Source: Acidobacteria bacterium 13_1_20CM_3_53_8
GTDB lineage: Bacteria > Acidobacteriota > Blastocatellia > Pyrinomonadales > Pyrinomonadaceae
Direction: 5' to 3'
Length of the DNA stretch: 64,000 nt
NCBI GenBank assembly: GCA_001920415.1
Contig: MNJR01000126.1
Span: 1 to 64,000, forward strand
Below are positions 1 through 64,000 of the stretch, piece after piece. The notes under the pieces were generated by a model, which searched no databases, was not told the DNA's origin, and saw only the letters and a list, made by a program, of their open reading frames with translations. The number at the start of each line of letters is the position of its first letter. Positions within the stretch are counted from its first letter, which is position 1. A program made the translations under genes and the position numbers.

Positions 1-535
1 TCTCGCTGGACTTTCCTATCATTATGTTCTCGGGCTTCAAATCACGATGCACAACGCCCATAGCATGAGCAGCATTTAGAACGCTCATCACAGGCTCAAG
101 CACTTGCAGCGCATCCTGCGGCGAGAAACGCCCGCGCGCTTTCAACTCCGCGTCGAGCGTGTGCCCCTCTACATATTCCATAACCATGTAGATAAGCCCT
201 TCGCTCGTCGTGCGCAGGTCGTAAACCGTTACGGCGTTCGGATGACGGAAGCGGCGCGCTGCCTGTCCCTCGCGCCGAAATCTTCTGAGCCACTCGGCGT
301 TGTTCCGCATCTGTGGCGGCAGAACTTTTATAGCGACGCGGTCGCCCAAAAGGATGTGGTGCGCGCGATAGACCGCGCCCATGCCGCCTTTGCCCAGCAT
401 GGCCTCCACGCGATACTGGCCGTCCAGCGTCGTACCGACGATTGTCGAAGGGTCGTCTTCCAGAACCTCGCCATCAACGGCGCAAAAGCTCACGCCGTCC
501 TCATACTTCGTGCTGCACACAGGGCAATACTTCAT
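1..535 (-). CDS. Serine/threonine protein kinase, 5' part (runs off window)
   Basis: The gene starts at the ATG ending at 535 and is cut by the left window edge after 178 codons. The protein opens with a zinc-ribbon-like motif (C4, C7, C18; CPVCSTKYEDGVSFC), followed by a Hanks-type kinase fold: glycine-rich loop GKGGMGAVY at about residues 48-56, the AIK lysine at K70, and the catalytic loop HRDLKPEN at 163-170. These residues indicate an active kinase phosphorylating Ser/Thr on proteins. The zinc-ribbon plus kinase arrangement is common in acidobacterial signalling kinases. The C-terminal half (activation segment and any sensor domain) is outside the window. A 179-bp gap separates it from the phosphorylase gene downstream on the coordinate axis. 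Confidence 0.9.
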   Translation of the reverse strand, partial: MKYCPVCSTKYEDGVSFCAVDGEVLEDDPSTIVGTTLDGQYRVEAMLGKGGMGAVYRAHHILLGDRVAIKVLPPQMRNNAEWLRRFRREGQAARRFRHPNAVTVYDLRTTSEGLIYMVMEYVEGHTLDAELKARGRFSPQDALQVLEPVMSVLNAAHAMGVVHRDLKPENIMIGKSSE

Positions 536-714
536 CGAAAATCTATCTCTCTGTCTTTGACCTGAATCTCAAATTCGCGGGCGCTGCCCTCTAAAGAGGT
601 GGTTTCCAAAAGAGGAGCAATAAAATGTCCACCGCTAGTTTACGAAATGATTGGGTGAGGAGCAATGCGCCAACGAATAATGCTCAATTTATCGTTCAAG
701 CGTCGGATGTTCTT

Positions 715-2874
715 TTACGAGTAAATTTTCAGCGCGTACTCTCGAACCATGCGGTCGCTATTAAATAGCGGAACGAGTGTAGAGATGGAGCGCTTCATCA
801 TCTCGACCCAGCGGCGCGGCATGTCGCGCTCGTCGCGCTCGTAATAGAGCGGCACGACCTCTTCCTCTAAAACTTTGTAGAGTGATTCGGCATCGCGAGC
901 GTCCATCGCGTGCGCGTCTTCAGTCGCGTCAAAATCGCTTATGGCGAAGCCGTTCGTGCCGTCGTAGCCTTCAATCCACCATCCGTCCAAGATAGAAAGA
1001 TTCAGCCCGCCGTTAATCGCAACCTTTTGTCCGCTCGTGCCCGAAGCTTCAAGTGGGCGACGCGGCACGTTCAGCCAAACGTCAACGGAGCGCACAAGGT
1101 GGCGCGCTACCTCCTGATCATAGTCCTCAAGAAACACTGCGCGGTTGCGAATCAACGGGTCCGATTTCCATAGAGCGAGTTGCTGAAGTATGAATTTTGC
1201 GCCCTCGTCCTGCGGATGAGCCTTTCCGGCGAAGATTAACTGCACAGGGCGCTCTTCATTGTTGATGAGACGAAGCAGACGGTTTGAATCCGTCATGAGC
1301 ATTCCCCAGCGCTTGTAGCCAGCTACGCGGCGCGCAAATCCTATGGTGAGCGCGCCAGCGTCGAACATCGTTCGGGCACTCTCCGTATACTCGCGACTCT
1401 CGCCCGCATTCATGCGCGAGTGGAACGCGCGGTGGCGCACAAACGCTATGAGCCTTCTTTTTAAGAGCGTGTGCGCGCCCCACAACTCTTCATCAGACAT
1501 CTTCTCGATGGCATCTTTCCACACCTTCGCATCGTACAGAATTTCAGTCCAATCCAGCCCAACATGCTTTTCGTAAAGCGAGCGTATGATTGGCGCAACC
1601 CACGTGGGCGCATGCACACCGTTGGTGACGGAAGTGATTGGGACTTCCCCGACAGTGCGACCGGGAAACATGTCGTGCCAGAGAGCGCGCGACACCTCGC
1701 CGTGTTTGCGGCTAACGCCGTTCGTCGAGCGACACGTTTTTATAGCGAGCGGCGTCAGCCCGAAACTCTCCGCGTCATCGTAAGGTTTGATGCGACCCAG
1801 ATTCAGAAACTCTTCGTGCGACAAATCAAGCTCTTCCTCGAAAGTCGAGCCGAAACATTTTTCGATGAGCTTAGGGTTGAACTCATCATTGCCTGCCGCG
1901 ACGGGCGTATGAGTCGTGAACACGCAAAGCTCGCGCACATGGTTCACTGCCTGACCAAAATCAATCTCTTCCTTCTTCATTATCTCGCGCGCCAGTTCCA
2001 AAGTGAGAAAAGCTGAGTGGCCTTCGTTCAAGTGATAGACGTGCGGCCTGACTCCTAGTTCTCGCAGCAGACGGACGCCGCCTATGCCCAGCAACATCTC
2101 CTGCACGACGCGCGTCTCGCGGTCGCCGCCGTAAAGATGGCCTGTCACTAAGCGGTCTGTCTCGTTGTTCTCAGGTATGTTCGTGTCCAAAAGGAAAAGC
2201 TGTACGCGCCCGACCTCTGCGAGCCAACTTTGCGCGCGCACTAATCGTCCTCGCATCTCAACTTCGACAGTGACGGGCGTGCCCTGCTCGTCCCTGACAA
2301 GAGTTATAGGCAGCACCGATGGATGCGTCTCGCCGTAATACTCTTCTTGCCAGCCGTCGCGGCGAAGCCTTTGGCGGAAATAGCCGTAGCGATAGAGAAG
2401 CCCTACGGCTACGAGCGGCAGTCCAAGGTCGCTCGCGGATTTCAGATGATCGCCAGCGAGCATTCCAAGACCGCCCGAATAGAGCGGCAAAGAATTATGC
2501 ACGCCATATTCAGCACAAAAATATGCGACCGCATGTTCTGTTGTAATCTTCGTATCATTTTGCGGCCACCACCTGCGCCCGTCTTCCATATACTTATCGA
2601 ACTCTTTAGCAAGCTCTCGCACGCGCGCTATGTAATCCGGGTCGGTCGCCATCTCTGTCAAACGAACTTCCGAAGACTCTGCGAGCAGACGACGCGGGTT
2701 GTGCTCGCACTCTTCCCAGACCACAGGGTCTAAATCTCTGAAGAGAGCCGTTCCGCCCGGCGTCCAACTCCACCAGTAGTTCCATGCGACTCTTTCCAAC
2801 GGGCGCAAAGGCTCTGGCAACTGTGTCTCTTCCTGTATAGACATCTCTTCAAAAACGTTCTCGACGTGAATCAT
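715..2874 (-). CDS. glgP: Alpha-glucan phosphorylase (GT35, short bacterial/archaeal type)
   Basis: About 719 residues. It catalyses phosphorolysis of alpha-1,4-glucans (glycogen, maltodextrins) to glucose-1-phosphate in the cytoplasm. The N-terminal 100 residues match the DUF3417 module typical of the short phosphorylases (NYWWSWTPGG), followed by AEYGVHNSLPLYSGGLG and the PLP-binding signature EASGTSGQK near residue 615, then DGWWIEGYDG. The ATG ending at 2874 is used; a TTG immediately upstream and an ATG at 2844 are alternatives. The macro-domain gene ends on the upstream side only 29 bp away on the same strand, so the two may be cotranscribed. Function of the family is well established; glycogen as the cellular substrate is inferred. 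Confidence 0.93.
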   Translation of the reverse strand: MIHVENVFEEMSIQEETQLPEPLRPLERVAWNYWWSWTPGGTALFRDLDPVVWEECEHNPRRLLAESSEVRLTEMATDPDYIARVRELAKEFDKYMEDGRRWWPQNDTKITTEHAVAYFCAEYGVHNSLPLYSGGLGMLAGDHLKSASDLGLPLVAVGLLYRYGYFRQRLRRDGWQEEYYGETHPSVLPITLVRDEQGTPVTVEVEMRGRLVRAQSWLAEVGRVQLFLLDTNIPENNETDRLVTGHLYGGDRETRVVQEMLLGIGGVRLLRELGVRPHVYHLNEGHSAFLTLELAREIMKKEEIDFGQAVNHVRELCVFTTHTPVAAGNDEFNPKLIEKCFGSTFEEELDLSHEEFLNLGRIKPYDDAESFGLTPLAIKTCRSTNGVSRKHGEVSRALWHDMFPGRTVGEVPITSVTNGVHAPTWVAPIIRSLYEKHVGLDWTEILYDAKVWKDAIEKMSDEELWGAHTLLKRRLIAFVRHRAFHSRMNAGESREYTESARTMFDAGALTIGFARRVAGYKRWGMLMTDSNRLLRLINNEERPVQLIFAGKAHPQDEGAKFILQQLALWKSDPLIRNRAVFLEDYDQEVARHLVRSVDVWLNVPRRPLEASGTSGQKVAINGGLNLSILDGWWIEGYDGTNGFAISDFDATEDAHAMDARDAESLYKVLEEEVVPLYYERDERDMPRRWVEMMKRSISTLVPLFNSDRMVREYALKIYS

Positions 2875-2903
2875 CAATATTTCGGTCCTGCTTCTAGATT
2901 GGA

Positions 2904-3452
2904 TTAAGAAAATCTCTGGTGACGCAAAAAATCTTCAGCATCTCGCTGCTGAAAAAAGAGCAGTCGCACTTCTTCGATTAAATGCTCTGCGGATTTCAAG
3001 AACTCTTCAATCGCTTGCGAGGAAACCTGCGCGGCTTCCGCGCGAGGATAGCCGAACGCGCCCGTAGAGATTGAAGGGAAAGCTATTGAAGCGAGGGCGT
3101 GCTCTGCTGCAAGCGCAAGCGAGTTTCTGTAGCATGCGGCGAGAAGCTCTGCCTCGCGCCCATCCTGCATGCCGTAGATTGGGCCAACCGTATGAATCAC
3201 ATAACGCGCGGGCAGATTGCCTGCCGTAGTGATAACAGCCTCGCCTGTGGGCAAACCTTCGGGATAAATTTTCCGGCGAATTTCGCGGCACTCCTCCAGA
3301 ATTTTTCCGCCGCCCACGCGATGGATCGCCCCGTCAACACCACCCCCGCCCAGGAGAGTCGAGTTCGCAGCATTAACCACAGCATCCGCACGCTCCCGCG
3401 TAATGTCGCCAACAAGAACGCGCACACGGCCATCAAGAAAAGTCTCAAACAT
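2904..3452 (-). CDS. Macro domain protein (ADP-ribose / O-acetyl-ADP-ribose hydrolase-like)
   Basis: A single macro domain fills the 182 residues. The signature VVNAANSTLLGGGGVDGAIH (residues 26-45) and the later SISTGAFGYP loop are those of the YmdB/MacroD-type ADP-ribose binding pocket. Members remove ADP-ribose from proteins or deacetylate O-acetyl-ADP-ribose, so a cytoplasmic de-ADP-ribosylation role is likely but the substrate is not visible. ATG start ends at 3452. A family D hairpin (3459-3546) lies directly upstream, leaving only about 7 nt between its arm and the start codon and no clear Shine-Dalgarno. It precedes the glucan phosphorylase gene by 29 bp. Confidence 0.9.
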   Translation of the reverse strand: MFETFLDGRVRVLVGDITRERADAVVNAANSTLLGGGGVDGAIHRVGGGKILEECREIRRKIYPEGLPTGEAVITTAGNLPARYVIHTVGPIYGMQDGREAELLAACYRNSLALAAEHALASIAFPSISTGAFGYPRAEAAQVSSQAIEEFLKSAEHLIEEVRLLFFQQRDAEDFLRHQRFS

Positions 3453-3458
3453 ATAAAG

Positions 3459-3546
3459 ACAGTTTACAGTTTTCAGTTTTTAGTTTTCAGAAGAAGAGCG
3501 AAAAGCTTTCGGCTTAAAACTGAAAACTGAAAACTTAAAACTGTTC
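3459..3546. repeat. Hairpin element, family D (CAGTTTTCAGTTTTTAG words)
   Basis: Left arm about 3459-3490, right arm about 3520-3546; the arms are inverted copies built of CAGTTTT/AGTTTTC words. It fills the gap between two minus-strand genes. The stop codon of the upstream-transcribed gene (3547) abuts it. Confidence 0.75.
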
Positions 3547-3894
3547 TCACTCGTCACTTATCACTTCCTCTCTAGGCTCCACGCTGACTTCGTCGAACAT
3601 GTCTTGTCGTCGCAAAGCTTCGGCGACGCCTTTTGCTTTGTGCTCTGTGAGCGGATGATTGGCGTCGGTGCTGGCTATCTCGAAGAGGCGGTCGTCGAGC
3701 ATGATTACGCCCAGATAGCCTAGCGGCACGCCGGGCGCGACCTGTATGTCGCCCATGTTGTGAATCTTGAAACTGCCGGTCTGTTCGACCCAGTCCTCTA
3801 TGAACGGGTCGCAGAGGGCGTGACGGGCTTCTTCTTCGGTTAGGTACGCGCCTTCAACTATAAGACAGTATTCGCGTCCTGCGTTGGTCTTCAT
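3547..3894 (-). CDS. Hypothetical protein, 115 aa
   Basis: I do not recognise a family. The protein is acidic, lacks a signal peptide or membrane segment, and begins MKTNAGREYCLIVEGAYLTE at an ATG ending 3894. Its composition and even codon use like its neighbours suggest a real gene. The final residues (EVISDE) are encoded by GATAAGTGACGAGTGAG, which resembles the family J hairpin words seen at 22692-22721, so the C-terminus may have been supplied by an inserted repeat. It sits between the VWA gene and the macro-domain gene, all on the minus strand. Confidence 0.7.
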   Translation of the reverse strand: MKTNAGREYCLIVEGAYLTEEEARHALCDPFIEDWVEQTGSFKIHNMGDIQVAPGVPLGYLGVIMLDDRLFEIASTDANHPLTEHKAKGVAEALRRQDMFDEVSVEPREEVISDE

Positions 3895-4064
3895 CGGAGT
3901 GGATTAAAGGATTTGGCTGCCGCGCTTTTTCTTCGCGGGGCGCAGCACGAGCGACACTTTACCACCGAAGCGGCGCGCACGGCAAAATTTTTCTTCAAAA
4001 AGATTAACGCCGCCCGTCTGCTTTCATGCGCTCGGCGGCGTCAAGGGTTGACGAAACATCAACC

Positions 4065-4174
4065 TAATTTTGGATTTTGGATTTTAGATTTTGGATTAGC
4101 GATTAGCGAACAGATTGAAGTCTGGCAACAAGCTCTCTTTCAATCCAAAATCGTAAATCCAAAATCCAAAATTT
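4065..4174. repeat. Hairpin element, family C (TTTTGGATTTTAGATTTTGG words)
   Basis: Left arm about 4065-4097, right arm about 4141-4174, loop about 43 nt. The element begins right after the stop codon of the VWA gene (4175-4177). Confidence 0.8.
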
Positions 4175-4915
4175 TTAGTAGGCTGTCGAAGTGCGGTCGT
4201 TCAGCACACGGCTAAAGCGCTCGAAGTAAGCGTTGAAAGTTACGAAATCGGTCATGCCCTGAAAGAAGGCTCGCCCGCCAGTCTCTTCCGCCAGACGGCT
4301 CAGCGAGGTCTGGCCGTAGAAGCTGGCCGTGTGATTGAAGCTGGTAAGCCCTACGCTCGGCGCGTAGAAAGTATAAACCGCAACGTTCCGCTTCTTGGCT
4401 TCCTTTATAGCGCGAAGCAGGTCAACCGTGTTGCCTGCGGCGGTCGCATCCAAGCCCTGCGAAATGTCCAGCCCGTCCGAGACAAGCAAGAGCGCGTTCG
4501 GATTTCCATTCTGATTATCGAATCGGCGCAATGCCTCAACGACTTCGACGTAAGGGTTGTAGGACGTAGCAGACTCGCTCGCTACGGGCACGCGCAAAGA
4601 GCGCGCAGCCTCTTCTAGATTGGTCGTGAACGGCTGGCGCACTTGAAGCGTTCCGCTCGTTATGTAAGCGACCATCACGCGCGAGCCATCGGGCAGGTTT
4701 CTAATAAAATCGCGCGTCACGTTAAGCTCGTTGCCCACGTGCGAGACCAGATCGTCTTGAATCAAAATCGCCAGATTCAGCTTCGCCTGAACGCGAGCAG
4801 AATGGTTAGCACTGCTTTCATGATCACCCTGCGGCCTTGCGAACGCCGTCGAGTTAATCGAGATTGCCGCGAAGATTGCGAGGCTTGCTAAACTTGCGAA
4901 AAACTTCCTGAACAT
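4175..4915 (-). CDS. Secreted VWA domain protein
   Basis: 246 residues with a cleavable signal peptide (MFRKFFASLASLAIFAAIS, cut probably after AFA near residue 26). The rest is one von Willebrand factor A-like domain: NLAILIQDD at the first metal-site strand, and LLLVSDGLD in the central strand. The canonical MIDAS DxSxS is degenerate (DDLVS), so metal-dependent ligand binding is doubtful. Family members of this type occur in Acidobacteria as exported proteins of unknown role. ATG ending 4915 is preceded by a good AAGGAAAG ribosome binding site. Extracytoplasmic location is inferred from the signal peptide. Confidence 0.85.
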   Translation of the reverse strand: MFRKFFASLASLAIFAAISINSTAFARPQGDHESSANHSARVQAKLNLAILIQDDLVSHVGNELNVTRDFIRNLPDGSRVMVAYITSGTLQVRQPFTTNLEEAARSLRVPVASESATSYNPYVEVVEALRRFDNQNGNPNALLLVSDGLDISQGLDATAAGNTVDLLRAIKEAKKRNVAVYTFYAPSVGLTSFNHTASFYGQTSLSRLAEETGGRAFFQGMTDFVTFNAYFERFSRVLNDRTSTAY

Positions 4916-5016
4916 TTCACTTCTTTCCTTTTCGACTTGAATGCCCGAATCGAAACGGGCTTCACCAAATGTTGTCCGAATTTAAGATGCAGAAAGTTGC
5001 GAAGATGTAGCCTGAG

Positions 5017-5142
5017 AAAAGGCAAAAGTAAAAAGGCAAAAGGCAAAAGTGAAGAAGGATTGAACGCTCTCTTACTTTTGCCTTTTTACTTTTACCTTTT
5101 GACTTTCCTTTGCCTTCTTCAGTTTGCCTTTTTACTTTTGAC
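5017..5142. repeat. Hairpin element, family B (AAAAGGCAAAAGGTAAAAG words)
   Basis: Left arm about 5017-5050 is purine-rich; the right arm about 5072-5142 is its longer pyrimidine-rich complement, with extra word copies. It starts directly after the stop codon of the DCC protein gene at 5143. Confidence 0.8.
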
Positions 5143-5547
5143 TTAATTTTTATGTAGCTTGCAGACTCCGCTGGCGTCGCAAGGGGGCGGGATTCCGAAG
5201 AGCGTATAGCGGCGGCGCGCAACCCAGCGGTAGAGGCGTGGGCCTAAAAATGTGAACGGCCAGATGGAAAGGATTGGCGCGAGCCAGCGCCAAACGGGGA
5301 GCACACGCAGAACTTCCAGCCATGCCCAGTAGCCGCTCGTCCAGCGTCCAGCCTCAGTTCTCACGTGCATCTCTTCCGAGAGTTCGGCCAACGTGTGTGG
5401 CTTGGCGCGCTCCTGATTCTCAGGCGAGTTGTAGTCCAGCCACTCTATACGCCGCTTCCTATCGAAAGGCTCTACGTGCTCGCGCATCCAAAGGCACAAA
5501 GGGCACTGCCCGTCCGTATAAACTTCTATGCGATCTGCCGAACTCAT
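5143..5547 (-). CDS. DCC family (DUF393) thiol-disulfide oxidoreductase-like protein
   Basis: 134 residues from the ATG ending at 5547. The N-terminus EVYTDGQCPLCLWM carries the family's D-x-x-C-P-x-C motif, shared with thioredoxin-fold DCC proteins whose physiological reaction is mostly unknown. Later hydrophobic stretches (VLPVWRWLAPILSIWPFTFL) could associate with a membrane. An upstream TTG at 5586 also gives an open frame, but the likely promoter at 5590-5617 would start transcription near 5583, which favours the ATG. It is transcribed divergently from the TlpA-like gene, with hairpin 5646-5754 between them. Confidence 0.83.
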   Translation of the reverse strand: MSSADRIEVYTDGQCPLCLWMREHVEPFDRKRRIEWLDYNSPENQERAKPHTLAELSEEMHVRTEAGRWTSGYWAWLEVLRVLPVWRWLAPILSIWPFTFLGPRLYRWVARRRYTLFGIPPPCDASGVCKLHKN

Positions 5548-5589
5548 AGCTCTTGTGAATCCTAGCGTATAAATCTCTTTCTGCAAGAC

Positions 5590-5617
5590 AATATAATAAC
5601 ACTGACGACGCGGGCAA
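5590..5617 (-). promoter_or_regulatory. Candidate sigma-70 promoter for the DCC gene
   Basis: On the minus strand TTGCCC (5612-5617) and TATATT (5590-5595) are separated by 16 bp. Transcription would start near 5583. Assigned only by resemblance to the consensus. Confidence 0.3.
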
Positions 5618-5645
5618 CGGCGCGATTCGTCTTTGTATCTATAAA

Positions 5646-5754
5646 GCAGTTTTCAGTTTTTAGTTTTCAGTTTTCAGAAAGAAGAGAACAGGCTTTTACT
5701 TAAAACTGAAAACTACGAACTGAAAACTGAAAACTAAAAACTGAAAACTGTTCT
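5646..5754. repeat. Hairpin element, family D
   Basis: Left arm about 5646-5678, right arm about 5700-5754, both made of CAGTTTTCAG / CTGAAAACTG words. Unusually it lies between two divergent genes, so it is in a 5' rather than a 3' region. Confidence 0.78.
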
Positions 5755-5770
5755 AAGGAAGGCCTATCAG

Positions 5771-6364
5771 ATGAAAGTTAAGTTGCTTGTGACCGCTTTC
5801 ATCCTCGCAATCGCTGGCTTGCTCTTCGCAATCTATGGAAGATCGCGTCAGGCCAGTTCTACTTCTTCCACGACTTTTCTCTCCGCCAGCGATTCGGCGG
5901 ACGCACACGACCGTTTGATTTCGGCGCAGCGCGCGACGCAAGCACCGGATTTGGCCGCAGGCACGTGGATTAACTCTGACCCGCTCAGGCTAGAAGATTT
6001 ACGCGGGCGCGTTGTGCTCGTGGACTTCTGGACTTTCGGCTGCTACAACTGCCGCAACACTCTGCCCGCGCTGAAGCGTTGGCATTCGCAGTACCACGAG
6101 CGCGGGCTGACCATTGTGGGCGTGCATTCGCCTGAACTTGATGACGAGCGAAATCTTGATAATGTGCGGCGAGAAGTGGCGTCGTTGGGCATACGCTACG
6201 CCGTCGTTACAGACAATAATTACGAAACATGGCGCGCATTCGGCGTTGAAGCCTGGCCTACAGAGGTTCTGCTGGATAAGCATGGGCGCGTTCGTTGGAT
6301 TCACGTAGGCGAAGGCAGCTACGCGGAGACCGAAGAGGCTATCAAGAAACTTTTAGCGGAATAA
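5771..6364 (+). CDS. TlpA-like thioredoxin-fold protein, membrane anchored
   Basis: 197 residues. An N-terminal hydrophobic segment (about residues 4-20) should export or anchor it. The redoxin/AlkC-TSA domain follows, with VLVDFWTFGCYNC carrying a CxxC active site (C-Y-N-C, near residues 90-93) and the cis-Pro loop AWPTEVLL. Such proteins act as periplasmic thiol-disulfide reductants or peroxidases. The ATG at 5771 has an AAGGAAGG ribosome binding site. It precedes msrP by 92 bp on the same strand, consistent with a joint role in envelope redox repair, although MsrP normally takes electrons from MsrQ rather than a thioredoxin. Confidence 0.87.
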   Translation: MKVKLLVTAFILAIAGLLFAIYGRSRQASSTSSTTFLSASDSADAHDRLISAQRATQAPDLAAGTWINSDPLRLEDLRGRVVLVDFWTFGCYNCRNTLPALKRWHSQYHERGLTIVGVHSPELDDERNLDNVRREVASLGIRYAVVTDNNYETWRAFGVEAWPTEVLLDKHGRVRWIHVGEGSYAETEEAIKKLLAE

Positions 6365-6456
6365 TTTTTTGTAAGGAATAGCTTCTAGGCGCGACTAACC
6401 TGTAAGGGCAAACCGAATGGCTTGTCCCGTTCGTAATTTCATTCGGTAAGCGAATC

Positions 6457-7434
6457 ATGGTGATTAAAAAACCCGCTGGCATAAAATCAAGCGAGATAAC
6501 GGACAAGAAAGTTTACTTGAACCGTCGGCTGTTCATGCGCGGGGCGGCGCTCGCTGGAAGCGCGCTCGCAACTGGCTGGCTCTACCGCTCATTGAATGCA
6601 CCGCCACAGCCTCCGCGCGCCAACGCCAAAATTGAGAACGTCCTTAAGCCGCAGCCTACGTTTGAAGTGCCTGCAGTCAATGAGAAGCTGACGCCGCTTG
6701 AGTCAATCACTACTTACAACAATTTCTACGAGTTCGACACGAACAAGGGCGGCGTGGCAAGCGCTGCTGCGGATTTCGTAACGCGCCCTTGGTCTGTCTC
6801 TGTAGAAGGTCTTGTCAACAAGCCAAAAGTTTTCGACATAGACGAATTGCTCGGGCTTGCGCCGCAGGAAGAACGCATCTACCGCTTCCGCTGCGTGGAA
6901 GGCTGGTCAATGGTTATACCATGGGACGGCTTTCCGCTCTCAAAACTTTTAGAGGCGGTCGAGCCGCAATCAAACGCGAAGTACGTTGCGTTCCAGACGC
7001 TATATGATCCGAAGCGCATGCCGAATCAAAGCACAGGGATTTTAGATTGGCCTTACGTCGAAGGGCTTCGCATGGACGAAGCCATGCACCCGCTCACAAT
7101 CCTTGCGACGGGAATTTACGGCGAGGTGCTGCCGCCACAGGACGGCGCGCCCATTCGATTGGTCGTCCCTTGGAAATACGGATTCAAGAGCATCAAGTCC
7201 ATAGTCAAGATCAAGCTGGTTGAGACGGAGCCTCCGACCACTTGGAACATAGCAGCGCCCGACGAGTACGGCTTTTATTCAAACGTCAACCCACAGGTAA
7301 ATCATCCACGCTGGAGCCAGGCACGCGAGCAACGCATAGGCGAGTTCAGCAAGAGGCCGACGCTGATGTTCAACGGCTACGCCGAACAGGTCGCGCACCT
7401 TTATGACGGGATGGATTTGAGGAAATACTATTGA
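6457..7434 (+). CDS. msrP: Periplasmic methionine sulfoxide reductase catalytic subunit MsrP (YedY)
   Basis: 325 residues, sulfite-oxidase-fold molybdopterin enzyme that reduces methionine sulfoxide in periplasmic proteins. A twin-arginine-like signal is present near residue 23 ([11 protein letters not shown]). The molybdenum-ligating cysteine lies in [10 protein letters not shown] near residue 148, and [34 protein letters not shown] and HPRWSQA match the E. coli YedY core closely. It is followed 158 bp later by msrQ, with hairpin 7446-7560 in between. The upstream TlpA-like gene probably shares the transcript. No convincing Shine-Dalgarno is seen at the ATG. Confidence 0.95.
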
Positions 7435-7445
7435 GGTAATCCTTA

Positions 7446-7560
7446 GCGAGCTTAAGCATTTCCCTTTGCGCCTTTGCGTGAACATGCAATTCACATGAAT
7501 CTTACGTGTTAATAGAATTGAGGGTTCACGCAAAGGCGCAAAGATAAGAGATAAGCTCGC
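7446..7560. repeat. Hairpin element, family I (TTTGCGCCTTTGCGTGAA arms), copy 1
   Basis: GCGAGCTTAAGC at 7446-7457 pairs with the region ending GCTCGC at 7560; CTTTGCGCCTTTGCGTGAA pairs with TTCACGCAAAGGCGCAAAG. The arms recur at 14319-14446. It starts 12 nt after the msrP stop codon. Confidence 0.8.
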
Positions 7561-7592
7561 AAAGCGGTTTGAATGAATTTTAAGTTAATCGC

Positions 7593-8213
7593 ATGACGCC
7601 TGATCCGAAATTCTCAAAGCTAGTTGTGTTTGTGAACAGCCTTGTGCCGCTCGTGCTGTTGTTGTGGGACGCGGCGCACAAGAGGATGGGCGCGAACCCC
7701 CTTGAATTTGCTACGCGCACGACCGGGATGCTCACGCTCGTCTTCCTTCTAATCTCGCTCGCTGTGACGCCTGCGCGAAAGTTGACGGGTTGGCAGTGGC
7801 TTGGAAAGCATCGCCGCATGCTAGGTCTATTTGCATTCTTCTACGGCTTTCTGCACCTGATGACTTACGTCTGGTTTGATAAGTTCTTCAACCTGAAAGC
7901 TGCGGGGCTGGACATACTCAACCGCCCGTTCATAGCCGTAGGCATGGCTGCCTTCTTCATAATGATCCCGCTCGCTGTAACTTCGACGAACAAGATGGTC
8001 AAGCGATTGGGCGGGAAGCGCTGGAATCGTCTGCACAAGACCGCATACGTTGCTGCGGCACTCGGCGCGCTGCACTACTACATGCTGGTTAAGGCGGACA
8101 CTCGATTGCCGCTCACGCTTGCTGCGGTTCTAGGAATACTGCTGGGCTATCGTCTCTTTATCAATTACATTCAACCGAAACCACCGGTAAGATTGCTCGC
8201 CCCGCGTCGCTAA
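7593..8213 (+). CDS. msrQ: Heme-binding membrane subunit MsrQ (YedZ)
   Basis: 206 residues, an integral inner-membrane protein of the ferric-reductase-like family with about six predicted transmembrane helices. It carries heme b and passes electrons from the quinone pool or flavin reductase to MsrP. Supporting sequence: GMLTLVFLLISLAVTPAR, the helix with FYGFLHLMTYVWFD supplying histidine ligands, and RLHKTAYVAAALGALHYYML with two further conserved histidines. ATG at 7593. Adjacent to msrP as in the classical yedYZ operon. Confidence 0.94.
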   Translation: MTPDPKFSKLVVFVNSLVPLVLLLWDAAHKRMGANPLEFATRTTGMLTLVFLLISLAVTPARKLTGWQWLGKHRRMLGLFAFFYGFLHLMTYVWFDKFFNLKAAGLDILNRPFIAVGMAAFFIMIPLAVTSTNKMVKRLGGKRWNRLHKTAYVAAALGALHYYMLVKADTRLPLTLAAVLGILLGYRLFINYIQPKPPVRLLAPRR

Positions 8214-8328
8214 AACATTCCAGATAAAAAGAAGCATCTTAGCTTTCGAGCAGAACTAGATTTCATTACGAGCATAAAGGCGACTGAAGAATTTCAAATT
8301 TGAGATTTCAGATTTGAAGTCTTTCAAT

Positions 8329-8418
8329 CGTCCCTACGGGACTCAATTATTTCTCTTGTTCTCCTGTTCCCAGCACTCAAAGTGCTAAGCTCTTATCAGA
8401 AGTCCCTGACGGGACTTT
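8329..8418. repeat. Three small REP-like palindromes
   Basis: Three short stems follow each other: GTCCCTACGGGAC (8330-8342), AGCACTCAAAGTGCT (8372-8386) and AAGTCCCTGACGGGACTT (8400-8417). The first and third share the same GTCCC/GGGAC stem. A fourth inverted motif with ATTTCAAAT/ATTTGAA words lies just before at about 8290-8320. The rest of the 8214-8468 gap shows nothing else. Confidence 0.55.
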
Positions 8419-8468
8419 TCCATCAGTTTCTCAGACAAGATTTGCACTGAAAATATGAGGTATTCTTG

Positions 8469-9587
8469 ATGACCGGCGAGAGCGTTGAAGATACAAAAGA
8501 ACATTCCAACCAAAGTGCGGCGCACGTGACGGGTGAGTATGATCCATTCATCAGGGGTCTGTTTCCTGTTGGTGTGCGCACCGTTCAGGCACTTGATATA
8601 GCACGAGGCCGCATGTTCCCTTGTGAGATATGGTATCCCGCGACTGCGCAGTATGCGGGTCAAGATATTGCACAGGAAACTCAAGATGTCTTCACGGTTC
8701 CGCCAAGCGATACACCACGCAGCCAAATGGCTGTACGCAATGCCGCAGCCCAAGCTGGCACTTGCCCGCTGATTATCTTTTCTCATAGCAGCGGAGGCAA
8801 TCGGCTACAATCCACGTTTCTCTGCACACACTTAAGCAGCCACGGATATTTGGTCGCAGCGTTAGATCATTCTGAGGTGGTAGCAGCGGAACTGGCGCGC
8901 CAACCCGTTGAATCGGACGAACAAAGAGCGGCGCGACAGGAAGCCTGGATTGCGAACCGTGTGCCTGATATACGCTTTCTCCTAGATCACCTGCTTGGCG
9001 GCGCGTTGCTGGACTCGCAAATTAACCTTGCTCCCGCTCAGATTGGAATCGTGGGACACAGCTTCGGCGGTTGGACAGCGCTCGCTGCAACTGAAGTCGA
9101 GCCGCGCATACGCGCAGTTGTGGCGCTCGCGCCGGGTGGAAGTTCCAAGCCGAAACCCGGGATTCTTCGCGTGAAGCTTAACTTCGATTGGGGTCGTGAC
9201 GTTCCTACGCTCTATCTGGTTGCGGAGAATGATATTTCACTTCCACTAGCCGGGATGTACGAAATATTCGAAAGGACTCCGGCAACAAAACAGATGATCA
9301 TCCTGCGCCGGGCAGATCACATGCACTTCATGGACAATGTAGAGGAGACGCACGAGGCCGTGCGGGCAATGCCGTTCACAGGAGAGTTGGCCTGGATTAC
9401 GAAAGAGATGCGCCCCATCGCGGAACTCTGCTCAGGTGAACAGGCTCACCTATTTGTGCGTGGCCTCACCGTTTGCCACATGGATGCAATCTTAAGGCGG
9501 CAAGGTGAAGCGCGAGCGTTCCTGGCCGGTGACTTGGAAACTGAACTCGCAGAGCGTGGCGTCCATGTGATTGTGCATAAGCCCTGA
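8469..9587 (+). CDS. Alpha/beta hydrolase (PAF-acetylhydrolase-like)
   Basis: About 372 residues from the ATG at 8469 (GAGG ribosome binding site 8 nt upstream; the TTG at 8466 is less likely). The alpha/beta hydrolase core is clear: oxyanion strand PLIIFSHSSGG near residue 100, nucleophile elbow GHSFGG with Ser198, and a plausible catalytic histidine in ADHMHFMDN near residue 289. The N-terminal region (FPVGVRTVQALDIARG, CEIWYPA) resembles platelet-activating-factor acetylhydrolase / dienelactone hydrolase relatives acting on esters. No signal peptide. The STAND gene follows 107 bp later on the same strand; whether the two act together is unknown. Confidence 0.8.
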   Translation: MTGESVEDTKEHSNQSAAHVTGEYDPFIRGLFPVGVRTVQALDIARGRMFPCEIWYPATAQYAGQDIAQETQDVFTVPPSDTPRSQMAVRNAAAQAGTCPLIIFSHSSGGNRLQSTFLCTHLSSHGYLVAALDHSEVVAAELARQPVESDEQRAARQEAWIANRVPDIRFLLDHLLGGALLDSQINLAPAQIGIVGHSFGGWTALAATEVEPRIRAVVALAPGGSSKPKPGILRVKLNFDWGRDVPTLYLVAENDISLPLAGMYEIFERTPATKQMIILRRADHMHFMDNVEETHEAVRAMPFTGELAWITKEMRPIAELCSGEQAHLFVRGLTVCHMDAILRRQGEARAFLAGDLETELAERGVHVIVHKP

Positions 9588-9694
9588 CGCCGACTGCCAC
9601 CTTATGCTGAACGCAAGCCACGAATCGTTGAGGCACGCATGTCGGATGCTGGCTATATAATCGAAGCAAAAGAGTCTGAGCGGGAGGTTAGACT

Positions 9695-10978
9695 ATGAAC
9701 AAGCTGCGAATCTTCGCCGCGTCGCCATCGGACGTAGCAGCAGAGCGCGCCAAAGTGGAAACGGTCGCAGCGATGCTGAAGCCTATGGCCGAATATCTGG
9801 GCATCGCACTCGAAGTGCTTGACTGGCGCGCGGTCGTACCTGATATGGGACGCCCCGAACAGGTCATTCTCAACCAGCTTGAGCCTACAGACTGGGATGC
9901 GTTCATAGGCATCCTCTGGCATCGCTTCGGCACACCGCCCGGCGGTCAAGACCCGCAAACGCAGAAAGAATATTTGGCGGGCACGGAAGAGGAGTTTAAG
10001 ACCGCGCTTCGTCTATCGAAAGATTACGGCAAGCCGCGCATCATGATGTATCGCTGCACGCGACAGCTACCGTACGACGTTGACCCAGACCAGTTCAAGC
10101 GCGTTAAAGAGTTCTTTGCTCAATTTGAGGCTATCAAGGGCGAGCATCCGGGCTTGTATCACTCATTCGATACCATCGAAGCGTTCGAGAAACTTCTCCT
10201 CGATAATCTGCAAAGGCTCTTGCTAGACTACGGCGAAAAGATCAAGGGCAAGCCGATTGACCCGGAAGTTATCCAGGAGTTCGTTCCTAAAATTCCAGAC
10301 AATCTGCCGCGCCGCTCATCCTTCTTCGGGCGCGACAAAGAGATGGAAGCCGTGATGCGCGCTCTCAGTCCCGAAGACCGCACGTGGGGCGTGCTCCTAG
10401 ACGGCATAGGCGGCATAGGCAAATCCGCGCTCGCTGTCGAAGCCGCATATCGCTGCAAAGAGAAAGGCTCGTTCGACGCATTCATCTTCGTCAGCGCCAA
10501 GCAGAACATCCTAGCGCCAGAGAAAATCCGCGAACTCGTGCCGGTCGCTCGCACGCTCGACGAATTTCTGAACGAGACAGCGCGCATCCTTGGCCGCATA
10601 GATATTCCTAAACTTGCCAGCGACGGCAAGCGACGCGCCCTGCTCGACGCGCTGCGCGAAACTCCCACGCTGCTCATCTACGACAACCTCGAAACGCTAA
10701 CGAAAGATGAGCAGGAGACAATGGCAGACTTCCTGCGCGAACTGCCGCAAAAGTGCAAGGCAATCATCACAAGCCGACGGCGCGGCGGTGAAGGCGCGGT
10801 CTGGCTTAGGTTTAGCCGAGAAATTACGGCGCGCGGGCGAGGCGCGATGGCAAGAACTGTACGACGCGACAGGCGGCTCGCCCCTAGCACTGACCCATAC
10901 GCTTGGGTTGATGCGAGTACGCGCGGCATTAACGTTCGACAGAGCACTGGAAATGCTTCGCGGCAACCGCGACTCTGA
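9695..10978 (+). CDS. DUF4062 - NB-ARC STAND NTPase, N-terminal half (frameshifted)
   Basis: Residues 1-175 form a DUF4062 domain (KLRIFAASPSDVAAER start), an N-terminal module often found on STAND proteins. An NB-ARC-type ATPase follows: Walker A GIGGIGKS at 237-244, Walker B TLLIYDNLETL near 325-335, and sensor motif AIITSRRRGGEG near 356-367. From about residue 372 (near 10808) the frame departs from the family and ends in meaningless arginine-rich sequence at 10978. The missing part continues in the +1 frame, listed separately. STAND proteins are signal-sensing switches, some of them antiphage; here the ATPase is intact up to the break. Strong ribosome binding site GGGAGG before ATG 9695. 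Confidence 0.82.
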   Translation: MNKLRIFAASPSDVAAERAKVETVAAMLKPMAEYLGIALEVLDWRAVVPDMGRPEQVILNQLEPTDWDAFIGILWHRFGTPPGGQDPQTQKEYLAGTEEEFKTALRLSKDYGKPRIMMYRCTRQLPYDVDPDQFKRVKEFFAQFEAIKGEHPGLYHSFDTIEAFEKLLLDNLQRLLLDYGEKIKGKPIDPEVIQEFVPKIPDNLPRRSSFFGRDKEMEAVMRALSPEDRTWGVLLDGIGGIGKSALAVEAAYRCKEKGSFDAFIFVSAKQNILAPEKIRELVPVARTLDEFLNETARILGRIDIPKLASDGKRRALLDALRETPTLLIYDNLETLTKDEQETMADFLRELPQKCKAIITSRRRGGEGAVWLRFSREITARGRGAMARTVRRDRRLAPSTDPYAWVDASTRGINVRQSTGNASRQPRL

Positions 10979-12224
10979 TTTGCAACAGTTCGTCTTTCAA
11001 GAAGCGCGCAAGGAGTTAACCACAAATGATGTGACTGCGCTCCGCGCCCTCTCGTTCTTCGTCCCATCCGCCACGTTCGAGGCATGGATGGACGTTGCCA
11101 AACTTTCCCGCAACGAGTTAGAGATTACGATTGACCGCCTGAGCGCACTCTCGTTGATAGATGTCTTAGCAGGCGAGGAACGTTACGCCCTACACCCGCT
11201 CACGCGTAATTTTGTACGCGGCGAACTGCTAGCGGACGAGCAAATAACGCTTGAGACTGGGTTGAGCTTTGCTAGTTACTGGGTAGCGTATGCAGAACGA
11301 TATGGAGGTGACGAAGAGAATTACAAAACATTTAATCTTCTTGAATCTGATTGGGCAAATCTCGAAGCGGCGGCAGAATGGCTGTGGCAAGCAATAAAGA
11401 TACAAGGCGAAAACGTTAATGATAAGGACGCGGCTTTGATGCTTAATGACTTAGCAAACGCTCTATGCAGTACGTCAGGCCCTCTCTTTTATTTAGGTCG
11501 GTGGGATGCTCACCTACAACTGAGCACGCGCGCATACGAATCAATAAGTGCTTTAGGTGAATGGAGCGAATCAGGTTGGCGAGCGTATCAGGCAGCGTGG
11601 GTTTACTACTATCGTACTAACAACGAAGAGGCTGAGCGCTGGGTAGGTCTCTGTGCTGAGGCATGGGCACGCAACGGGAGCAAATACGAGCAAGCAGTCA
11701 GTATGAGCGTACGCGGGCTAATAGCACAACAACGAGGAGATTTCGATGTCGCCGAACGACTATTTCAGGATGAGCTAATGATTTTTCGCGAGTTGAATTC
11801 TGATGAGGAAATTGCGAACGTGTTAAGCGTATTGGGAGGAATCGAGGAAGACCGAGAACATTACGATGCTGCGGAGCAATATTACCGCGAATCTTTAGAT
11901 ATAAGTCAACGAGGGAGATATACACATTTCACTCCTGTAGTGTTCGGCAACTTAGGCAACCTCGCGTTCGAGCGCAAACGTTGGGCAGAGGCACGTGACT
12001 GGTATGAGAAAGCATTGCTGATAGGGCACGAAATTGGGCGGCAAGATTTGATTGCAGGTGCACAATATGGTCTCGCGCGGGTTTATGAGTCGGAAGGGCA
12101 GCTTGACCTTGCACTGTCGCTGACGCAAGAGGCACTAGTGATTCATGAGAAGTTACATCACGGAGATTTGCAGTTAACAAGGGAATTGGTAGAGAGGTTG
12201 AAGAAGAAAATAGATGAGCAATAG
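10707..12224 (+). CDS. STAND NTPase, C-terminal half with TPR repeats (frameshifted)
   Basis: This frame holds the continuation of the preceding gene. Coherent homology starts at about 10810 (GLAEKLRRAGEARWQELYDA) and runs through the winged-helix region (SFFVPSATFEAWMDVAKLSR, YALHPLTRNFVRGELL) into tetratricopeptide repeats (for example EEIANVLSVLGGIEEDREHY and WAEARDWYEKALLIGHEIG) that would sense a ligand or partner. The first 35 codons of the open frame merely overlap the upstream frame. Returning to frame needs +1 nt, and about 15-25 residues between the NB-ARC sensor motif and GLAEKL seem absent, so a deletion of 3n+2 nt is more likely than a point indel. Confidence 0.75.
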   Translation: MSRRQWQTSCANCRKSARQSSQADGAAVKARSGLGLAEKLRRAGEARWQELYDATGGSPLALTHTLGLMRVRAALTFDRALEMLRGNRDSDLQQFVFQEARKELTTNDVTALRALSFFVPSATFEAWMDVAKLSRNELEITIDRLSALSLIDVLAGEERYALHPLTRNFVRGELLADEQITLETGLSFASYWVAYAERYGGDEENYKTFNLLESDWANLEAAAEWLWQAIKIQGENVNDKDAALMLNDLANALCSTSGPLFYLGRWDAHLQLSTRAYESISALGEWSESGWRAYQAAWVYYYRTNNEEAERWVGLCAEAWARNGSKYEQAVSMSVRGLIAQQRGDFDVAERLFQDELMIFRELNSDEEIANVLSVLGGIEEDREHYDAAEQYYRESLDISQRGRYTHFTPVVFGNLGNLAFERKRWAEARDWYEKALLIGHEIGRQDLIAGAQYGLARVYESEGQLDLALSLTQEALVIHEKLHHGDLQLTRELVERLKKKIDEQ

Positions 12225-12251
12225 CCTTTCTAACGTAGTAGCTACAAACTA

Positions 12252-12414
12252 ATACTAGATTGCAGAATGAAGTAAGGAACGGCGGGGGCAAGCCCGCCTT
12301 CCCTACCTGTGAGATTATAAAAGTTGAGCTTTTGGGATTTAACCTCTCAACTTAATCAACCTCAAAGGTAAGGAAGGCGGGCTTGCCCCCGCTCTTTAAT
12401 CTAATTCGCAATAT
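12252..12414. mobile_element. MITE-like element, family H (GCGGGGGCAAGCCCGCC), copy 1
   Basis: The outer part (ATACTAGATTGCA... at 12252) and the GCGGGGGCAAGCCCGCC arms (about 12281-12299 and 12374-12392) match the copy at 56131-56305, including loop text GTTGAGC. It lies between convergent genes and could also terminate transcription both ways. The right terminal repeat is less well preserved than in copy 2. Confidence 0.65.
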
Positions 12415-12476
12415 TGTTCGCACTTACGCGCTAAGCGTGCGGTGCGGTCAGCTAAACTTTTACCTCTCGTTTCAGT

Positions 12477-14165
12477 TTAGTAATTCCTGATTATATCGAG
12501 AAGTCTTTGGGCTAGTTGCGGGTTCATGGTCTGGAGAATCTTTTGTTGCGCCATAGCGTCGTTGTTCTTGCCGAGTTTGTGGTAGACGTAGCCTAGATTG
12601 TAGATGGCTCCGGCGAAATTCGGTTTGAGTTGCGCGGCTCGTGCGTGTGCGTCGGCGGCCTCGCGCCAGCGATTGAGGCTACCGTAGGCGTAGCCTAGAT
12701 TGTTGTAGGCTTCTGCCCAGTTGGGTTTAAGTTCTATGGCCTTTTTGAATTCGTCAATGGCAAGCTCTTTCTGTCCCGAACGGCTCGCGGCGATGCCGTA
12801 GTTAAAATGCGCTTCGGCGTAGTTGGGGTTTAGTTGAATAGCCTTCTTTAGTTCGACGATGGCTTCCTGATACTTGCCTGTGTTGGTATATGCCCAGCCC
12901 AGGTTGCTGAAAGCTTCTGCATCGTTGGGATTCAGTTTTGCGGCGCGCTGCAAAATCTCTATGGCTTGCGGCCAGCGTTTGGCTTTGCCGTTTGCGAAGC
13001 CCAGATTGCTCAGGATGTCCGCGTTATTAGGCTTGTAACGGTCTGCGTTGGTGAGCACGGTAATCGCGTCCAGGTACTTGCCCTGCTTGATGTAAATCTC
13101 GCCAAGGCCATTGTAAGGGTCTGCGTATTCGCGCCTGACAAGTATGGCCTGCTTGTATGCATCAATGGCATGGTCGTCCTGATTCAAACGACGGTAAGCG
13201 TCGCCTATGTTGTTGTAGGCTTCAGCCCAACCGGGTCTGAGTTGCGCAGCCCTTTGATAAGATTGCACGGCCAGATCGTACTGCCCCTGATCGAAATAGT
13301 TTGCGCCCAGATTAAAATGAGCTTCCGTGTAAGCAGGTTTTAGTTGAATTGCGTGCTTGTAAGCTTCAATTGCTTCCGCGTCGCGGTTCAAACTGTCATA
13401 GGCTTCGCCAAGAAAATAGTAAGCAGATGCGTCGTCCGCTTTAAGACGAATCGCTTGCTGGTAAGCGGCTACGGCTTCCGCGTCGTGTCCTAGCTTATGA
13501 TTGGCCTGACCCAGATAAAGCTGAGCGCTCGCATCACTGGCATTGAGACGCGCTGCCTGCTTGAAAGATTCGAGCGCTTCCGTGTAGCGCGCTTTGTTGA
13601 AGTAAGCAATCCCGAGATTGTAATGGGCGTCCGACAAGGTTGGCTGAATGCTTACGGCGTGTTTGTAAGCTTCAATTGCATCGTCCGTGCGAGAGAGTTT
13701 GTCATAAGCTTCGCCGAGCGCAACGTAAGCGTCTGCGTTATTCGGCACGAGTTTGATAGCGTCGTTATAATCTTCGACCGCTTCGGCGTATTCGCTCGCA
13801 TCGAAAGCAGCGTCGCCCTGATCAAGCAGACGCTCGGCTTGCTCCTCGCGCGAATTGCGGCGCGGTCTGGGAGTCGTGCGCTGCTGTGGCTGATGAGATG
13901 GATGCTGATTACGCGCCAGCGCGGGTTGAGGTCGCGGCGTATTTACGACGGGCGCGTTTGGCTGCTGCGGGCGCGCTTTGTGTCGCGCTGCGATGGCGTG
14001 ATGCGTGAAGACGCTTCCCGAAACAAGCGCAGCGCCGCCAACTATATCTTCGACTCCACCGGCTCCGCCCGAAATATCCTGCGCACTAGAGAGCGCCCGC
14101 GCCTGTAATCCTATTAAGGCAAGTGAAAGACCGATTCGCCACCACAGAGAACGCTTACTTTTCAT
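12477..14165 (-). CDS. Secreted TPR-repeat protein
   Basis: 562 residues. A signal peptide occupies about residues 1-28 (WWRIGLSLALIGLQARALSS), then a proline- and histidine-rich low-complexity stretch to about 105. Residues 107-550 are some thirteen tandem tetratricopeptide repeats of 34 residues with the usual W/L-G-Y-A-F-A-P pattern (for example AYVALGEAYDKLSRTDDAIE and AYNNLGYAYGSLNRWREAAD). The TPR solenoid suggests a periplasmic or outer-membrane scaffold; no enzymatic domain is present. ATG ends at 14165. It is convergent with the STAND gene and divergent from the DUF3303 gene. Confidence 0.88.
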   Translation of the reverse strand: MKSKRSLWWRIGLSLALIGLQARALSSAQDISGGAGGVEDIVGGAALVSGSVFTHHAIAARHKARPQQPNAPVVNTPRPQPALARNQHPSHQPQQRTTPRPRRNSREEQAERLLDQGDAAFDASEYAEAVEDYNDAIKLVPNNADAYVALGEAYDKLSRTDDAIEAYKHAVSIQPTLSDAHYNLGIAYFNKARYTEALESFKQAARLNASDASAQLYLGQANHKLGHDAEAVAAYQQAIRLKADDASAYYFLGEAYDSLNRDAEAIEAYKHAIQLKPAYTEAHFNLGANYFDQGQYDLAVQSYQRAAQLRPGWAEAYNNIGDAYRRLNQDDHAIDAYKQAILVRREYADPYNGLGEIYIKQGKYLDAITVLTNADRYKPNNADILSNLGFANGKAKRWPQAIEILQRAAKLNPNDAEAFSNLGWAYTNTGKYQEAIVELKKAIQLNPNYAEAHFNYGIAASRSGQKELAIDEFKKAIELKPNWAEAYNNLGYAYGSLNRWREAADAHARAAQLKPNFAGAIYNLGYVYHKLGKNNDAMAQQKILQTMNPQLAQRLLDIIRNY

Positions 14166-14318
14166 CTACACGCTCCAGATGATTTCAATTTACTGAGAAC
14201 GAAGCTGCGCCAGTATGTCAGAAGTGTGGACAGGAGCAAAGGTTGTCTTTTGCCGCGCGATGCTTTAGCAGTAATTAAGAACTCATTTCAAAACCTGTAA
14301 CAGCTAATCAACAACTTT

Positions 14319-14446
14319 GCGAGCTTAAGCATTTCCCTTTGCGCCTTCGCGTGAAACTGCAACTCTTATCAATCTTGAGTAGCAAGAGAGTTGTAGTTTC
14401 TAGCAAAGGCGCAAAGAAAAGAGCAAAGACCGCAAAGGGGTTTTGA
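14319..14446. repeat. Hairpin element, family I, copy 2
   Basis: Shares GCGAGCTTAAGCATTTCCC and the TTTGCGCCTT arm with the element at 7446-7560; the internal loop differs. It occupies the divergent gap 14166-14501, where no other feature was recognised. Confidence 0.75.
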
Positions 14447-14501
14447 ATCTCGCTCTAAGGTCGGTTTGAGACGAGGGCCGCAGTGGAGTAGACTTTTGTA
14501 C

Positions 14502-14798
14502 ATGCTATTTATGGTCATCGAACGATTCAAACAGGGCGATCCGGCCCCCGTTGGCGAGCGGTTCAGGAGTAATGGTCGAATGCTGCCCGAAGAGGTCGTT
14601 TACCATGCAAGCTGGATGGACGAGGCGGGCATGCGTTGTTTTCAGATCATGGAAGCGCCGCGTCAAGAATTTCTGGATGCATGGGTGAGCCGTTGGGAAG
14701 ACCTTATCGAATTTGAAATCGTTCCAGTCCTGACCTCAAGCGATTTCTGGGCAAAAGAAAGGCAAAAGGGAAAAAAGGAAGGCAAAAGAGAAAAGTAA
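14502..14798 (+). CDS. DUF3303-like small protein
   Basis: About 98 residues from ATG 14502 (GGAG 13 nt upstream; a TTG at 14466 is less likely). The segment MLFMVIERFKQGD...GRMLPEEVVYHASWMD with later CFQIMEA and WVSRWEDLIEFEIVPVLTS matches the DUF3303 family, ferredoxin-like dimeric alpha/beta-barrel proteins of unknown function. The last 15 residues (KERQKGKKEGKREK) are encoded by the left arm of hairpin 14751-14911, so the natural C-terminus was probably near FWAK and the tail is repeat-derived. Confidence 0.75.
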   Translation: MLFMVIERFKQGDPAPVGERFRSNGRMLPEEVVYHASWMDEAGMRCFQIMEAPRQEFLDAWVSRWEDLIEFEIVPVLTSSDFWAKERQKGKKEGKREK

Positions 14799-14911
14799 AA
14801 AGGCAAAAGTGTGGACACGCCTTGCAGGCGTGAATTAGAGATTTAAAATCAGAGATGAAGGCTTTTCTCTTACTTTTGCCTTTTACCTTTTTACTTTTGA
14901 CTTTTCCTTCG
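14751..14911. repeat. Hairpin element, family B, overlapping a gene 3' end
   Basis: Left arm about 14751-14810, right arm about 14868-14911. The loop begins with a 33-nt segment (14805-14837) that is identical at 42740-42772 and itself contains the CACGCC/GGCGTG stem. Confidence 0.8.
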
Positions 14912-15056
14912 CTTGCCAATGCCAGCCCTGCTCGGATAAATTACTTACTCACTCGGTAAGCGCATCCCGCCAATTACCCTGCAAGAAGCAGTCGCGGATG
15001 GCTCTACTTCTACGAAAACTTATCTATGTCTCGAAAGGAATTTTTCCAAAACGGCC

Positions 15057-17165
15057 ATGAAAGCTTATTCAACCGAACAGATACGAAACCTTGCTGTCAT
15101 AGGGCACGGCGACGCCGGCAAAACTCAACTCATCAGTTCGCTCCTTTATGTTTCAGGCGTGACGCCGCGCTGGGGCAAAGTTGACGAAGGAACGACCACA
15201 ACAGATTACGAAGAGGATTCAATCGAGAGAAAGATTACGCTGAACACTGCGCTCGCGCATCTGGATTACAAAGAGACCAAGATTAATATCATAGACACGC
15301 CGGGCTACGCCGCTTTCGTGGCTCATGCGCGCCCCGCGCTTCGCGTTGCAGACTGCGCTATGGTCGTAGTTGACGGCGTGAACGGCGTGCAGGTGCAGAC
15401 GGAGAAGACCTGGGCTTACGCCAACGAATTCATACTGCCGCGCATAATGGTCGTTACGAAACTTGATAAAGAGCGCGCTGATTTCGGCGCGGCGGTCGAA
15501 GGGGCAGCCAAAATATTCAGCCGCGCGATAATTCCCTTCACGCTTCCGATTGGGAAAGAGAAAGATTTCAGGGGCGTCGTGGACGTGGTTCACATGAAGG
15601 CTTACGAGTTTGACTCGCAGGGGAAAGCGAAAGAGATTCCTATTCCTGAGCAGGGACGCGACCATGTTGATAAGACCAGAGAACGCCTTGTTGAATTGGT
15701 CGCAGAATCGAATGATGCGCTGATGGAGAAATATTTCGAGCAGGGCACGCTGGACGATGCCGACATCATCCCGAACATCATGGACGCAATCGCTCACAGC
15801 AAGCTCTGTCCGGTCTTCGCCGTCTCGGCCACTTCGCTCGCAGGTCTTTCAACCCTTCTGGATCACATCCTAGAATTCGTCCCAGACCCCGCTCACCACG
15901 AAGTCGAGCACGGTCGCACCGCAGCAGAATCGGATGGCGGCGAGCCTATTACACGGAAGTACAGCAGCACGGAGCCTTTCTCTGCCTACTGCTTCCGCAC
16001 AATCGCAGACCCGTTCGCAGGGCGCATCAACGTCTTCAAGATCATCAGCGGTCACGTAGGCACTGACGCAACCGTCTACAATTGTTCGCGCGGCACGCAA
16101 GAAAGATTGGGCGCGCTTCATACAGTTCAGGGCAAGCAGCTTGAAAAAATCCCTGAAGCAAACGCTGGCGACATCGTTGCTTGCGTGAAGTTGAAAGAGA
16201 CGCAGACGGGCGACTCTCTCTGTGACAAGAACGCGCCAGTTGTTTACGACGGCGTGCAATACCCTGAAGCCGCAATAGCTTTCGCAATCGAACCGAAATC
16301 TCGTCAGGATGAAGAGAAGATAAGCGTTGCGCTGCACAAGATTTTAGAGGAAGACCTGGCATTGGATTTCCACCGCGACGCGCAGACGAAAGAGTTTCTG
16401 CTGGCAGGCTCAGGCCAACTACACGTCGAGACGGTGATTGACAAATTGAGGAAGCGCTACGGCGTAGAGGTTACGCTTCATCCGCCGAAAGTTCCTTACA
16501 AGGAGACCATCACGCAACGCGCAGAAGTTCAGGGTCGTCACAAGAAGCAGACGGGCGGGCGCGGACAGTTCGGCGATTGCAAAGTTGTCTTCGAGCCACT
16601 GCCGCGCGGCGAGGGCTTCAAGTTTGAAGATAAGATTTTCGGAGGCTCAGTCCCCCAACAATTTCGGCCTGCCATTGAGAAGGGCATTATTGAAGCGGCG
16701 CAGAACGGCGCAATCGCCGGATACCCCCTGGTTGATTTCAAAGTCGAATTGATTGACGGCTCATACCACTCTGTTGATTCGGACGAACACTCATTCCGCG
16801 CCGCAGGCCGCAAGGCTTTCCGCGCAGCTATGGAAAAAGTGAAGCCCACGCTGCTTGAACCCATCATGGACGTAGAAGTCTTCACGCCGCAGGAATTCAG
16901 CGGCGACATCATGGGCGATCTGAATTCTAGGCGTGGTCGCGTGCAGGGCATGGAGATGAGCGGCAACCAGCAGGTCATCAAGGCTCAGGTTCCAATGGCC
17001 GAGATGCTAGACTATCAATCGCGCCTGAACTCCATCACAGCCGCGCGCGGCTCATACCACATGCAGTTCTCACACTACGATCAGGTGCCGCATCAAATCT
17101 CGCAAAAGATAGTCGAGCAGGCAAGGTCTGAAGGTAGGATTAGAGGAGCGGAAGAGGAAGAATAA
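15057..17165 (+). CDS. fusA: Elongation factor G-like GTPase (second EF-G type)
   Basis: 702 residues with the full EF-G layout: GTPase domain, OB-fold domain II, and domains III-V ending with the CAQMEF-like fold. G1 is GHGDAGKT (16-23) instead of the usual GHIDAGKTT, G2 is IERKITL instead of ERGITI, G3 DTPG near 80, G4 TKLD near 138. Domain IV contains GRGQFGDCKV, as in EF-G. The altered G1/G2 sequences indicate the paralogous EF-G group (EF-G2-like) rather than the primary translocase usually next to tuf and rpsL. A role in translation or ribosome recycling is inferred. No ribosomal protein genes are adjacent. Confidence 0.9.
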   Translation: MKAYSTEQIRNLAVIGHGDAGKTQLISSLLYVSGVTPRWGKVDEGTTTTDYEEDSIERKITLNTALAHLDYKETKINIIDTPGYAAFVAHARPALRVADCAMVVVDGVNGVQVQTEKTWAYANEFILPRIMVVTKLDKERADFGAAVEGAAKIFSRAIIPFTLPIGKEKDFRGVVDVVHMKAYEFDSQGKAKEIPIPEQGRDHVDKTRERLVELVAESNDALMEKYFEQGTLDDADIIPNIMDAIAHSKLCPVFAVSATSLAGLSTLLDHILEFVPDPAHHEVEHGRTAAESDGGEPITRKYSSTEPFSAYCFRTIADPFAGRINVFKIISGHVGTDATVYNCSRGTQERLGALHTVQGKQLEKIPEANAGDIVACVKLKETQTGDSLCDKNAPVVYDGVQYPEAAIAFAIEPKSRQDEEKISVALHKILEEDLALDFHRDAQTKEFLLAGSGQLHVETVIDKLRKRYGVEVTLHPPKVPYKETITQRAEVQGRHKKQTGGRGQFGDCKVVFEPLPRGEGFKFEDKIFGGSVPQQFRPAIEKGIIEAAQNGAIAGYPLVDFKVELIDGSYHSVDSDEHSFRAAGRKAFRAAMEKVKPTLLEPIMDVEVFTPQEFSGDIMGDLNSRRGRVQGMEMSGNQQVIKAQVPMAEMLDYQSRLNSITAARGSYHMQFSHYDQVPHQISQKIVEQARSEGRIRGAEEEE

Positions 17166-17170
17166 AACCA

Positions 17171-17286
17171 TTTTGGATTTTGGATTTTAGATTTTGGATT
17201 AAAGATTGAGTCGTCGCTCAACACATAGTTCAAAATCTCAATAATTGAGTTGCTGACTTCAATCCAAAATCTAAAATCCAAAATCA
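17171..17286. repeat. Hairpin element, family C
   Basis: Left arm about 17171-17200, right arm about 17260-17286, with an inner loop containing CTCAA/TTGAG stems. It begins 5 nt after the EF-G stop codon and ends one base before the Uma2 start codon, leaving no space for a Shine-Dalgarno sequence outside the element. Confidence 0.8.
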
Positions 17287-17287
17287 T

Positions 17288-17842
17288 ATGAGGCAATTAG
17301 CCAAACGCTTGCTTACGGTTGACGAGTACGAGCACATGGGCGAGGCGGGCATCTTTCACCCGGATGACCGCCTTGAACTGCTTGAGGGAGAGATTTACGA
17401 ACTGCCATACATTACTCCGCCTCACGCCGCTTGCGTTACATATCTGAACATGCTTTTACATCATCTTTTCTTTCGCATGTTCATTATTTCGGCGCAGCAC
17501 CCAATCCGCCTCGACGATTTCTCAGAGCCACAGCCGGACGTTGCGCTCCTGCGCTGGCGAGACGATTTTTATCGCCACGCGCACCCGACACCCGAAGACG
17601 TTCTGCTTGTCATCGAAGTAGCAGATTCAACGGTTGAAAGTGATCGCTCCTACAAGATTCCGCTCTACGCGAAAGCTGGGATAACAGAAAGCTGGCTCGT
17701 CAATCTTCTCGAAGAGCAGATAGAGCTATTTGCAATGCCCGCAAACGGCGTGTATCAAACTGGCAGAACCTTCAAGCGCGGCGACGCGGCGCAGTCATAC
17801 ACAATTCCTGACCTCAGCGTCAGCGTCTCTGATCTACTGTAA
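17288..17842 (+). CDS. Uma2 family endonuclease-like protein (DUF820)
   Basis: 184 residues. The pattern LTVDEYEHMGEAGIF, DDRLELLEGEIYE, EPQPDVALL, LLVIEVADSTVESDR and YAKAGITESWLVNL is characteristic of the Uma2/DUF820 PD-(D/E)xK nuclease fold, with the putative catalytic D (QPD), E (VIE) and K/Y (YKIPLYAKAG). The biological role of this large family, abundant in cyanobacteria and Acidobacteria, is unknown. The start at 17288 lies directly at the end of a family C hairpin, without a recognisable ribosome binding site. The C-terminus overlaps the end of the convergent HicB-like gene by 9 bp. Confidence 0.88.
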   Translation: MRQLAKRLLTVDEYEHMGEAGIFHPDDRLELLEGEIYELPYITPPHAACVTYLNMLLHHLFFRMFIISAQHPIRLDDFSEPQPDVALLRWRDDFYRHAHPTPEDVLLVIEVADSTVESDRSYKIPLYAKAGITESWLVNLLEEQIELFAMPANGVYQTGRTFKRGDAAQSYTIPDLSVSVSDLL

Positions 17843-18034
17843 TAGGCTCTTGGAGATGCGGAATAGAATCCATTCTTCGAGCACTTCCGCCAACTCTTCG
17901 CGGCAGGCTTCTAGCGTGGGCGCGTTCGCGTAAACACCATCGAAGCCGGGAATCTCGCCGTAGAAGCTCTGGTCGTCAGGAAGAATCTCATACCGAGCTT
18001 GATGCAGAGCGGCTCGAATGTAATTGGTCAGCAT
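17834..18034 (-). CDS. HicB-like antitoxin-type protein, apparently orphan
   Basis: 66 residues: an N-terminal strand YEILPDDQSFYGEIPGFDGV followed by a helix TLEACREELAEVLEEWILFR, the partial RNase-H fold of the HicB family. It lacks a C-terminal DNA-binding domain. No HicA toxin (short double-stranded-RNA-binding-like protein with GSH motif) is visible in the 440 bp upstream, so it is either an orphan or a decayed pair. ATG ends at 18034 and is preceded by AAAGGAGAG. Converges with the Uma2 gene, overlapping by 9 bp. Confidence 0.78.
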   Translation of the reverse strand: MLTNYIRAALHQARYEILPDDQSFYGEIPGFDGVYANAPTLEACREELAEVLEEWILFRISKSLLQ

Positions 18035-18370
18035 ACTTTCTCTGGCCTCTCCTTTTACTGTATATTACAGCCGCTTGCATACACCTGTGCAAGTGGTTTC
18101 GGTCCTTACAGAGGCGCGCACTTGAAAAACCTCCCACGTGTTTCGGTCAAAGAACTGGCGCACAAGATTAAAGGCTACGGTAATCCACGCTTCAAAGAGA
18201 TAGTTGGCGAAGAGAATGCATGATGGTTTTACCCACATGAAAACCAGAGCGCATAATGTCGCGCGTGATTGCACGCCGCCGCGCTGCCTCTCATCTTCTT
18301 TGAAACCGCGCTCGACGCTAACTATCAAGCCATCAAACAATCAACCTATTCATGGAACGCCGCGCCATGA
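18035..18370. other. Gene-poor stretch upstream of the HicB-like gene
   Basis: Open frames on both strands here (for example 18065-18340) have no recognisable motif and unnatural composition. I see no RNA gene. The stretch could be decayed sequence, possibly where a partner of the HicB-like gene once lay. Confidence 0.4.
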
Positions 18371-18475
18371 TAATTAATGGATTGATAGATTGATTCATTT
18401 ACTCATTGATTCAATGAGCCAATGAATCAATTCTTCTTATTCATCACTCATCACTCTGCACTCATCACTGCTTTC
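18371..18475. repeat. Hairpin element (GATTGATAGATTGATTCATT words) plus TCATCAC iterations
   Basis: AATGGATTGATAGATTGATT (from about 18375) pairs imperfectly with AATGAATCAATTC (18420-18432) around the palindrome TCATTGATTCAATGA. It is followed by TCATCACTCATCACT heptamer iterations to about 18470, next to the FMN reductase stop. Confidence 0.55.
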
Positions 18476-18478
18476 CCC

Positions 18479-19123
18479 TTACTCTCCCGCCTTCGCCTCT
18501 TTCTCGCTGATGGGCTGTATTTCTGCCTCTGCGCGTGCGGCGTCGGGTGTGGTAATCACTTTTGAGGCGAACTGGCGTGCGGCGCGTGTTACTTCGTGGC
18601 CGAGCGCGTGCAGTTGCTCTGCCACTTTCGCGTCGTGCGTGTGACCCTCTTTGTCGAAGACGCGCCACGCCTGCGGGATGGGTATCACCAGGGGAACAGC
18701 CCAGCCGCGCAGAGCGCGCACGACGAACTCCATGGTGTTGACAGCCTGCAAACCTTGCGTGCCTCCGGCTGTGCTGATTAACCCTACGACTTTATCCGTG
18801 AGATAGGCAGGCTCACGGTCACTCAGCAGTTGCAACCAATCGAGCGCGTTCTTGAAAGAGCCGCTGATTGTGCCGTGATAAAGTGGGCTGCTCCACAGTA
18901 GCCCATCCGCTTCGTGAACGGCCTGACACAAACGACTGACGGACTCAGGCGCTTCTCCAAAGTCCGGCGCGTACATAGGCAGATTCAGTTCTCGAACGTC
19001 CAGCAACTCTGTTTGAGCGCCAGCCGCAGCCGCGCCTTCCAGCGCAATCTTCAACGCAGCCAGACTATTCGATTGAGCAGCCAGACTTCCACCCAACCCA
19101 ACCACCTTTATCTCTTTCGCCAT
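18479..19123 (-). CDS. NAD(P)H-dependent FMN reductase family protein
   Basis: 214 residues with a flavodoxin-like fold: the FMN phosphate loop GGSLAAQSNS (12-21), LLDVRELNLPMYAPD, and SSPLYHGTISGSFKNALDW, which contacts the flavin and defines the NADPH-dependent FMN reductase/azoreductase-like family. It probably reduces flavins, quinones or other small electron acceptors in the cytoplasm; the substrate cannot be told. The start is secure (AAGGAGGT seven nt before the ATG ending at 19123). The acidic/basic tail beyond residue 195 is extra to the family core. Confidence 0.88.
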   Translation of the reverse strand: MAKEIKVVGLGGSLAAQSNSLAALKIALEGAAAAGAQTELLDVRELNLPMYAPDFGEAPESVSRLCQAVHEADGLLWSSPLYHGTISGSFKNALDWLQLLSDREPAYLTDKVVGLISTAGGTQGLQAVNTMEFVVRALRGWAVPLVIPIPQAWRVFDKEGHTHDAKVAEQLHALGHEVTRAARQFASKVITTPDAARAEAEIQPISEKEAKAGE

Positions 19124-19201
19124 TGCGACCTCCTTAGTTTGGAAAATTGTAGTTGCTTACACCACAAGATGTCTAACGAAGGCTGCAAACCATTCTTTTA
19201 A

Positions 19202-19467
19202 TAACTGATGTTACGCGATTTTTTGATTTAAGCCGTCTTTAGACGGCGACAGCATAAAGCCCAGTGCGTTAGCGCTGGGATAAAGATAGTAATAAAGATA
19301 CAGAAGCCCGCGTGAGCGGGCGACAGCCCATTACTAATTAAACGGCTGTCGCTATCTTCGATAGCTAAATCCATTTTCTTGCGACTCTAACCCAGCCCTC
19401 ACGGGCTGGGCTTTATGCTGTCGCCGTCTAAAGACGGCTTAAAATAGCTTCTGCGTAACATCAGTTA
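19202..19467. mobile_element. 266-bp palindromic MITE-like element
   Basis: Perfect 15-bp terminal inverted repeats TAACTGATGTTACGC (19202-19216 and 19453-19467) enclose a second perfect 38-bp inverted repeat (19227-19264 and 19406-19443) containing the stem GCCGTCTTTAGACGGC. Smaller stems lie inside (CCCGCGTGAGCGGG; GACAGCC...GGCTGTC). No open frame encodes a transposase. The flanks carry TTA/TAA next to the termini, which may be a target duplication. Confidence 0.75.
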
Positions 19468-19666
19468 ATAAAAATTCTTTTCGCCTTATCCTTTTCCCTT
19501 TTACCTTTTACCTCTTTACTTTTGCCTTCTTCGCTCGCTTGACTCAATCTTCAATAAAGCATATTTTCTTTGCCGTCGTAGCTTGATACACGCTGGCTAC
19601 GACTCCACACTGTCAACGCTTGAGTTACTAAAGAATAACCTTCAGCCCCGGAGGCCCCCGAAGATC

Positions 19667-20476
19667 ATGAAAGTTAAACTTATCCCCCAGTCGCTCCCCG
19701 TTTTGATTCTGTTTCTAATCCTTTCTCAGAGTCTGCAAGCGCAGAGTCGCACCAGAACTCGTTCTTCTTCCAACAGCACAGCCGCGCCGGTTGTTCAGAA
19801 GCCCACGGTTCAGAGCACCGCAGCAGCAACCGCGCCATCGAATAACAGTCCGGCGCAGAGCCAGGAATATCTCTCGCCATTGGAGAGAGAGGTGCTGGAT
19901 GAATTGAACCTTGCGCGAACGCAGCCCACACAGTACGCAGCGTTCGTGGACGAGTGGAGGAAGTATTACACCGGGAAGAAGTTTGCGCGACCGGGCAGAC
20001 AATCCATAACGACATGGGACGGTCTTGCTGCATTGGACGAGTGCGTAAACTTTCTGCGCAGCGCGACGCCGCTTCCCGCCTTGCAATCCGCCAAGGGACT
20101 TCATTTGGCCGCGCTGGATCACGCCAGAGATTTGGGGACGAGCGGCATCACGGGTCATCGCGGCAGCGACGGCTCTATGCCTGAAGCGCGCGTTGAGCGC
20201 TTTGGTCGCTGGATGAACTCCATAGGTGAGACCATAGTCTACGATGTGGACACTGCGCGAGCTATGGTCATCAATCTATTGATTGATGACGGAGTGCCGG
20301 GACGCGGCCACCGCATGAACATCTTCAATCCCGGCTACACAGTTGCAGGTATTGCTGTCGGAAGCCAATCCAGCTTTGGCGCAAAATGTGTGATTGATTT
20401 CGTAGGCGGATTCGCTGAAGGCGAAGCGGGCGACCACCAATCCGGCACGTCAAGAACAAGACAGCGCACACCGTAA
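19667..20476 (+). CDS. Secreted CAP (SCP/PR-1) domain protein
   Basis: About 269 residues from ATG 19667, chosen because a GGAGG lies 12 nt upstream and it begins a signal peptide (LIPQSLPVLILFLILSQSLQAQS). After a Ser/Thr/Ala/Gln-rich linker the CAP domain starts at EREVLDELNLARTQPTQYA, with the conserved HLAALDHARDLGTSGITGHR and GHRMNIFNPGYTVAGIAV motifs. The histidine and glutamate positions of the CAP cavity are present. Bacterial CAP proteins are secreted; their activity is mostly unknown. A strong terminator follows at 20497-20550. Confidence 0.88.
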   Translation: MKVKLIPQSLPVLILFLILSQSLQAQSRTRTRSSSNSTAAPVVQKPTVQSTAAATAPSNNSPAQSQEYLSPLEREVLDELNLARTQPTQYAAFVDEWRKYYTGKKFARPGRQSITTWDGLAALDECVNFLRSATPLPALQSAKGLHLAALDHARDLGTSGITGHRGSDGSMPEARVERFGRWMNSIGETIVYDVDTARAMVINLLIDDGVPGRGHRMNIFNPGYTVAGIAVGSQSSFGAKCVIDFVGGFAEGEAGDHQSGTSRTRQRTP

Positions 20477-20496
20477 CGTACACGGCTTGCGCGAGT

Positions 20497-20550
20497 GAAA
20501 AGAAGAGGGATGCGCGACTGAATAACAGATTGCGCATCCCTTTCTCTTTT
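20497..20550. terminator. Bidirectional rho-independent terminator
   Basis: AGGGATGCGC (20506-20515) pairs with GCGCATCCCT (20532-20541). It is preceded by GAAAAGAAG and followed by TTCTCTTTT, so it can stop both the CAP gene and the convergent gene ending at 20586. Confidence 0.8.
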
Positions 20551-20585
20551 GACAGATTCCGAGGAGAGTTTAATCGCAAATTCGG

Positions 20586-20966
20586 TTAGTGCGGGCGTCT
20601 GCGGTTATTTCTCAGATCTTCTCTGAGTCCTTCACGCTCCGCGCGCTGGTGTCCTCTCAAAGCAATACGCTCGGCATGACGCTCGTTACGCCACGCTCCG
20701 TTGTTGCCGTAATAACGGTGCTCTTGGCGCATACGATACCTGAAAGCCTCGCGCTCATCCTGCTGGTGAAACCTAAGATTGCGCCTCAAGCTCTTTCGGT
20801 AATTCTTGTAAGCGCGCCGCTGGTTGTGCGAATAGTAGCCGTAGGCTCTGCCGTAAGGCGGGCCATTGCGACGGAACTGCGCGCTCGCCATCGTGCCCAG
20901 CAACAGGCTCGCGCCCACCAGAAGCGTGACCGTCCAACGTCTTATCGAGCTAAGTCCGAAAACCAT
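20586..20966 (-). CDS. Hypothetical secreted arginine-rich protein
   Basis: 126 residues. The start at 20966 is preferred because AGGAGG lies six nt upstream and the product begins with a signal peptide (RRWTVTLLVGASLLLGTMAS, cleavage after ASA). Upstream ATG/GTG codons (to 21005) would place that ribosome site inside the frame. The mature part is very basic and rich in Arg, Tyr and Asn (RRNLRFHQQDEREAFRYRMR). I recognise no family. Export is inferred from the signal; the charge suggests binding to an acidic polymer. Confidence 0.72.
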   Translation of the reverse strand: MVFGLSSIRRWTVTLLVGASLLLGTMASAQFRRNGPPYGRAYGYYSHNQRRAYKNYRKSLRRNLRFHQQDEREAFRYRMRQEHRYYGNNGAWRNERHAERIALRGHQRAEREGLREDLRNNRRRPH

Positions 20967-21068
20967 ACTGAACCTCCTCATAACCTGTATGAAAATTTTC
21001 ATCACGGGGCGGCTAAGTGTTGGCGCGCCCCGCGTCTGTGATGATTCGCAATCTTCATACCATCAAGC

Positions 21069-21191
21069 GACGCGGAGACACGGGGACGCGGCGACGCGGC
21101 GATAAAAACAGATTGACGAAGGGAACAATACCTAACTTCTCTCTTCGTCTGCTCTTTTCCCCGCGTCGCCGCGTCCCCGTGTCTCCGCGTC
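21069..21191. repeat. Hairpin element, family A (GACGCGGAGACGCGGGG words)
   Basis: Left arm 21069-21099, right arm about 21162-21191, GC-rich. The right arm and part of the loop encode the last residues of the gene ending at 21132. Confidence 0.82.
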
Positions 21192-21773
21192 TTCCCCTCC
21201 GCTCTGCTCTTCAAAGCGTTTCTTGAAATCCGCAGAGCGCATGCGAAGCTCAAGCCAGTCTTGAAAAATTTCAGGATGTTGCAGCCAGACCGTGAACCAC
21301 TCTGCAATCTCCTCTTTCTCGGCGCGCTTTCGTGGATCAACTGATTGGTTGCGCGCTATCATCTGCGCGCGTCGCTTACCCTTCAGTGCCGTCTCGCGCA
21401 CACGGCGTAATCCCTCTTGATCCTTTGTGCGCGCGAACTGTTTTCGCAAATTGTCCAGACGTTTTATAGAGTTCGCGGCCTGCGTGAAATCCGCAAACTT
21501 CAGCACGTTGCGGAACATGGCTTCGTAAGGGTCGCGTTCGCGGTGCTGCACGTCCAATTCCAGCACTTCAGCGTGACGAAGCTCAGCGCCTTCGTCTGCC
21601 AGAAGGCGAGCCACAGCCGCAGGGCTTTCGATTGCTCCCTCGCCGAAACGCTCGCGCACAGCGCAGAGGATTTCTTCCAACTCGCGCCCGCCAACTGATT
21701 CGCAATCAAGATGCTCCCACACCTCTATCATCAAATCCCGTTTGTTCCGCGACTTCCATTTAGATTCAACCAT
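21132..21773 (-). CDS. Hypothetical protein, 213 aa, with repeat-encoded tail
   Basis: A soluble, charged, helical protein without a signal peptide (starts MVESKWKSRNKRDLMIEVWE; internal KFADFTQAANSIKRLDNLRK). I do not recognise its family. The last 20 or so residues (GEDAETRGRGDAGKR) are encoded by the right arm of the family A hairpin at 21069-21191, in the same style as the tails of the genes at 27385 and 27367. ATG ends at 21773. Confidence 0.72.
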   Translation of the reverse strand: MVESKWKSRNKRDLMIEVWEHLDCESVGGRELEEILCAVRERFGEGAIESPAAVARLLADEGAELRHAEVLELDVQHRERDPYEAMFRNVLKFADFTQAANSIKRLDNLRKQFARTKDQEGLRRVRETALKGKRRAQMIARNQSVDPRKRAEKEEIAEWFTVWLQHPEIFQDWLELRMRSADFKKRFEEQSGGEDAETRGRGDAGKRADEERS

Positions 21774-21828
21774 AGCTTAAGTTAACGTGAATTCGGCACG
21801 GGCATTTCGTAGATAAGAGAAGATGGAT

Positions 21829-21902
21829 TATCCACTAAATCACACTAAACTACACGAAGAGATCAAATCATTTCGTGTTGTTTAGTGTGATGCGCGTGGA
21901 TA
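21829..21902. repeat. Hairpin element (CACTAAAT / ATTTAGTG type)
   Basis: TATCCACTAAATCACACTAA pairs with the region TTTAGTGTGATGCGCGTGGATA; TACACGAA pairs with TTCGTGTTG. Single copy in this window. Confidence 0.6.
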
Positions 21903-21961
21903 GTTCTCTCTTTCGTCTTTATCTCTCTATCGCTTGATGAGTATGGTCGCTGAAACAGTAT

Positions 21962-22068
21962 AACGCCGCTATTGAAAAGATATAGGGCAAGCTGGACGCG
22001 AAGCAGCCTAAGCGCTCGCTCCCCGCGCGAAAGATTTTTACCCAATTGTCCTTTTCGATAGCGGCGTT
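21962..22068. repeat. Hairpin element with 18-bp arms
   Basis: AACGCCGCTATTGAAAAG (21962-21979) and CTTTTCGATAGCGGCGTT (22051-22068) are near-perfect inverted copies around a 71-nt loop that has its own CGAAGC/GCTCG pairing. Nothing else was found in the 21774-22113 gap. Confidence 0.65.
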
Positions 22069-22113
22069 AGAGGAGAGAATGTACCGCAAGCTATAAGCCT
22101 GGCCTGAGCTTTA

Positions 22114-22524
22114 TCACCTATAGCCTTCGCACTGCGTTAGCCACTTCGTAGTGAGTTCCCACGACGTATTCTTGAAGATTTGTATGTTCTTCAGAACGCA
22201 CTCGTCCCCGTCTTCGTCCACAAACTTAACATCGTACTCGCCTGGGACGATGTCGCTGATAGTGTACGACTGGCCTGATTTCAAGATGTAGTCTCCAAGC
22301 TGGTCAGGCCCCCAGTTTCTGTCTTCGCTCGACGACATATAAAGGCGGTGAATGTCGTACTTCGAGCTGTTTGCAACTGCAAGCGTATATCTCCTCTGCG
22401 CCTCTGCTGTCTTTACTGCCGCGTGACCTGTGGACGCAGGGGCGCTGAGCAAGAGGGCAAAGAGTGTTCCGCAAAAGAGGGAAGCAAGCAACAGACCGCG
22501 ATATAGCGGGGTAGGTTTCTTCAT
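22114..22524 (-). CDS. Hypothetical secreted protein, 136 aa
   Basis: Signal peptide at residues 1-36 (LLLASLFCGTLFALLLSAPA). The mature part has a compact beta-rich look: YTLAVANSSKYDIHRLYMSS, YILKSGQSYTISDIVPGEYD, CVLKNIQIFKNTSWELT, with two cysteines that could form a disulfide. This resembles small exported beta-sandwich proteins but I cannot name a family. A strong ribosome binding site (AAGGAGA) precedes the ATG ending at 22524. Divergent from recQ across a family J hairpin. Confidence 0.75.
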   Translation of the reverse strand: MKKPTPLYRGLLLASLFCGTLFALLLSAPASTGHAAVKTAEAQRRYTLAVANSSKYDIHRLYMSSSEDRNWGPDQLGDYILKSGQSYTISDIVPGEYDVKFVDEDGDECVLKNIQIFKNTSWELTTKWLTQCEGYR

Positions 22525-22650
22525 AGAAGGTCTCCTTAATCAAAAAAAGGTTAATACAGTCTGCGGGGATTGAGACCCTCTTGGGGGAATCAATCTCAAG
22601 GCAAGACAATTTTAAGGAAAAGAGTTTGAATGTCAATGCCTGCCTGGCGC

Positions 22651-22721
22651 AAGTGACAAGTTACGGGTGACAGGATAAAATCATCTTTCAGCTTTATCTT
22701 GTCACCTGTCACTTATCACTG
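22651..22721. repeat. Hairpin element, family J (GTGACAAG / GTGACAGG words)
   Basis: Left arm 22652-22680, right arm 22692-22721, short loop of about 11 nt. It ends 5 nt before the recQ start codon. Confidence 0.75.
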
Positions 22722-22726
22722 TTTTT

Positions 22727-25369
22727 ATGGCGACCATTGAAGACGCCCTCACAGCGCTCCATGCACATTTCGGCTTCGAGGATTTCCGCGAAGGCCAGCG
22801 CGAAGTCGTAGGCTCTATCCTTGCGGGGCACGATACGGTCGTGGTGATGCCTACGGGCGGAGGCAAATCGCTCTGCTACCAGTTGCCCGCGCTGATGCGC
22901 GAGGGTGCGACGATAGTGGTCTCGCCGCTTATAGCCTTGATGAAAGATCAGGTGGACGCGCTTCAGGCCAGAAACCTTCCGGCCACTTTCATTAATAGCT
23001 CTATTGATTTCGAGGAACAGAAATCGCGCATAGCCGCCCTGAAACGCGGCCACTTCAAGATGGTCTATGTCGCGCCTGAGCGATTCCGAAGCGCACACTT
23101 CGTAGAAGCTTTAAGAAACGCGAACATCACGCTCTTCGCCGTTGACGAAGCTCATTGCATCTCGCACTGGGGTCATGATTTTCGCCCGGATTACCTGCGC
23201 CTGAAGACTGCGTTAGAATCCATTGGCCGACCGCAAGCGGTCGCGCTCACGGCTACGGCCACGCCTTACGTGCGCTCTGACATAATAGAACAGTTGGGCT
23301 TGCGAGAACCGCGCACATTCGTAAGCGGCTTCGACCGCCCGAATCTTTCAATCAACGTCGTACACACAGAAAAAGAGCGTGAGAAGATAGCTCATATCAA
23401 ACGGCTGGCGGCCACGGCAGGAGGCTCAGGCATCATCTACACTTCAACGCGCAAAGCTGTCGAACAGATTTCCGGGCGTTTGCAGTCAGCGAGCTTGAAC
23501 GCCGTCAGTTACCACGCAGGGATGGATGATGCCGCTCGCACACGTGCGCAGGACGAGTTCATGAGCGGGCGCACGCAGATGATCGTTGCCACGAACGCTT
23601 TCGGCATGGGCATTGACAAACCAGACATACGTTTCGTCGCACACTACCAGCTTCCCGGCTCAATCGAAGCTTACTATCAGGAGATTGGTAGAGCAGGGCG
23701 TGATCGCTTGCCTTCGACCTGCGTTCTGCTCTTCAACTACGCGGACAAGCGCACGCAGGACTATTTTATAGAAGGCTCCTACCCTCCGCCCGAAGCAATC
23801 GCGCGCGTTTACGAGGCGCTCACGGCAACAGGGCAGAAGCGTATAGAGCTTTCCGTGAGCGAGATAGCGGCGCGTGCAAGTGTTCGCAACGAGATGGCAG
23901 TGCAATCTGCGCTCATCATTTTAGAGAAGGCAGGGCACATAGAGCGCGGGAGCGCCGCAGAGAATCGCGCAAACTTGCGCCTTCTCATGCCCAAACACCT
24001 TGCGCGTGAAGCGGTTGGCGAGCGTGACACAAAAGCGCGGCAAGTTCTCTTCGGCATCTTGGGCGGGTACGACATAAGCGAGCGCGCTGATGTGGAGCTT
24101 GACGTAGCAGAGTTTGCAGAAACTATGGCGCTTGATCTAGCGAGCGCGCGTCGTGCCTTCTCCGCTCTGGCATCTTCCGGCATCATCTCGTACCAGCCCG
24201 CGCGCAGGACTCGCGGCGTGCTTATGCTTGACGAGCATCCTGTCAAACAACTTCGCATACGCCCGCAGGATATTGCTCGCCGCGCCGCGCTCGAACAGCG
24301 CAAGCTGCGCGAGATGATCAATTTTTGTTACACGGATAGCTGCTATCGCGCCTTCATACTGGACTACTTCGGCGATCCGCATCACGCCCAAAACTGCGGC
24401 ACGTGCGGCAACTGCGACCCTCAGATGAAGAGCGTTGCCTCGCAAGGGCAAAGCGTACAGCCTCCGATTGACCCATTGACCGAGCTTGATCGCTTTGTTC
24501 GTGAACAAGTGCCTTTCGCTACTGATTTGGAGGAAGATTTAAAGGAGAGCGCGCGCATGCGCCGCGTGGGCGAGACGGCGGAAGCCGGTGCACAGGGCGA
24601 AGAAGCTGAAGCCGCTTTGAGCATCACAACCGCACGCGCGCTCACAATGGAAGAGAGCCTTCTTGTCAGAAAAATCTTAGCGTGCGCGGCGCGTATGCAG
24701 GGCAGATTCGGGAAAGGACTGCTCGCATCAACGCTCCGTGGCTCGCGCGCCAAACAGGTATTGCAGGCCGGTCTTGACCAACTCTCAACCTACGGCATCT
24801 TGAGCGACATGACGCAGGACGAGATTCTTCTTTACATTGATGCGCTCGTCGCGGCTGGCTGCCTGCACGTGACTGGCGGCGCTTATCCGACCGTTTCACT
24901 CACTCCTCTTGGCGGCGACGTGATGCGCGAGCGCGAGTCTCTCGAGCTTGCTATTGCAGAAACCGCTCTGAGCGCTCTGGCTCATCAATCACCCGTCGCC
25001 ACCACGCGCGCTTCACGCGTAACGGAAGATGCGAAGCGCGTGAGCACGGTTGACGAAACTTACACGCTCTACTGCGAAGGACTTTCGATAGAGGAGATAA
25101 GCCGTCGGCGAGGACTCACTGAAATCACAATCGAGAAGCACCTCGCCGATTGCATTCAACAGGGGCGCGAGTTCGACATCACGCGCCACGTCTCGGACAG
25201 AGATCGCGCGGCGATAGAGTTAGCCATAGAGCAACTCGGCACAGAGCAATTGAGACCACTTCGGGACGCTCTACCAGCACACATCAACTACCGCATGATT
25301 CGCTTCGTCGTCGCCGACATGCAACGCGTAGGACAGAGCGATAGCGATAAGCTTGAAGGTGATTTATGA
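22727..25369 (+). CDS. recQ: ATP-dependent DNA helicase RecQ, long form
   Basis: 880 residues, longer than the typical 600. The helicase core is complete: Walker A TGGGKS (residues 43-48), VDEAHCISHWGHDFRPDY, TATATP, and the motif V/VI region YYQEIGRAGRD. The RQC zinc site follows with NFCYTDSCYR and CGTCGNC. Beyond residue 600 are extra regions including HRDC/RQC-like winged helix (LRGSRAKQVLQAGLDQL) and a helix-turn-helix module (YTLYCEGLSIEEISRRRGLT). RecQ unwinds recombination and replication intermediates. The stop overlaps the next gene's start by 4 bp, implying translational coupling. The start lies 5 nt after a hairpin element. Confidence 0.95.
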   Translation: MATIEDALTALHAHFGFEDFREGQREVVGSILAGHDTVVVMPTGGGKSLCYQLPALMREGATIVVSPLIALMKDQVDALQARNLPATFINSSIDFEEQKSRIAALKRGHFKMVYVAPERFRSAHFVEALRNANITLFAVDEAHCISHWGHDFRPDYLRLKTALESIGRPQAVALTATATPYVRSDIIEQLGLREPRTFVSGFDRPNLSINVVHTEKEREKIAHIKRLAATAGGSGIIYTSTRKAVEQISGRLQSASLNAVSYHAGMDDAARTRAQDEFMSGRTQMIVATNAFGMGIDKPDIRFVAHYQLPGSIEAYYQEIGRAGRDRLPSTCVLLFNYADKRTQDYFIEGSYPPPEAIARVYEALTATGQKRIELSVSEIAARASVRNEMAVQSALIILEKAGHIERGSAAENRANLRLLMPKHLAREAVGERDTKARQVLFGILGGYDISERADVELDVAEFAETMALDLASARRAFSALASSGIISYQPARRTRGVLMLDEHPVKQLRIRPQDIARRAALEQRKLREMINFCYTDSCYRAFILDYFGDPHHAQNCGTCGNCDPQMKSVASQGQSVQPPIDPLTELDRFVREQVPFATDLEEDLKESARMRRVGETAEAGAQGEEAEAALSITTARALTMEESLLVRKILACAARMQGRFGKGLLASTLRGSRAKQVLQAGLDQLSTYGILSDMTQDEILLYIDALVAAGCLHVTGGAYPTVSLTPLGGDVMRERESLELAIAETALSALAHQSPVATTRASRVTEDAKRVSTVDETYTLYCEGLSIEEISRRRGLTEITIEKHLADCIQQGREFDITRHVSDRDRAAIELAIEQLGTEQLRPLRDALPAHINYRMIRFVVADMQRVGQSDSDKLEGDL

Positions 25370-26106
25370 AAATAGCGAGAAGAGATTTACTAGCGGGCAT
25401 CGGCGGCTTGAGCGCCGGGCTGATTTTTAGCGGCTGTGGCAAGGGCGATAACAGGAGTTCGCCAAAAGCTCAATCTTCATCCGAACGGGATGAAGGTGCG
25501 AAAGGTGGTGAAGTCACTGCGACCGAAGACTTGATGCGCGAGCATGGAGTTCTGCGCCGCGCGCTTCTGGTTTACAGCGAGGTGGCGGTAAAGCTGCGCG
25601 GCAATGCTTCCAACGTCTCGCCCGATTCGCTTCAAAAAACAGCTAAACTCTTTCGCGCTTTTGGCGAGGATTACCATGAGAAGAAGCTGGAAGAGGCTTA
25701 CATCTTTCCTGCTGTGAAACAGGCTGGCGGAGCGGCTGCCGCTCTCCCCGACATTCTATTAACGCAACACCAACGCGGGCGCGAGATAACCGATTACATC
25801 TTGTCAGTCACGCAGGGCGCAAAGCTCGGCCAGAGCAACGCTGAATCTCTCGCTCGCGCTATGGAAACTCTCGTTCGCATGTACCGCGCTCACGCCGCGC
25901 GCGAAGATACCGTAATCTTTTCAGCATGGAAGCAGACCATGACGGCCAAGCAATTGGACGAAATCGGCGACAAGTTTGAAGAGATTGAGCACCAGCAGTT
26001 CGGTGAAGACGGGTTCGAGCAGGCCGTGCGGCAAATCTCGGAGATTGAGAACAGCCTTGGACTCTCGGACTTAAACCAATTCACAGCGCCACAGCCAGCG
26101 ACATGA
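25366..26106 (+). CDS. Hemerythrin-like (HHE) domain lipoprotein
   Basis: 246 residues. The N-terminus combines an Arg-Arg motif (ARRDLLAGIGG) with a lipobox-like FSGC (Cys near residue 25), suggesting export by Tat and lipidation. Residues 55-220 form a four-helix hemerythrin domain with histidines/glutamates in EHGVLRRALLVYSE, DYHEKKLEEAYIFPA, LLTQHQRGREI and MYRAHAAREDTVIF, able to hold a diiron centre for oxygen or NO-type sensing. It overlaps recQ by 4 bp (ATGA). A functional link to a cytoplasmic helicase is not obvious. Confidence 0.88.
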   Translation: MKIARRDLLAGIGGLSAGLIFSGCGKGDNRSSPKAQSSSERDEGAKGGEVTATEDLMREHGVLRRALLVYSEVAVKLRGNASNVSPDSLQKTAKLFRAFGEDYHEKKLEEAYIFPAVKQAGGAAAALPDILLTQHQRGREITDYILSVTQGAKLGQSNAESLARAMETLVRMYRAHAAREDTVIFSAWKQTMTAKQLDEIGDKFEEIEHQQFGEDGFEQAVRQISEIENSLGLSDLNQFTAPQPAT

Positions 26107-26227
26107 TTGCGTGAATTTTTGGAGTTAATAAAAGAATGCGCTCGGCAGCCGAGTGTTTGCATCACTGATGTATAATCATGTATCGCGCCACAGACGACTT
26201 ATCCTGACTCTTTCAGATAGATTGAAG

Positions 26228-27367
26228 ATGAGCACGGGGTTGGAATTATTAGACCAGCAAGACAGGATTCAAAACGGAGATGAAGAAGAAGCGTGTTGCG
26301 CGCTCGAAGAGATAGCGCATTTTCTTCACGAAAAACCGTTCACGCCACATAGCCTGTTCACAAGCGGTCATGCACAAACCCTAGCTGCCTATGCTTGGCC
26401 GCGCCGTCGTTCACTGCGCAAGATGGATGCGTACGAAGCTCGTCTCTTTGAAGTCGAGCCGGGGGTGCGCATGCTGGCGCACTCCTCCTGGCAGAAGAAT
26501 CCTAAAGAGAGTCCGACGCTTCTGTTGATGCACGGGCTGGAAGGCTCAAGCCAGTCTGTTTACATGATTGGAACCGCGTTGAAAGCATTTCGCGCTGGCT
26601 TCAACATCGTGCGGCTGAACCAGCGCACATGCGGCGGGACGGAGCATCTGACGCCTACGCTCTACGACAGCGGCATGAGCCGCGATGTGCGCGCAGTCGT
26701 TCGAGAATTGATCGAGCGCGACGAATTAAAACGTATCTTCGTGTGCGGATTCTCTATGAGCGGCAACATCGTTCTCAAATACGCTGGCGAAGAGGCCGGC
26801 AGTCTTCCGCGCGAAATCTCAGGCGTCATAGCCGTCTCGCCTTCCGTTGACCTCTTTGCCAGCGCAAATGCAATTAAGCGACGCGAGAACTGGATTTACC
26901 ATAAAAGTTTCATGATTGACCTGCGCAGCCGCATGCGCCGCAAGAAGAGACTTTTCCCGGACATTTACGACACGCGCGGCCTTAGCAGCATACGCACCAT
27001 GCGACAGTTCGACGAACGATTCACCGCTCAACACGGAGGATATAGCAACGCTGATGACTACTACGCGCGCGCCAGCGCCCTCCCGCTTATAAAACGCATA
27101 CGAACGCCCACGCTCATCATTCACGCGCAGGATGATCCATTCATCCCCTACGAGCCGCTGAAAAACAGGGCTGTCACCGAGAATCCTTACGTCATTACGC
27201 TGGCTCCGCGTCATGGCGGGCACGTGGGCTTCATCTCGAATGAAACGGATGCTGAAGATCGGTTCTGGGCCGAGAACCGCATAGTTGAATTCTGTCGGCT
27301 GATTGAAGAGACGCGGAGACGCCGGGACACGGAGACGCGGCGAAAAGAGCAGACGAAGAGAAATTAG
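26228..27367 (+). CDS. Alpha/beta hydrolase, YheT family
   Basis: About 379 residues from ATG 26228 (GTG 26153 and ATG 26168 are alternatives; a TATAAT at 26170-26175 could be a -10 box, favouring the later start). The YheT signature is clear: PHSLFTSGHAQTLAAY, LLMHGLEGSSQSVYM, LNQRTCGG, nucleophile GFSMSGN, TLIIHAQDDPFIP and HGGHVGF with the catalytic histidine. The family contains esterases of uncertain substrate. The last 18 residues (EETRRRRDTETRRKEQ) are encoded by the left arm of hairpin 27308-27432. Confidence 0.87.
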   Translation: MSTGLELLDQQDRIQNGDEEEACCALEEIAHFLHEKPFTPHSLFTSGHAQTLAAYAWPRRRSLRKMDAYEARLFEVEPGVRMLAHSSWQKNPKESPTLLLMHGLEGSSQSVYMIGTALKAFRAGFNIVRLNQRTCGGTEHLTPTLYDSGMSRDVRAVVRELIERDELKRIFVCGFSMSGNIVLKYAGEEAGSLPREISGVIAVSPSVDLFASANAIKRRENWIYHKSFMIDLRSRMRRKKRLFPDIYDTRGLSSIRTMRQFDERFTAQHGGYSNADDYYARASALPLIKRIRTPTLIIHAQDDPFIPYEPLKNRAVTENPYVITLAPRHGGHVGFISNETDAEDRFWAENRIVEFCRLIEETRRRRDTETRRKEQTKRN

Positions 27368-27432
27368 ACACTACACTCTTACCATCACTTTGTTCTTCTC
27401 TCCGCGTCGCCGCGTCCCCGCGTCTCCGCGTC
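27308..27432. repeat. Hairpin element, family A, shared by two convergent genes
   Basis: Left arm about 27308-27343, right arm about 27401-27432. Both flanking genes stop inside it (plus stop 27367, minus stop 27385), each using one arm as coding sequence. Confidence 0.82.
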
Positions 27433-27843
27433 ATCCTTCTTCTCCTCTTCTTCTTCCAAATCTTCTGCGGGCGCGTGATAGGCCATCACCTCTTCGTGCG
27501 TATGAACTACGCGCGAGGCAAGCTCTTCGAGCAGGCGGCGAATGCGACCCGGCTCTTCTTGTTCGATGGTGAGTTCCGTTTCTCCCTCACGGCCTAGCGC
27601 TAGCTGTAGGTGCACAAGCTCGGCTGTGACGCGGCGGCAGGCTGCGCACGAGACCATGTGCGCGATTAAGGGAGCGGACTCGGCTTCGCTCAGACGACCC
27701 TCGACGAATGCTGTAAGCTGGTCTTCGTCCAGGTGCGAGACTTCAAGCCCGCGAGCCGTTGCTATGGACGCGCGGGCAGCGAGTCGCGCGTGTATCAGGT
27801 CGCGCAACGCTGAGGCTCGCTTGTCTGTTTTCTGTCGGGGCAT
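27385..27843 (-). CDS. Anti-sigma factor-like zinc-finger protein
   Basis: 152 residues. The motif HMVSCAACRR near residue 67 is the H-x3-C-x2-C anti-sigma zinc (ZAS) motif, preceded by HLDEDQLTAFVEGRLSEAES, typical of cytoplasmic anti-sigma domains. There is no membrane segment, so it is a soluble regulator. It lies 32 bp downstream of the sigma-factor gene on the same strand, the usual pairing. The C-terminus (EEEEKKDDAETRGRGDAERR) is partly encoded by the hairpin at 27308-27432. ATG ends at 27843 with AAGGGAAG before it. Confidence 0.85.
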   Translation of the reverse strand: MPRQKTDKRASALRDLIHARLAARASIATARGLEVSHLDEDQLTAFVEGRLSEAESAPLIAHMVSCAACRRVTAELVHLQLALGREGETELTIEQEEPGRIRRLLEELASRVVHTHEEVMAYHAPAEDLEEEEEKKDDAETRGRGDAERRTK

Positions 27844-27875
27844 CTTCCCTTAAAACTCCGTCAAAAGTTGGACGG

Positions 27876-28919
27876 CTACTCGCCCGTGCCTTTGCTCAAA
27901 TTCCATGCGCCCGCGTCCGCCAAATTGTTCCTAACGTCCTCGCGCGCCAAATCTTCCGTTGCCAGTTCAGAGCAGATGTCAACTTCAGCATCGCTCAAAC
28001 CGTGTCGTCTTTGTAATACGTCTCGAAAAGCTTTCTGGATTTTCTCGTAAACTTTTTCAAGCCAGCGCATGATGGTTGATTCGTGAACGCGCGATTCCGG
28101 CGCACTCAATCGCCGCTTCGATTGTCGCTGAAACCATCTGCGCAGAGGCGAAGAGGGGACTTCTACAAGGCGAGCTATCTCGCGCAGCTTCAAGTTCTCT
28201 ACGTGATAATAGAGAAGAAGCAGCTTCTCGTGATCGCCTAGAGTTTGAAGCGATTCGTCCAGTGCCTCTGATGTCAATGTCGCGTAACGATCCCGGGTTA
28301 TGCGGTCAATCGCAGCCGATTCGCTTCCCTCGCGCGAGCGCTCACGCAATCCTGGGCGCGCGCGCGATTCGCCGCCAGCTTCAGACCAATCTTCAATCGA
28401 AACTTCGTCGTGGCTTGCGCGGTGCAGGTCAATGACCGCGTGCCAGACCACAGTGCGAAGCCAGCCGCGAAGAGTGCCGCGCCCCGTGTAGGTGGCGAAC
28501 TTCGACTGTCGAACTCCTTCGACCACGCGCGTGCCGTAAAGCTCTACATAGACCGAATCAATCACCTCTTCGGCGCTAGTGTCTGCGCTAGCCAGATGGC
28601 GAGCCACGCGCTCTATATAGCGGCGGTAAGATTGGTCGAACTCCCACCACGCGTGCTCGTTGCCTTGCGAGCAGGCGAGCGCAAGATATAGATCAGCCGT
28701 TTGAAGCTCGCCTAAAAATAGGCGAACCGTTTCTGCTGACGGCGCTTCTCCGTCGCTCTGGCCTAAATATTTATTAACGGCTGTGCGAATCGCCGTAGTG
28801 AAGTCTTCGAGCGTCACACCGTAGTTCGGTGCGGCAGCCCGGCAGCGGCTATAGAGCGCCTCTACGTCTGCGGCGCATTCGCTGATAGTGCGTTCCAGGT
28901 AGTCTTGAAGCTGATTCAT
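27876..28919 (-). CDS. RNA polymerase sigma factor, ECF-like with long N-terminal extension
   Basis: About 347 residues from the ATG ending at 28919. Residues 95-180 resemble sigma region 2 (ACSQGNEHAWWEFDQSYRRY, TSAEEVIDSVYVELYG, YTGRGTLRGWLRTVVWHAVI) and residues 225-280 region 4 (ALDESLQTLGDHEKLLLLYY, LKLREIARLVEVPSSPLRRW). The first 90 residues and a C-terminal 70-residue extension are not part of standard ECF factors, which are about 190 residues long. It directs RNA polymerase to a regulon not visible here. The neighbouring zinc-finger protein is its probable anti-sigma factor. Confidence 0.82.
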   Translation of the reverse strand: MNQLQDYLERTISECAADVEALYSRCRAAAPNYGVTLEDFTTAIRTAVNKYLGQSDGEAPSAETVRLFLGELQTADLYLALACSQGNEHAWWEFDQSYRRYIERVARHLASADTSAEEVIDSVYVELYGTRVVEGVRQSKFATYTGRGTLRGWLRTVVWHAVIDLHRASHDEVSIEDWSEAGGESRARPGLRERSREGSESAAIDRITRDRYATLTSEALDESLQTLGDHEKLLLLYYHVENLKLREIARLVEVPSSPLRRWFQRQSKRRLSAPESRVHESTIMRWLEKVYEKIQKAFRDVLQRRHGLSDAEVDICSELATEDLAREDVRNNLADAGAWNLSKGTGE

Positions 28920-29142
28920 CAGGAGTTGGCCCAATTATAGATGAATCCGGCTGATTCTCAACCACCTAATTTTATAGAGTTGGCAGCCCATGAGCTTTCG
29001 CCCCCGGCCACGCCCCTTTTTCAAACGCCTTTCAGGCTCAAACGGCGTTCCTTCTAATCAATTTCTTGCGGGCGGCCTGGAGGGACGAATCGCTCGCCGC
29101 CCAAGCGGGTTGACGGCAGATGTGTAGGGGTTTTGCATAAAA
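28920..29142. other. Non-coding gap upstream of the sigma-factor gene
   Basis: No gene or RNA recognised. A weak inverted pair (AACGCC at 29033, GGCGTT at 29050) is present. The promoter of the sigma operon should lie here but no convincing -35/-10 pair was seen. Confidence 0.4.
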
Positions 29143-29226
29143 ACAGTTTTCAGTTTTTAGTTTTCAGTTTTCAGAAAGAAGCGAACTGGCTTTTAACTTA
29201 AAACTGAAAACTAAAAACTGAAAACT
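29143..29226. repeat. Hairpin element, family D
   Basis: Left arm about 29143-29174, right arm about 29200-29226. A short ATCT tandem run (29227-29241) separates it from, and supplies, the stop region of the gene ending at 29229. Confidence 0.78.
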
Positions 29227-29228
29227 AT

Positions 29229-30023
29229 CTATCTATCTATTATCTTGATGAGCCGCAGGGCGTGGTTGCGAGCTATCAGGGGAATGCGTTCGTCGTTGCT
29301 GAGGTCGCGCAATAGCGGCACAAGTTGTTTCGGGTCGGAGAGTCCGTTGATTTTAATTAGCGTTTCGAGGCTGCGCATCAGTTCAGGAGTGTTGAGCGGC
29401 TCGTTCTCGCGCGCGACCGCGATGTCGAAGACGAACATGGCCTGCTCAGCCGCGCGCCTGTACTCGTTGGCTAGAGCGTAGGCGTCTCGGTCGTTCGTCC
29501 AGTTGAAAGTGTCCTCACGCTCGCGCCCGCCCATCTTCATTCCCAATGTGTGTGTGCCCAGATGCGCCATCTGTCTTTCCGACTGATACTTCGTGCTGGA
29601 ATCAAGAAAGTTAAGCGAGCGCCAGAGCGAGGTAATGCGCTCTAGCGCCGCGTCGGAAAGTTGGAAAGGCTCTGTGATAGGCTCAAGCGCGTTTCGTCGC
29701 TCGAATGTAATCTGCCCGCGCCCATGCGCGTCATGCTCTATTTTTATGTGAGTGGTGATGAATTGCGGCTGCTTGAATTCGTAGAAGTAGTGAACTGCGA
29801 TCGCTTCTTCTGAATTGTGCGCTGGCTGAGCGGCGCTTTCGCGCGCGTTGTGTTTGGCCGGGGGCGCGTTCGATGTCCCGTTCGCCGTAGGCGCAGCGCG
29901 CTGTTCAGTGTGCTGCGGCGCGCTTTGCTGGCGGCTACTTTGCGCAGCAGTGCAAATTGCCGCGCCCGTTAAAAGCAGCGCGGCAAGCATGGATTGCCAT
30001 AAAAATTTTCTGGAAAAAATCAC
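29229..30023 (-). CDS. Hypothetical secreted protein, 264 aa
   Basis: The gene starts with GTG at 30023, overlapping the smc stop codon by 4 bp, and encodes a signal peptide (LWQSMLAALLLTGAAICTAA). After an Ala/Gln/His-rich linker comes a domain with IAVHYFYEFKQPQFITTHIK, GRGQITFERRNA and SDAALERITSLWRSLNFLDS, then a helical C-terminus (YALANEYRRAAEQAMFVFDI). I know no family name. The last residues (KIIDR) are encoded by the ATAG tandem run. Translational coupling with smc suggests one transcript. Confidence 0.75.
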   Translation of the reverse strand: MIFSRKFLWQSMLAALLLTGAAICTAAQSSRQQSAPQHTEQRAAPTANGTSNAPPAKHNARESAAQPAHNSEEAIAVHYFYEFKQPQFITTHIKIEHDAHGRGQITFERRNALEPITEPFQLSDAALERITSLWRSLNFLDSSTKYQSERQMAHLGTHTLGMKMGGREREDTFNWTNDRDAYALANEYRRAAEQAMFVFDIAVARENEPLNTPELMRSLETLIKINGLSDPKQLVPLLRDLSNDERIPLIARNHALRLIKIIDR

Positions 30024-33000
30024 TCGAACTTCACAGAGACTAGCTTAGACACGCCAACCTCTTCCATCGTCACGCCGTAGAGCGCACGCGCCATCTCCAT
30101 CGTGCGCTTGTTGTGCGTGATGACTATGAACTGCGTGCTCTCCGCCATCTCTAGCACCTTTTGGACAAAGCGACCGACGTTGGCTTCGTCCAATGGCGCG
30201 TCAACCTCATCCAACAGGCAGAAGGGCGACGGACGATAATGGAAGATTCCAAGTACGAGCGCAAGCGCGGCCATAGCCTTCTCGCCGCCCGAAAGCAGCA
30301 GCACGTTCTGAAGACGTTTGCCCGGCGGCTGAGCTATGATGTCTATGCCGGATTCAAGCACGTCGTCGGCGTCAATCAAGGTCATCTCGCCGCGACCGCC
30401 GCCGAACAGTTCCTGGAAGAGTGCGCCGAAGTTTTGATTGATCTGCTCGAAGGCGTGACGGAAACGCTCGCGCGAGCGCCGCTTGATTTCGCGCAGAGCC
30501 TCTTCCGTAGAGGCTATGCCGTCTAGTATGTCCTGGCGCTGTCGCGTCAGAAACAGATGGCGCTCCTCGGATTCCGAAAGCTCTTCGAGCGCCATCATGT
30601 TTACTGCGCCGAAATTTTCCACTCGCGCTCGCAACTCTTCAACGCGCGCGCGGCCTCCTTCAAGATCGAACTCTTCGTCCGCTGCGCGCTCACGCGCCAA
30701 TTCTTCTAGCGGCTGGTTCAATTCGTTCATGCACGCTTCGCGCACAAATGAGAGGCGCGCTGTACTTTCCGCGCGCTGAACATCTATTTCCGCTCGACGC
30801 TCGCGCGCCTGAGCCGCCCTTTGATTCAACTCGGAGAGTTGCTCTGCGAGCGCGTCCGCCCGTCTGCGCGCTTCCGAGAGACGGCCAGCGGCTTCCGCTA
30901 CTTCCTGCTCTTCCTGCTCGCGCTCCTCTTCAATCGTCTCGGCGCGGCGCTCAAGCTCCGAGATTGATTCGCGCAACTCTTCCAGCTTGGTCTCTATCTC
31001 GCGACTTTCTCGCGCGTAACGTTCTAGCCGCATGTTCAAGTCATCGCGCTCCGTTTCCATGCGGCGAAGTTCCGATGAGACTGCGCGGCGTCGCTCTGTG
31101 GCGGCAGCCGCCGCAGCCCTCTGCTCGCTCAAACCTTCGCTCTCCGCCTCTGCCTGTTTTCGGGCAATTGCTACGAGCGCAGATGCGTCCGTCACAGCCT
31201 GCGCAGCCGCCGCGCGCGCTGCCTCAGCCGCTTCTGCTTCAAGCAGAGCAAGAGTGCGTCGCTCTTCAAGCTCAAGCCTTTCCTGTTCGAGACGCGCCGC
31301 GTCATCTGTAACCACGCGCATGTGACGAGCGGCGCGCTCAATCTCTTGGGCCAACTGCTGGCCGCTCAACTCGCGCGCCATCGCATCTCGCTCTTCGCGC
31401 CCAATAGCCTCGTTGAAAAGCACCACAGCGTCTTCCAACTCTGTGAGGAGCGCGCGCGCTTTTCCGACCAATTGCTCGGCCACGCTCATTTCAACTTCAA
31501 GGGCGCTTGCGCGCACGTCCAGTTCGCGCAACTCGCGCTTGAATGCAAGAAGCCCTGCGCCCTCTTCTACTGTGCGAGCGTCGCCAGCGCCTACGAGCTG
31601 CCCACCCGCTACCCAATCACCTTCTGCCGTCACACACATCTCGCCCGTTGAAAGCGAGAGCGCGATTGCGTCATCAAGAGTTCGCACCATGCGCGCGTTC
31701 ATTTGTTGCGGCATCGTGCGCCTCAGAACTGAAAGAAGCTCGCGCGGTGCGTTCAGAAGATCGCCCACACGAGCGTTTTCGGGAATTTCGGAAGAAGTTT
31801 CCGAATCGTTCGATGATCGAATCAAAGATTTATAAGTTGCTTCGTCAACCTCTTCGCTTGCGCCGTGAAGTCCAACGACGAGGAAGCTTGCGCGGCCAGC
31901 GTCCGTCTCCCTCAGCCAGTGCGCCGCTCGTGCTGCGTCGTCTGGTGTTGGAACGATTATGGATTGAAGCGCCGGGCCGAAGACTCCTTCGACGGCGCGC
32001 TCCCACCGAGGTTCTACGCGAATCATGTCTGCGAGCGTGCCCACGAACTGAAAACTGGCGGGCGCGTCGCTAGTAGAGAAAAGCTGCTGCACGGCTGGCG
32101 AATAGTAAGCGCGCTTTTCGTCCAACTCTCTCAGCGTATCCAGACGGTGGCGCACGCGCGAATACTCTTCGCGCACACGTGCAAGCTCAGCGTCCGTGTC
32201 CGAGACGCGCTCGTGTCCCTGAACGACCTTTACAACCGCAGCCTCACGCTCCATTGATAGCTGCGCGAGCAGCGCACGCGCAGACGCAATCTCTTCGGCA
32301 AGCTTCTCTGCTTCTGCAATTCGCTCCTGATGAAAGATGCTCGCGCGTTCGCCCTCGCGCGCCAACCCTTCGGCCTGCACGTTAACTTTTTCGAGCGCTG
32401 TTTCCAGCTGTCGTCCTATCTCCCTGAATCGCTCTGATGCAGCCGTGTGCGTCAGCAACTCGGCGCGAGCAAGCTCGATTGCTTCTTCGACTTCCGTAGC
32501 CTCTATTAGCTTCTGACTGTAAGCGGCTTCTGCCGTCTGTAACTGCTGCGCGCTTAGTTCGCTTTCAGCCCGCAGAGTTTCTTCAACGTGACGCAGCCGC
32601 ACGCACTCGTCTTCGACGCCGATAAGGCGCTCGGCAACGCTCTCCATCTCACTCTCAAGTTGCGCGCGTCGCGCCTCTAGCGCTGCAACCTGCTCTTCCT
32701 GATAAGTGCGCTCACGAAGGCGACGGTCACGTTGAAGCGCAGACTCCGCAGCAGAAGCACGAGCGTCTGCCAGCGCGTCTTCCAGGTCGCGCGCTTCCTG
32801 TGTGGCACGCCGCGCCGATTCTTCCAATGCGGCCAGAGATTCTGCAAGCTCATGCTCCTCGCTCGCGGCCATTTCAACGCGAGCACGAGTCTCTTCAAGA
32901 AGAGAAGAGAGAGAGCGCTCTTCAGCCACGTAAACGCGGCGAAGAAGCTCGCGCAGTTCTTCGCGCAACAGGCGATAGCGGCGAGCCTTCGCTGCCTGAC

Positions 33001-33961
33001 GCCGCAGGCTTCCAACCTGCCTTTCGATTTCCGAGACGATGTCTGAGACGCGCGAGAGATTCGACTTGGCCGAATCCAGTCGCGCTTCCGCCGCGCGCTG
33101 ACGAACGCGAAACTTCGATATGCCCGCAGCCTCTTCAATTATCGTGCGCCTATCCATAGGCTTGGCCGAGAGCAGTTGCCCTATGCGTCCCTGCTCTATT
33201 ATGGCGTAATGCGCGCCCGACAATCCTGTGCCCGCGAACAGGTCGTGTATGTCGCGCAAGCGGCACGCGCGACCGTTCAAAAGATATTCGCTCTCGCCGG
33301 AACGATAGAGACGGCGTGTGACTGTGACGGCTTCGCCCGGCGCGAACTCAAGCGCCAGACGGCTAGGGCGCCAGTGGCGCTTTGCGTGATGAATTTTTGG
33401 GGATTCGACGGAAGACTGAAGCGCTGCATCGTTCGCAGTTTCATTTGCGGAAGCGTTTTCAGCAGTTTCAGCCGAGAGCAGTCCTACGGTTTGCGTCGAA
33501 ACTTCTTCCACGGCTTCGTTTGCTACAGGAATTGTTTCGCTGATTGATGCTTCGCTTGTTGATGAAGGAGCTGCTGTCTGGTCTGTTTCGCTCAACTCTG
33601 TGGCGAGCTTTTCTTCGACCTCTATGCTGTGCTCGTCAATTCCTTCTAGCGTCGAATCAATGTCTTCAATGTCCGGCTCGTGCTCTATGGTTTCGTCGCG
33701 AACCATGTGCAGCACGACTTCGGCCATGCCTGAAGGCAGACGATTGCGCGCGCCTTGAAAGATGACATCTTTCATCTCGGCCCCGCGCAGTTGCTTGACG
33801 CGCTGCTCGCCCAGAACCCATGCGATTGCGTCTGCCACGTTAGACTTGCCGCAGCCGTTTGGGCCAACAACGGCAGTGATGCCGTCGCCTGTGAAGACGA
33901 TTTCTGTGTGATCCGCGAAGGATTTGAAGCCGGTTATTTCCAGGCGTTGAAGTTTGAACAT
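30020..33961 (-). CDS. smc: Chromosome segregation ATPase SMC with acidic insert
   Basis: 1313 residues from ATG 33961 (MFKLQRLEITGFKSFADHTE). N-terminal Walker A GPNGCGKS (residues 33-40), long coiled coils, hinge region near 640-780 (SFQFVGTLADMIRVEPRWER, TAEGDWVAGG), second coil, then C-terminal LLSGGEKAMAALALVLGIF and Walker B CLLDEVDAPLDEANV. It forms the ring that condenses and segregates the chromosome. Odd: residues about 87-208 are an acidic, Ser/Thr/Glu-rich low-complexity segment (HEPDIEDIDSTLEGIDEHSI) where other SMCs have about 15 residues, before VTVTRRLYRSGESEYLLNG. No ScpA/ScpB gene is adjacent. Confidence 0.94.
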   Translation of the reverse strand: MFKLQRLEITGFKSFADHTEIVFTGDGITAVVGPNGCGKSNVADAIAWVLGEQRVKQLRGAEMKDVIFQGARNRLPSGMAEVVLHMVRDETIEHEPDIEDIDSTLEGIDEHSIEVEEKLATELSETDQTAAPSSTSEASISETIPVANEAVEEVSTQTVGLLSAETAENASANETANDAALQSSVESPKIHHAKRHWRPSRLALEFAPGEAVTVTRRLYRSGESEYLLNGRACRLRDIHDLFAGTGLSGAHYAIIEQGRIGQLLSAKPMDRRTIIEEAAGISKFRVRQRAAEARLDSAKSNLSRVSDIVSEIERQVGSLRRQAAKARRYRLLREELRELLRRVYVAEERSLSSLLEETRARVEMAASEEHELAESLAALEESARRATQEARDLEDALADARASAAESALQRDRRLRERTYQEEQVAALEARRAQLESEMESVAERLIGVEDECVRLRHVEETLRAESELSAQQLQTAEAAYSQKLIEATEVEEAIELARAELLTHTAASERFREIGRQLETALEKVNVQAEGLAREGERASIFHQERIAEAEKLAEEIASARALLAQLSMEREAAVVKVVQGHERVSDTDAELARVREEYSRVRHRLDTLRELDEKRAYYSPAVQQLFSTSDAPASFQFVGTLADMIRVEPRWERAVEGVFGPALQSIIVPTPDDAARAAHWLRETDAGRASFLVVGLHGASEEVDEATYKSLIRSSNDSETSSEIPENARVGDLLNAPRELLSVLRRTMPQQMNARMVRTLDDAIALSLSTGEMCVTAEGDWVAGGQLVGAGDARTVEEGAGLLAFKRELRELDVRASALEVEMSVAEQLVGKARALLTELEDAVVLFNEAIGREERDAMARELSGQQLAQEIERAARHMRVVTDDAARLEQERLELEERRTLALLEAEAAEAARAAAAQAVTDASALVAIARKQAEAESEGLSEQRAAAAAATERRRAVSSELRRMETERDDLNMRLERYARESREIETKLEELRESISELERRAETIEEEREQEEQEVAEAAGRLSEARRRADALAEQLSELNQRAAQARERRAEIDVQRAESTARLSFVREACMNELNQPLEELARERAADEEFDLEGGRARVEELRARVENFGAVNMMALEELSESEERHLFLTRQRQDILDGIASTEEALREIKRRSRERFRHAFEQINQNFGALFQELFGGGRGEMTLIDADDVLESGIDIIAQPPGKRLQNVLLLSGGEKAMAALALVLGIFHYRPSPFCLLDEVDAPLDEANVGRFVQKVLEMAESTQFIVITHNKRTMEMARALYGVTMEEVGVSKLVSVKFE

Positions 33962-34130
33962 GCTTCTCGGTCTCAAAGCGCCCCAGGGTTGCTCAGAGAG
34001 ACTCAGAGCGCAGTCCCTAGAGCACAATGCATGTGAGGGACACTATATGTTGGAGTCAGCAAAGATGTCAACCAAAGCTTGAGGCCGCCAGAGCTTACTG
34101 TTGAGAGAGGCTGGCTTAGACGAACGGGTG

Positions 34131-34310
34131 GAAGAGACGCGGAGAAAGAAGAAAGTAAAAAGGTAAAAGGTAAAAGGCAAAGAGGAAGGCAAAAGGTAAA
34201 AGTAAAAAGGCAAAAGTGAGGCCGCGAACCACTTTTAATAAAAAGATTGGCTTCCCCTCACTTTTACCTTTTACCTTTTGCCTTTTACCTTCTTCGTCCG
34301 CGTCTCTTCC
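34131..34310. repeat. Composite hairpin element, families A and B nested
   Basis: An outer short A-type pair (GAGACGCGG near 34135; CCGCGTCTC near 34300) encloses a long B-type pair (about 34150-34221 and 34256-34295). It fills the 34028-34312 gap and ends 2 nt from the stop codon at 34313. Confidence 0.75.
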
Positions 34311-34312
34311 CC

Positions 34313-37300
34313 TTATGAAGACGGCCCGTTCCTTGCGACAATCGTCCGAATGCTGCCGAACCCCGCGACCGTCTCAATAGCTCTCATATCAAGATTATCA
34401 AAACGCGGGAACGCTGCGTCTCGCGCTCTGCTGTCGAGTGCTGCCTCGGATGATGACGAGGACGGGCACTCCTGGTTGTTGCGTGGGATGATTGCACTGA
34501 ATCTCTCCTGATACTCCTTCGACGTAACGAAGGCGCAGACCATAGAGCGATAGTTTCCGGGCACGCGATTGTTCAAAACGTCCAGCCAGAAGTTGTAGCC
34601 GCCCGTGTCCGGGTTGCGTCTGAGGAAGAGGAAGTATTGCGAGAGCACGAACGCGCGATTAAATTCTGCGTCCTTGAACTCCTGATACTCTACAAGCTTG
34701 CGCAGCGTGTTCGCCCGCCCCTTCGCGGTGTTGCCGTCGCACGTAGTCACCATTTCGCTCCTGTGCGAAGAGAGATCAACGCCCGAATGCTGCTTGACGT
34801 TCTGTATGAGCGCGTCAACGAATTGATCGCAGCTAAGCGTTGACGGGTACTGCGCCGTAAACGCAGACCGCTGCACGAACTCCTCTGCGAATGCCTGCTT
34901 GTTTGCCTCCTGGTCTGAGCCTACGGCTATGCGATTGCGGTCGCGCATGAAGACAAGATAGTCTGGCAGCGTCCCGAACGAAGCCTTGTGCAGACGGTAG
35001 ATGTAGAAGCCTGTAGCTTGGAACTCCTGTTCTATGAAGAATGCTGCGGCTACGTCTATGCGACGGTTGCGAGTGCAGGTGGAGTCCGAGCCGCACTTGC
35101 TTATCTGGCTAGACCAGTAATCAAGGCCGCCCGAATCCGCGTCGCGGTTCAGGAAGTCGTGATAAAGCTGCGAGACAAAGTTGCGCGCGTCCTCAATCGG
35201 GTTTGTCTGCGTCGCCTGATTCTCGTTGTCGTTTATGAAGAGCGTGGCCGTCGAAGGGCTTCCCAGACTTGCTCCGCCCGTAGGGTTCGAGAGCGTGACG
35301 TTGAGCGTCTCGCTTCCTTCCGCGTAGCCGTCATCATTTATCAACACAGGGAAGCTCTTGCTTGTTTCGCCGGGCGCGAAAACCAGATGCCCCGACGCGA
35401 ACTCGTAATCGCTCTTCTGCGTCGCCGTCCCATCGCTAGACTCGTAATCAACCGTAACCGTATTGCTCGCAGAGCCGTTGAGCGTGACCGTGAGCGTCGC
35501 CGTCACGTAGCCTTCCGTCACGACATAATTCGTCTGGTTGAATTGTAGCGTTGGCCCACCGGGCGACGGTGATGGTGATGGTGATGGCGAAGGCGAGGCA
35601 GAGGGTGAAGGCGAAGCAGAGGGCGACGGAGACGGTGACGGCGAAGGCGATGGAGATGGAGATGCCGTCGGGCAAGGCTGATTGCCTACAAGCTCGTAAG
35701 CGAACCCTGTGTACGGGTCCTGGAAAGTCCTGCTGTTCGTGTCCGTAGCAGATTCAGACCTGAGCGTTGTGCCGCCGTTGCCAGAGAAAGTTCTTCCCAG
35801 TATTGTGCCGAGCACATCACCGGCTTTAGCGCCGCCGATCTTGCTCGTTGAAAGCACGACTGTGATGATGCCGTTCTGCTGGTCTATAGAGCCACTGTCA
35901 GCCGCGCCGTACATGTTCGGCTTCGCCGTGTTGACAGGCACAGACTCGACGGTCGTAACGGTTCCGTATTCAAACGAAGTAACGCCCGAAGCGTCTGTGT
36001 TCATTCCGCAATAGTACGAGCCTGTGAAATCCGCGTCCTGAATGTTCTGGCCTTTAATCGGATAGTTCCACAAAAATCTCCATTGCCGGTTAGGCAAAAG
36101 CGTGCTCAAATCCGACACCTTCATCTTGAAGGCAAGCTTGTTCACGCCGCCTTCAACGAAATCCGCGACGCGAACTTCGCGCACGTCCAAATCGGCGTTC
36201 GCAGGCGCGCCTTTCTGATCGCCCGCAGGGTCTGGCGCTACCAAGATGCCTGCGCATCTGGAATCGCCCTGCGGTCTGGAGATGACTTCGTTGTTGCCAC
36301 ACGAAGTGCCTTGCGCGTTTACGGCTGTGACCTTGTAGTAGTAGGTCGTGTTCGCGTCCGCAGTCGTGTCGTCGTAACTCGTCACGTTGCCAGCAACGCT
36401 CGTTAAAGTTGTCTCGCCGCCCGGCGTAGTTCCGCGCAGTATGCTGTAACTGATAATCGCCGAGCCTCCGTTGTCGGACTCAGACCAAGTTAGATGAGCA
36501 ACGCCGTCGTCGCGCCCGACCGTTAAGAGCGGAGCGCCCGGCGGGGTCGGTTCAGATGGGTCAGCTCCCGCGAACAGTCTTCTGCCGCCCGTCTGACGCG
36601 CTATCGCAGCGAGTTGTGTGTAAGCGTTGCCGGTCGCGCTCTGCGGAGCCTGCACGCAGCCAGCACCCGTGCAACCGTCCGCGTAAGCGACTTCGATTCT
36701 TCCCTGCTTGTCTATGTCAATGCCTATGAAGTCCAGAAGATTGCGGTGCGGAGGCGAGCCGCCGCCCAAGTGTATGCCGTTGCGCTGGACTGGATCGTTA
36801 GGTGTTGCGTCCGAGATGAGCCACGTCTGCCCGCCGTCATATGTGGTTGCTATATAAAGATGGAAGACGCCCGGAAAGTTTCGCGGCTCCGGCGCTCCTT
36901 GCGTGGTCGAGCCTAAGAAGGCGAAGGCCGCGCGGTCGTCGTCGCCCGCAACTATGGTTGGGAAAGCGACGGACTTGATTCCGGCGAGCGCTCCTACGTT
37001 GAAGACGTTCTTCCAACTCTTGCCTTCGTCGTCCGAGACGGCGACGCCTGCGACAGTATCCAGGCTGCTGAATCCTATATAAACTCTGCCGGTGGGGCTT
37101 CCGCTCGGTTTCGTCTTCACGACGTCGCCGCGCCCTATGGCGATTGCAGGGTCGCTATTAGACGCAGACGTTCCGGGAACCTGGCTTATGCTCCAGGTTA
37201 TTCCGTTATCATACGAGATGACGGTCGCCTGCATGTTGCCGCAACTCTCGTTCGGCAAATAGACCGTACCGTTGGGCGCTACTTTGACGTGCCCGTGAAG

Positions 37301-37951
37301 GTTTGTGCATTGGTTCAAATTGTAAGCGGGCACGCCCGCGCCGAAGTGCAGGCCGCCGTCATCGCTGCGAGCGCAGAAGGCTGTCGCCACGTCTTGCGAG
37401 CAATAATAGATGGCGTGCGGGTAAACGGTTCCAGTAAGCGGCGCATGATATGGGCCAGCGCCAATCGTTTGGTGGTCAACGCCTGAAGGAATGCCTCCGC
37501 CCTGACTCGGCAACCAAGTGTCGCCGTCATCATCCGTAAAAGCAGAAAGGCTGTCCTGACCTGTCAACTCTGAGACGAATGTGCGCCCGGTGTCGGGGTT
37601 CTGATGGTTGTAGCCGTGATCCGTGAAGAGTATTGGGTCAAGACCGTCGGCGTTGTTCGGCGCGCTTCTGTCTTCCCATGTCGCGCCGGGCGTCGTCGGG
37701 CATGAGTCATCGAATGTCACGCGCAGCGTCGTCAGGTTAGAGATGTACATAGCCCTATTGGTCTTCCAGTTCACACCAATAGAAGGCTCGCCCGCATCCG
37801 TCCCCTTGCCCGTAGTGTACATGCTGTAAGGCGGATAGAAATTCTGGAAGCGTGGCGCTAAGCCGCTGCCTTGCGTTCCGGCCCCTACAGAGGGTATCAC
37901 GGTGGCCGTGCCGTGATACTGATCCGCTGCGGTCGCCGCGAAGTAAACCAC
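34313..37951 (-). CDS. Giant secreted BNR-like / Calx-beta / DUF4214 protein, main part (frameshifted at N-terminus)
   Basis: About 1212 residues in this frame, which is open upstream to about 38040 and joins the fragment 37989-38372 by a one-base frameshift. Order: sialidase/BNR-like beta-propeller (repeated DDGDTW, SYDNGITW, SDDEGKSW motifs), fibronectin type III domain (SYSILRGTTPGG), a jelly-like domain, a PSPSPS linker, a Calx-beta domain (SDGTATQKSDYEFASGHLVF), and a C-terminal DUF4214 domain (YHDFLNRDADSGGLDYW; FWLDVLNNRVPGNYRSMVCA). Such domains are extracellular and adhesive or carbohydrate-binding. Tandem paralogue of the next gene at 38496-42551, which has the same order. Confidence 0.85.
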   Translation of the reverse strand: MVYFAATAADQYHGTATVIPSVGAGTQGSGLAPRFQNFYPPYSMYTTGKGTDAGEPSIGVNWKTNRAMYISNLTTLRVTFDDSCPTTPGATWEDRSAPNNADGLDPILFTDHGYNHQNPDTGRTFVSELTGQDSLSAFTDDDGDTWLPSQGGGIPSGVDHQTIGAGPYHAPLTGTVYPHAIYYCSQDVATAFCARSDDGGLHFGAGVPAYNLNQCTNLHGHVKVAPNGTVYLPNESCGNMQATVISYDNGITWSISQVPGTSASNSDPAIAIGRGDVVKTKPSGSPTGRVYIGFSSLDTVAGVAVSDDEGKSWKNVFNVGALAGIKSVAFPTIVAGDDDRAAFAFLGSTTQGAPEPRNFPGVFHLYIATTYDGGQTWLISDATPNDPVQRNGIHLGGGSPPHRNLLDFIGIDIDKQGRIEVAYADGCTGAGCVQAPQSATGNAYTQLAAIARQTGGRRLFAGADPSEPTPPGAPLLTVGRDDGVAHLTWSESDNGGSAIISYSILRGTTPGGETTLTSVAGNVTSYDDTTADANTTYYYKVTAVNAQGTSCGNNEVISRPQGDSRCAGILVAPDPAGDQKGAPANADLDVREVRVADFVEGGVNKLAFKMKVSDLSTLLPNRQWRFLWNYPIKGQNIQDADFTGSYYCGMNTDASGVTSFEYGTVTTVESVPVNTAKPNMYGAADSGSIDQQNGIITVVLSTSKIGGAKAGDVLGTILGRTFSGNGGTTLRSESATDTNSRTFQDPYTGFAYELVGNQPCPTASPSPSPSPSPSPSPSASPSPSASPSPSPSPSPSPGGPTLQFNQTNYVVTEGYVTATLTVTLNGSASNTVTVDYESSDGTATQKSDYEFASGHLVFAPGETSKSFPVLINDDGYAEGSETLNVTLSNPTGGASLGSPSTATLFINDNENQATQTNPIEDARNFVSQLYHDFLNRDADSGGLDYWSSQISKCGSDSTCTRNRRIDVAAAFFIEQEFQATGFYIYRLHKASFGTLPDYLVFMRDRNRIAVGSDQEANKQAFAEEFVQRSAFTAQYPSTLSCDQFVDALIQNVKQHSGVDLSSHRSEMVTTCDGNTAKGRANTLRKLVEYQEFKDAEFNRAFVLSQYFLFLRRNPDTGGYNFWLDVLNNRVPGNYRSMVCAFVTSKEYQERFSAIIPRNNQECPSSSSSEAALDSRARDAAFPRFDNLDMRAIETVAGFGSIRTIVARNGPSS

Positions 37952-37988
37952 GTGAACGGTGTAATCGCCCGCGCCGTAAGTCGTAGCA

Positions 37989-38372
37989 TCAATGTCCGCA
38001 GACTCGAAAGTCGTCGTGCCGTTGCCTGCTCGAAGGGCTAGTCCAGTGAAGCTCTACGTGCGCGAGTTTTCCAGCCCAATCTGCGGTCGTCCCGGCAAGA
38101 GTTAGACGAAAAGTGTCGCAGTTAACTCCATCAACGCATGTCGTCTCGTCCACGTTAGCGCCGCCCGCCAGTGTGCCGTTCCAATCAACTTTGTTCGAGG
38201 CATTCGTCGAAGTGAATACGGGCTGAAGCGTTCCCCCGGTCGGATTCGCCGCCTCAGACGGACGAAAAGGCAGAAGGCAGACAGCCGCTGCGATCATTAG
38301 AACGAATACAAGCAACCAGAATTTACGGGCGTTCGCCTGCCCAAGACTTTGACCCATGCTCTTCATCTTCAA
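37989..38372 (-). pseudogene. N-terminal fragment of the BNR/DUF4214 gene (signal peptide part)
   Basis: 127 codons: signal peptide (FWLLVFVLMIAAAVCLLPF) followed by a pre-peptidase-like domain start (CVDGVNCDTFRLTLAGTTAD). The sense part ends at HVELHWT near 38045; the following 20 codons are out of frame. In the alternative frame the protein continues with LALRAGNGTTTFESADIDAT into the main reading frame. A single inserted base or two deleted bases near 38040-38050 explain it. The domain equals residues 85-190 of the intact paralogue. Real gene breakage, slippage or assembly error are all possible. Confidence 0.75.
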
Positions 38373-38395
38373 ATCTCCTTAAGCGAGGCTCATAA

Positions 38396-38497
38396 GGGAG
38401 GATGGAAGGGATGAGGGATGAATAGGATTGAGTCAATTGCATGTTGACACAACCACTCCTTCTTACTCATCCCTCATCCCTCATCCCTCATCCCTTT
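38396..38497. repeat. Hairpin element, family E (GGGATGAGGGATGA words), copy 1
   Basis: Left arm about 38396-38425, right arm about 38465-38497. The loop (AATTGCATGTTGACACAACC, ACTCCTTCTTACTCAT) is nearly the same as in the copy at 59826-59942. It abuts the stop codon of the gene at 38496. Confidence 0.8.
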
Positions 38498-41400
38498 ATT
38501 GCGACGGGCACTCTCGATTGCTGCGCGGCACTACTGCGCTGAATCTCTCCTGATACTCCTTCGACGTGATGAAGGCGCAAACCATAGAGAGATAGTTGCC
38601 CGGCACACGGTTGTTCAAAACATCAAGCCAGAATTGGTAGCCGCCCTCGTCCGCATCGCGCCTCAGATAGAGGAAGTATTGCGCAAGGACGAACGCGGGG
38701 TTGTACTCCGCATTGACAAATTCCTGATAGCCCACCAGTTTGCGCACAACGCGGGCGCGGCTGTTAGTTTGATTCGTGCCCGCGTTGTACTCGCTGATAA
38801 GCTCGCTACGGCGACCGGAGGAGTCCACCTTGGAATTCTGTTTCACGTTCTGAATCAGGGCGTCAACGAATTGATCGCCGCTGAGACTGAGCGGGTATTT
38901 ATTTACAAATTCCGTGCGCTGCACGAACGCCTCTGTGTATGCCTGCTGGCTCGCATTGGGGTCGGAACTTGCAAGCAGACCGCTGCGATCCGTCATGAAC
39001 TGAACGTAAGTTGGCCTTGTGCCTAGCCCGCCTTTGTAAACGCGGTAGACGAAGAACCCGGTCTGCTGGAACTCTTGTTCTATGAAGAATGCTGCGGACA
39101 CGGCTCTGCGACGCTGACTGATACAATTGGCGTCCGACCCGCATTGTGTTATCTGGCCTGTCCAGTAATTCCATCCGTCCGAATCCGGGTCGCGCGCAAG
39201 GAAGTCGTGATACTGCTGATAGACGAAGTTGCGCGCGTCTTCAATCGGGTTCGTAGCGGAAGCAGACGGATCATCGTCCGTGATATTCAGCGTCGCCTGA
39301 CTGGGGCTTCCTATGGTCGCGCCTGACACGACGGTGAATTGAACGGTCGCGGCCTCAGTGCCTTCCGCGTAGCCGTCCTCAGTGGTGAGCACTTGGAAGC
39401 TCTTGCTTGTTTCGCCGGGCGCGAAAACCAGATGCCCCGCAGCGAACTCGTAATCGCTCTGTTGCCTGGCCGTGCCATCATTCACCAGGTAATCAACCGT
39501 GGTCGTACCCGAAGTGTCGCCCGTGCGGGTTACAACTACTGTTGCCGGACTACTGAAAGCCTCCGACGCTGTGTAGCTGGATGCGCTGAATTGAACTGTC
39601 GCTCCTTGAGCGGGTGACGGGCTGGGCGAAGCGCTCGGACTAGGTGATGCTGTAGGGCTTGGCGAAGCGCTAGGTGAAGGACTTGCAGAAGGAGACGGTG
39701 AGGGCGATGGCGAGGGCGACGGCGCTGGCGCGCAAGAGGCGTTGCCTACAAGCGTGTAATTTCCATCGCCCGTTATGTCCTGAGCATTTCGCTGCCCCTT
39801 CTCCACGTTTGCGGACTGGCCCAAAAACGTCCTAGCGTTAATCTGTGAGAGGCTCTGACCGGCGTGAATGTTCTCAGCCTTGCTGTCGGAAAGTATGATC
39901 CTGATTGTTCCTGAAGCAGGGTCATAGCTTCCGCTATCTGCGTCGCCGAGTTTGACGGCCATGTTTGCGTTCGGGTTGGGATCGGTCGTAGGAACAACCA
40001 ACGGTATGCCGAACTTCCCGTACTGGAAACTGACCTGCCCCGTGGAATCAGACTCCATAGCAACGTAGTAGCGATCAAAATTCTGATCCGGGTTCAGACG
40101 ATTCCATATGATATACCACTGGCTATTGGGCGGCGCTCCCATCACCGATGACGGCGTCATCTTCAACGTGAACTCAAGCTTGCTAGACCCGTCTGAAAAG
40201 TATGGCTCTGCGACGAGCAGTTGCTTTATGTCCACGCGCGGATCGGGCGGCACATTCGGCGCGTCGTCCGACGGATCATCAACGACCAGCACGCCCGGCA
40301 GCGTACAAGGGTCTGTAGGCGGGCCAGCGCCAACAGGCGTGGGCGCGAACTCGCCGCACGACCCGCTCTCGCCCACTGCGTTCACAGCCGTCACCTTGTA
40401 GTAGTAGGTTACGTTCGCACCTGTGGCCGTAGTATCCGAATAAGAATTCACTACGCCGAGCGAGACCAGCAGCGTCTCTGCGCCCTGCTTCGTCCCGCGA
40501 TAGATTTTGTATCCGGTTATGATTGAGCCGCCGTTGTCCGGCTCCTGCCACGCAAGATTGACCGCGCCGGTAGCGCTGCGCGCAACCTTTGTCACCTGCG
40601 GAGCTTTAGGAGCTGTAGGCTCCGCCGGATCGAATTCGTGAAAAAGACTCTTGCCGCCCGATTGACGTACTATGGTTGCGAGAGCGCTGTAAGAGTTGGG
40701 TGGCCCCGTAACGCAAGAGCCTATGCAGCCGTCCGCGTATGCGACTAGAACGCGCCCCTCCCTGTCTGTGGTCGCGTCAATGAAGTCCAGAAGGTTGCGG
40801 TCGTTCGGCGTTCGGTCACAGGGTACAGTGCCCTGGTCGCAGATAGAGCCGCGCTGAACTGGATCGTTCGGCGTAGCATCAATAGTAGTCCACGTTCCAC
40901 CGCCATTGAATGTCTCTGCAATGTAGAGATGCCAGACTCCCTGAAAGCCCACGCCCGTATTGAAGTTGGTCTGCGACGCGTAATCGCCCGGCGTCTCTGT
41001 GCCTATGAAGGCAATAGCGGCCCGGTCGCCGTCGCCTGCGGTCACAGCCGTGTAAACTGCGTTCTGCAATCCTAACGCTGCGCCCACATCAGTATTATTC
41101 TTCCAGTGCTGACCATGATCTTCGGAAACCGCAGTGTGCGGGTGACCGTCTCCGTTCTGGTAACCCACGTAGATCATGTTGTTCGTGCCTATGCCGATTG
41201 AAGGGTCTTCAAGTCCTTTCGCTTTTGTCGCGCCCGGAATCATACGAACATTCCATGAAACGCCGTTGTCTTGCGATACGGCCACGCCCTGCCCGTTCGT
41301 CCCGCAATTAGCATTCGGAACATAGACGGTTCCGTCCGGCGAGACCTTCACGTGCCCGTGTATGCCTCCGCACGTGCCGGGAGTCCAGGTCGGAACGCCC

Positions 41401-42551
41401 GGCCCGAAAGTCAGGCCGCCATTGTCCGAGCGAGCGCAGAAGGCCGTGACGCTCTCTTGCGAGCAGTAGTAAACGGCGTGCGTAGATAAAGGATGAGGCG
41501 GAGGCGCAGGTGAAGCGTTCGCGTTGTAAGGCCCGGCGCCAATCGTCTGATGATCAACTCCCGAAGGGATTCCGCCGCCCTGACTAGGAGTCCAGGTGTT
41601 GCCATCATCATCCGAGAAAGATGTAAGACTGTCTTGCCCCGTCAACTGCGAGACGAACGTTCGCATGGCATCCGGGTTCGCGTGATTGTAGCCATGATCC
41701 GTGAAGAGTATTGGGTCAAGACCGTCCACAGAACTGGGCGCGCTCACATCCTCCCAGCGCGCTGTTGCTGGCGACGGGCAATCGTCGAACGTTACACGCA
41801 ATGTTTGCAGGCCAGCTTCATACATCGCCGTCCCGCCGTTGCCGTTTCGCTCCGTCTTCCAGTCCACTCCGATTGAAGGCTCGCCCGCATCCGTTCCTAA
41901 TCCGCCGGGCGCAGCGTAGTTAATGAACCTTGGAACGCCCGGAACGACAGGCGTGGGCTGAGGCGTTGGCGTGGGCGAAGGCGTAGCCACTTGATTCAAA
42001 GCTATTGTCGCGTGGAAAGGAACATCTGGCTGCACGTCGTAGGGCACAACGTAGATGGTATAAGCGCCTGAAGAGGCGGCGAACGAAGCGACCTCCGGGT
42101 TGCTCGAACCGCCGCCCTGTCCTGCCTTTGTGCCCGTCACGTCCGGCTTATAGACGTACAGGTCATAGTCCGTCACCATGTTCCCCTGCGTCGTTAGAGA
42201 TTGGCTGTTAGTCCAGCCGACCGTAACCGTGAGGGCGTACTTATTGGTGTCTCCCGGCGGAATCACAACCGTCAGCGCGAATTGATCGCATGTGCCGGGC
42301 GCGCAGACAGGCGGCGTGTTGCCCAGAGGAGCCGACGGGTTCGATACAGGGAAAGGGCCGCCCGTATAATTAATTGGAGCGCTGCCGGGCGAGAGCGTGC
42401 CGCTTGAAGGCGTCCCCGCCTTTACATTCTCAGCCACAAGGCTGGACGAAGGCGTGACGCTCAGCGCGACGCCGACGAATAACATCATGCTTAATAAAAT
42501 TGTTGCTACTATGACATGTCGTTTTTGAGAGCGATGGGGCATGTATTTCAT
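38496..42551 (-). CDS. Giant secreted BNR-like / FN3 / Calx-beta / DUF4214 protein
   Basis: 1351 residues, intact. Signal peptide (VIVATILLSMMLFVGVALSV), pre-peptidase-like beta domain (CDQFALTVVIPPGD, TDYDLYVYKPDV, YTIYVVPYDVQPD), short Pro-Thr linker, BNR-like beta-propeller (FSDDDGNTWTPSQGGGIPSG, VSQDNGVSW, VSEDHGQHW), FN3 domain, a PSPSPSPSPSASPS linker, Calx-beta domain (NDGTARQQSDYEFAAGHLVF) and DUF4214 (YHDFLARDPDSDGWNYWTGQ). It is expected outside the cell or on its surface. Stretches of near-identical DNA with the downstream paralogue, for example around 39404-39466 and 35360-35422, suggest recent duplication or gene conversion. Confidence 0.9.
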   Translation of the reverse strand: MKYMPHRSQKRHVIVATILLSMMLFVGVALSVTPSSSLVAENVKAGTPSSGTLSPGSAPINYTGGPFPVSNPSAPLGNTPPVCAPGTCDQFALTVVIPPGDTNKYALTVTVGWTNSQSLTTQGNMVTDYDLYVYKPDVTGTKAGQGGGSSNPEVASFAASSGAYTIYVVPYDVQPDVPFHATIALNQVATPSPTPTPQPTPVVPGVPRFINYAAPGGLGTDAGEPSIGVDWKTERNGNGGTAMYEAGLQTLRVTFDDCPSPATARWEDVSAPSSVDGLDPILFTDHGYNHANPDAMRTFVSQLTGQDSLTSFSDDDGNTWTPSQGGGIPSGVDHQTIGAGPYNANASPAPPPHPLSTHAVYYCSQESVTAFCARSDNGGLTFGPGVPTWTPGTCGGIHGHVKVSPDGTVYVPNANCGTNGQGVAVSQDNGVSWNVRMIPGATKAKGLEDPSIGIGTNNMIYVGYQNGDGHPHTAVSEDHGQHWKNNTDVGAALGLQNAVYTAVTAGDGDRAAIAFIGTETPGDYASQTNFNTGVGFQGVWHLYIAETFNGGGTWTTIDATPNDPVQRGSICDQGTVPCDRTPNDRNLLDFIDATTDREGRVLVAYADGCIGSCVTGPPNSYSALATIVRQSGGKSLFHEFDPAEPTAPKAPQVTKVARSATGAVNLAWQEPDNGGSIITGYKIYRGTKQGAETLLVSLGVVNSYSDTTATGANVTYYYKVTAVNAVGESGSCGEFAPTPVGAGPPTDPCTLPGVLVVDDPSDDAPNVPPDPRVDIKQLLVAEPYFSDGSSKLEFTLKMTPSSVMGAPPNSQWYIIWNRLNPDQNFDRYYVAMESDSTGQVSFQYGKFGIPLVVPTTDPNPNANMAVKLGDADSGSYDPASGTIRIILSDSKAENIHAGQSLSQINARTFLGQSANVEKGQRNAQDITGDGNYTLVGNASCAPAPSPSPSPSPSPSASPSPSASPSPTASPSPSASPSPSPAQGATVQFSASSYTASEAFSSPATVVVTRTGDTSGTTTVDYLVNDGTARQQSDYEFAAGHLVFAPGETSKSFQVLTTEDGYAEGTEAATVQFTVVSGATIGSPSQATLNITDDDPSASATNPIEDARNFVYQQYHDFLARDPDSDGWNYWTGQITQCGSDANCISQRRRAVSAAFFIEQEFQQTGFFVYRVYKGGLGTRPTYVQFMTDRSGLLASSDPNASQQAYTEAFVQRTEFVNKYPLSLSGDQFVDALIQNVKQNSKVDSSGRRSELISEYNAGTNQTNSRARVVRKLVGYQEFVNAEYNPAFVLAQYFLYLRRDADEGGYQFWLDVLNNRVPGNYLSMVCAFITSKEYQERFSAVVPRSNRECPSQ

Positions 42552-42710
42552 AATTTTCCCTTTCTGTTCTTTAACTCAACAGAGAAAAGAGGGTTTGAGT
42601 CTTAATTTTCTATAGTCACTCTGGCAGGGGGTGGTTGAGGGAAACTTGAGAAATCACCGCGCACACGCTACGTAACCCGGAAACAAGTGAAACGCAACAG
42701 AAACGCAACA

Positions 42711-42847
42711 AGAAAGGCAAAAGGAAAAAGGTAAAAGTCAAAAGTGTGGACACGCCTTGCAGGCGTGAATTAAATATTAAAAATGGTTTCCTCCTTACTT
42801 TTGCCTTTTACCTTTTTCCTTTTGACTTCCCCTTTGCCTTTTATCTT
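42711..42847. repeat. Hairpin element, family B
   Basis: Left arm about 42711-42745, right arm about 42793-42847. The loop holds the same 33-nt segment (42740-42772) as the element at 14751. It begins immediately after the stop codon at 42848. The remainder of 42552-42710 shows only a probable promoter region without a clear consensus. Confidence 0.82.
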
Positions 42848-44494
42848 TCAGCGCCGCACGTAGAGCAGCAGGTCAACACCGGGTCGTAGCGTGTAGGTTC
42901 CTGCGAGTTGGTAGTTAGCGCCTAAGGTTAACTGAAGCTCGGATTGTTGCGCGGTCGAGCCTATCACTATCTGCTGCGTGGGATCGCTGATGGTTCGTCC
43001 GTAGAAGCCAACCTGCTTGTAATCACGCAAGTACCAGGGAAGCGGCCAGTAGTCCGGCGAGACGATTGCTATCTGAGTGTCGCGCCCTGTCTGGGCTGCG
43101 CTTGCTATCTCGTTTATTGCACCAAGCAGATCGAAGACATCACGCTTCGTGTGAGCGTAAACGTAGGCGTAGTGGTCGTCGTCGTAATGAATGAAATTCA
43201 GATCAACCATCTGGTAAAAGCTGAAGCACAACATGCTGAGCGTGACTAAGATTAGAATAGTCCGCTCGCGATCTGTGCTGGCCCAATAGTAGATAGCGCC
43301 GACGCCGTAGCCGCCTATGACCGCGAGCGGCACTATGAAATTCAGACAGAGCCAGGGCGTCTTGTATGTGATGAGCGAATAGGCGGCGATTGTTCCCGTA
43401 GCCCAGAGTGCGGCGAAGATTGCGAAGCGATTCCGTGCGGTGAGGAAAGCTATGAGCGTCCCCGTTGCACCCGTTATCAGCAGCACAGCCTCTTCCGTCC
43501 GTAGCCATTGCAGATACTGAGACCACTCGTGCGCGTGCTCTGTCTTTCCAGTCTTGCTCCAGAACTTGAAAGCCTCTATGGCATCGTGTATGCCCTTCGG
43601 ATAGTTTGAGAAGAACGACGAGTAGAAGAGAACGCTGACTATTAGAAAGAGCGCGGAGGCCGCAAGCGCGTAGAGCGCCAGTTGCGAAGGCGAGCCGAAT
43701 TTTTCCAACTTCGCCGTCCAGCTTTCTTCACCTTGCTCGTAACCCGACCAGCGCGTATCGCGCACATTTGCCTTCCCGCTTTCGACCGTACCTCTCAACC
43801 GCGCGTAAACTGCGGTCGAGACTCCTGCGATTGCTAGCACGCCCGCGTTGATTATCGCAGTCTCTTTCGTCGCAAACAGAAGCGCCGTAGCGAGCGAAGC
43901 ATTCATCAAATGAAGAGGGCTTGCGTCTTCCGTGTATCTGACGACAGAATAAATTATCCAGAGCGTGAAGAAGACGAAGAGCGATTCGTGTATGAAGTAG
44001 CGCGAGAGATAAACTGCGCCGGGCGAGACCGCTAGAAACGCAGCAGCCGCGAGCGCGCCCACAACGCCAAGCTGCCTGCGCAGCAGCAGAATCAACCATA
44101 CGGTCGCCGTGCCGAACGCTGCCGTTACGAATCTGACGGCGAAACTCGTCAGGCCGAAGATGAATGTGGAAGAGAGAGCGAAGTAGTAGAGCGTAGGGCC
44201 GTGATAGTTCTGCGGGTCGTACTGGTAAAAGTTATCGCGGTAGAGCCGTGTGAGGAAAAATCCGTTGACGCCTTCGTCGTGATGAAACGGAACCAAGTCA
44301 AGGTGATAAAGGCGGAGTACGGCGGCGATGATTAAGATTACGGCGCTGCCTATGAGCCACAGCTTCTGCTCGGAAATTTCCGAAAAATTTGCGGCCTCTT
44401 CTGCCTCGTATCTTCCCTTCATGTTCGCGCGCGCCTGATTAGGCTGGCTGCCCTTCTTACCTCCGGCGCGCGACTTTGTAGAGGCTGTACTCAC
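42848..44494 (-). CDS. TIGR03663 (Agl23-like) membrane glycosyltransferase-family protein
   Basis: About 548 residues if translation starts at GTG 44494, favoured by GGAG eight nt upstream and by a typical basic N-terminus (STASTKSRAGGKKGSQPN); ATG 44422 is the alternative. Around ten transmembrane helices. Hallmarks: LYHLDLVPFHHDEGVNGFFL, the Asp-Glu pair of GT39-type transferases, and YDPQNYHGPTLYYFALSS. TIGR03663 proteins resemble dolichyl-phosphate-mannose transferases and are linked to flippase/glycosylation clusters. It overlaps the end of the upstream membrane protein gene by 38 bp, indicating an operon. Confidence 0.85.
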   Translation of the reverse strand: MSTASTKSRAGGKKGSQPNQARANMKGRYEAEEAANFSEISEQKLWLIGSAVILIIAAVLRLYHLDLVPFHHDEGVNGFFLTRLYRDNFYQYDPQNYHGPTLYYFALSSTFIFGLTSFAVRFVTAAFGTATVWLILLLRRQLGVVGALAAAAFLAVSPGAVYLSRYFIHESLFVFFTLWIIYSVVRYTEDASPLHLMNASLATALLFATKETAIINAGVLAIAGVSTAVYARLRGTVESGKANVRDTRWSGYEQGEESWTAKLEKFGSPSQLALYALAASALFLIVSVLFYSSFFSNYPKGIHDAIEAFKFWSKTGKTEHAHEWSQYLQWLRTEEAVLLITGATGTLIAFLTARNRFAIFAALWATGTIAAYSLITYKTPWLCLNFIVPLAVIGGYGVGAIYYWASTDRERTILILVTLSMLCFSFYQMVDLNFIHYDDDHYAYVYAHTKRDVFDLLGAINEIASAAQTGRDTQIAIVSPDYWPLPWYLRDYKQVGFYGRTISDPTQQIVIGSTAQQSELQLTLGANYQLAGTYTLRPGVDLLLYVRR

Positions 44495-46502
44495 CTGCTT
44501 CTCCAACCTTCTCGAATTTTTCCAAGAACGCATCGTTGACAGGCATGTAGCTTCGCTCGTGTGGGCCAACGAGTATGTAATCAACGTGATTACGCGCGAG
44601 CGCATCCTCCGCTCCCGCGCTGCCTGCGTAGATGCTCTTAATATCCGCCTCGCGCGCAGAGGAGTCCAGCCCGTGCGCCCAGATGTAGCCAGTGTAGCCC
44701 AGCAAGGAGCGCCTTCCAGTCAAAAATACAGGAGGATTATAGGTCGGCGCGTGAAGCACCAGAGCGCGTTGCGGCGTCACCTCAAGAATCTTTTGCGCTA
44801 TGCGAACGCCATTCGCGTCGTACTCTTGAAACTCCGTTGTCTCATAGACCACTCGCCAAACGTCTAGCGCTCCGGCGAGCGTGAGCGCTATGAAGAGAAC
44901 GATAGAAATTGCGCGCGGGAAAGCTCCTTTGCGCCAGAGGTGCGCCAGTAGAAGCGATATGAGCGGAACGCTTGCGACGAACCAGTAGAAGAGCACCTTG
45001 ATGTTGTCCCATATCCAAGGGGCCATCTTCATCATATTCGGCGCGATGAAGCAGAGCGTGAACGGCAGATAGAACAGAAGCATACGCTTCTGCACGAGGT
45101 ACTTCCCTTCGCGCCAGAGCACCGCCACAAAGATGAGCGGGATGACAAGCCCTGTGTTCTTCAGCCAGAACAGAAGCACGTTCTCTTCGCCATGATCCCA
45201 GCCGAACTCCCAGCCCAGAAACATGCTAGCTTTGGCCGAACTCCCATGCGTTGCGAACCACATCTCCGGCACAGCTATGACTAGAGCGCTCGCAAAGAAC
45301 AGTCCCCACACGCGCACCAGATTCATTCTAGCCCCGCGCTCTCTTTCAATCAGGAACAGCAGCACGGCTGTAAGCCCGCCCGTGCCCATGACCACTATAA
45401 AACTGTGCGCGTGAACGAGGGGGAGCACGCCTGCCATAAGGCCAGCAGCGAGCATACGGCGAGACGAAGGGGAAATGGGGAAATGGGGAAATGGGGAAAA
45501 GGAATTTAATGTAGTTGTCTCTGTGCGCTCCTCAATTTTGATCTTCTTCTTTTTCCCTTTTCCCCCCTTCCCCTTTTCCCCATTTCCCCTTTCTTCCTCT
45601 TTCATGTTCGCCAGCCACCATTGAGTAAATATTGTGACGGCCAAGGGCAGGCCAAAGAGTATGCTGCGCTGCGTGACCAGAAGCGTAGTGATGGAGTTGC
45701 CCCAACGCCAGCCACCTGCGCCCATAATCGTGTAATCGTGCTGCAAGTTTGTAAGAAGCGCGAAAGGCCCTGCATCGCTCTGCTTCATATCACTAAAGAG
45801 CAGGAGCCACCCAAGTCCTCCGCTCAGGAAGACGAGCGCGGGCGCTATCAATCCTGCAATCCTTTCGCGCGTTAATTTGAGCGTCCAGCGATTGAGCACG
45901 CCTGCGAATGCAATGGCGAGCACGAAGTTTTCCAGAAACATTGACTGGCGTAAACTGGCGCCCGCTTTCACGAAACATGCCGAAAGAAAATCGGCCATGA
46001 ACGGATAAGCGAAACGCGCGCCCGCGTAGGTCGGGTCTTCCGGCGGAAAGTTTGCGCTCCGGGCGAAACCCTGTATGGCTTGAAGATGAAAAGGAAGGTC
46101 GCCCAGATTGTTCACATAGCCCGTGTAAATCCCACCATCGTGCTCTATCATCGCGCGGTCGAACGCAAGCCAGAGAATAACGGCGAGCAGCGCGTAGAAG
46201 ATGAAGTAAGCGGGCGCCACTCCAACGAGCGCTGCGGAAAAATCTTCGCGCACTCTATCTTTGATCTTCGGTTTCATGAAGACGGCTAGAGGAGCAAGCA
46301 GCGCGAGCGAGGTGAGAATAAGCGTCGTCTGATTTAATCCCAGAAGCGATGCTAACAAGAATGCTACGAGCGCAAAGGCGGCAAACCCCGTGCACGCGCC
46401 TGTGCATAAACGTGCTGCGAGCGGCGCGCCCTCGTCATAGAGATAAGTGAGCAGCGTTCCGCCCGCGATTGCAACCAAAGCTAGAAGTAGGGCGAAGAAC
46501 AT
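44457..46502 (-). CDS. Polytopic membrane protein, glycosyltransferase-like, with in-frame hairpin insert
   Basis: 681 residues with about twelve transmembrane helices. It resembles large GT-C-type membrane proteins of unknown specificity: an acidic lumenal loop IEHDGGIYTGYVNNLGDLPF with an Asp, and a C-terminal soluble domain (YTGYIWAHGLDSSAREADIK, LVGPHERSYMPVND). Between helices, at about residues 302-350, lies a hydrophilic segment (KEEERGNGEKGKGGKGKKKK ... FSPFPHFPISPSS) encoded by a family F hairpin (45467-45598) kept in frame. This loop should be cytoplasmic. ATG ends at 46502. Paired with the downstream TIGR03663 gene. Confidence 0.8.
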   Translation of the reverse strand: MFFALLLALVAIAGGTLLTYLYDEGAPLAARLCTGACTGFAAFALVAFLLASLLGLNQTTLILTSLALLAPLAVFMKPKIKDRVREDFSAALVGVAPAYFIFYALLAVILWLAFDRAMIEHDGGIYTGYVNNLGDLPFHLQAIQGFARSANFPPEDPTYAGARFAYPFMADFLSACFVKAGASLRQSMFLENFVLAIAFAGVLNRWTLKLTRERIAGLIAPALVFLSGGLGWLLLFSDMKQSDAGPFALLTNLQHDYTIMGAGGWRWGNSITTLLVTQRSILFGLPLAVTIFTQWWLANMKEEERGNGEKGKGGKGKKKKIKIEERTETTTLNSFSPFPHFPISPSSRRMLAAGLMAGVLPLVHAHSFIVVMGTGGLTAVLLFLIERERGARMNLVRVWGLFFASALVIAVPEMWFATHGSSAKASMFLGWEFGWDHGEENVLLFWLKNTGLVIPLIFVAVLWREGKYLVQKRMLLFYLPFTLCFIAPNMMKMAPWIWDNIKVLFYWFVASVPLISLLLAHLWRKGAFPRAISIVLFIALTLAGALDVWRVVYETTEFQEYDANGVRIAQKILEVTPQRALVLHAPTYNPPVFLTGRRSLLGYTGYIWAHGLDSSAREADIKSIYAGSAGAEDALARNHVDYILVGPHERSYMPVNDAFLEKFEKVGEAGEYSLYKVARRR
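45467..45598. repeat. Hairpin element, family F (GGGGAAATGGGGAAAAGG words), inside a gene
   Basis: Left arm about 45467-45501 and right arm about 45549-45598 are inverted copies. It lies wholly inside the coding sequence 44457-46502, whose frame it preserves. Confidence 0.82.
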
Positions 46503-46509
46503 GAAACTA

Positions 46510-46651
46510 TTTTGGATTTTAGATTGCCGATTTTGGATTCATTATGAAAGCATTCGAGCTTTTAAGCAATTGAGCGGGCGCAGAAGTTGATAAGATCAAT
46601 GTCTGCGCCCGCTCAATTCTAATCCAAAATCTAAAATCCTAAATCCAAAAT
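46510..46651. repeat. Hairpin element, family C, with internal GC-rich stem
   Basis: Outer arms about 46510-46538 and 46620-46651. Inside, a perfect 17-bp stem (AATTGAGCGGGCGCAGA, 46568-46584, with 46602-46618). The outer arm ends 2 nt from the stop codon at 46654. Confidence 0.82.
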
Positions 46652-46653
46652 GT

Positions 46654-48000
46654 CTAGACTGCGTCCGAAAGACTTGTGAACGCGAAGTCGCGCACCTTGA
46701 GCGCGGGCGCGAGTATGGGGAAGCCTTCACCTACGCGCTCTGATCCCGTTATGCGCACCACTGGCGACATGGCATCAATGTTATTGAGCATCTTGACGGG
46801 CGTCTCGTTGAAGCGGAAATTCTTTATAGCGCTCTTGATCTTCCCGCCTTCTATTAGGAACGTGCCATCGCGCGTGAGTCCAGTGAGCAGTACGGTCTGC
46901 GGGTCAACCAGCCTTATGTACCACAAGCGCGTGACCAGTACGCCGCGCTCCGTGCTCTTTATCATGTCGTCAATCGAGGCGTTGCCGCCGTCCATAATCA
47001 GGTTCGCAGGGCCAGGGTTAACTTCTACGTTCTGCTTCTTGGCCCAGTAGCGCGAATAGTTCAATTGCTTGATGACGCCGCTACGCACAAAGTCGTACTT
47101 GGTGTTCGGCAATCCGTCGCCGTCGAAGGGCTGTCCCGGCAATCTGGGGTCATAAGGGTCTGTGTAGAGGTTGACCTGCTCGCCGAAGAACTTTTCGCCC
47201 GCGCGGTTGCCGCCGCCGCGCTTCGACAGAAACGACCGGCCTTCGTCTGCCTGACGCGCGTCGAAGAAGTTGAACATGAAGCTTACCAGATCGCCGACGG
47301 CGTTCGGCTCAAGTATCACAGTGTAGTTGCCCGGCTCGATTGCGACAGGGTTCTGCGAGAGCACAGCCTTGTCAATCGCGCGTGCTCCGACGGCCTTCGC
47401 GTCAATAGAGCTTATGCGGTGCGACATGGCGCTGGCCCAACCGGAGCCTGTTCCGTCCGCAGTTCGCACGGTCGTCGTGTATGAAGCGAGCGATTGCCGA
47501 CTGTAGCCGAACAGCCCTTTTGTATTCGCCATAGCCTGAAAGCCGCCTGAGTTGTCATAAATTCCTGCGGCTACCAGATTCTTGGGCTTCGCCCCGTCAA
47601 TCGTCGCGCCTATTCCTGAAGTGCGCGTCTCCGCGCCCGCGTTGTAAGTCGCCTCGTCGTAGGCTGCGGGGTTGTCTTGAAAAGCCTGCTTGCCCAGAAA
47701 TGGCATCTGTTCGGGATTGTCTGGACGAAGCCGTGCAATCTCTTCAGCAGCACGCACGACGCGCTCAAGTCCTGCATCGTCAAGAGTGTTTGTAGTGGCA
47801 ACGCCACCCTTTTGTCCGAAGTGCGAGTTGATGACGAGCGTTATGTTCTCGCCGTCACCGCTTGTGCTGGCCGAGTTGACGCCGAAGCGATTGTAGGCCT
47901 GACGGTTGCCGAACAGTTGAGCCTGCATCTCATCCGCTTTCGAGAAGGAGAGCGTCTTCTGTAAAATTCTTTCAGCTTCTTGCGATGTGAGCAGAGCCAT
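46654..48000 (-). CDS. pmbA: TldE/PmbA-like metalloprotease subunit
   Basis: About 448 residues from ATG 48000, preceded by AGGAGAATCTGAG. It belongs to the TldD/PmbA family but lacks the HExxxH zinc motif, as expected for the TldE/PmbA partner. Characteristic segments: FGVNSASTSGDGENITLVIN, NSGGFQAMANTKGLFGYSRQ, VILEPNAVGDLVSFMFNFFD and GLPNTKYDFVRSGVIKQLNY. It forms a heterodimer with TldD that degrades unfolded peptides or processes ribosomal peptides. The start lies one base after the TldD stop codon, so the two are translationally linked. Confidence 0.92.
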   Translation of the reverse strand: MALLTSQEAERILQKTLSFSKADEMQAQLFGNRQAYNRFGVNSASTSGDGENITLVINSHFGQKGGVATTNTLDDAGLERVVRAAEEIARLRPDNPEQMPFLGKQAFQDNPAAYDEATYNAGAETRTSGIGATIDGAKPKNLVAAGIYDNSGGFQAMANTKGLFGYSRQSLASYTTTVRTADGTGSGWASAMSHRISSIDAKAVGARAIDKAVLSQNPVAIEPGNYTVILEPNAVGDLVSFMFNFFDARQADEGRSFLSKRGGGNRAGEKFFGEQVNLYTDPYDPRLPGQPFDGDGLPNTKYDFVRSGVIKQLNYSRYWAKKQNVEVNPGPANLIMDGGNASIDDMIKSTERGVLVTRLWYIRLVDPQTVLLTGLTRDGTFLIEGGKIKSAIKNFRFNETPVKMLNNIDAMSPVVRITGSERVGEGFPILAPALKVRDFAFTSLSDAV

Positions 48001-48001
48001 C

Positions 48002-49480
48002 TCAGATTCTCCTTCCTGTATTAATGATGTTGATATTGCGGAAGCGCGCAAAGGAGCAGCCATGCGAGACTGCGTTAATCTGACCGGGTTCGCCCTTGCC
48101 GTCGAAGTACGATCCGCCCAGGCGATAAAATTCTCTGGAACCTACGCCGTCGCACGCAGCCCAGAAATCCGGCGTGCGCGATTGATAAGCAACGTTGCGC
48201 AACAACCCTGTCTTCTTCCCGTTCTTAATCTCCCAGAAAACCTGTCCGCCGAACTGGAAGTTGTAGCGCTGCATGTCAATCGAAAACGATCCGTCGCCTT
48301 CTATGTAGACGCCATCTTTCACGTCGGCTATAAGATCGTCTGCGCTGATTCGCTCGCTGCCCGCCGCCGGTTGAAGACTAACATTAGGCATGCGCTGAAA
48401 CGCAATATCGTGCCAGCTATCCGCATAGCAAGCGCCGTTTGAGCGGTTCAATCCTATGACCCATGCGTTGTCGCGTATGGTCTGGTAACCGACCAGAATT
48501 CCTTCGCGTATGATGTCCCACTCCGTAGTCTTCACGCCGTCATCATCCCAACCGCACGTGGCAAGGCCGCCCATCTGCGTCTTATCAGCTTTGATATTGA
48601 TGAACTTTGAGCCGTATGGCTTGGCCTTGTTATTCAATCTTTCGCGCGTGGCGAAAGAAGTGCCCGCGTAATTCGCTTCATAACCGAGCACGCGATCAAG
48701 TTCCGTAGGATGACCAATGGATTCATGAATGGTGAGCCAAAGGTTTGTAGGATGAAGCACAAGGTCACGTCGTCCAGGCTCCACAGGCTTCGCCGTGTGC
48801 TTCTGAATCGCCTGCTCAGCCGCGCGAGGCGCTTCGCCCAGCAGGTCGTACTCTTCCACAACCTCGTAACCTTTGCCTGCGGGCGTGCCCAGACTCGTGC
48901 GCTGTTCAAAACGGCCTGTCTGCGGGTTAACACTAGTGACCGTGAAAGTAGGCCAGGAGCGAATCAACGTCTGCTCTATCTCTGATCCTTCGGTCGAGGC
49001 GAAATATTTTTCTTCTTTCGTGAAGAACATCAATGAGTTTACGAATATTGGCCCGGGCGCTCCCTTGACCTTCATTGCCTCCGCGTTCACTTTCAGAAGG
49101 TAGTCGGCCTTCTGCGAAAGCGAGACTGTGAAAGGGTCTTGCTTGACGGGCGTATCGTATCTGGCGCTCGGATAGCTCTCGACCGGGACAAGCTTGATGG
49201 GCGAGCGCTGAATTGTGCGCGTGGCTTTCGCCAGCGCCACCGCGCGCGCAGTCACGCGCTCGACCTCCGGCCTGTCCAGCGTGCTCGAAGCTGCAAAGCC
49301 CCACGCTCCGTTCACAAGAACGCGAACGCCGAACCCGTACGACTCCGTGTTCGTCACGTTCTGTACGCGATTCTCGCGCGTGAAGACGAAATTGTTTAGG
49401 TGGCGGCTGATGCGTATGTCCGCGTAAGAGGCCCCCTGTTGCTTGGCTACGTTCAAGGCGACACTTGCCAAATCTCTCAT
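48002..49480 (-). CDS. tldD: TldD-like metalloprotease catalytic subunit
   Basis: 492 residues. It carries the zinc-binding HESIGH (H-E-x3-H) within LTIHESIGHPTELDRVLGYE near residue 250, the catalytic hallmark of TldD. Other family segments are YADIRISRHLNNFVFTREN, GFGVRVLVNGAWGFAASSTL and DGVYIEGDGSFSIDMQRYN. TldD and TldE assemble around a narrow cavity and cleave small unstructured peptides in the cytoplasm. No RiPP precursor was recognised nearby. ATG ends at 49480. Confidence 0.93.
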   Translation of the reverse strand: MRDLASVALNVAKQQGASYADIRISRHLNNFVFTRENRVQNVTNTESYGFGVRVLVNGAWGFAASSTLDRPEVERVTARAVALAKATRTIQRSPIKLVPVESYPSARYDTPVKQDPFTVSLSQKADYLLKVNAEAMKVKGAPGPIFVNSLMFFTKEEKYFASTEGSEIEQTLIRSWPTFTVTSVNPQTGRFEQRTSLGTPAGKGYEVVEEYDLLGEAPRAAEQAIQKHTAKPVEPGRRDLVLHPTNLWLTIHESIGHPTELDRVLGYEANYAGTSFATRERLNNKAKPYGSKFINIKADKTQMGGLATCGWDDDGVKTTEWDIIREGILVGYQTIRDNAWVIGLNRSNGACYADSWHDIAFQRMPNVSLQPAAGSERISADDLIADVKDGVYIEGDGSFSIDMQRYNFQFGGQVFWEIKNGKKTGLLRNVAYQSRTPDFWAACDGVGSREFYRLGGSYFDGKGEPGQINAVSHGCSFARFRNINIINTGRRI

Positions 49481-49575
49481 TTGTGAATCTCCGCGTTCAG
49501 AATTTTAACGGATTTCAGACGGAAAACTGGGTCTAACCGGATGCAAAACGATTATACGCGAAACACCCGAAATAG

Positions 49576-49605
49576 TTGCAAAGCCTAGAGAGGGGCTATG
49601 ATAAT
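49576..49605 (+). promoter_or_regulatory. Candidate sigma-70 promoter upstream of the 49723 gene
   Basis: TTGCAA (49576-49581) and GATAAT (49600-49605) are 18 bp apart and would start transcription near 49612, giving a leader of about 110 nt. Supported only by consensus resemblance. Confidence 0.3.
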
Positions 49606-49722
49606 AACATATTTGGCGCGGAGAGGAACTAATGTTCGAATGTAGCTTGCGCGCAAATGGCAAATGGGTTTATGAATATTGGCAGGGTAAAGTAAGTTTT
49701 GAGGTTTGTAAGGAGAGAAAAG

Positions 49723-50337
49723 ATGAGAGTCGTATTCGTCCTCCTACTTATCTCCTCGCTGGCTGTAAGCGCGTCGTCGCAAAATTCGTCTTCAACTCAA
49801 AATCCGCCTTCGGCTCAGGATTGTCCAGACGTGGCCGTTCGGGGCTATGAGTGGGGCGTGACGCACAGGAGCATCAGCGCGGAAGACCCTACGTTCAACG
49901 CCGATTCGGTCGGCAGACGGCCTAACACACAGGAACATCCTATAAACACTGTGGGCGACCCGGTCAACACTATGGGAATTCCCGTCAACACGTCTCCGGT
50001 TCGTCCTCAAGGTACTATTCCTGTCCAAAGAAGTCCCATACCGCTCGGCAACCCTGAAATAGTCGAGACCGTAGAAGTCCAGCGCGAGACCTATGTGCTG
50101 GTCAAAAACTCCGGCAACAAGATCATCAAGGCCATTGACTGGGATTACGTCTTCTTTTCCGACGAGGCTATGGAGCATGAGGTGAAGCGCCATAAATTTC
50201 GCACAAGAAAAAAGATCGCCCCCGGCGCGAGTAAATTCTTGAGCGAGTATGTAGAGAAGCGCGCGGCCTCGCGCTATCAGAGAGTCTTCATCAACCGCGT
50301 AGAGTTCGCAGACGGCTCTGTCTGGCTGAGGCAATAA
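49723..50337 (+). CDS. Hypothetical secreted protein, 204 aa
   Basis: The ATG at 49723 is chosen because AGGAGAG lies seven nt upstream and it starts a signal peptide (MRVVFVLLLISSLAVSASSQ). The mature region has a Pro/Asn/Thr-rich stretch with near-repeats (HPINTVGDPVNTMGIPVNTS), then a domain (ETVEVQRETYVLVKNSGNKI, WDYVFFSDEAMEHEVKRHKF) that looks like a small beta-sandwich. No family recognised. It is followed 44 bp later by the ornithine cyclodeaminase family gene on the same strand. Confidence 0.75.
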   Translation: MRVVFVLLLISSLAVSASSQNSSSTQNPPSAQDCPDVAVRGYEWGVTHRSISAEDPTFNADSVGRRPNTQEHPINTVGDPVNTMGIPVNTSPVRPQGTIPVQRSPIPLGNPEIVETVEVQRETYVLVKNSGNKIIKAIDWDYVFFSDEAMEHEVKRHKFRTRKKIAPGASKFLSEYVEKRAASRYQRVFINRVEFADGSVWLRQ

Positions 50338-50381
50338 GAGGCGTACAGCCCGCTCTTCAAATTTTCCACGCTCCTTGGCCG

Positions 50382-51368
50382 ATGGAAATTCTCATTCTCA
50401 CTAACAGAGAGATAGAAAAACTCCTGCCCATGTCGGAGTGCATAGGCGTCATGGAGGAGTGTCTGTTGGCCTTTGCGCGCGGGCGCATGCACCAACCTTT
50501 GCGAATGGTTGTGAGGCCGGAGACTGCCGCAGGGCTTATGGCTTTGATGCCCGCTTATAAATCTGGCGAAGCTTCGGCGTACGGGCTAAAGACCATCTGC
50601 GTCTTCCCCGAAAATCCAGCTAAAGGAAAGGACGCGCACCAAGGGAGCGTCGCGCTCTTTGACGGCGAGACGGGCGAGATGCGTGCGATGATGAACGCTT
50701 CGGCCATCACGGCTATACGCACCGCAGCCGTTTCGGGCGTAGCAACGCGACTGCTCGCGCGCGAAGATGCCAGTGAGCTTGCAATCATAGGCGCTGGCGT
50801 GCAGGCGCGCACGCATCTGGCCGCGATGGCCTGTGTTCGTTCCTTGAAACGAGCACGCGTCGCCAGTAGAACTTTCGAGCACGCGCAAGCTTTGGCCCAA
50901 GAAGTTCAGCCCGGCTACTCGTTTCCCATCACCGCCGTCGAAACAATCGAAGAAGCTCTACGCGGCGCTCAACTGATAGTGACAGCTACGAGCGCCCACG
51001 AACCCGTCTTGAAGAGAGAATGGGTTGCGCCCGGCGCGCACATTAACGCCATCGGCGCTTACTCGCCAGCCACGCGCGAGATTGATACGGCGACAATCGC
51101 TGCCTCGCTGCTCTTCGTTGACCGCCGCGAGTCCGCAATCAACGAAGCGGGCGATTATCTTCTTGCGTTGCAAGAGGGAGCAATCAGCCCCGAACACATT
51201 CGCGCAGAAATTGGCGAGGTGCTTCTTGGAGAAAAGCCTGGCAGAACTTCTCCCGATGAGATAACTCTGTTCAAGTCATTGGGGCTGGCCGTCGAAGACC
51301 TAGCGGCGGCGGAATACCTTTACCATCAGGCTAAGACGAAGGGCGCAGGAACGTGGGTCGAGTTCTGA
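50382..51368 (+). CDS. Ornithine cyclodeaminase / mu-crystallin family protein
   Basis: 328 residues, a NAD(P)-dependent enzyme family including ornithine cyclodeaminase, ketimine reductase and alanine dehydrogenase-type members. N-terminal substrate part (MEILILTNREIEKLLPMSEC; RPETAAGLMALMPAYKSG), then the Rossmann dinucleotide motif IIGAGVQARTHL near residue 140, followed by VTATSAHEPVL and GAHINAIGAYSP. The exact substrate cannot be told from sequence. ATG at 50382. The stop codon is followed directly by a family B hairpin. Confidence 0.88.
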   Translation: MEILILTNREIEKLLPMSECIGVMEECLLAFARGRMHQPLRMVVRPETAAGLMALMPAYKSGEASAYGLKTICVFPENPAKGKDAHQGSVALFDGETGEMRAMMNASAITAIRTAAVSGVATRLLAREDASELAIIGAGVQARTHLAAMACVRSLKRARVASRTFEHAQALAQEVQPGYSFPITAVETIEEALRGAQLIVTATSAHEPVLKREWVAPGAHINAIGAYSPATREIDTATIAASLLFVDRRESAINEAGDYLLALQEGAISPEHIRAEIGEVLLGEKPGRTSPDEITLFKSLGLAVEDLAAAEYLYHQAKTKGAGTWVEF

Positions 51369-51512
51369 AGGCAAAAGGTAAAAGGAAAGGCAAAAGGTAA
51401 AAGTAAAAAGGCAAAAGGGATAAGGCGAAAAGCTTTTCAATTAAAATTTAAAAATGGTTTCAGCCTTACCTTTGCCTTTTTACTTTTACCTTTTGCCTTT
51501 CCTTTTGCCTTC
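51369..51512. repeat. Hairpin element, family B
   Basis: Left arm 51369-51419 begins at the base after the stop codon; right arm about 51464-51512. The loop differs from the 14751 and 42711 copies except for an AAAATGGTTTC motif shared with 42711. Confidence 0.82.
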
Positions 51513-51595
51513 TCTTGTGCTGGACAGTGCGCCGCCCAAAGTGTAAAAAATTAGTTTCACTTTTTATGGCCGATTCCGACAGAGGGGTTTTCATA

Positions 51596-52699
51596 ATGCT
51601 TCGAGCAGGTATAGTAGGTTTGCCGAACGTTGGCAAGTCCACACTTTTTAACGCGCTCACGTCGCAACAGGCGGCGCTTGCTGCCAACTATCCGTTCGCA
51701 ACGATTGAGCCGAACGTTGGCGTAGTGCCCGTGCCGGACGAAAGACTGGAGCCGCTTGCTAAGCTGGTGAAGACGAGCGTGATTGTGCCCGCGACCGTAG
51801 AGTTTCTGGACATAGCCGGATTGGTTCGCGGCGCGTCGAAGGGCGAAGGACTCGGCAATCAGTTTTTAGCGAATATACGCGAGACGGACGCGATTGTTCA
51901 GGTCGTGCGGTGCTTCGAGAGCGAGGAGATTGTTCACGTTGAAGGCTCTGTTGATCCGCGCCGCGACATAGAGACGATTCAGATTGAGCTTGCGCTTGCT
52001 GACCTTGCTTCGGTCGAACGAAGAAGAGAGCGAGCGCAAAGAACGGCGAAGAGCGGCGACAAGGCAGCGCGCGCGGAGATAGTAGTTCTGGATAAGATTC
52101 AACCCGTGCTTGAAGAAGGAAAGCCTGCGCGTGCGGCTCTGTTGACGAATGAAGAGCGAGCTATTGTGCGCGGCTTTTTCCTGCTGACGATGAAGCCCAC
52201 CATCTACGCTGCGAACGTTGACGAAGCGACGCTCGCGGAAGGCGCTGAAAATAGTCCGCACGTTCGCACGGTTCGTGAAATCGCTGAGAGCGAATCGGCA
52301 GAGTTCATAATCATCTGCGCGCAGTTGGAAGCGGAACTGGTAGAGCTTCCACCGGACGAGCGCGTGGATTACTTGGAAGCTCTGGGCGTGCGTGGGAGCG
52401 GCGTTGATAATTTAATCAAGAGCGCGTATCGCCTGCTCGGACTTATGTCGTTTCTTACCGCAGGCGAAAAAGAGGTTCGCGCGTGGGCTATCCCGCAAGG
52501 CACACGCGCGCCGCAGGCGGCAGGCGTCATTCACTCAGACATAGAGCGCGGCTTCATACGCGCCGAAGTCATCTCTTACGACCAATTGATGCGCGCAGGC
52601 TCATACGCCGCTGCGCGCGAGCAAGGGCTGTTGAGGCTGGAAGGCAAAGAGTACGTTATGCAGGAAGGCGACGTTGTTCACTTCCGCTTTAACGTCTGA
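51596..52699 (+). CDS. ychF: Ribosome-binding GTPase/ATPase YchF (Obg family)
   Basis: 367 residues from ATG 51596 (ribosome site AGAGGGG; an upstream ATG at 51566 is unlikely). P-loop GLPNVGKSTLF (residues 8-18), G3 DIAGLVRGASKGEGLGN, and the YchF-specific specificity motif ANVDE replacing NKxD, which gives ATP preference. The C-terminal TGS domain (RAWAIPQGTRAPQAAGVIHS; YVMQEGDVVHFRFNV) completes the protein at normal length. It binds ribosomes and is linked to oxidative-stress control in other bacteria. Confidence 0.96.
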   Translation: MLRAGIVGLPNVGKSTLFNALTSQQAALAANYPFATIEPNVGVVPVPDERLEPLAKLVKTSVIVPATVEFLDIAGLVRGASKGEGLGNQFLANIRETDAIVQVVRCFESEEIVHVEGSVDPRRDIETIQIELALADLASVERRRERAQRTAKSGDKAARAEIVVLDKIQPVLEEGKPARAALLTNEERAIVRGFFLLTMKPTIYAANVDEATLAEGAENSPHVRTVREIAESESAEFIIICAQLEAELVELPPDERVDYLEALGVRGSGVDNLIKSAYRLLGLMSFLTAGEKEVRAWAIPQGTRAPQAAGVIHSDIERGFIRAEVISYDQLMRAGSYAAAREQGLLRLEGKEYVMQEGDVVHFRFNV

Positions 52700-52951
52700 A
52701 GTGTAATCTTTTATTTTCACAGCTTATCGAACTTCAACTAAAACGCCCACGATTTCAGCAATTTTTTTCGTATTGCTCTGTCCTCAACTATCAGCGATAA
52801 TCTCAAGCTAGCAGCAAATTTGTGCGTGAATCTGTAATAGCCAATTCACGCACTCGTTTCCTATTACCATAGACTAGCGCCGGGCGATGTTCGTGTCAGG
52901 TCAAAAGAGCGCAATCAAAAGCTATTTTGAAAATAGGAAAGGTCGGAAAAG
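52700..52951. other. Intergenic stretch with a 9-bp stem
   Basis: GTGCGTGAA (52822-52830) pairs with TTCACGCAC (52845-52853), followed by TCGTTTC; a weak terminator candidate. Otherwise AT-rich sequence without a visible gene. It is one of the few long gaps without a word-type hairpin. Confidence 0.4.
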
Positions 52952-53296
52952 ATGACCGTAGAAGAAAGAGTTTTGAGATTAGAGAACGCTTTCGCCACGC
53001 TCGCAGAGATGGTGACTAAGGAACAGACACGCACTGACGTACTCCTACAACTCGTCAGCGACCATGATGAGCGCATGGTAACTCAACAGGATTGGATAAA
53101 TCAGTTGGGCCACGCGCAAGCCGAATCCGAAGCGAAGATTGCTGCGTTGGCTGATTCCCATATAAGGCTGGAAGAAGCGCATACGAGACTGGAGGAAGCT
53201 CATGCGAGGTTGGAAGAGGCTCAGGCCAGAACGGAGGCGGCCATTACTCGGCTGACCGAAAGACTTGACCGCCACTTCAATAACGGACAGGGCTGA
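52952..53296 (+). CDS. Small coiled-coil protein
   Basis: 114 residues from ATG 52952 with GGAAAGG upstream. Nearly all helical. Residues 65-100 contain a tandem heptad-like repeat (LEEAHTRLEEAHARLEEAQA), predicting a coiled coil. No domain recognised; the start resembles SlyX-like or DUF small coiled coils (MTVEERVLRLENAFATLAEM). A strong terminator follows at 53318-53358. Confidence 0.72.
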   Translation: MTVEERVLRLENAFATLAEMVTKEQTRTDVLLQLVSDHDERMVTQQDWINQLGHAQAESEAKIAALADSHIRLEEAHTRLEEAHARLEEAQARTEAAITRLTERLDRHFNNGQG

Positions 53297-53317
53297 TTCT
53301 TTTGAAGAAAGAAAAGA

Positions 53318-53358
53318 CCGAGCGCGCTTCAGTCTCTAAAAGACTGAAGCGCGCTCGG
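53318..53358. terminator. Bidirectional rho-independent terminator
   Basis: A perfect 18-bp stem (CCGAGCGCGCTTCAGTCT with its complement) closes a 5-nt loop CTAAA. It lies between convergent genes, preceded by an A-rich run and followed by ATGCATTTTG. Confidence 0.9.
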
Positions 53359-53392
53359 ATGCATTTTGCTCTGGGGGAAAGTTGTTCGCTCT

Positions 53393-53608
53393 TTAGCGCA
53401 GCACGGCTCGGATGCCCACAAGAACGAGATAAACGACGGCCAGTACGACGGCAATCTTTATCAGAAGAATGGCGAGGCCTATGATTTTGAAGAGAACCGC
53501 CAGGGTGAATCCGGCTGCGGCCAGAACAAGCGGGATGCCAACGATCAATACGAACAGGCCTAGAAGGATAATGCCTACGATTCTCAATACGTCCTTTGCC
53601 TCTTTCAT
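53393..53608 (-). CDS. Small membrane protein, two transmembrane helices
   Basis: 71 residues from the ATG ending at 53608, preceded by AGGTGAGAAA. It consists almost entirely of two hydrophobic helices (IVGIILLGLFVLIVGIPLVL and LFKIIGLAILLIKIAVVLAV) after a short polar start MKEAKD. No family recognised. Upstream in-frame codons (to 53737) read through apparent leader sequence and are not needed. Convergent with the coiled-coil gene across a terminator. Confidence 0.72.
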   Translation of the reverse strand: MKEAKDVLRIVGIILLGLFVLIVGIPLVLAAAGFTLAVLFKIIGLAILLIKIAVVLAVVYLVLVGIRAVLR

Positions 53609-53871
53609 TTTCTCACCTCTTAATCTGAACTTTTGAACGCGCCTCGGTAGCCCTTTGTTTTTCGGCACCGGCGCGTTGTTGTCTCGATATACGAAAAGAT
53701 ACTGCGCCGCGTTCCGTAGAAGATTTTCAACTTCCAAGCCGCTTGCAGCGTCACGCTTGCCTCGGCGTTTGTGCTAAGCTTTTATAAGAAATTTCTCCCG
53801 ATTCGAGCAAGGCATTACCAACTCTCTTTTCAAACAAAGGGCGTTGGAATGTTTCTGGAAGATTATCACAG

Positions 53872-55179
53872 ATGGCGCGCCGAACGACAAAAACTCTTTT
53901 CGCCGAGGACGAGCCGGTTGAAGCCGTAAATGTGGCCGCGCCGCTCGCCGAACGCATGCGACCGCGCCTCTTGGAAGAGTTCGTAGGCCAGGAGCACTTG
54001 GTCGGCGAAGGTCGTATCCTGCGCCGGTTGATTGAAGGCGCAGGCGCTCTGCCGTCGCTTATCTTGTGGGGCGCGCCGGGCACTGGCAAGACCACGCTTG
54101 CGCGTCTGCTCGCGGAAAAGAGCGGCGCGCATTTCGTTCCGCTCTCGGCAGTATTCTCCGGCGTCAAGGATGTTCGCGCGGCTATATCGGAAGCGCGTGA
54201 AGCCAGAAAACATGGCGAGCGCACAGTGCTTTTCATTGACGAGATTCACCGATTCAACAAGGCACAGCAGGATGCGTTGCTGCCGGCAGTCGAAAGCGGC
54301 ACGGTCACGCTCATTGGCGCGACCACCGAAAATCCTTCGTTCGAGGTCACGGGCGCGCTGCTTTCTCGCAGCCGCGTTCTAGTCTTAAATCCCCTCACGG
54401 AAGAATCAATCGAAGAGATTCTTCGGCGCGCGCTCGCAGACAGTGAGCGCGGACTTGCGCAGCTTCATCCAGATGTTTCGGACGAGATGATAAAGCGTCT
54501 GGCGCATTCAGCCGCAGGCGACGCGCGCGTAGGACTGGCGGCTCTTGAAGCTGCTGTTGAATCAACCGAACCGGACAAAGAAGGCGTTCGTCGCGTTACG
54601 CTTGAGACAATCGTAGAAGCATTGGGGCGCGCTCACTACGCTTACGATAAAGGAGGCGAGGAGCATTACAATCTAGCCTCCGCGCTCATCAAATCACTGC
54701 GCAATTCCGACGTGAACGCGGCGCTCTACTGGCTCGCGCGTCTGATTGAAGGCGGCGCTGATCCTGTTTTCATAGCCCGCCGCCTCTGCATACTCGCTTC
54801 TGAAGACATCGGTCTTGCAGACCCGCAGGCAATGGTGCAGGCTGCGGCTGCGGCAGAGATAACCCGGTTAATAGGATTGCCCGAAGCGCTCTATCCTCTC
54901 TCGCAAGCGACCATTTACTTGGCTCAAGCTCCGAAATCCAACGCAGTCAAGCGCGCATACATGGCCGCAGCAGAAGATGCTGCCGAGACCGCGCGCGAGC
55001 CTGTGCCGCTGCACCTGCGCAACGCCGTCACGCCGCTCATGAAGCGCGTGGGCTACGGCTCAGGCTATCGCTATGTGCACAGCGACTCGCGCGCGCGCGA
55101 AGAGATGGAGTGTCTGCCAGAGCGTTTGAGCGGCAGGATATATTATGATGAAGATGATGAGGAAGTAGATAGTAGTTAG
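53872..55179 (+). CDS. rarA: Replication-associated recombination protein RarA (MgsA)
   Basis: 435 residues, an AAA+ ATPase related to clamp loaders that acts at stalled forks. Walker A GAPGTGKTTLA near residue 66, Walker B LFIDEIHRFNKAQQDALLP, sensor 1 GATTENPSFEV, and the C-terminal tetramerisation region (HYNLASALIKSLRNSDVNAA, YWLARLIEGGADPVFIARRL). The last residues (DDEEVDSS) are encoded by the left arm of hairpin 55165-55289 and replace the usual end after GRIYYDE. ATG at 53872. Confidence 0.95.
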   Translation: MARRTTKTLFAEDEPVEAVNVAAPLAERMRPRLLEEFVGQEHLVGEGRILRRLIEGAGALPSLILWGAPGTGKTTLARLLAEKSGAHFVPLSAVFSGVKDVRAAISEAREARKHGERTVLFIDEIHRFNKAQQDALLPAVESGTVTLIGATTENPSFEVTGALLSRSRVLVLNPLTEESIEEILRRALADSERGLAQLHPDVSDEMIKRLAHSAAGDARVGLAALEAAVESTEPDKEGVRRVTLETIVEALGRAHYAYDKGGEEHYNLASALIKSLRNSDVNAALYWLARLIEGGADPVFIARRLCILASEDIGLADPQAMVQAAAAAEITRLIGLPEALYPLSQATIYLAQAPKSNAVKRAYMAAAEDAAETAREPVPLHLRNAVTPLMKRVGYGSGYRYVHSDSRAREEMECLPERLSGRIYYDEDDEEVDSS

Positions 55180-55289
55180 TAGTTAGTAGTTTTTCTAACT
55201 GTTCAGTCTTGAGAGATAAAATGCAATCTTGAAAGCTGCTCAATCTTTTATGCTGGCTACTAACTACTAACTACTAACTACTATCTACT
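55165..55289. repeat. Hairpin element, family G (TAGTAGTTAGTAGTTAG words)
   Basis: Left arm about 55165-55191, right arm about 55259-55288, nearly perfect inverted copies of a TAGTAGT/TAGTTAG tandem. It supplies the stop codon of rarA. Confidence 0.82.
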
Positions 55290-55312
55290 CCATTCACGAG
55301 GTGACTTAAAGA

Positions 55313-56131
55313 GTGGCTGAAAGAAAATCGGAAAAAGAGTTGGCGTTCCTGCACGAGCTTTATGTGGCGACCGATTGGGGCGAGAGGTTCGCCGCGTTGA
55401 TTGACGAGCATGTGGAGTTGCCGAAAGAGGGGCGCGTGCTCTATGTAGAGTCCGGTACTGGCAGCCACGCGATGGCTATGCAGGAGCGGTTCGAGGATAA
55501 GGTGACGCTCGTTTGCGTGGATGAGAGCGAGGAGCGCCTTGAGCTTGCGCGCGTGAAGGCCATAGCGATGAATGCCGAGCCTGAGTTTCGCGCGGCGCAA
55601 CCAGATAATTTGTGGCTCAGAGACGACCAATTTGATCTTGTCATTGGCAACGGCTCGCTCGTAGCTTATGACCGACTTGATAGGATGTTCTCCGAACTCG
55701 TTCGCGTCACCACGCCCGGCGGCACAGTCGCCTTCACGCTCCCGACCTCTTCCAGCTTCGGAGAATTTTTCTCAATCTACTGGGAGGCTTTGCGCAGCGC
55801 CGGGTTGGAAGAGCACGGCATTGACGTGGAAGAGTTGATTATGGAATTGCCGACTGTTTCGCAGGTCGAAGCGATGGCTGAGCAAGAAGGTTTAGAGAAT
55901 GTCTCGTCTTGGACGAGCATTGAGGAGTTCGATTATGAATCTGGCGAAGAGTTTTTGAACTCGCCGTTGATTACAGATTTTCTGTTAAGAGAATGGCTAA
56001 GGGAATTGCCCGAAGCTGCGCAGGACAAAGTTTCGGCTGAAATTGCGCGCATCATTGACGAGGAGCGGCAGAATATGGATTTCGCTCTCTCGGTCAAAGC
56101 GACTCTGGTCGTAGGTCGTAAAGCGAACTAA
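55313..56131 (+). CDS. Class I SAM-dependent methyltransferase-like protein
   Basis: 272 residues, start GTG 55313 with GAGGTGA eight nt upstream. The Rossmann methyltransferase core is visible: VLYVESGTGSHAMAMQERF (motif I), VTLVCVDESEERLELARVKA, FDLVIGNGSLVAYDRLDRMF (motif IV) and VRVTTPGGTVAFTLPTSSSF. Residues 165-235 form an acidic helical C-terminal part. The substrate is unknown. Its stop codon coincides with the left end of a MITE-like element. Confidence 0.85.
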   Translation: MAERKSEKELAFLHELYVATDWGERFAALIDEHVELPKEGRVLYVESGTGSHAMAMQERFEDKVTLVCVDESEERLELARVKAIAMNAEPEFRAAQPDNLWLRDDQFDLVIGNGSLVAYDRLDRMFSELVRVTTPGGTVAFTLPTSSSFGEFFSIYWEALRSAGLEEHGIDVEELIMELPTVSQVEAMAEQEGLENVSSWTSIEEFDYESGEEFLNSPLITDFLLREWLRELPEAAQDKVSAEIARIIDEERQNMDFALSVKATLVVGRKAN

Positions 56132-56305
56132 TACCAGATTGCAAAACAAAATAAGGAAGAGCGGGGGCAAGCCCGCCTTCCCAACCTATGAGGTTATGGG
56201 AGTTGAGCGCTTTAAATTCCAAAGCTCAAGATTATTAATCTCACTGGTATGGAAGGCGGGCTTGCCCCAGCTCTTCCTTCCTTATTTTATTGTGCAATTC
56301 GGTAT
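56131..56305. mobile_element. MITE-like element, family H, copy 2
   Basis: Imperfect 29-bp terminal inverted repeats beginning ATACCAGATTGCA (56131) and, on the other strand, ATACCGAATTGCA (ending 56305). Inside is the GCGGGGGCAAGCCCGCC arm pair (about 56161-56179 and 56252-56272). Related in arms, loop and left flank to 12252-12414. Confidence 0.75.
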
Positions 56306-56320
56306 AAGAAGAGAAAGGAT

Positions 56321-56401
56321 AAAGAAGAGGGAAAAGGGGAATGACTAACTGTCTTCTCCTTTTTCCCTTTTACCCATTTCCCCTTTTCCCCTCTTCTTTA
56401 T
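56321..56401. repeat. Hairpin element, family F
   Basis: AAAGAAGAGGGAAAAGGGGA (56321-56340) pairs with the region ending TCCCCTCTTCTTTA (56401). It lies beside the MITE copy, between convergent genes. Confidence 0.75.
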
Positions 56402-56410
56402 AGAGACTCT

Positions 56411-56758
56411 TTAGCGGGGATTATCTGTAGGCCTGTCGGACACAACTCTTTCGCCTTCCAGCCTGTTTGTTTCAGCGGCGCGCACGCGTGTGGCGCGTCG
56501 TCTGGCTTCCTCGAACAACTGCTCGTCGTCAACATCCGCTAGCTGTGATTTTTGTCCTGAAACCTCTGTGCCACGACCCTTCTCCAGACGCGCTTCTTCA
56601 TCAGCTTCCGAGATTCCTTCACGAAAGGCTCGCTTGCTCTGGCCCAAGGCTTTCGCAAGCTGTGGCAATTTGCTGCCGCCGAAAAGAAGAACGATCACGG
56701 CAAGAACGAAGATCCAAAGCATAGGGCTTTCGATCATCAATATTATCCAACTGTTCAT
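56411..56758 (-). CDS. tatA: Twin-arginine translocase subunit TatA/TatB-like
   Basis: 115 residues. One N-terminal transmembrane helix (SPMLWIFVLAVIVLLFGGSK) leading into the conserved FGGSKLPQLAKALGQSKRAF hinge and amphipathic helix of TatA/E, then an acidic C-terminal tail (ISEADEEARLEKGRGTEVSG). It forms the protein-conducting pore for folded Tat substrates; the MsrP and hemerythrin proteins in this window carry Tat-like signals. ATG ends at 56758 after AGGAG. No tatC is adjacent. Confidence 0.9.
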   Translation of the reverse strand: MNSWIILMIESPMLWIFVLAVIVLLFGGSKLPQLAKALGQSKRAFREGISEADEEARLEKGRGTEVSGQKSQLADVDDEQLFEEARRRATRVRAAETNRLEGERVVSDRPTDNPR

Positions 56759-56812
56759 AACTAAAGCTCCTATAGGACGACCAATTCGGTCGTATAAATT
56801 ATACGCTCGCCT

Positions 56813-57340
56813 TCACTCTCCGCTGTTCGATTCATAAAAAAGATACTTGCGCCAGGTTTCGTCCGCTCTTCCAAGATAGCGCATGATCTGTCTGTTAACA
56901 TGAAGCGAAAACCCACGAGGCCGTCTGAGCAGGTGCATGCCTGCTTCTTCAGGCGTGCGGCTGCCTTTCAGATGGTTGCAGCGCTTGCAGCAGGCTACCA
57001 GATTGTCCCATGTAGAATCTCCCCCGCGCGAGCGCGGCAGCACATGGTCAAGCGTCAATTCGGCGGGGGAAAACTGTTTGCCGCAATACTGGCACGTCGA
57101 ATGGTCGCGCAGCAGAATGTTCTTGCGCGAGAGCGAGCGCCGCTCAAACGGAATGTGTATATATTCAATCAGTCGTATGACGGAAGGGGCATGGATAGAG
57201 AGCTTCGCCGAATGAAGCATGTGCCCGTTGTGCTCTTCGACGCGCGCGACTCCTTTGAAAATCATCACCACCGCGCGCCGCTCTGTGCACACGTTAATGG
57301 GTTCAAAAGATGCGTTCAGGACTAGAACTCGTCCGTTCAT
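56813..57340 (-). CDS. HNH endonuclease family protein
   Basis: 175 residues from ATG 57340 ([20 protein letters not shown]). The HNH nuclease motif is complete: CQYCGKQ and CCKRCNH zinc cysteines flank [20 protein letters not shown] with the catalytic His-Asn pair. N-terminal 90 residues are those of the common housekeeping HNH proteins of unknown target, often found in Acidobacteria, Cyanobacteria and Chloroflexi. No restriction-modification partner is adjacent, so a role in DNA repair or RNA/DNA processing is possible but unproven. Confidence 0.88.
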
Positions 57341-57458
57341 ACTGCCTTCCGATATTACGCGAGTGCGCGCAAGGGTGTCAAAATTTCCCCCGCGCCGCCT
57401 ACAGTTAGATGCACACTGAATGGCGCATGACAGCCCGAAACCCCAGTAAAAATGGCTT

Positions 57459-58406
57459 TTACGCGCCGCGAAAGCGGTCAGTGGCGTCAACCAAAGCGTC
57501 AACGATGCCAGGCTCGCTTATCGAATGCCCTGCGTCCGGTATGACTTTCAGTTCCGCTTCAGGCCATGCGCGATGCAACTCCCAAGCGCTTCTGATAGGG
57601 CACACAACGTCGTATCGCCCTTGCGCTATGACCCCAGGAATGTGCCGAATCTTCCCTACGTTTTCAATCAGAAAGTTTTCGGTCGGGAAGAAAGAGTTGT
57701 GCATGAAGTAATGGCACTCTATACGAGCGAAAGCGACTGCGAATTCAGGATCGCCAAAATGGTCAATCGCGTTCGGGTCTGGATGAAGCTTAGAAGTGCT
57801 CCCTTCCCAGATGCTCCACGCGCGCGCGGCTTCCAGACGAACATGCTCATCATCGCTCGTCAAACGTCTGTAATAGGCCGAGACCAAATCACTGCGCTCT
57901 TCCACTGGGATGATTTTCAGATACTCTTCCCACACGTCCGGGAAAATCCAGCTAGCGCCGTCCTGATAGAACCACTGAATCTCTTTCGGTCGGCAAAGGA
58001 AGATTCCGCGCAAGACTAATTGACGAACTCTGTCGGGATGAGTTTGCGCGTAAGCGAGCGCGAGCGTGCTGCCCCACGAGCCGCCGAACACTTGCCAGCT
58101 TTCAATTCCAAGATGCTCGCGTAAAGTTTCTATGTCCTCGACAAGATGCCACGTAGTATTCTCTTCCAACTCTGCATGCGGCGTTGACTTGCCTGAGCCG
58201 CGCTGGTCGAAGAGCACAATGCGGTAAGCCTTCGGATCATGGTAACGGCGATAATCCGGCACGACGCCGCCACCCGGCCCACCGTGCAGGAAAACAACGG
58301 GCTTGCCCTCTGGGTTTCCGCACTGTTCGTAATGAAGATTATGAATGGGCGAGACCTGAAGGCGTCCCTCACCGTAAGGCTCAATCGCGTCGTAGAGTCC
58401 TTTCAT
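57459..58406 (-). CDS. pip: Prolyl aminopeptidase
   Basis: About 315 residues from ATG 58406 ([20 protein letters not shown]); an ATG slightly upstream is possible and the longer frame only reads into a hairpin. Alpha/beta-hydrolase of peptidase family S33: oxyanion [16 protein letters not shown], nucleophile [17 protein letters not shown], Asp in GRYDVVCP and His in GHSISEPG. It releases N-terminal proline from peptides in the cytoplasm. Length and motifs are those of the classical enzyme. Confidence 0.94.
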
Positions 58407-58453
58407 GCCCAACATCATACAGATGTCAGTAAAAAAAGTCAGGGGTCGGATTA

Positions 58454-58533
58454 ATTGCGGAATGCGGATTTCGGATTGCGGATTGAAAAGCTTGATTCTT
58501 AAATCCGCAATCCGAAATCCCAAATCCGCAATC
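58454..58533. repeat. Hairpin element, family C variant (GCGGATTTCGGATTGCGG words)
   Basis: Left arm about 58454-58484, right arm about 58501-58533. The words resemble family C with TTTT replaced by TGCG. Confidence 0.75.
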
Positions 58534-58552
58534 AAACAGACTCCAGACTTTT

Positions 58553-59311
58553 TCAGATTGGTCGTGCAACCGTTAGCACGAAGACATCTTGCGCCCCTGC
58601 GGAGAGGAGCGCGTCGGCGCAGGCCGAAACGGTTGCGCCTGTGGTGAGGACATCGTCAATTAGAAGTATTCGCTTGTTAGCTATAAGGCGCGGTCGCTCT
58701 ACTCTGAATGCGTTCATGACGGACTCGCGACGCGACTGCGCATCCATGCCAGCGCGATGTCTTTCCGTGCGCGTCTGGCGCACCAGGCTGTGTTCATCGA
58801 AAGGAAGTTTAGAAACGGAAGCTAGAGCTTTGCCAATCGCTGCTGCCTGATTGAATCCGCGATTCCTGAATCTTTCAGCATGAAGCGGAACGGGAACGAT
58901 TAGCGTCGCGTCACGAAGCGGAGCGCGCTTTTGCGCTTCCGATAAAAGAAGCGAGAGATGTTTTGAGACATGCGGCGAGCGTTTCAACTCCAGCACGGAT
59001 GCTCTGAGCGCACCCTCATACACTCCGCACGCGCGAGCAACAGTGAAAGCTTCAGCGTCGCATCGGCGACAGCGAACCTCTTCCCTGTGCTCTTCGCCAA
59101 TAATTCCCGTTGAGATTGCGCCGCACTTCCAACAAATAGTTTCAGTGCCATCGAACACGCGCGTCCCTTTCCAGCACGACTCGCATGCTACGCCATTGGC
59201 TCGCGCATCCACGCTGCCGCCGCAAACGGCGCAAAGCTGTGGGTAAACGAGAGCGAGCGCGGCGTCGTAAAGCGAGTTTGCGATTTGTGCTGTTCCAAGT
59301 GTAAAGCGCAT
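58553..59311 (-). CDS. ComF family phosphoribosyltransferase-like protein
   Basis: 252 residues. An N-terminal zinc-ribbon with four cysteine pairs (CAVCGGSV, CESCW, CWKCG, CRRCD) precedes a type I phosphoribosyltransferase domain: the PRPP loop is ILLIDDVLTTGATVSACADA near residue 215, and RFRNRGFNQAAAIGKALA supports it. ComF proteins assist DNA uptake or recombination-linked transformation; some relatives are amidophosphoribosyltransferase-like. ATG ends at 59311 after AGGA. Confidence 0.9.
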   Translation of the reverse strand: MRFTLGTAQIANSLYDAALALVYPQLCAVCGGSVDARANGVACESCWKGTRVFDGTETICWKCGAISTGIIGEEHREEVRCRRCDAEAFTVARACGVYEGALRASVLELKRSPHVSKHLSLLLSEAQKRAPLRDATLIVPVPLHAERFRNRGFNQAAAIGKALASVSKLPFDEHSLVRQTRTERHRAGMDAQSRRESVMNAFRVERPRLIANKRILLIDDVLTTGATVSACADALLSAGAQDVFVLTVARPI

Positions 59312-59344
59312 CTGTGTCCTGCGACGCGCGCGCGTCCTCGCAAA

Positions 59345-59397
59345 AATGAAAAGAGCCTCTAGCTATAGCGCAGGATTCCGCTCTATAGCTAGAGGCC
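59345..59397 (-). terminator. Rho-independent terminator of the DksA/TraR-like gene
   Basis: GCCTCTAGCTATAG (59355-59368) and its complement (59383-59396) form a 14-bp stem. Read on the minus strand it is followed by CTCTTTTCATTTTT. Confidence 0.85.
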
Positions 59398-59428
59398 GCA
59401 GATTATTACATGCCGCGACTAAATTTTT

Positions 59429-59797
59429 CTACTCTTCATCTTCTGTCAGAAGCCCGCGCTCCTGTAAGTCCTGGCATCTGAGGCAATGGCGTGCCCAGGG
59501 CACAGCCTCAAGCCTCTTCTCCTGCACAGGCTCGCCGCAGTGTACGCATTCGCCATACTCGCCCTCTTCTATCCTATCAAGAGCCTCGTCAATCAACTCC
59601 AACAGCTTGCGATCATTCGCAGACATTGAGACCAGCAACTCTTTCGTGTAGGCGTTCGCGGCCATATCCGCAGGGTCTTGCGTGGCCTCTGAGTCGCGCT
59701 CGCGGCTGTACATCTCCGCCGCTTCGACCTGCCCAACAAGCCCCTCGCGCCGCGCGAGCAATCTATCTCTGTACGATTTAACTTTTCTCTTGTCCAT
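59429..59797 (-). CDS. DksA/TraR family zinc-finger regulator
   Basis: 122 residues from ATG 59797 ([20 protein letters not shown]). A coiled-coil N-terminus leads to the DksA-type zinc finger CVHCG ... HCLRCQDLQ (C-x2-C and C-x2-C) near residues 86-112. Such proteins bind the RNA polymerase secondary channel and change transcription, often with ppGpp. The acidic tip residues of DksA are not clearly conserved ([19 protein letters not shown]), so this is a general TraR/DksA-like protein. It is followed by its own terminator. Confidence 0.88.
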
Positions 59798-59825
59798 CTT
59801 TTCCGCTTCAATCCCTCCGGGTCTT

Positions 59826-59942
59826 GAAGGGATGAGGGATGAAATAGGTTGAATGAATTGCACGTTGACGCAATCACTCCTTCTTATTCATCCCTCATCC
59901 CTCATCCTTCATCCCTCTTTTCATCCCTCATCCCTCATCCCT
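59826..59942. repeat. Hairpin element, family E, copy 2
   Basis: Left arm about 59828-59847; the right arm (59886-59942) contains extra tandem CATCCCT copies. Loop close to that of 38396-38497. It abuts the rlmH stop codon. Confidence 0.8.
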
Positions 59943-60326
59943 TACTTCTGGTACGGCAGACCGTGAATGATCGTGTACGCTCTGTAAAGCTGCTCGGCTA
60001 AAAGTACGCGAGCCATCTCGTGCGTCAGCGTCAGGCGCGAGAGCGACCAGCGCGCGTCTGCGCGTCTTATCACTCGCCGCCAGTTCCTGCGAACTCCACT
60101 CGCGCCCTTCTACATCTAGCAGAATGGCGAAAGTGTCAGCATGCAGCCCGCTTAAGATGCGCCGACTCTCCTCTTCGATGCCTTCGCGCTCGTCACCGGA
60201 TTTTGCCGCCGCAACTTCGCTTACATCACACCGCGCGAAGCGCGACAACCTTTTCAAATATTCTGCTGCGAGCGACCGCAGCCGCTCGTCCTTCGTCTTC
60301 CCCACCCAGATCAAGCGCAAACGCAT
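59928..60326 (-). pseudogene. rlmH: RlmH 23S rRNA methyltransferase gene, frameshifted with internal deletion
   Basis: The first about 82 codons (MRLRLIWVGKTKDERLRSLA to [11 protein letters not shown]) and, in another frame from about 60072 down to the stop at 59942, the conserved C-terminus ([20 protein letters not shown] then [20 protein letters not shown]) are clearly RlmH, the enzyme that methylates pseudouridine 1915 of 23S rRNA. The segment between them, normally holding the SAM-binding IGG-x-G loop, is missing, and the total of 385 nt is about 80 nt short. The undisturbed frame instead ends in meaningless sequence at 59928. Either the gene is dead or the assembly lost sequence here. 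Confidence 0.85.
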
Positions 60327-60334
60327 GGGCGACT

Positions 60335-60412
60335 GAAAAGGGGAAATGGGTAAAAGGGGAAAAGGTTAAAAGGAAGAAACTTCATGCGAATTCATCTCTT
60401 CCTCTTCCCCTT

Positions 60413-60442
<30 letters not shown>
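60335..60442. repeat. Hairpin element, family F
   Basis: Left arm about 60335-60373, right arm about 60396-60442. It lies directly before rlmH and contains the last codons and stop of the sigma-54 activator gene. Confidence 0.8.
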
Positions 60443-61359
<917 letters not shown>

Positions 61360-61363
<4 letters not shown>

Positions 61364-61854
61364 GATTGCCGTCTTCTCAAAGAGCTTTCCGATTCATCTG
61401 CCAAATCAGTGGGGAGCGGCACGCGCGCGGCATCGCGCCACAACCTTTCAAGATCGTAGAAGCGTCGCGCCTTCTCCTCAAAAACGTGCACGACGAAATC
61501 GCCGTAATCAACCAGAATCCACTCCGCAGTCTTATAACCTTCCACGCGCGCGGCTCGCGTGCCCTCTTTCTTTAACTGCTCGACCACTTCATCGGCTATG
61601 GCCTGCACCTGCCGCTGGTTAGTGCCACTCGTTATCATGAAATAGTCCGTGAAGGTGGCAACCTCGCGCAGATCAAGCACGACTATATCTAGCGCCTTCT
61701 TGTCGCTCGAAGCACGCAAAGCCGTGCAGATTCGCGCATCGAGCGCTTCCGCGCATTCGTCCGCCGCCGCTTGAGCCGCGTGCTTCTTAGCCTGTGCGCC
61801 TCTGGCCTGCTCTGGATGTAGAACCTTTTCTTTAATCGAAGAATTCTCTTTCAT
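61360..61854 (-). CDS. rsfS: Ribosomal silencing factor RsfS
   Basis: 164 residues. The DUF143 core is clear: DIVVLDLREVATFTDYFMIT, SGTNQRQVQAIADEVVEQLK and EWILVDYGDFVVHVFEEKAR. RsfS binds ribosomal protein L14 and blocks subunit joining when nutrients are short. An extra charged N-terminal extension of about 45 residues (LHPEQARGAQAKKHAAQAAA) is unlike the 105-120-residue standard. Its neighbours nadD upstream and rlmH downstream are classical partners; here the sigma-54 activator is inserted before rlmH. Overlaps nadD by 4 bp. Confidence 0.92.
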
Positions 61855-62525
61855 GCTTCTCTGTAGAGTCTGTATTTCTCTATGTAATCCGCCACGCTCG
61901 GCGGAACTAATTTAGCAAGTTCGCGCGCTCGGCCACGCCGCGCTAACTGGCGCACCTGCGTGCTTGAAACGTCTTTCACCACAGCGTCGGTCACGAAAAT
62001 TTTCTCGCCCGCGCTTTTTTCAACTTCATTCAAAATCCGCTCGCTGCTAGCTCCGCGAAGATCAATCACCCTGCTTTGAAACTCCTCGCCAACGTGCGCC
62101 GCATCAAGTTCGTAGCCGGGTCTGGTGACGACTATGTGATCCGACATTTCAAGCACGCGCCGCCACTCGCGCCACGTCTGAATCTCTCGCCAGGAGTCCG
62201 CGCCCATCACTAAGAATAGCCGCGCGCTCTCCTTCATCTCACTCTGCAAGCGCGAAAGCGTCTCGACCGTGTAAGGTTTTTCCGGCGCGTCCAACTCTAC
62301 GCTCGAAACACGAAGCCTCTCATCGTGCTCTGTTGCGAGCGCAAGCATGGCGTAACGATGCCACGCGGAAGTCACATCACGCGATCTTTTGTGCGGCGCA
62401 AGCGTTGCCGGGATGAAAAGAACTTCGTCGAGCGCGAAAAGCTCCAGCAGTTTTTCCGCCACGCTCAAGTGGCCCAGGTGAACAGGGTCGAACGTCCCGC
62501 CGTAGAGAGCAATGCGCCTCTTCAT
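61851..62525 (-). CDS. nadD: Nicotinate-nucleotide adenylyltransferase NadD
   Basis: 224 residues. The nucleotidyltransferase signature GGTFDPVHLGHLSVAEK lies at residues 9-25, PATLAPHKRSRDVTSAWHRY binds the nucleotide region, and VSSTQVRQLARRG replaces the usual ISSTEIR motif. It adenylates nicotinate mononucleotide in NAD synthesis. ATG ends at 62525; the end overlaps rsfS by 4 bp. Directly upstream is a family A hairpin at 62533-62678 and then obgE. Confidence 0.95.
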   Translation of the reverse strand: MKRRIALYGGTFDPVHLGHLSVAEKLLELFALDEVLFIPATLAPHKRSRDVTSAWHRYAMLALATEHDERLRVSSVELDAPEKPYTVETLSRLQSEMKESARLFLVMGADSWREIQTWREWRRVLEMSDHIVVTRPGYELDAAHVGEEFQSRVIDLRGASSERILNEVEKSAGEKIFVTDAVVKDVSSTQVRQLARRGRARELAKLVPPSVADYIEKYRLYREA

Positions 62526-62532
62526 AAAACTG

Positions 62533-62678
62533 GACGCGGAGACGCGGGGACGCGGCGACGCGGCGAAAAGAACAGATATTTTTTGATAAAGCTCTGCATA
62601 AGATTCGCTGCCGTTTCTCCTGAAACCTCACACGCTCGTTTCCTTCGCCGCGTCTCCGCGTCCCCGCGTCTCCGCGTC
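62533..62678. repeat. Hairpin element, family A
   Basis: Left arm about 62533-62567, right arm about 62646-62678, GC-rich words GACGCGGAGACGCGG. It begins directly after the obgE stop codon at 62680 (the bases next to it are TGA then TGACGCGG on the minus strand). Confidence 0.82.
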
Positions 62679-62679
62679 A

Positions 62680-63811
<1,132 letters not shown>

Positions 63812-63895
63812 GAAAATGCGCCGCTCAGTTCGCTTCGTGTTAGAGCACACGGGCGCGGGCGGTCGCATTCAAAGCGGGTTTTTCGGGAAAACCCT

Positions 63896-64000
63896 CTACG
63901 CAGCACCCGCAGCCGCTGGCTCAGGTGCTGCCGCCGCGGCCTCCGGGTACACGCTTATAAACTTGCCCTGTCGCCCCTTGTCCTCAAACTTAACGACGCC
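63896..64000 (-). CDS. rpmA: 50S ribosomal protein bL27, C-terminal end (runs off window)
   Basis: The last 34 codons and stop (TAG at 63896-63898) are in the window. The sequence VVKFEDKGRQGKFISVYP is the conserved bL27 C-terminus, and rpmA-obgE is a standard gene order. After SVYP comes an unusual Ala/Pro-rich tail (EAAAAAPEPAAAGAA) of 15 residues. The N-terminal part, which reaches the peptidyl transferase centre in the ribosome, lies beyond the right edge. Confidence 0.87.
   Translation of the reverse strand, partial: GVVKFEDKGRQGKFISVYPEAAAAAPEPAAAGAA

What the first reader, a model, noticed from the sequence alone, without database searches (positions are those of the whole stretch)
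9695..12224. Broken DUF4062-NB-ARC-TPR STAND protein
An NLR-like immune/signal ATPase is split by a frame change at about 10808. The joining region seems to lack about 15-25 residues, implying a 3n+2 nt deletion. STAND proteins can be toxic when triggered, so inactivation might be selected. The TPR sensor half remains open to its end, so the break should be recent. The sequence GGCTTAGGTTTAGCC at the junction could reflect a deletion between short similar segments or a frameshift site.
Basis: partly seen in the sequence, partly recalled or inferred. Interest (0 to 1): 0.55.

Follow-up and report, generated by a model that had tools for sequence, protein, structure and literature searches.

The report
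Recently broken bacterial NLR-like immune receptor
A bacterial immune-receptor-like gene has lost 65 bases at the joint between its ATP-binding core and its sensor half, so it most likely no longer makes a working protein; the loss looks recent, and intact relatives exist in other bacteria.

Summary
The gene at 9695-12224 is a DUF4062-like / NB-ARC / TPR STAND protein broken at 10805-10811. Two full-length relatives (Acidobacteria, front half 80% identical; Calditrichaceae, 67%) and one cut by its contig end (Chloroflexi, 53%) read straight through, as do 8 of 8 more distant homologues. Against each of the three the window lacks 65 nt (3x21+2), taking out the last strand of the nucleotide-binding domain and the first ARC helix. 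The front ORF stops at 10976; the sensor half stays open for 471 codons. Relative-rate tests show no significant decay outside the TPR region, and the open C half limits neutral divergence since the break to about 0.045 per site, so the loss is recent. The N domain is a diverged DUF4062 with a TIR/NDT-like fold; DUF4062 was reported in 2026 to be an antiphage NADase. Two additions: the gene's neighbours differ from its relative's (mobile), and its TPR sensor is no closer to its nearest relative than to the Calditrichaceae copy (sensor turnover). Selection for the loss is untested. Reads were not available, so an assembly error is unlikely but not excluded.

The parts
9695..10249 (+). N-terminal effector domain: diverged DUF4062, TIR/NDT-like fold; candidate catalytic Glu100 at 9992-9994
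   Evidence: DUF4062 17.9 bits (below cut-off) and PDC-S60 4.6e-25; 7 of 10 homologous domains tested pass the DUF4062 cut-off; model pLDDT 84, VIA matches DNPH1, SPARTA TIR, RPS4 TIR; acidic run kept
10292..10804 (+). Nucleotide-binding domain: Walker A GIGGIGKS (10403-10426), Walker B LLIYDN, sensor-1 TSRRR; ends at the break
   Evidence: AAA_16 36.1 bits, NB-ARC 25.9 bits over profile 2-138 of 248 only; motif names recalled
10805..10811 (+). Deletion joint: 7 nt where three relatives have 72 nt (65 nt missing)
10805..10978 (+). Out-of-frame tail (57 codons) of the front ORF, ending in TGA 10976-10978
10809..11249 (+). Rest of ARC / winged-helix region in the +1 frame, with the GxP-like motif GGSPLAL
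   Evidence: 83% identical to G017 over 146 residues; motif name recalled
11250..12224 (+). TPR sensor region in the +1 frame, open to its stop; of different ancestry or very fast turnover
   Evidence: TPR_12 5.3e-21; 51.6% identical to G017 and 50.5% to L148; site-pattern shift chi2 29.3, p 4e-7

Best explanation
It is a recently inactivated receptor gene. The intact form is a bacterial NLR-like STAND protein: a TIR-like (DUF4062) effector, a nucleotide-switch NB-ARC core and a C-terminal TPR sensor. By analogy, binding of a trigger to the TPR region would let the core exchange nucleotide and oligomerise, bring the TIR-like domains together and destroy NAD+, as abortive infection. In this genome a 65-nt deletion removed the last strand of the nucleotide-binding domain and the first ARC helix and shifted the frame. 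Only a truncated effector plus P-loop with a 57-codon foreign tail can be made by ordinary translation; the winged helix and sensor are lost from it. Shown: architecture, deletion, open relatives, low decay, non-shared neighbourhoods. Inferred: NADase activity, phage trigger, loss of function.
For: G017, L148 and L149 and 8 swapped-effector homologues are open across the joint. The 65-nt gap is seen against 3 of 3. Five own-genome paralogues lie in open frames of 746-1124 codons; for 4 of the 5 the listed C-half match lies in a frame of the same length. Differences to G017 concentrate at third positions in the front half (0.143/0.111/0.411) and the rear half (0.264/0.210/0.536), so both halves were selected as protein for most of their history. 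No significant excess of change in the window lineage in effector (outgroups L148, L149), NBD or ARC/WHD. The C half has no stop in 471 codons; a neutral divergence above about 0.045 per site would give one with 95% probability. Fold and family. DUF4062 NADase and antiphage function: PMC13174449 (abstract, passages and first part of the results seen).
Against: No reads: an assembly error cannot be excluded. In the TPR part the window lineage has more changes than G017 (with outgroup G044 36 to 18, chi2 6.0, the only one of eight single-outgroup tests over 3.84; with L148 52 to 39, and first codon positions 53 to 30), which could mean some relaxed selection over a longer time, or sensor exchange. 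With L149 the effector counts lean the same way (14 to 7, chi2 2.3). The window's N domain does not reach the DUF4062 cut-off. No NADase or defence activity has been tested for this subfamily, and of 10 nearby proteins scanned the direct neighbours show no defence family.
Confidence: 0.82

Rival explanations
1. Assembly or consensus artefact: the genome is a draft in 155 contigs and the 65 nt are missing only from the assembly.
For: Draft of 155 contigs, completeness 95.89, contamination 3.9; no read data; no second genome of the genus among the 145 searched.
Against: Both sides of the joint match the same relative at like identity (80% and 83%), so it is not a mis-join of different genes. One search lists no repeat of 12 nt or more at the joint that an assembler would collapse. 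65 nt is not a typical sequencing error (general knowledge).
Confidence: 0.1
2. The halves still work: a low rate of +1 ribosomal frameshifting at CTT-AGG (10805-10810), or restart after the TGA at 10976 (TTG at 10980 in the C frame), makes a joined or separate C-terminal product.
For: The in-frame CTT-AGG is the first six bases of the yeast Ty1 +1 site (recalled) and would lead exactly into the C frame at 10809. AGG is a minor Arg codon here (70 of 1013 Arg codons), and there is no in-frame CTT-AGG in 14,241 codons of 29 hand-picked window genes (about 1.5 expected from the codon frequencies). TTG 10980 follows the stop directly.
Against: A joined product would still lack about 22 residues that include a core strand and helix. 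L148 and L149 have Leu-Arg at this place (G017 has Trp-Arg), so the two codons look inherited and the site an accident. The only Shine-Dalgarno-like match among ten C-frame starts listed is at 11088, inside the winged-helix region.
Confidence: 0.05
3. Old pseudogene under long decay.
For: TPR region diverged and lower in third-position GC (0.35-0.54 per 50-codon block, against 0.58-0.72 in all earlier blocks).
Against: No stop in 471 codons; normal relative rates in ARC/WHD; the drop starts at the sensor boundary near 11250-11260, not at the break.
Confidence: 0.03

Closest known systems
DUF4062 TIR-like NADases, Swarozyc (PMC13174449)
   Same: Homologous N-terminal domain family, TIR/NDT-like fold, conserved acidic site; patchy, horizontally spread
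   Different: Swarozyc (KpSwz) has a portal-binding helix-turn-helix/winged auxiliary domain; here the rest is NB-ARC plus TPR, and this copy is broken
TIR_2 / NB-ARC / TPR STAND proteins of related genomes (G055, G115)
   Same: Same NB-ARC, ARC/WHD and TPR plan, about 30% identical in the C half
   Different: Effector is a TIR_2 domain; frames open
DUF4062 / NB-ARC / TPR proteins G034 and G044
   Same: Same order of domain families, DUF4062 well over cut-off (70.3 and 76 bits)
   Different: Effector of another DUF4062 branch; core and sensor about 30-40% identical; frames open
PADLOC candidate PDC-S60
   Same: N-terminal 180 residues match at 4.6e-25
   Different: Match ends at profile position 173 of 906

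Membership tests
DUF4062 (PF13271) | Pfam gathering score 24.7 | tested here: inconclusive
   Window 17.9 and G017 17.6 bits, both below; 7 of 10 homologous domains tested pass, L112 (21.3), L111 (no match) and G017 do not
DUF4062 (PF13271) | TIR/NDT-like fold | tested here: met
   VIA Z 10.9 DNPH1, 10.7 SPARTA TIR, 9.9 RPS4 TIR, rmsd 2.7-3.6 over 128-137 residues; but an unrelated homoserine dehydrogenase reaches 9.5 and Foldseek gave no match at E <= 0.001
DUF4062 (PF13271) | Conserved catalytic glutamate | tested here: inconclusive
   TEEEF kept; last Glu present in 16 of 18 aligned domains; which Glu is catalytic is inferred
DUF4062 (PF13271) | NAD+ hydrolysis | not testable with these tools
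   Needs an enzyme assay
STAND / NB-ARC | P-loop NTPase with Walker A, Walker B, sensor 1, ARC and winged helix in one chain | tested here: not met
   All motifs occur in the DNA but in two frames; the front ORF has NB-ARC profile 2-138 of 248 only. G017 has 3-208 of 248 in one frame
TPR sensor | TPR_12 over cut-off | tested here: met
   75 bits, C frame
Swarozyc | C-terminal portal-binding HTH/winged auxiliary domain | tested here: not met
   C-terminal part is NB-ARC plus TPR; auxiliary domain as described in PMC13174449

The most novel reading that the evidence does not exclude
The receptor first exchanged its TPR sensor (boundary near 11250-11260) and the resulting mismatch between sensor and core was harmful to the cell, so a knock-out at the NBD-ARC joint was selected: a bacterial counterpart of hybrid autoimmunity in plant NLRs (recalled).
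Probability: 0.07. Interest if true: 0.6.

Novelty: new member of a known kind. Interest (0 to 1): 0.3.

Why it matters
It documents a DUF4062-branch / NB-ARC / TPR receptor type in records named as three phyla, caught shortly after loss in one genome. It suggests separate ancestry of sensor and effector-core, and gives intact relatives in which the proposed NADase function of this subfamily can be tested.

Tried and rejected
First genome-contig scan with the window protein alone gave no relatives; the second with a two-row alignment gave three loci, one of which (L147) is the same contig as G017 (same length, same first 30 bases of the gene). Plasmid collection: 34 records matched, none over 80% of the query. 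PDB sequence search listed 14 sequences at E up to 1, best 4.8e-5, mostly pentatricopeptide and other repeat proteins over residues 184-264; judged chance. Foldseek alone gave no match at E <= 0.001; the TIR/NDT reading rests on VIA and on the DUF4062 scores of homologues. The solved KpSwz or TEP1 structures were not among the rows shown. The full-length model of G017 is poor overall (pLDDT 66, N domain mostly under 50) and was used only for secondary structure near residues 369-392, where it is also weak at 369-376. A defence island was looked for and not found next to the gene: of 10 nearby proteins given to PADLOC, matches were generic TPR and PDC-M71B (12477), PDC-S03 (17288) and helicase families such as DpdF for the RecQ-like gene at 22727. 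Literature searches gave no report of this gene or break in the listings seen; of PMC10907252 (hypermutated STAND sensors) only a passage was seen and it is not used as evidence. That is not proof of absence.

A script read a wrong record as the window and returned empty rows for it; it was repeated correctly. A note says 11 repeat pairs; the count is 10.

Full report
What is there. The window carries an ORF 9695-10978 (427 aa) and an overlapping ORF in the +1 frame that ends at 12224. Residues 1-370 of the first hold a weak DUF4062 match (17.9 bits, cut-off 24.7), AAA_16 and NB-ARC; the C frame holds TPR repeats. The N-terminal 180 residues match the PADLOC candidate PDC-S60 at 4.6e-25.

The break. 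In a search of 145 genomes (own included), both halves hit one open frame of 879 codons in G017 contig C93 (80% and 62% identity). The DNA alignment places a single 65-nt gap in the window at about 10805-10811. A scan of the GTDB contigs gave two further relatives: L148, titled Calditrichaceae MAG (open, 877 aa, with TPR), and L149, titled Chloroflexi MAG (open for 520 residues across the joint, then the contig ends, so its sensor is not seen). In 3 of 3 the stretch between the last shared Trp and the Leu-Ala (Leu-Gln-free alignment) of the C half is 24 residues, against 7 nt in the window. Eight more distant homologues, picked as the best core matches and carrying TIR_2, DUF4062 or other front ends, are also open there, and 5 of 5 own-genome paralogues lie in long open frames. 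An open frame does not prove that a copy works.

What was lost. In the model of the G017 protein the missing segment covers strand 369-373 and helix 379-392, between sensor 1 (TSRRR) and the GxP motif (local confidence low to moderate; motif names recalled). The front ORF keeps effector, Walker A, Walker B and sensor 1 and gains 57 foreign codons; it has no winged helix and no sensor.

How recent. Differences between window and G017 concentrate at third positions in both halves. Relative-rate tests on amino acids against eight distant outgroups (NBD, ARC/WHD, TPR) and against L148 and L149 (effector too) show no significant window excess in effector, NBD or ARC/WHD. In the TPR part one of eight single-outgroup tests gives chi2 6.0 (36 to 18), and with L148 the counts are 52 to 39 (chi2 1.9) and first codon positions 53 to 30. 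With simple assumptions (kappa 2-4, no selection, no indels), a neutral divergence over about 0.045 per site would have put a stop in the C half with 95% probability. The break is thus young compared with the split from G017 (dS 1.1-1.2 in the front half, 0.8-1.8 in the rear half by two methods).

The sensor has its own history. Outside the TPR region the window sides with G017: of the sites at which exactly two of the three proteins agree, 109 group window with G017, 33 window with L148 and 33 G017 with L148. In the TPR region the counts are 42, 39 and 52 (chi2 29.3, p 4e-7). Identity to G017 falls from 72-88% per 25-residue block to 36-64% at about 11259, and third-position GC falls in the same place. 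Exchange of the sensor in one lineage, or very fast sensor evolution, would both give this; the flat pattern favours exchange but three sequences cannot prove it.

Mobility. The gene lies between msrPQ and an EF-G gene. Of 14 msrPQ regions fetched from relatives, several on short contigs, none has a match to the hydrolase or to the STAND gene nearby; one (G030) also keeps EF-G downstream in the same order, with one large TPR ORF between. G017's copy lies among genes that match none of twelve window genes tested apart from the STAND gene itself, and its msrPQ is on another contig. With relatives in records titled Calditrichaceae and Chloroflexi this points to horizontal movement.

Function. The N-terminal domain model (pLDDT 84) matches DNPH1 (an NDT relative, recalled), SPARTA TIR, RPS4 TIR and TIR-STING at Z 9.7-10.9, above the background of 7-8 stated by the tool, though one unrelated Rossmann-type chain reaches 9.5. 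Seven of ten homologous domains pass the DUF4062 cut-off. A 2026 preprint reports that DUF4062 proteins are TIR-like NADases that give abortive-infection defence and need an active-site Glu (PMC13174449: abstract, passages and first part of the results seen). The window keeps TEEEF, whose last Glu is present in 16 of 18 aligned domains. That this receptor was an NADase switch for phage defence is inference.

Could it still work? At the joint an in-frame CTT-AGG lies exactly where a +1 shift would enter the C frame. It resembles the yeast Ty1 site (recalled), and the review PMC5009743 (passages seen) describes indels compensated by frameshifting. But the product would lack the same residues, and L148 and L149 have Leu-Arg there too, so I treat this as accident. 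Reinitiation at TTG 10980 after TGA 10976 is possible in principle, without a visible ribosome site.

Verdict. A real, recent loss of a little-studied type of immune receptor; whether the loss was selected is untested.

Noticed in passing
12282-12392 and 56161-56271: REPIN-like element: inverted pair of arms about 109 bp apart, one copy just 3' of the broken gene; 25 exact hits of a 20-nt arm in the genome, 10 close inverted pairs, none with the reversed control pattern. Four Y1_Tnp genes in the genome could be the mobiliser.
   Followed up: partly
11250-12224: The TPR sensor is no closer to its nearest relative than to a copy from another phylum, unlike the rest of the gene.
   Followed up: partly
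L001 (G000:C92:31375-31632): The same genome has one clear DUF4062 domain (1.7e-21) in another open frame of 1031 codons.
   Followed up: no
17288-17842: Uma2-family protein (PF05685) that also matches PADLOC candidate PDC-S03.
   Followed up: no
34313-42551: Two very large neighbouring ORFs on the minus strand (1212 and 1351 aa) of similar look with a Ser/Pro-rich linker, perhaps tandem paralogues; not compared.
   Followed up: no
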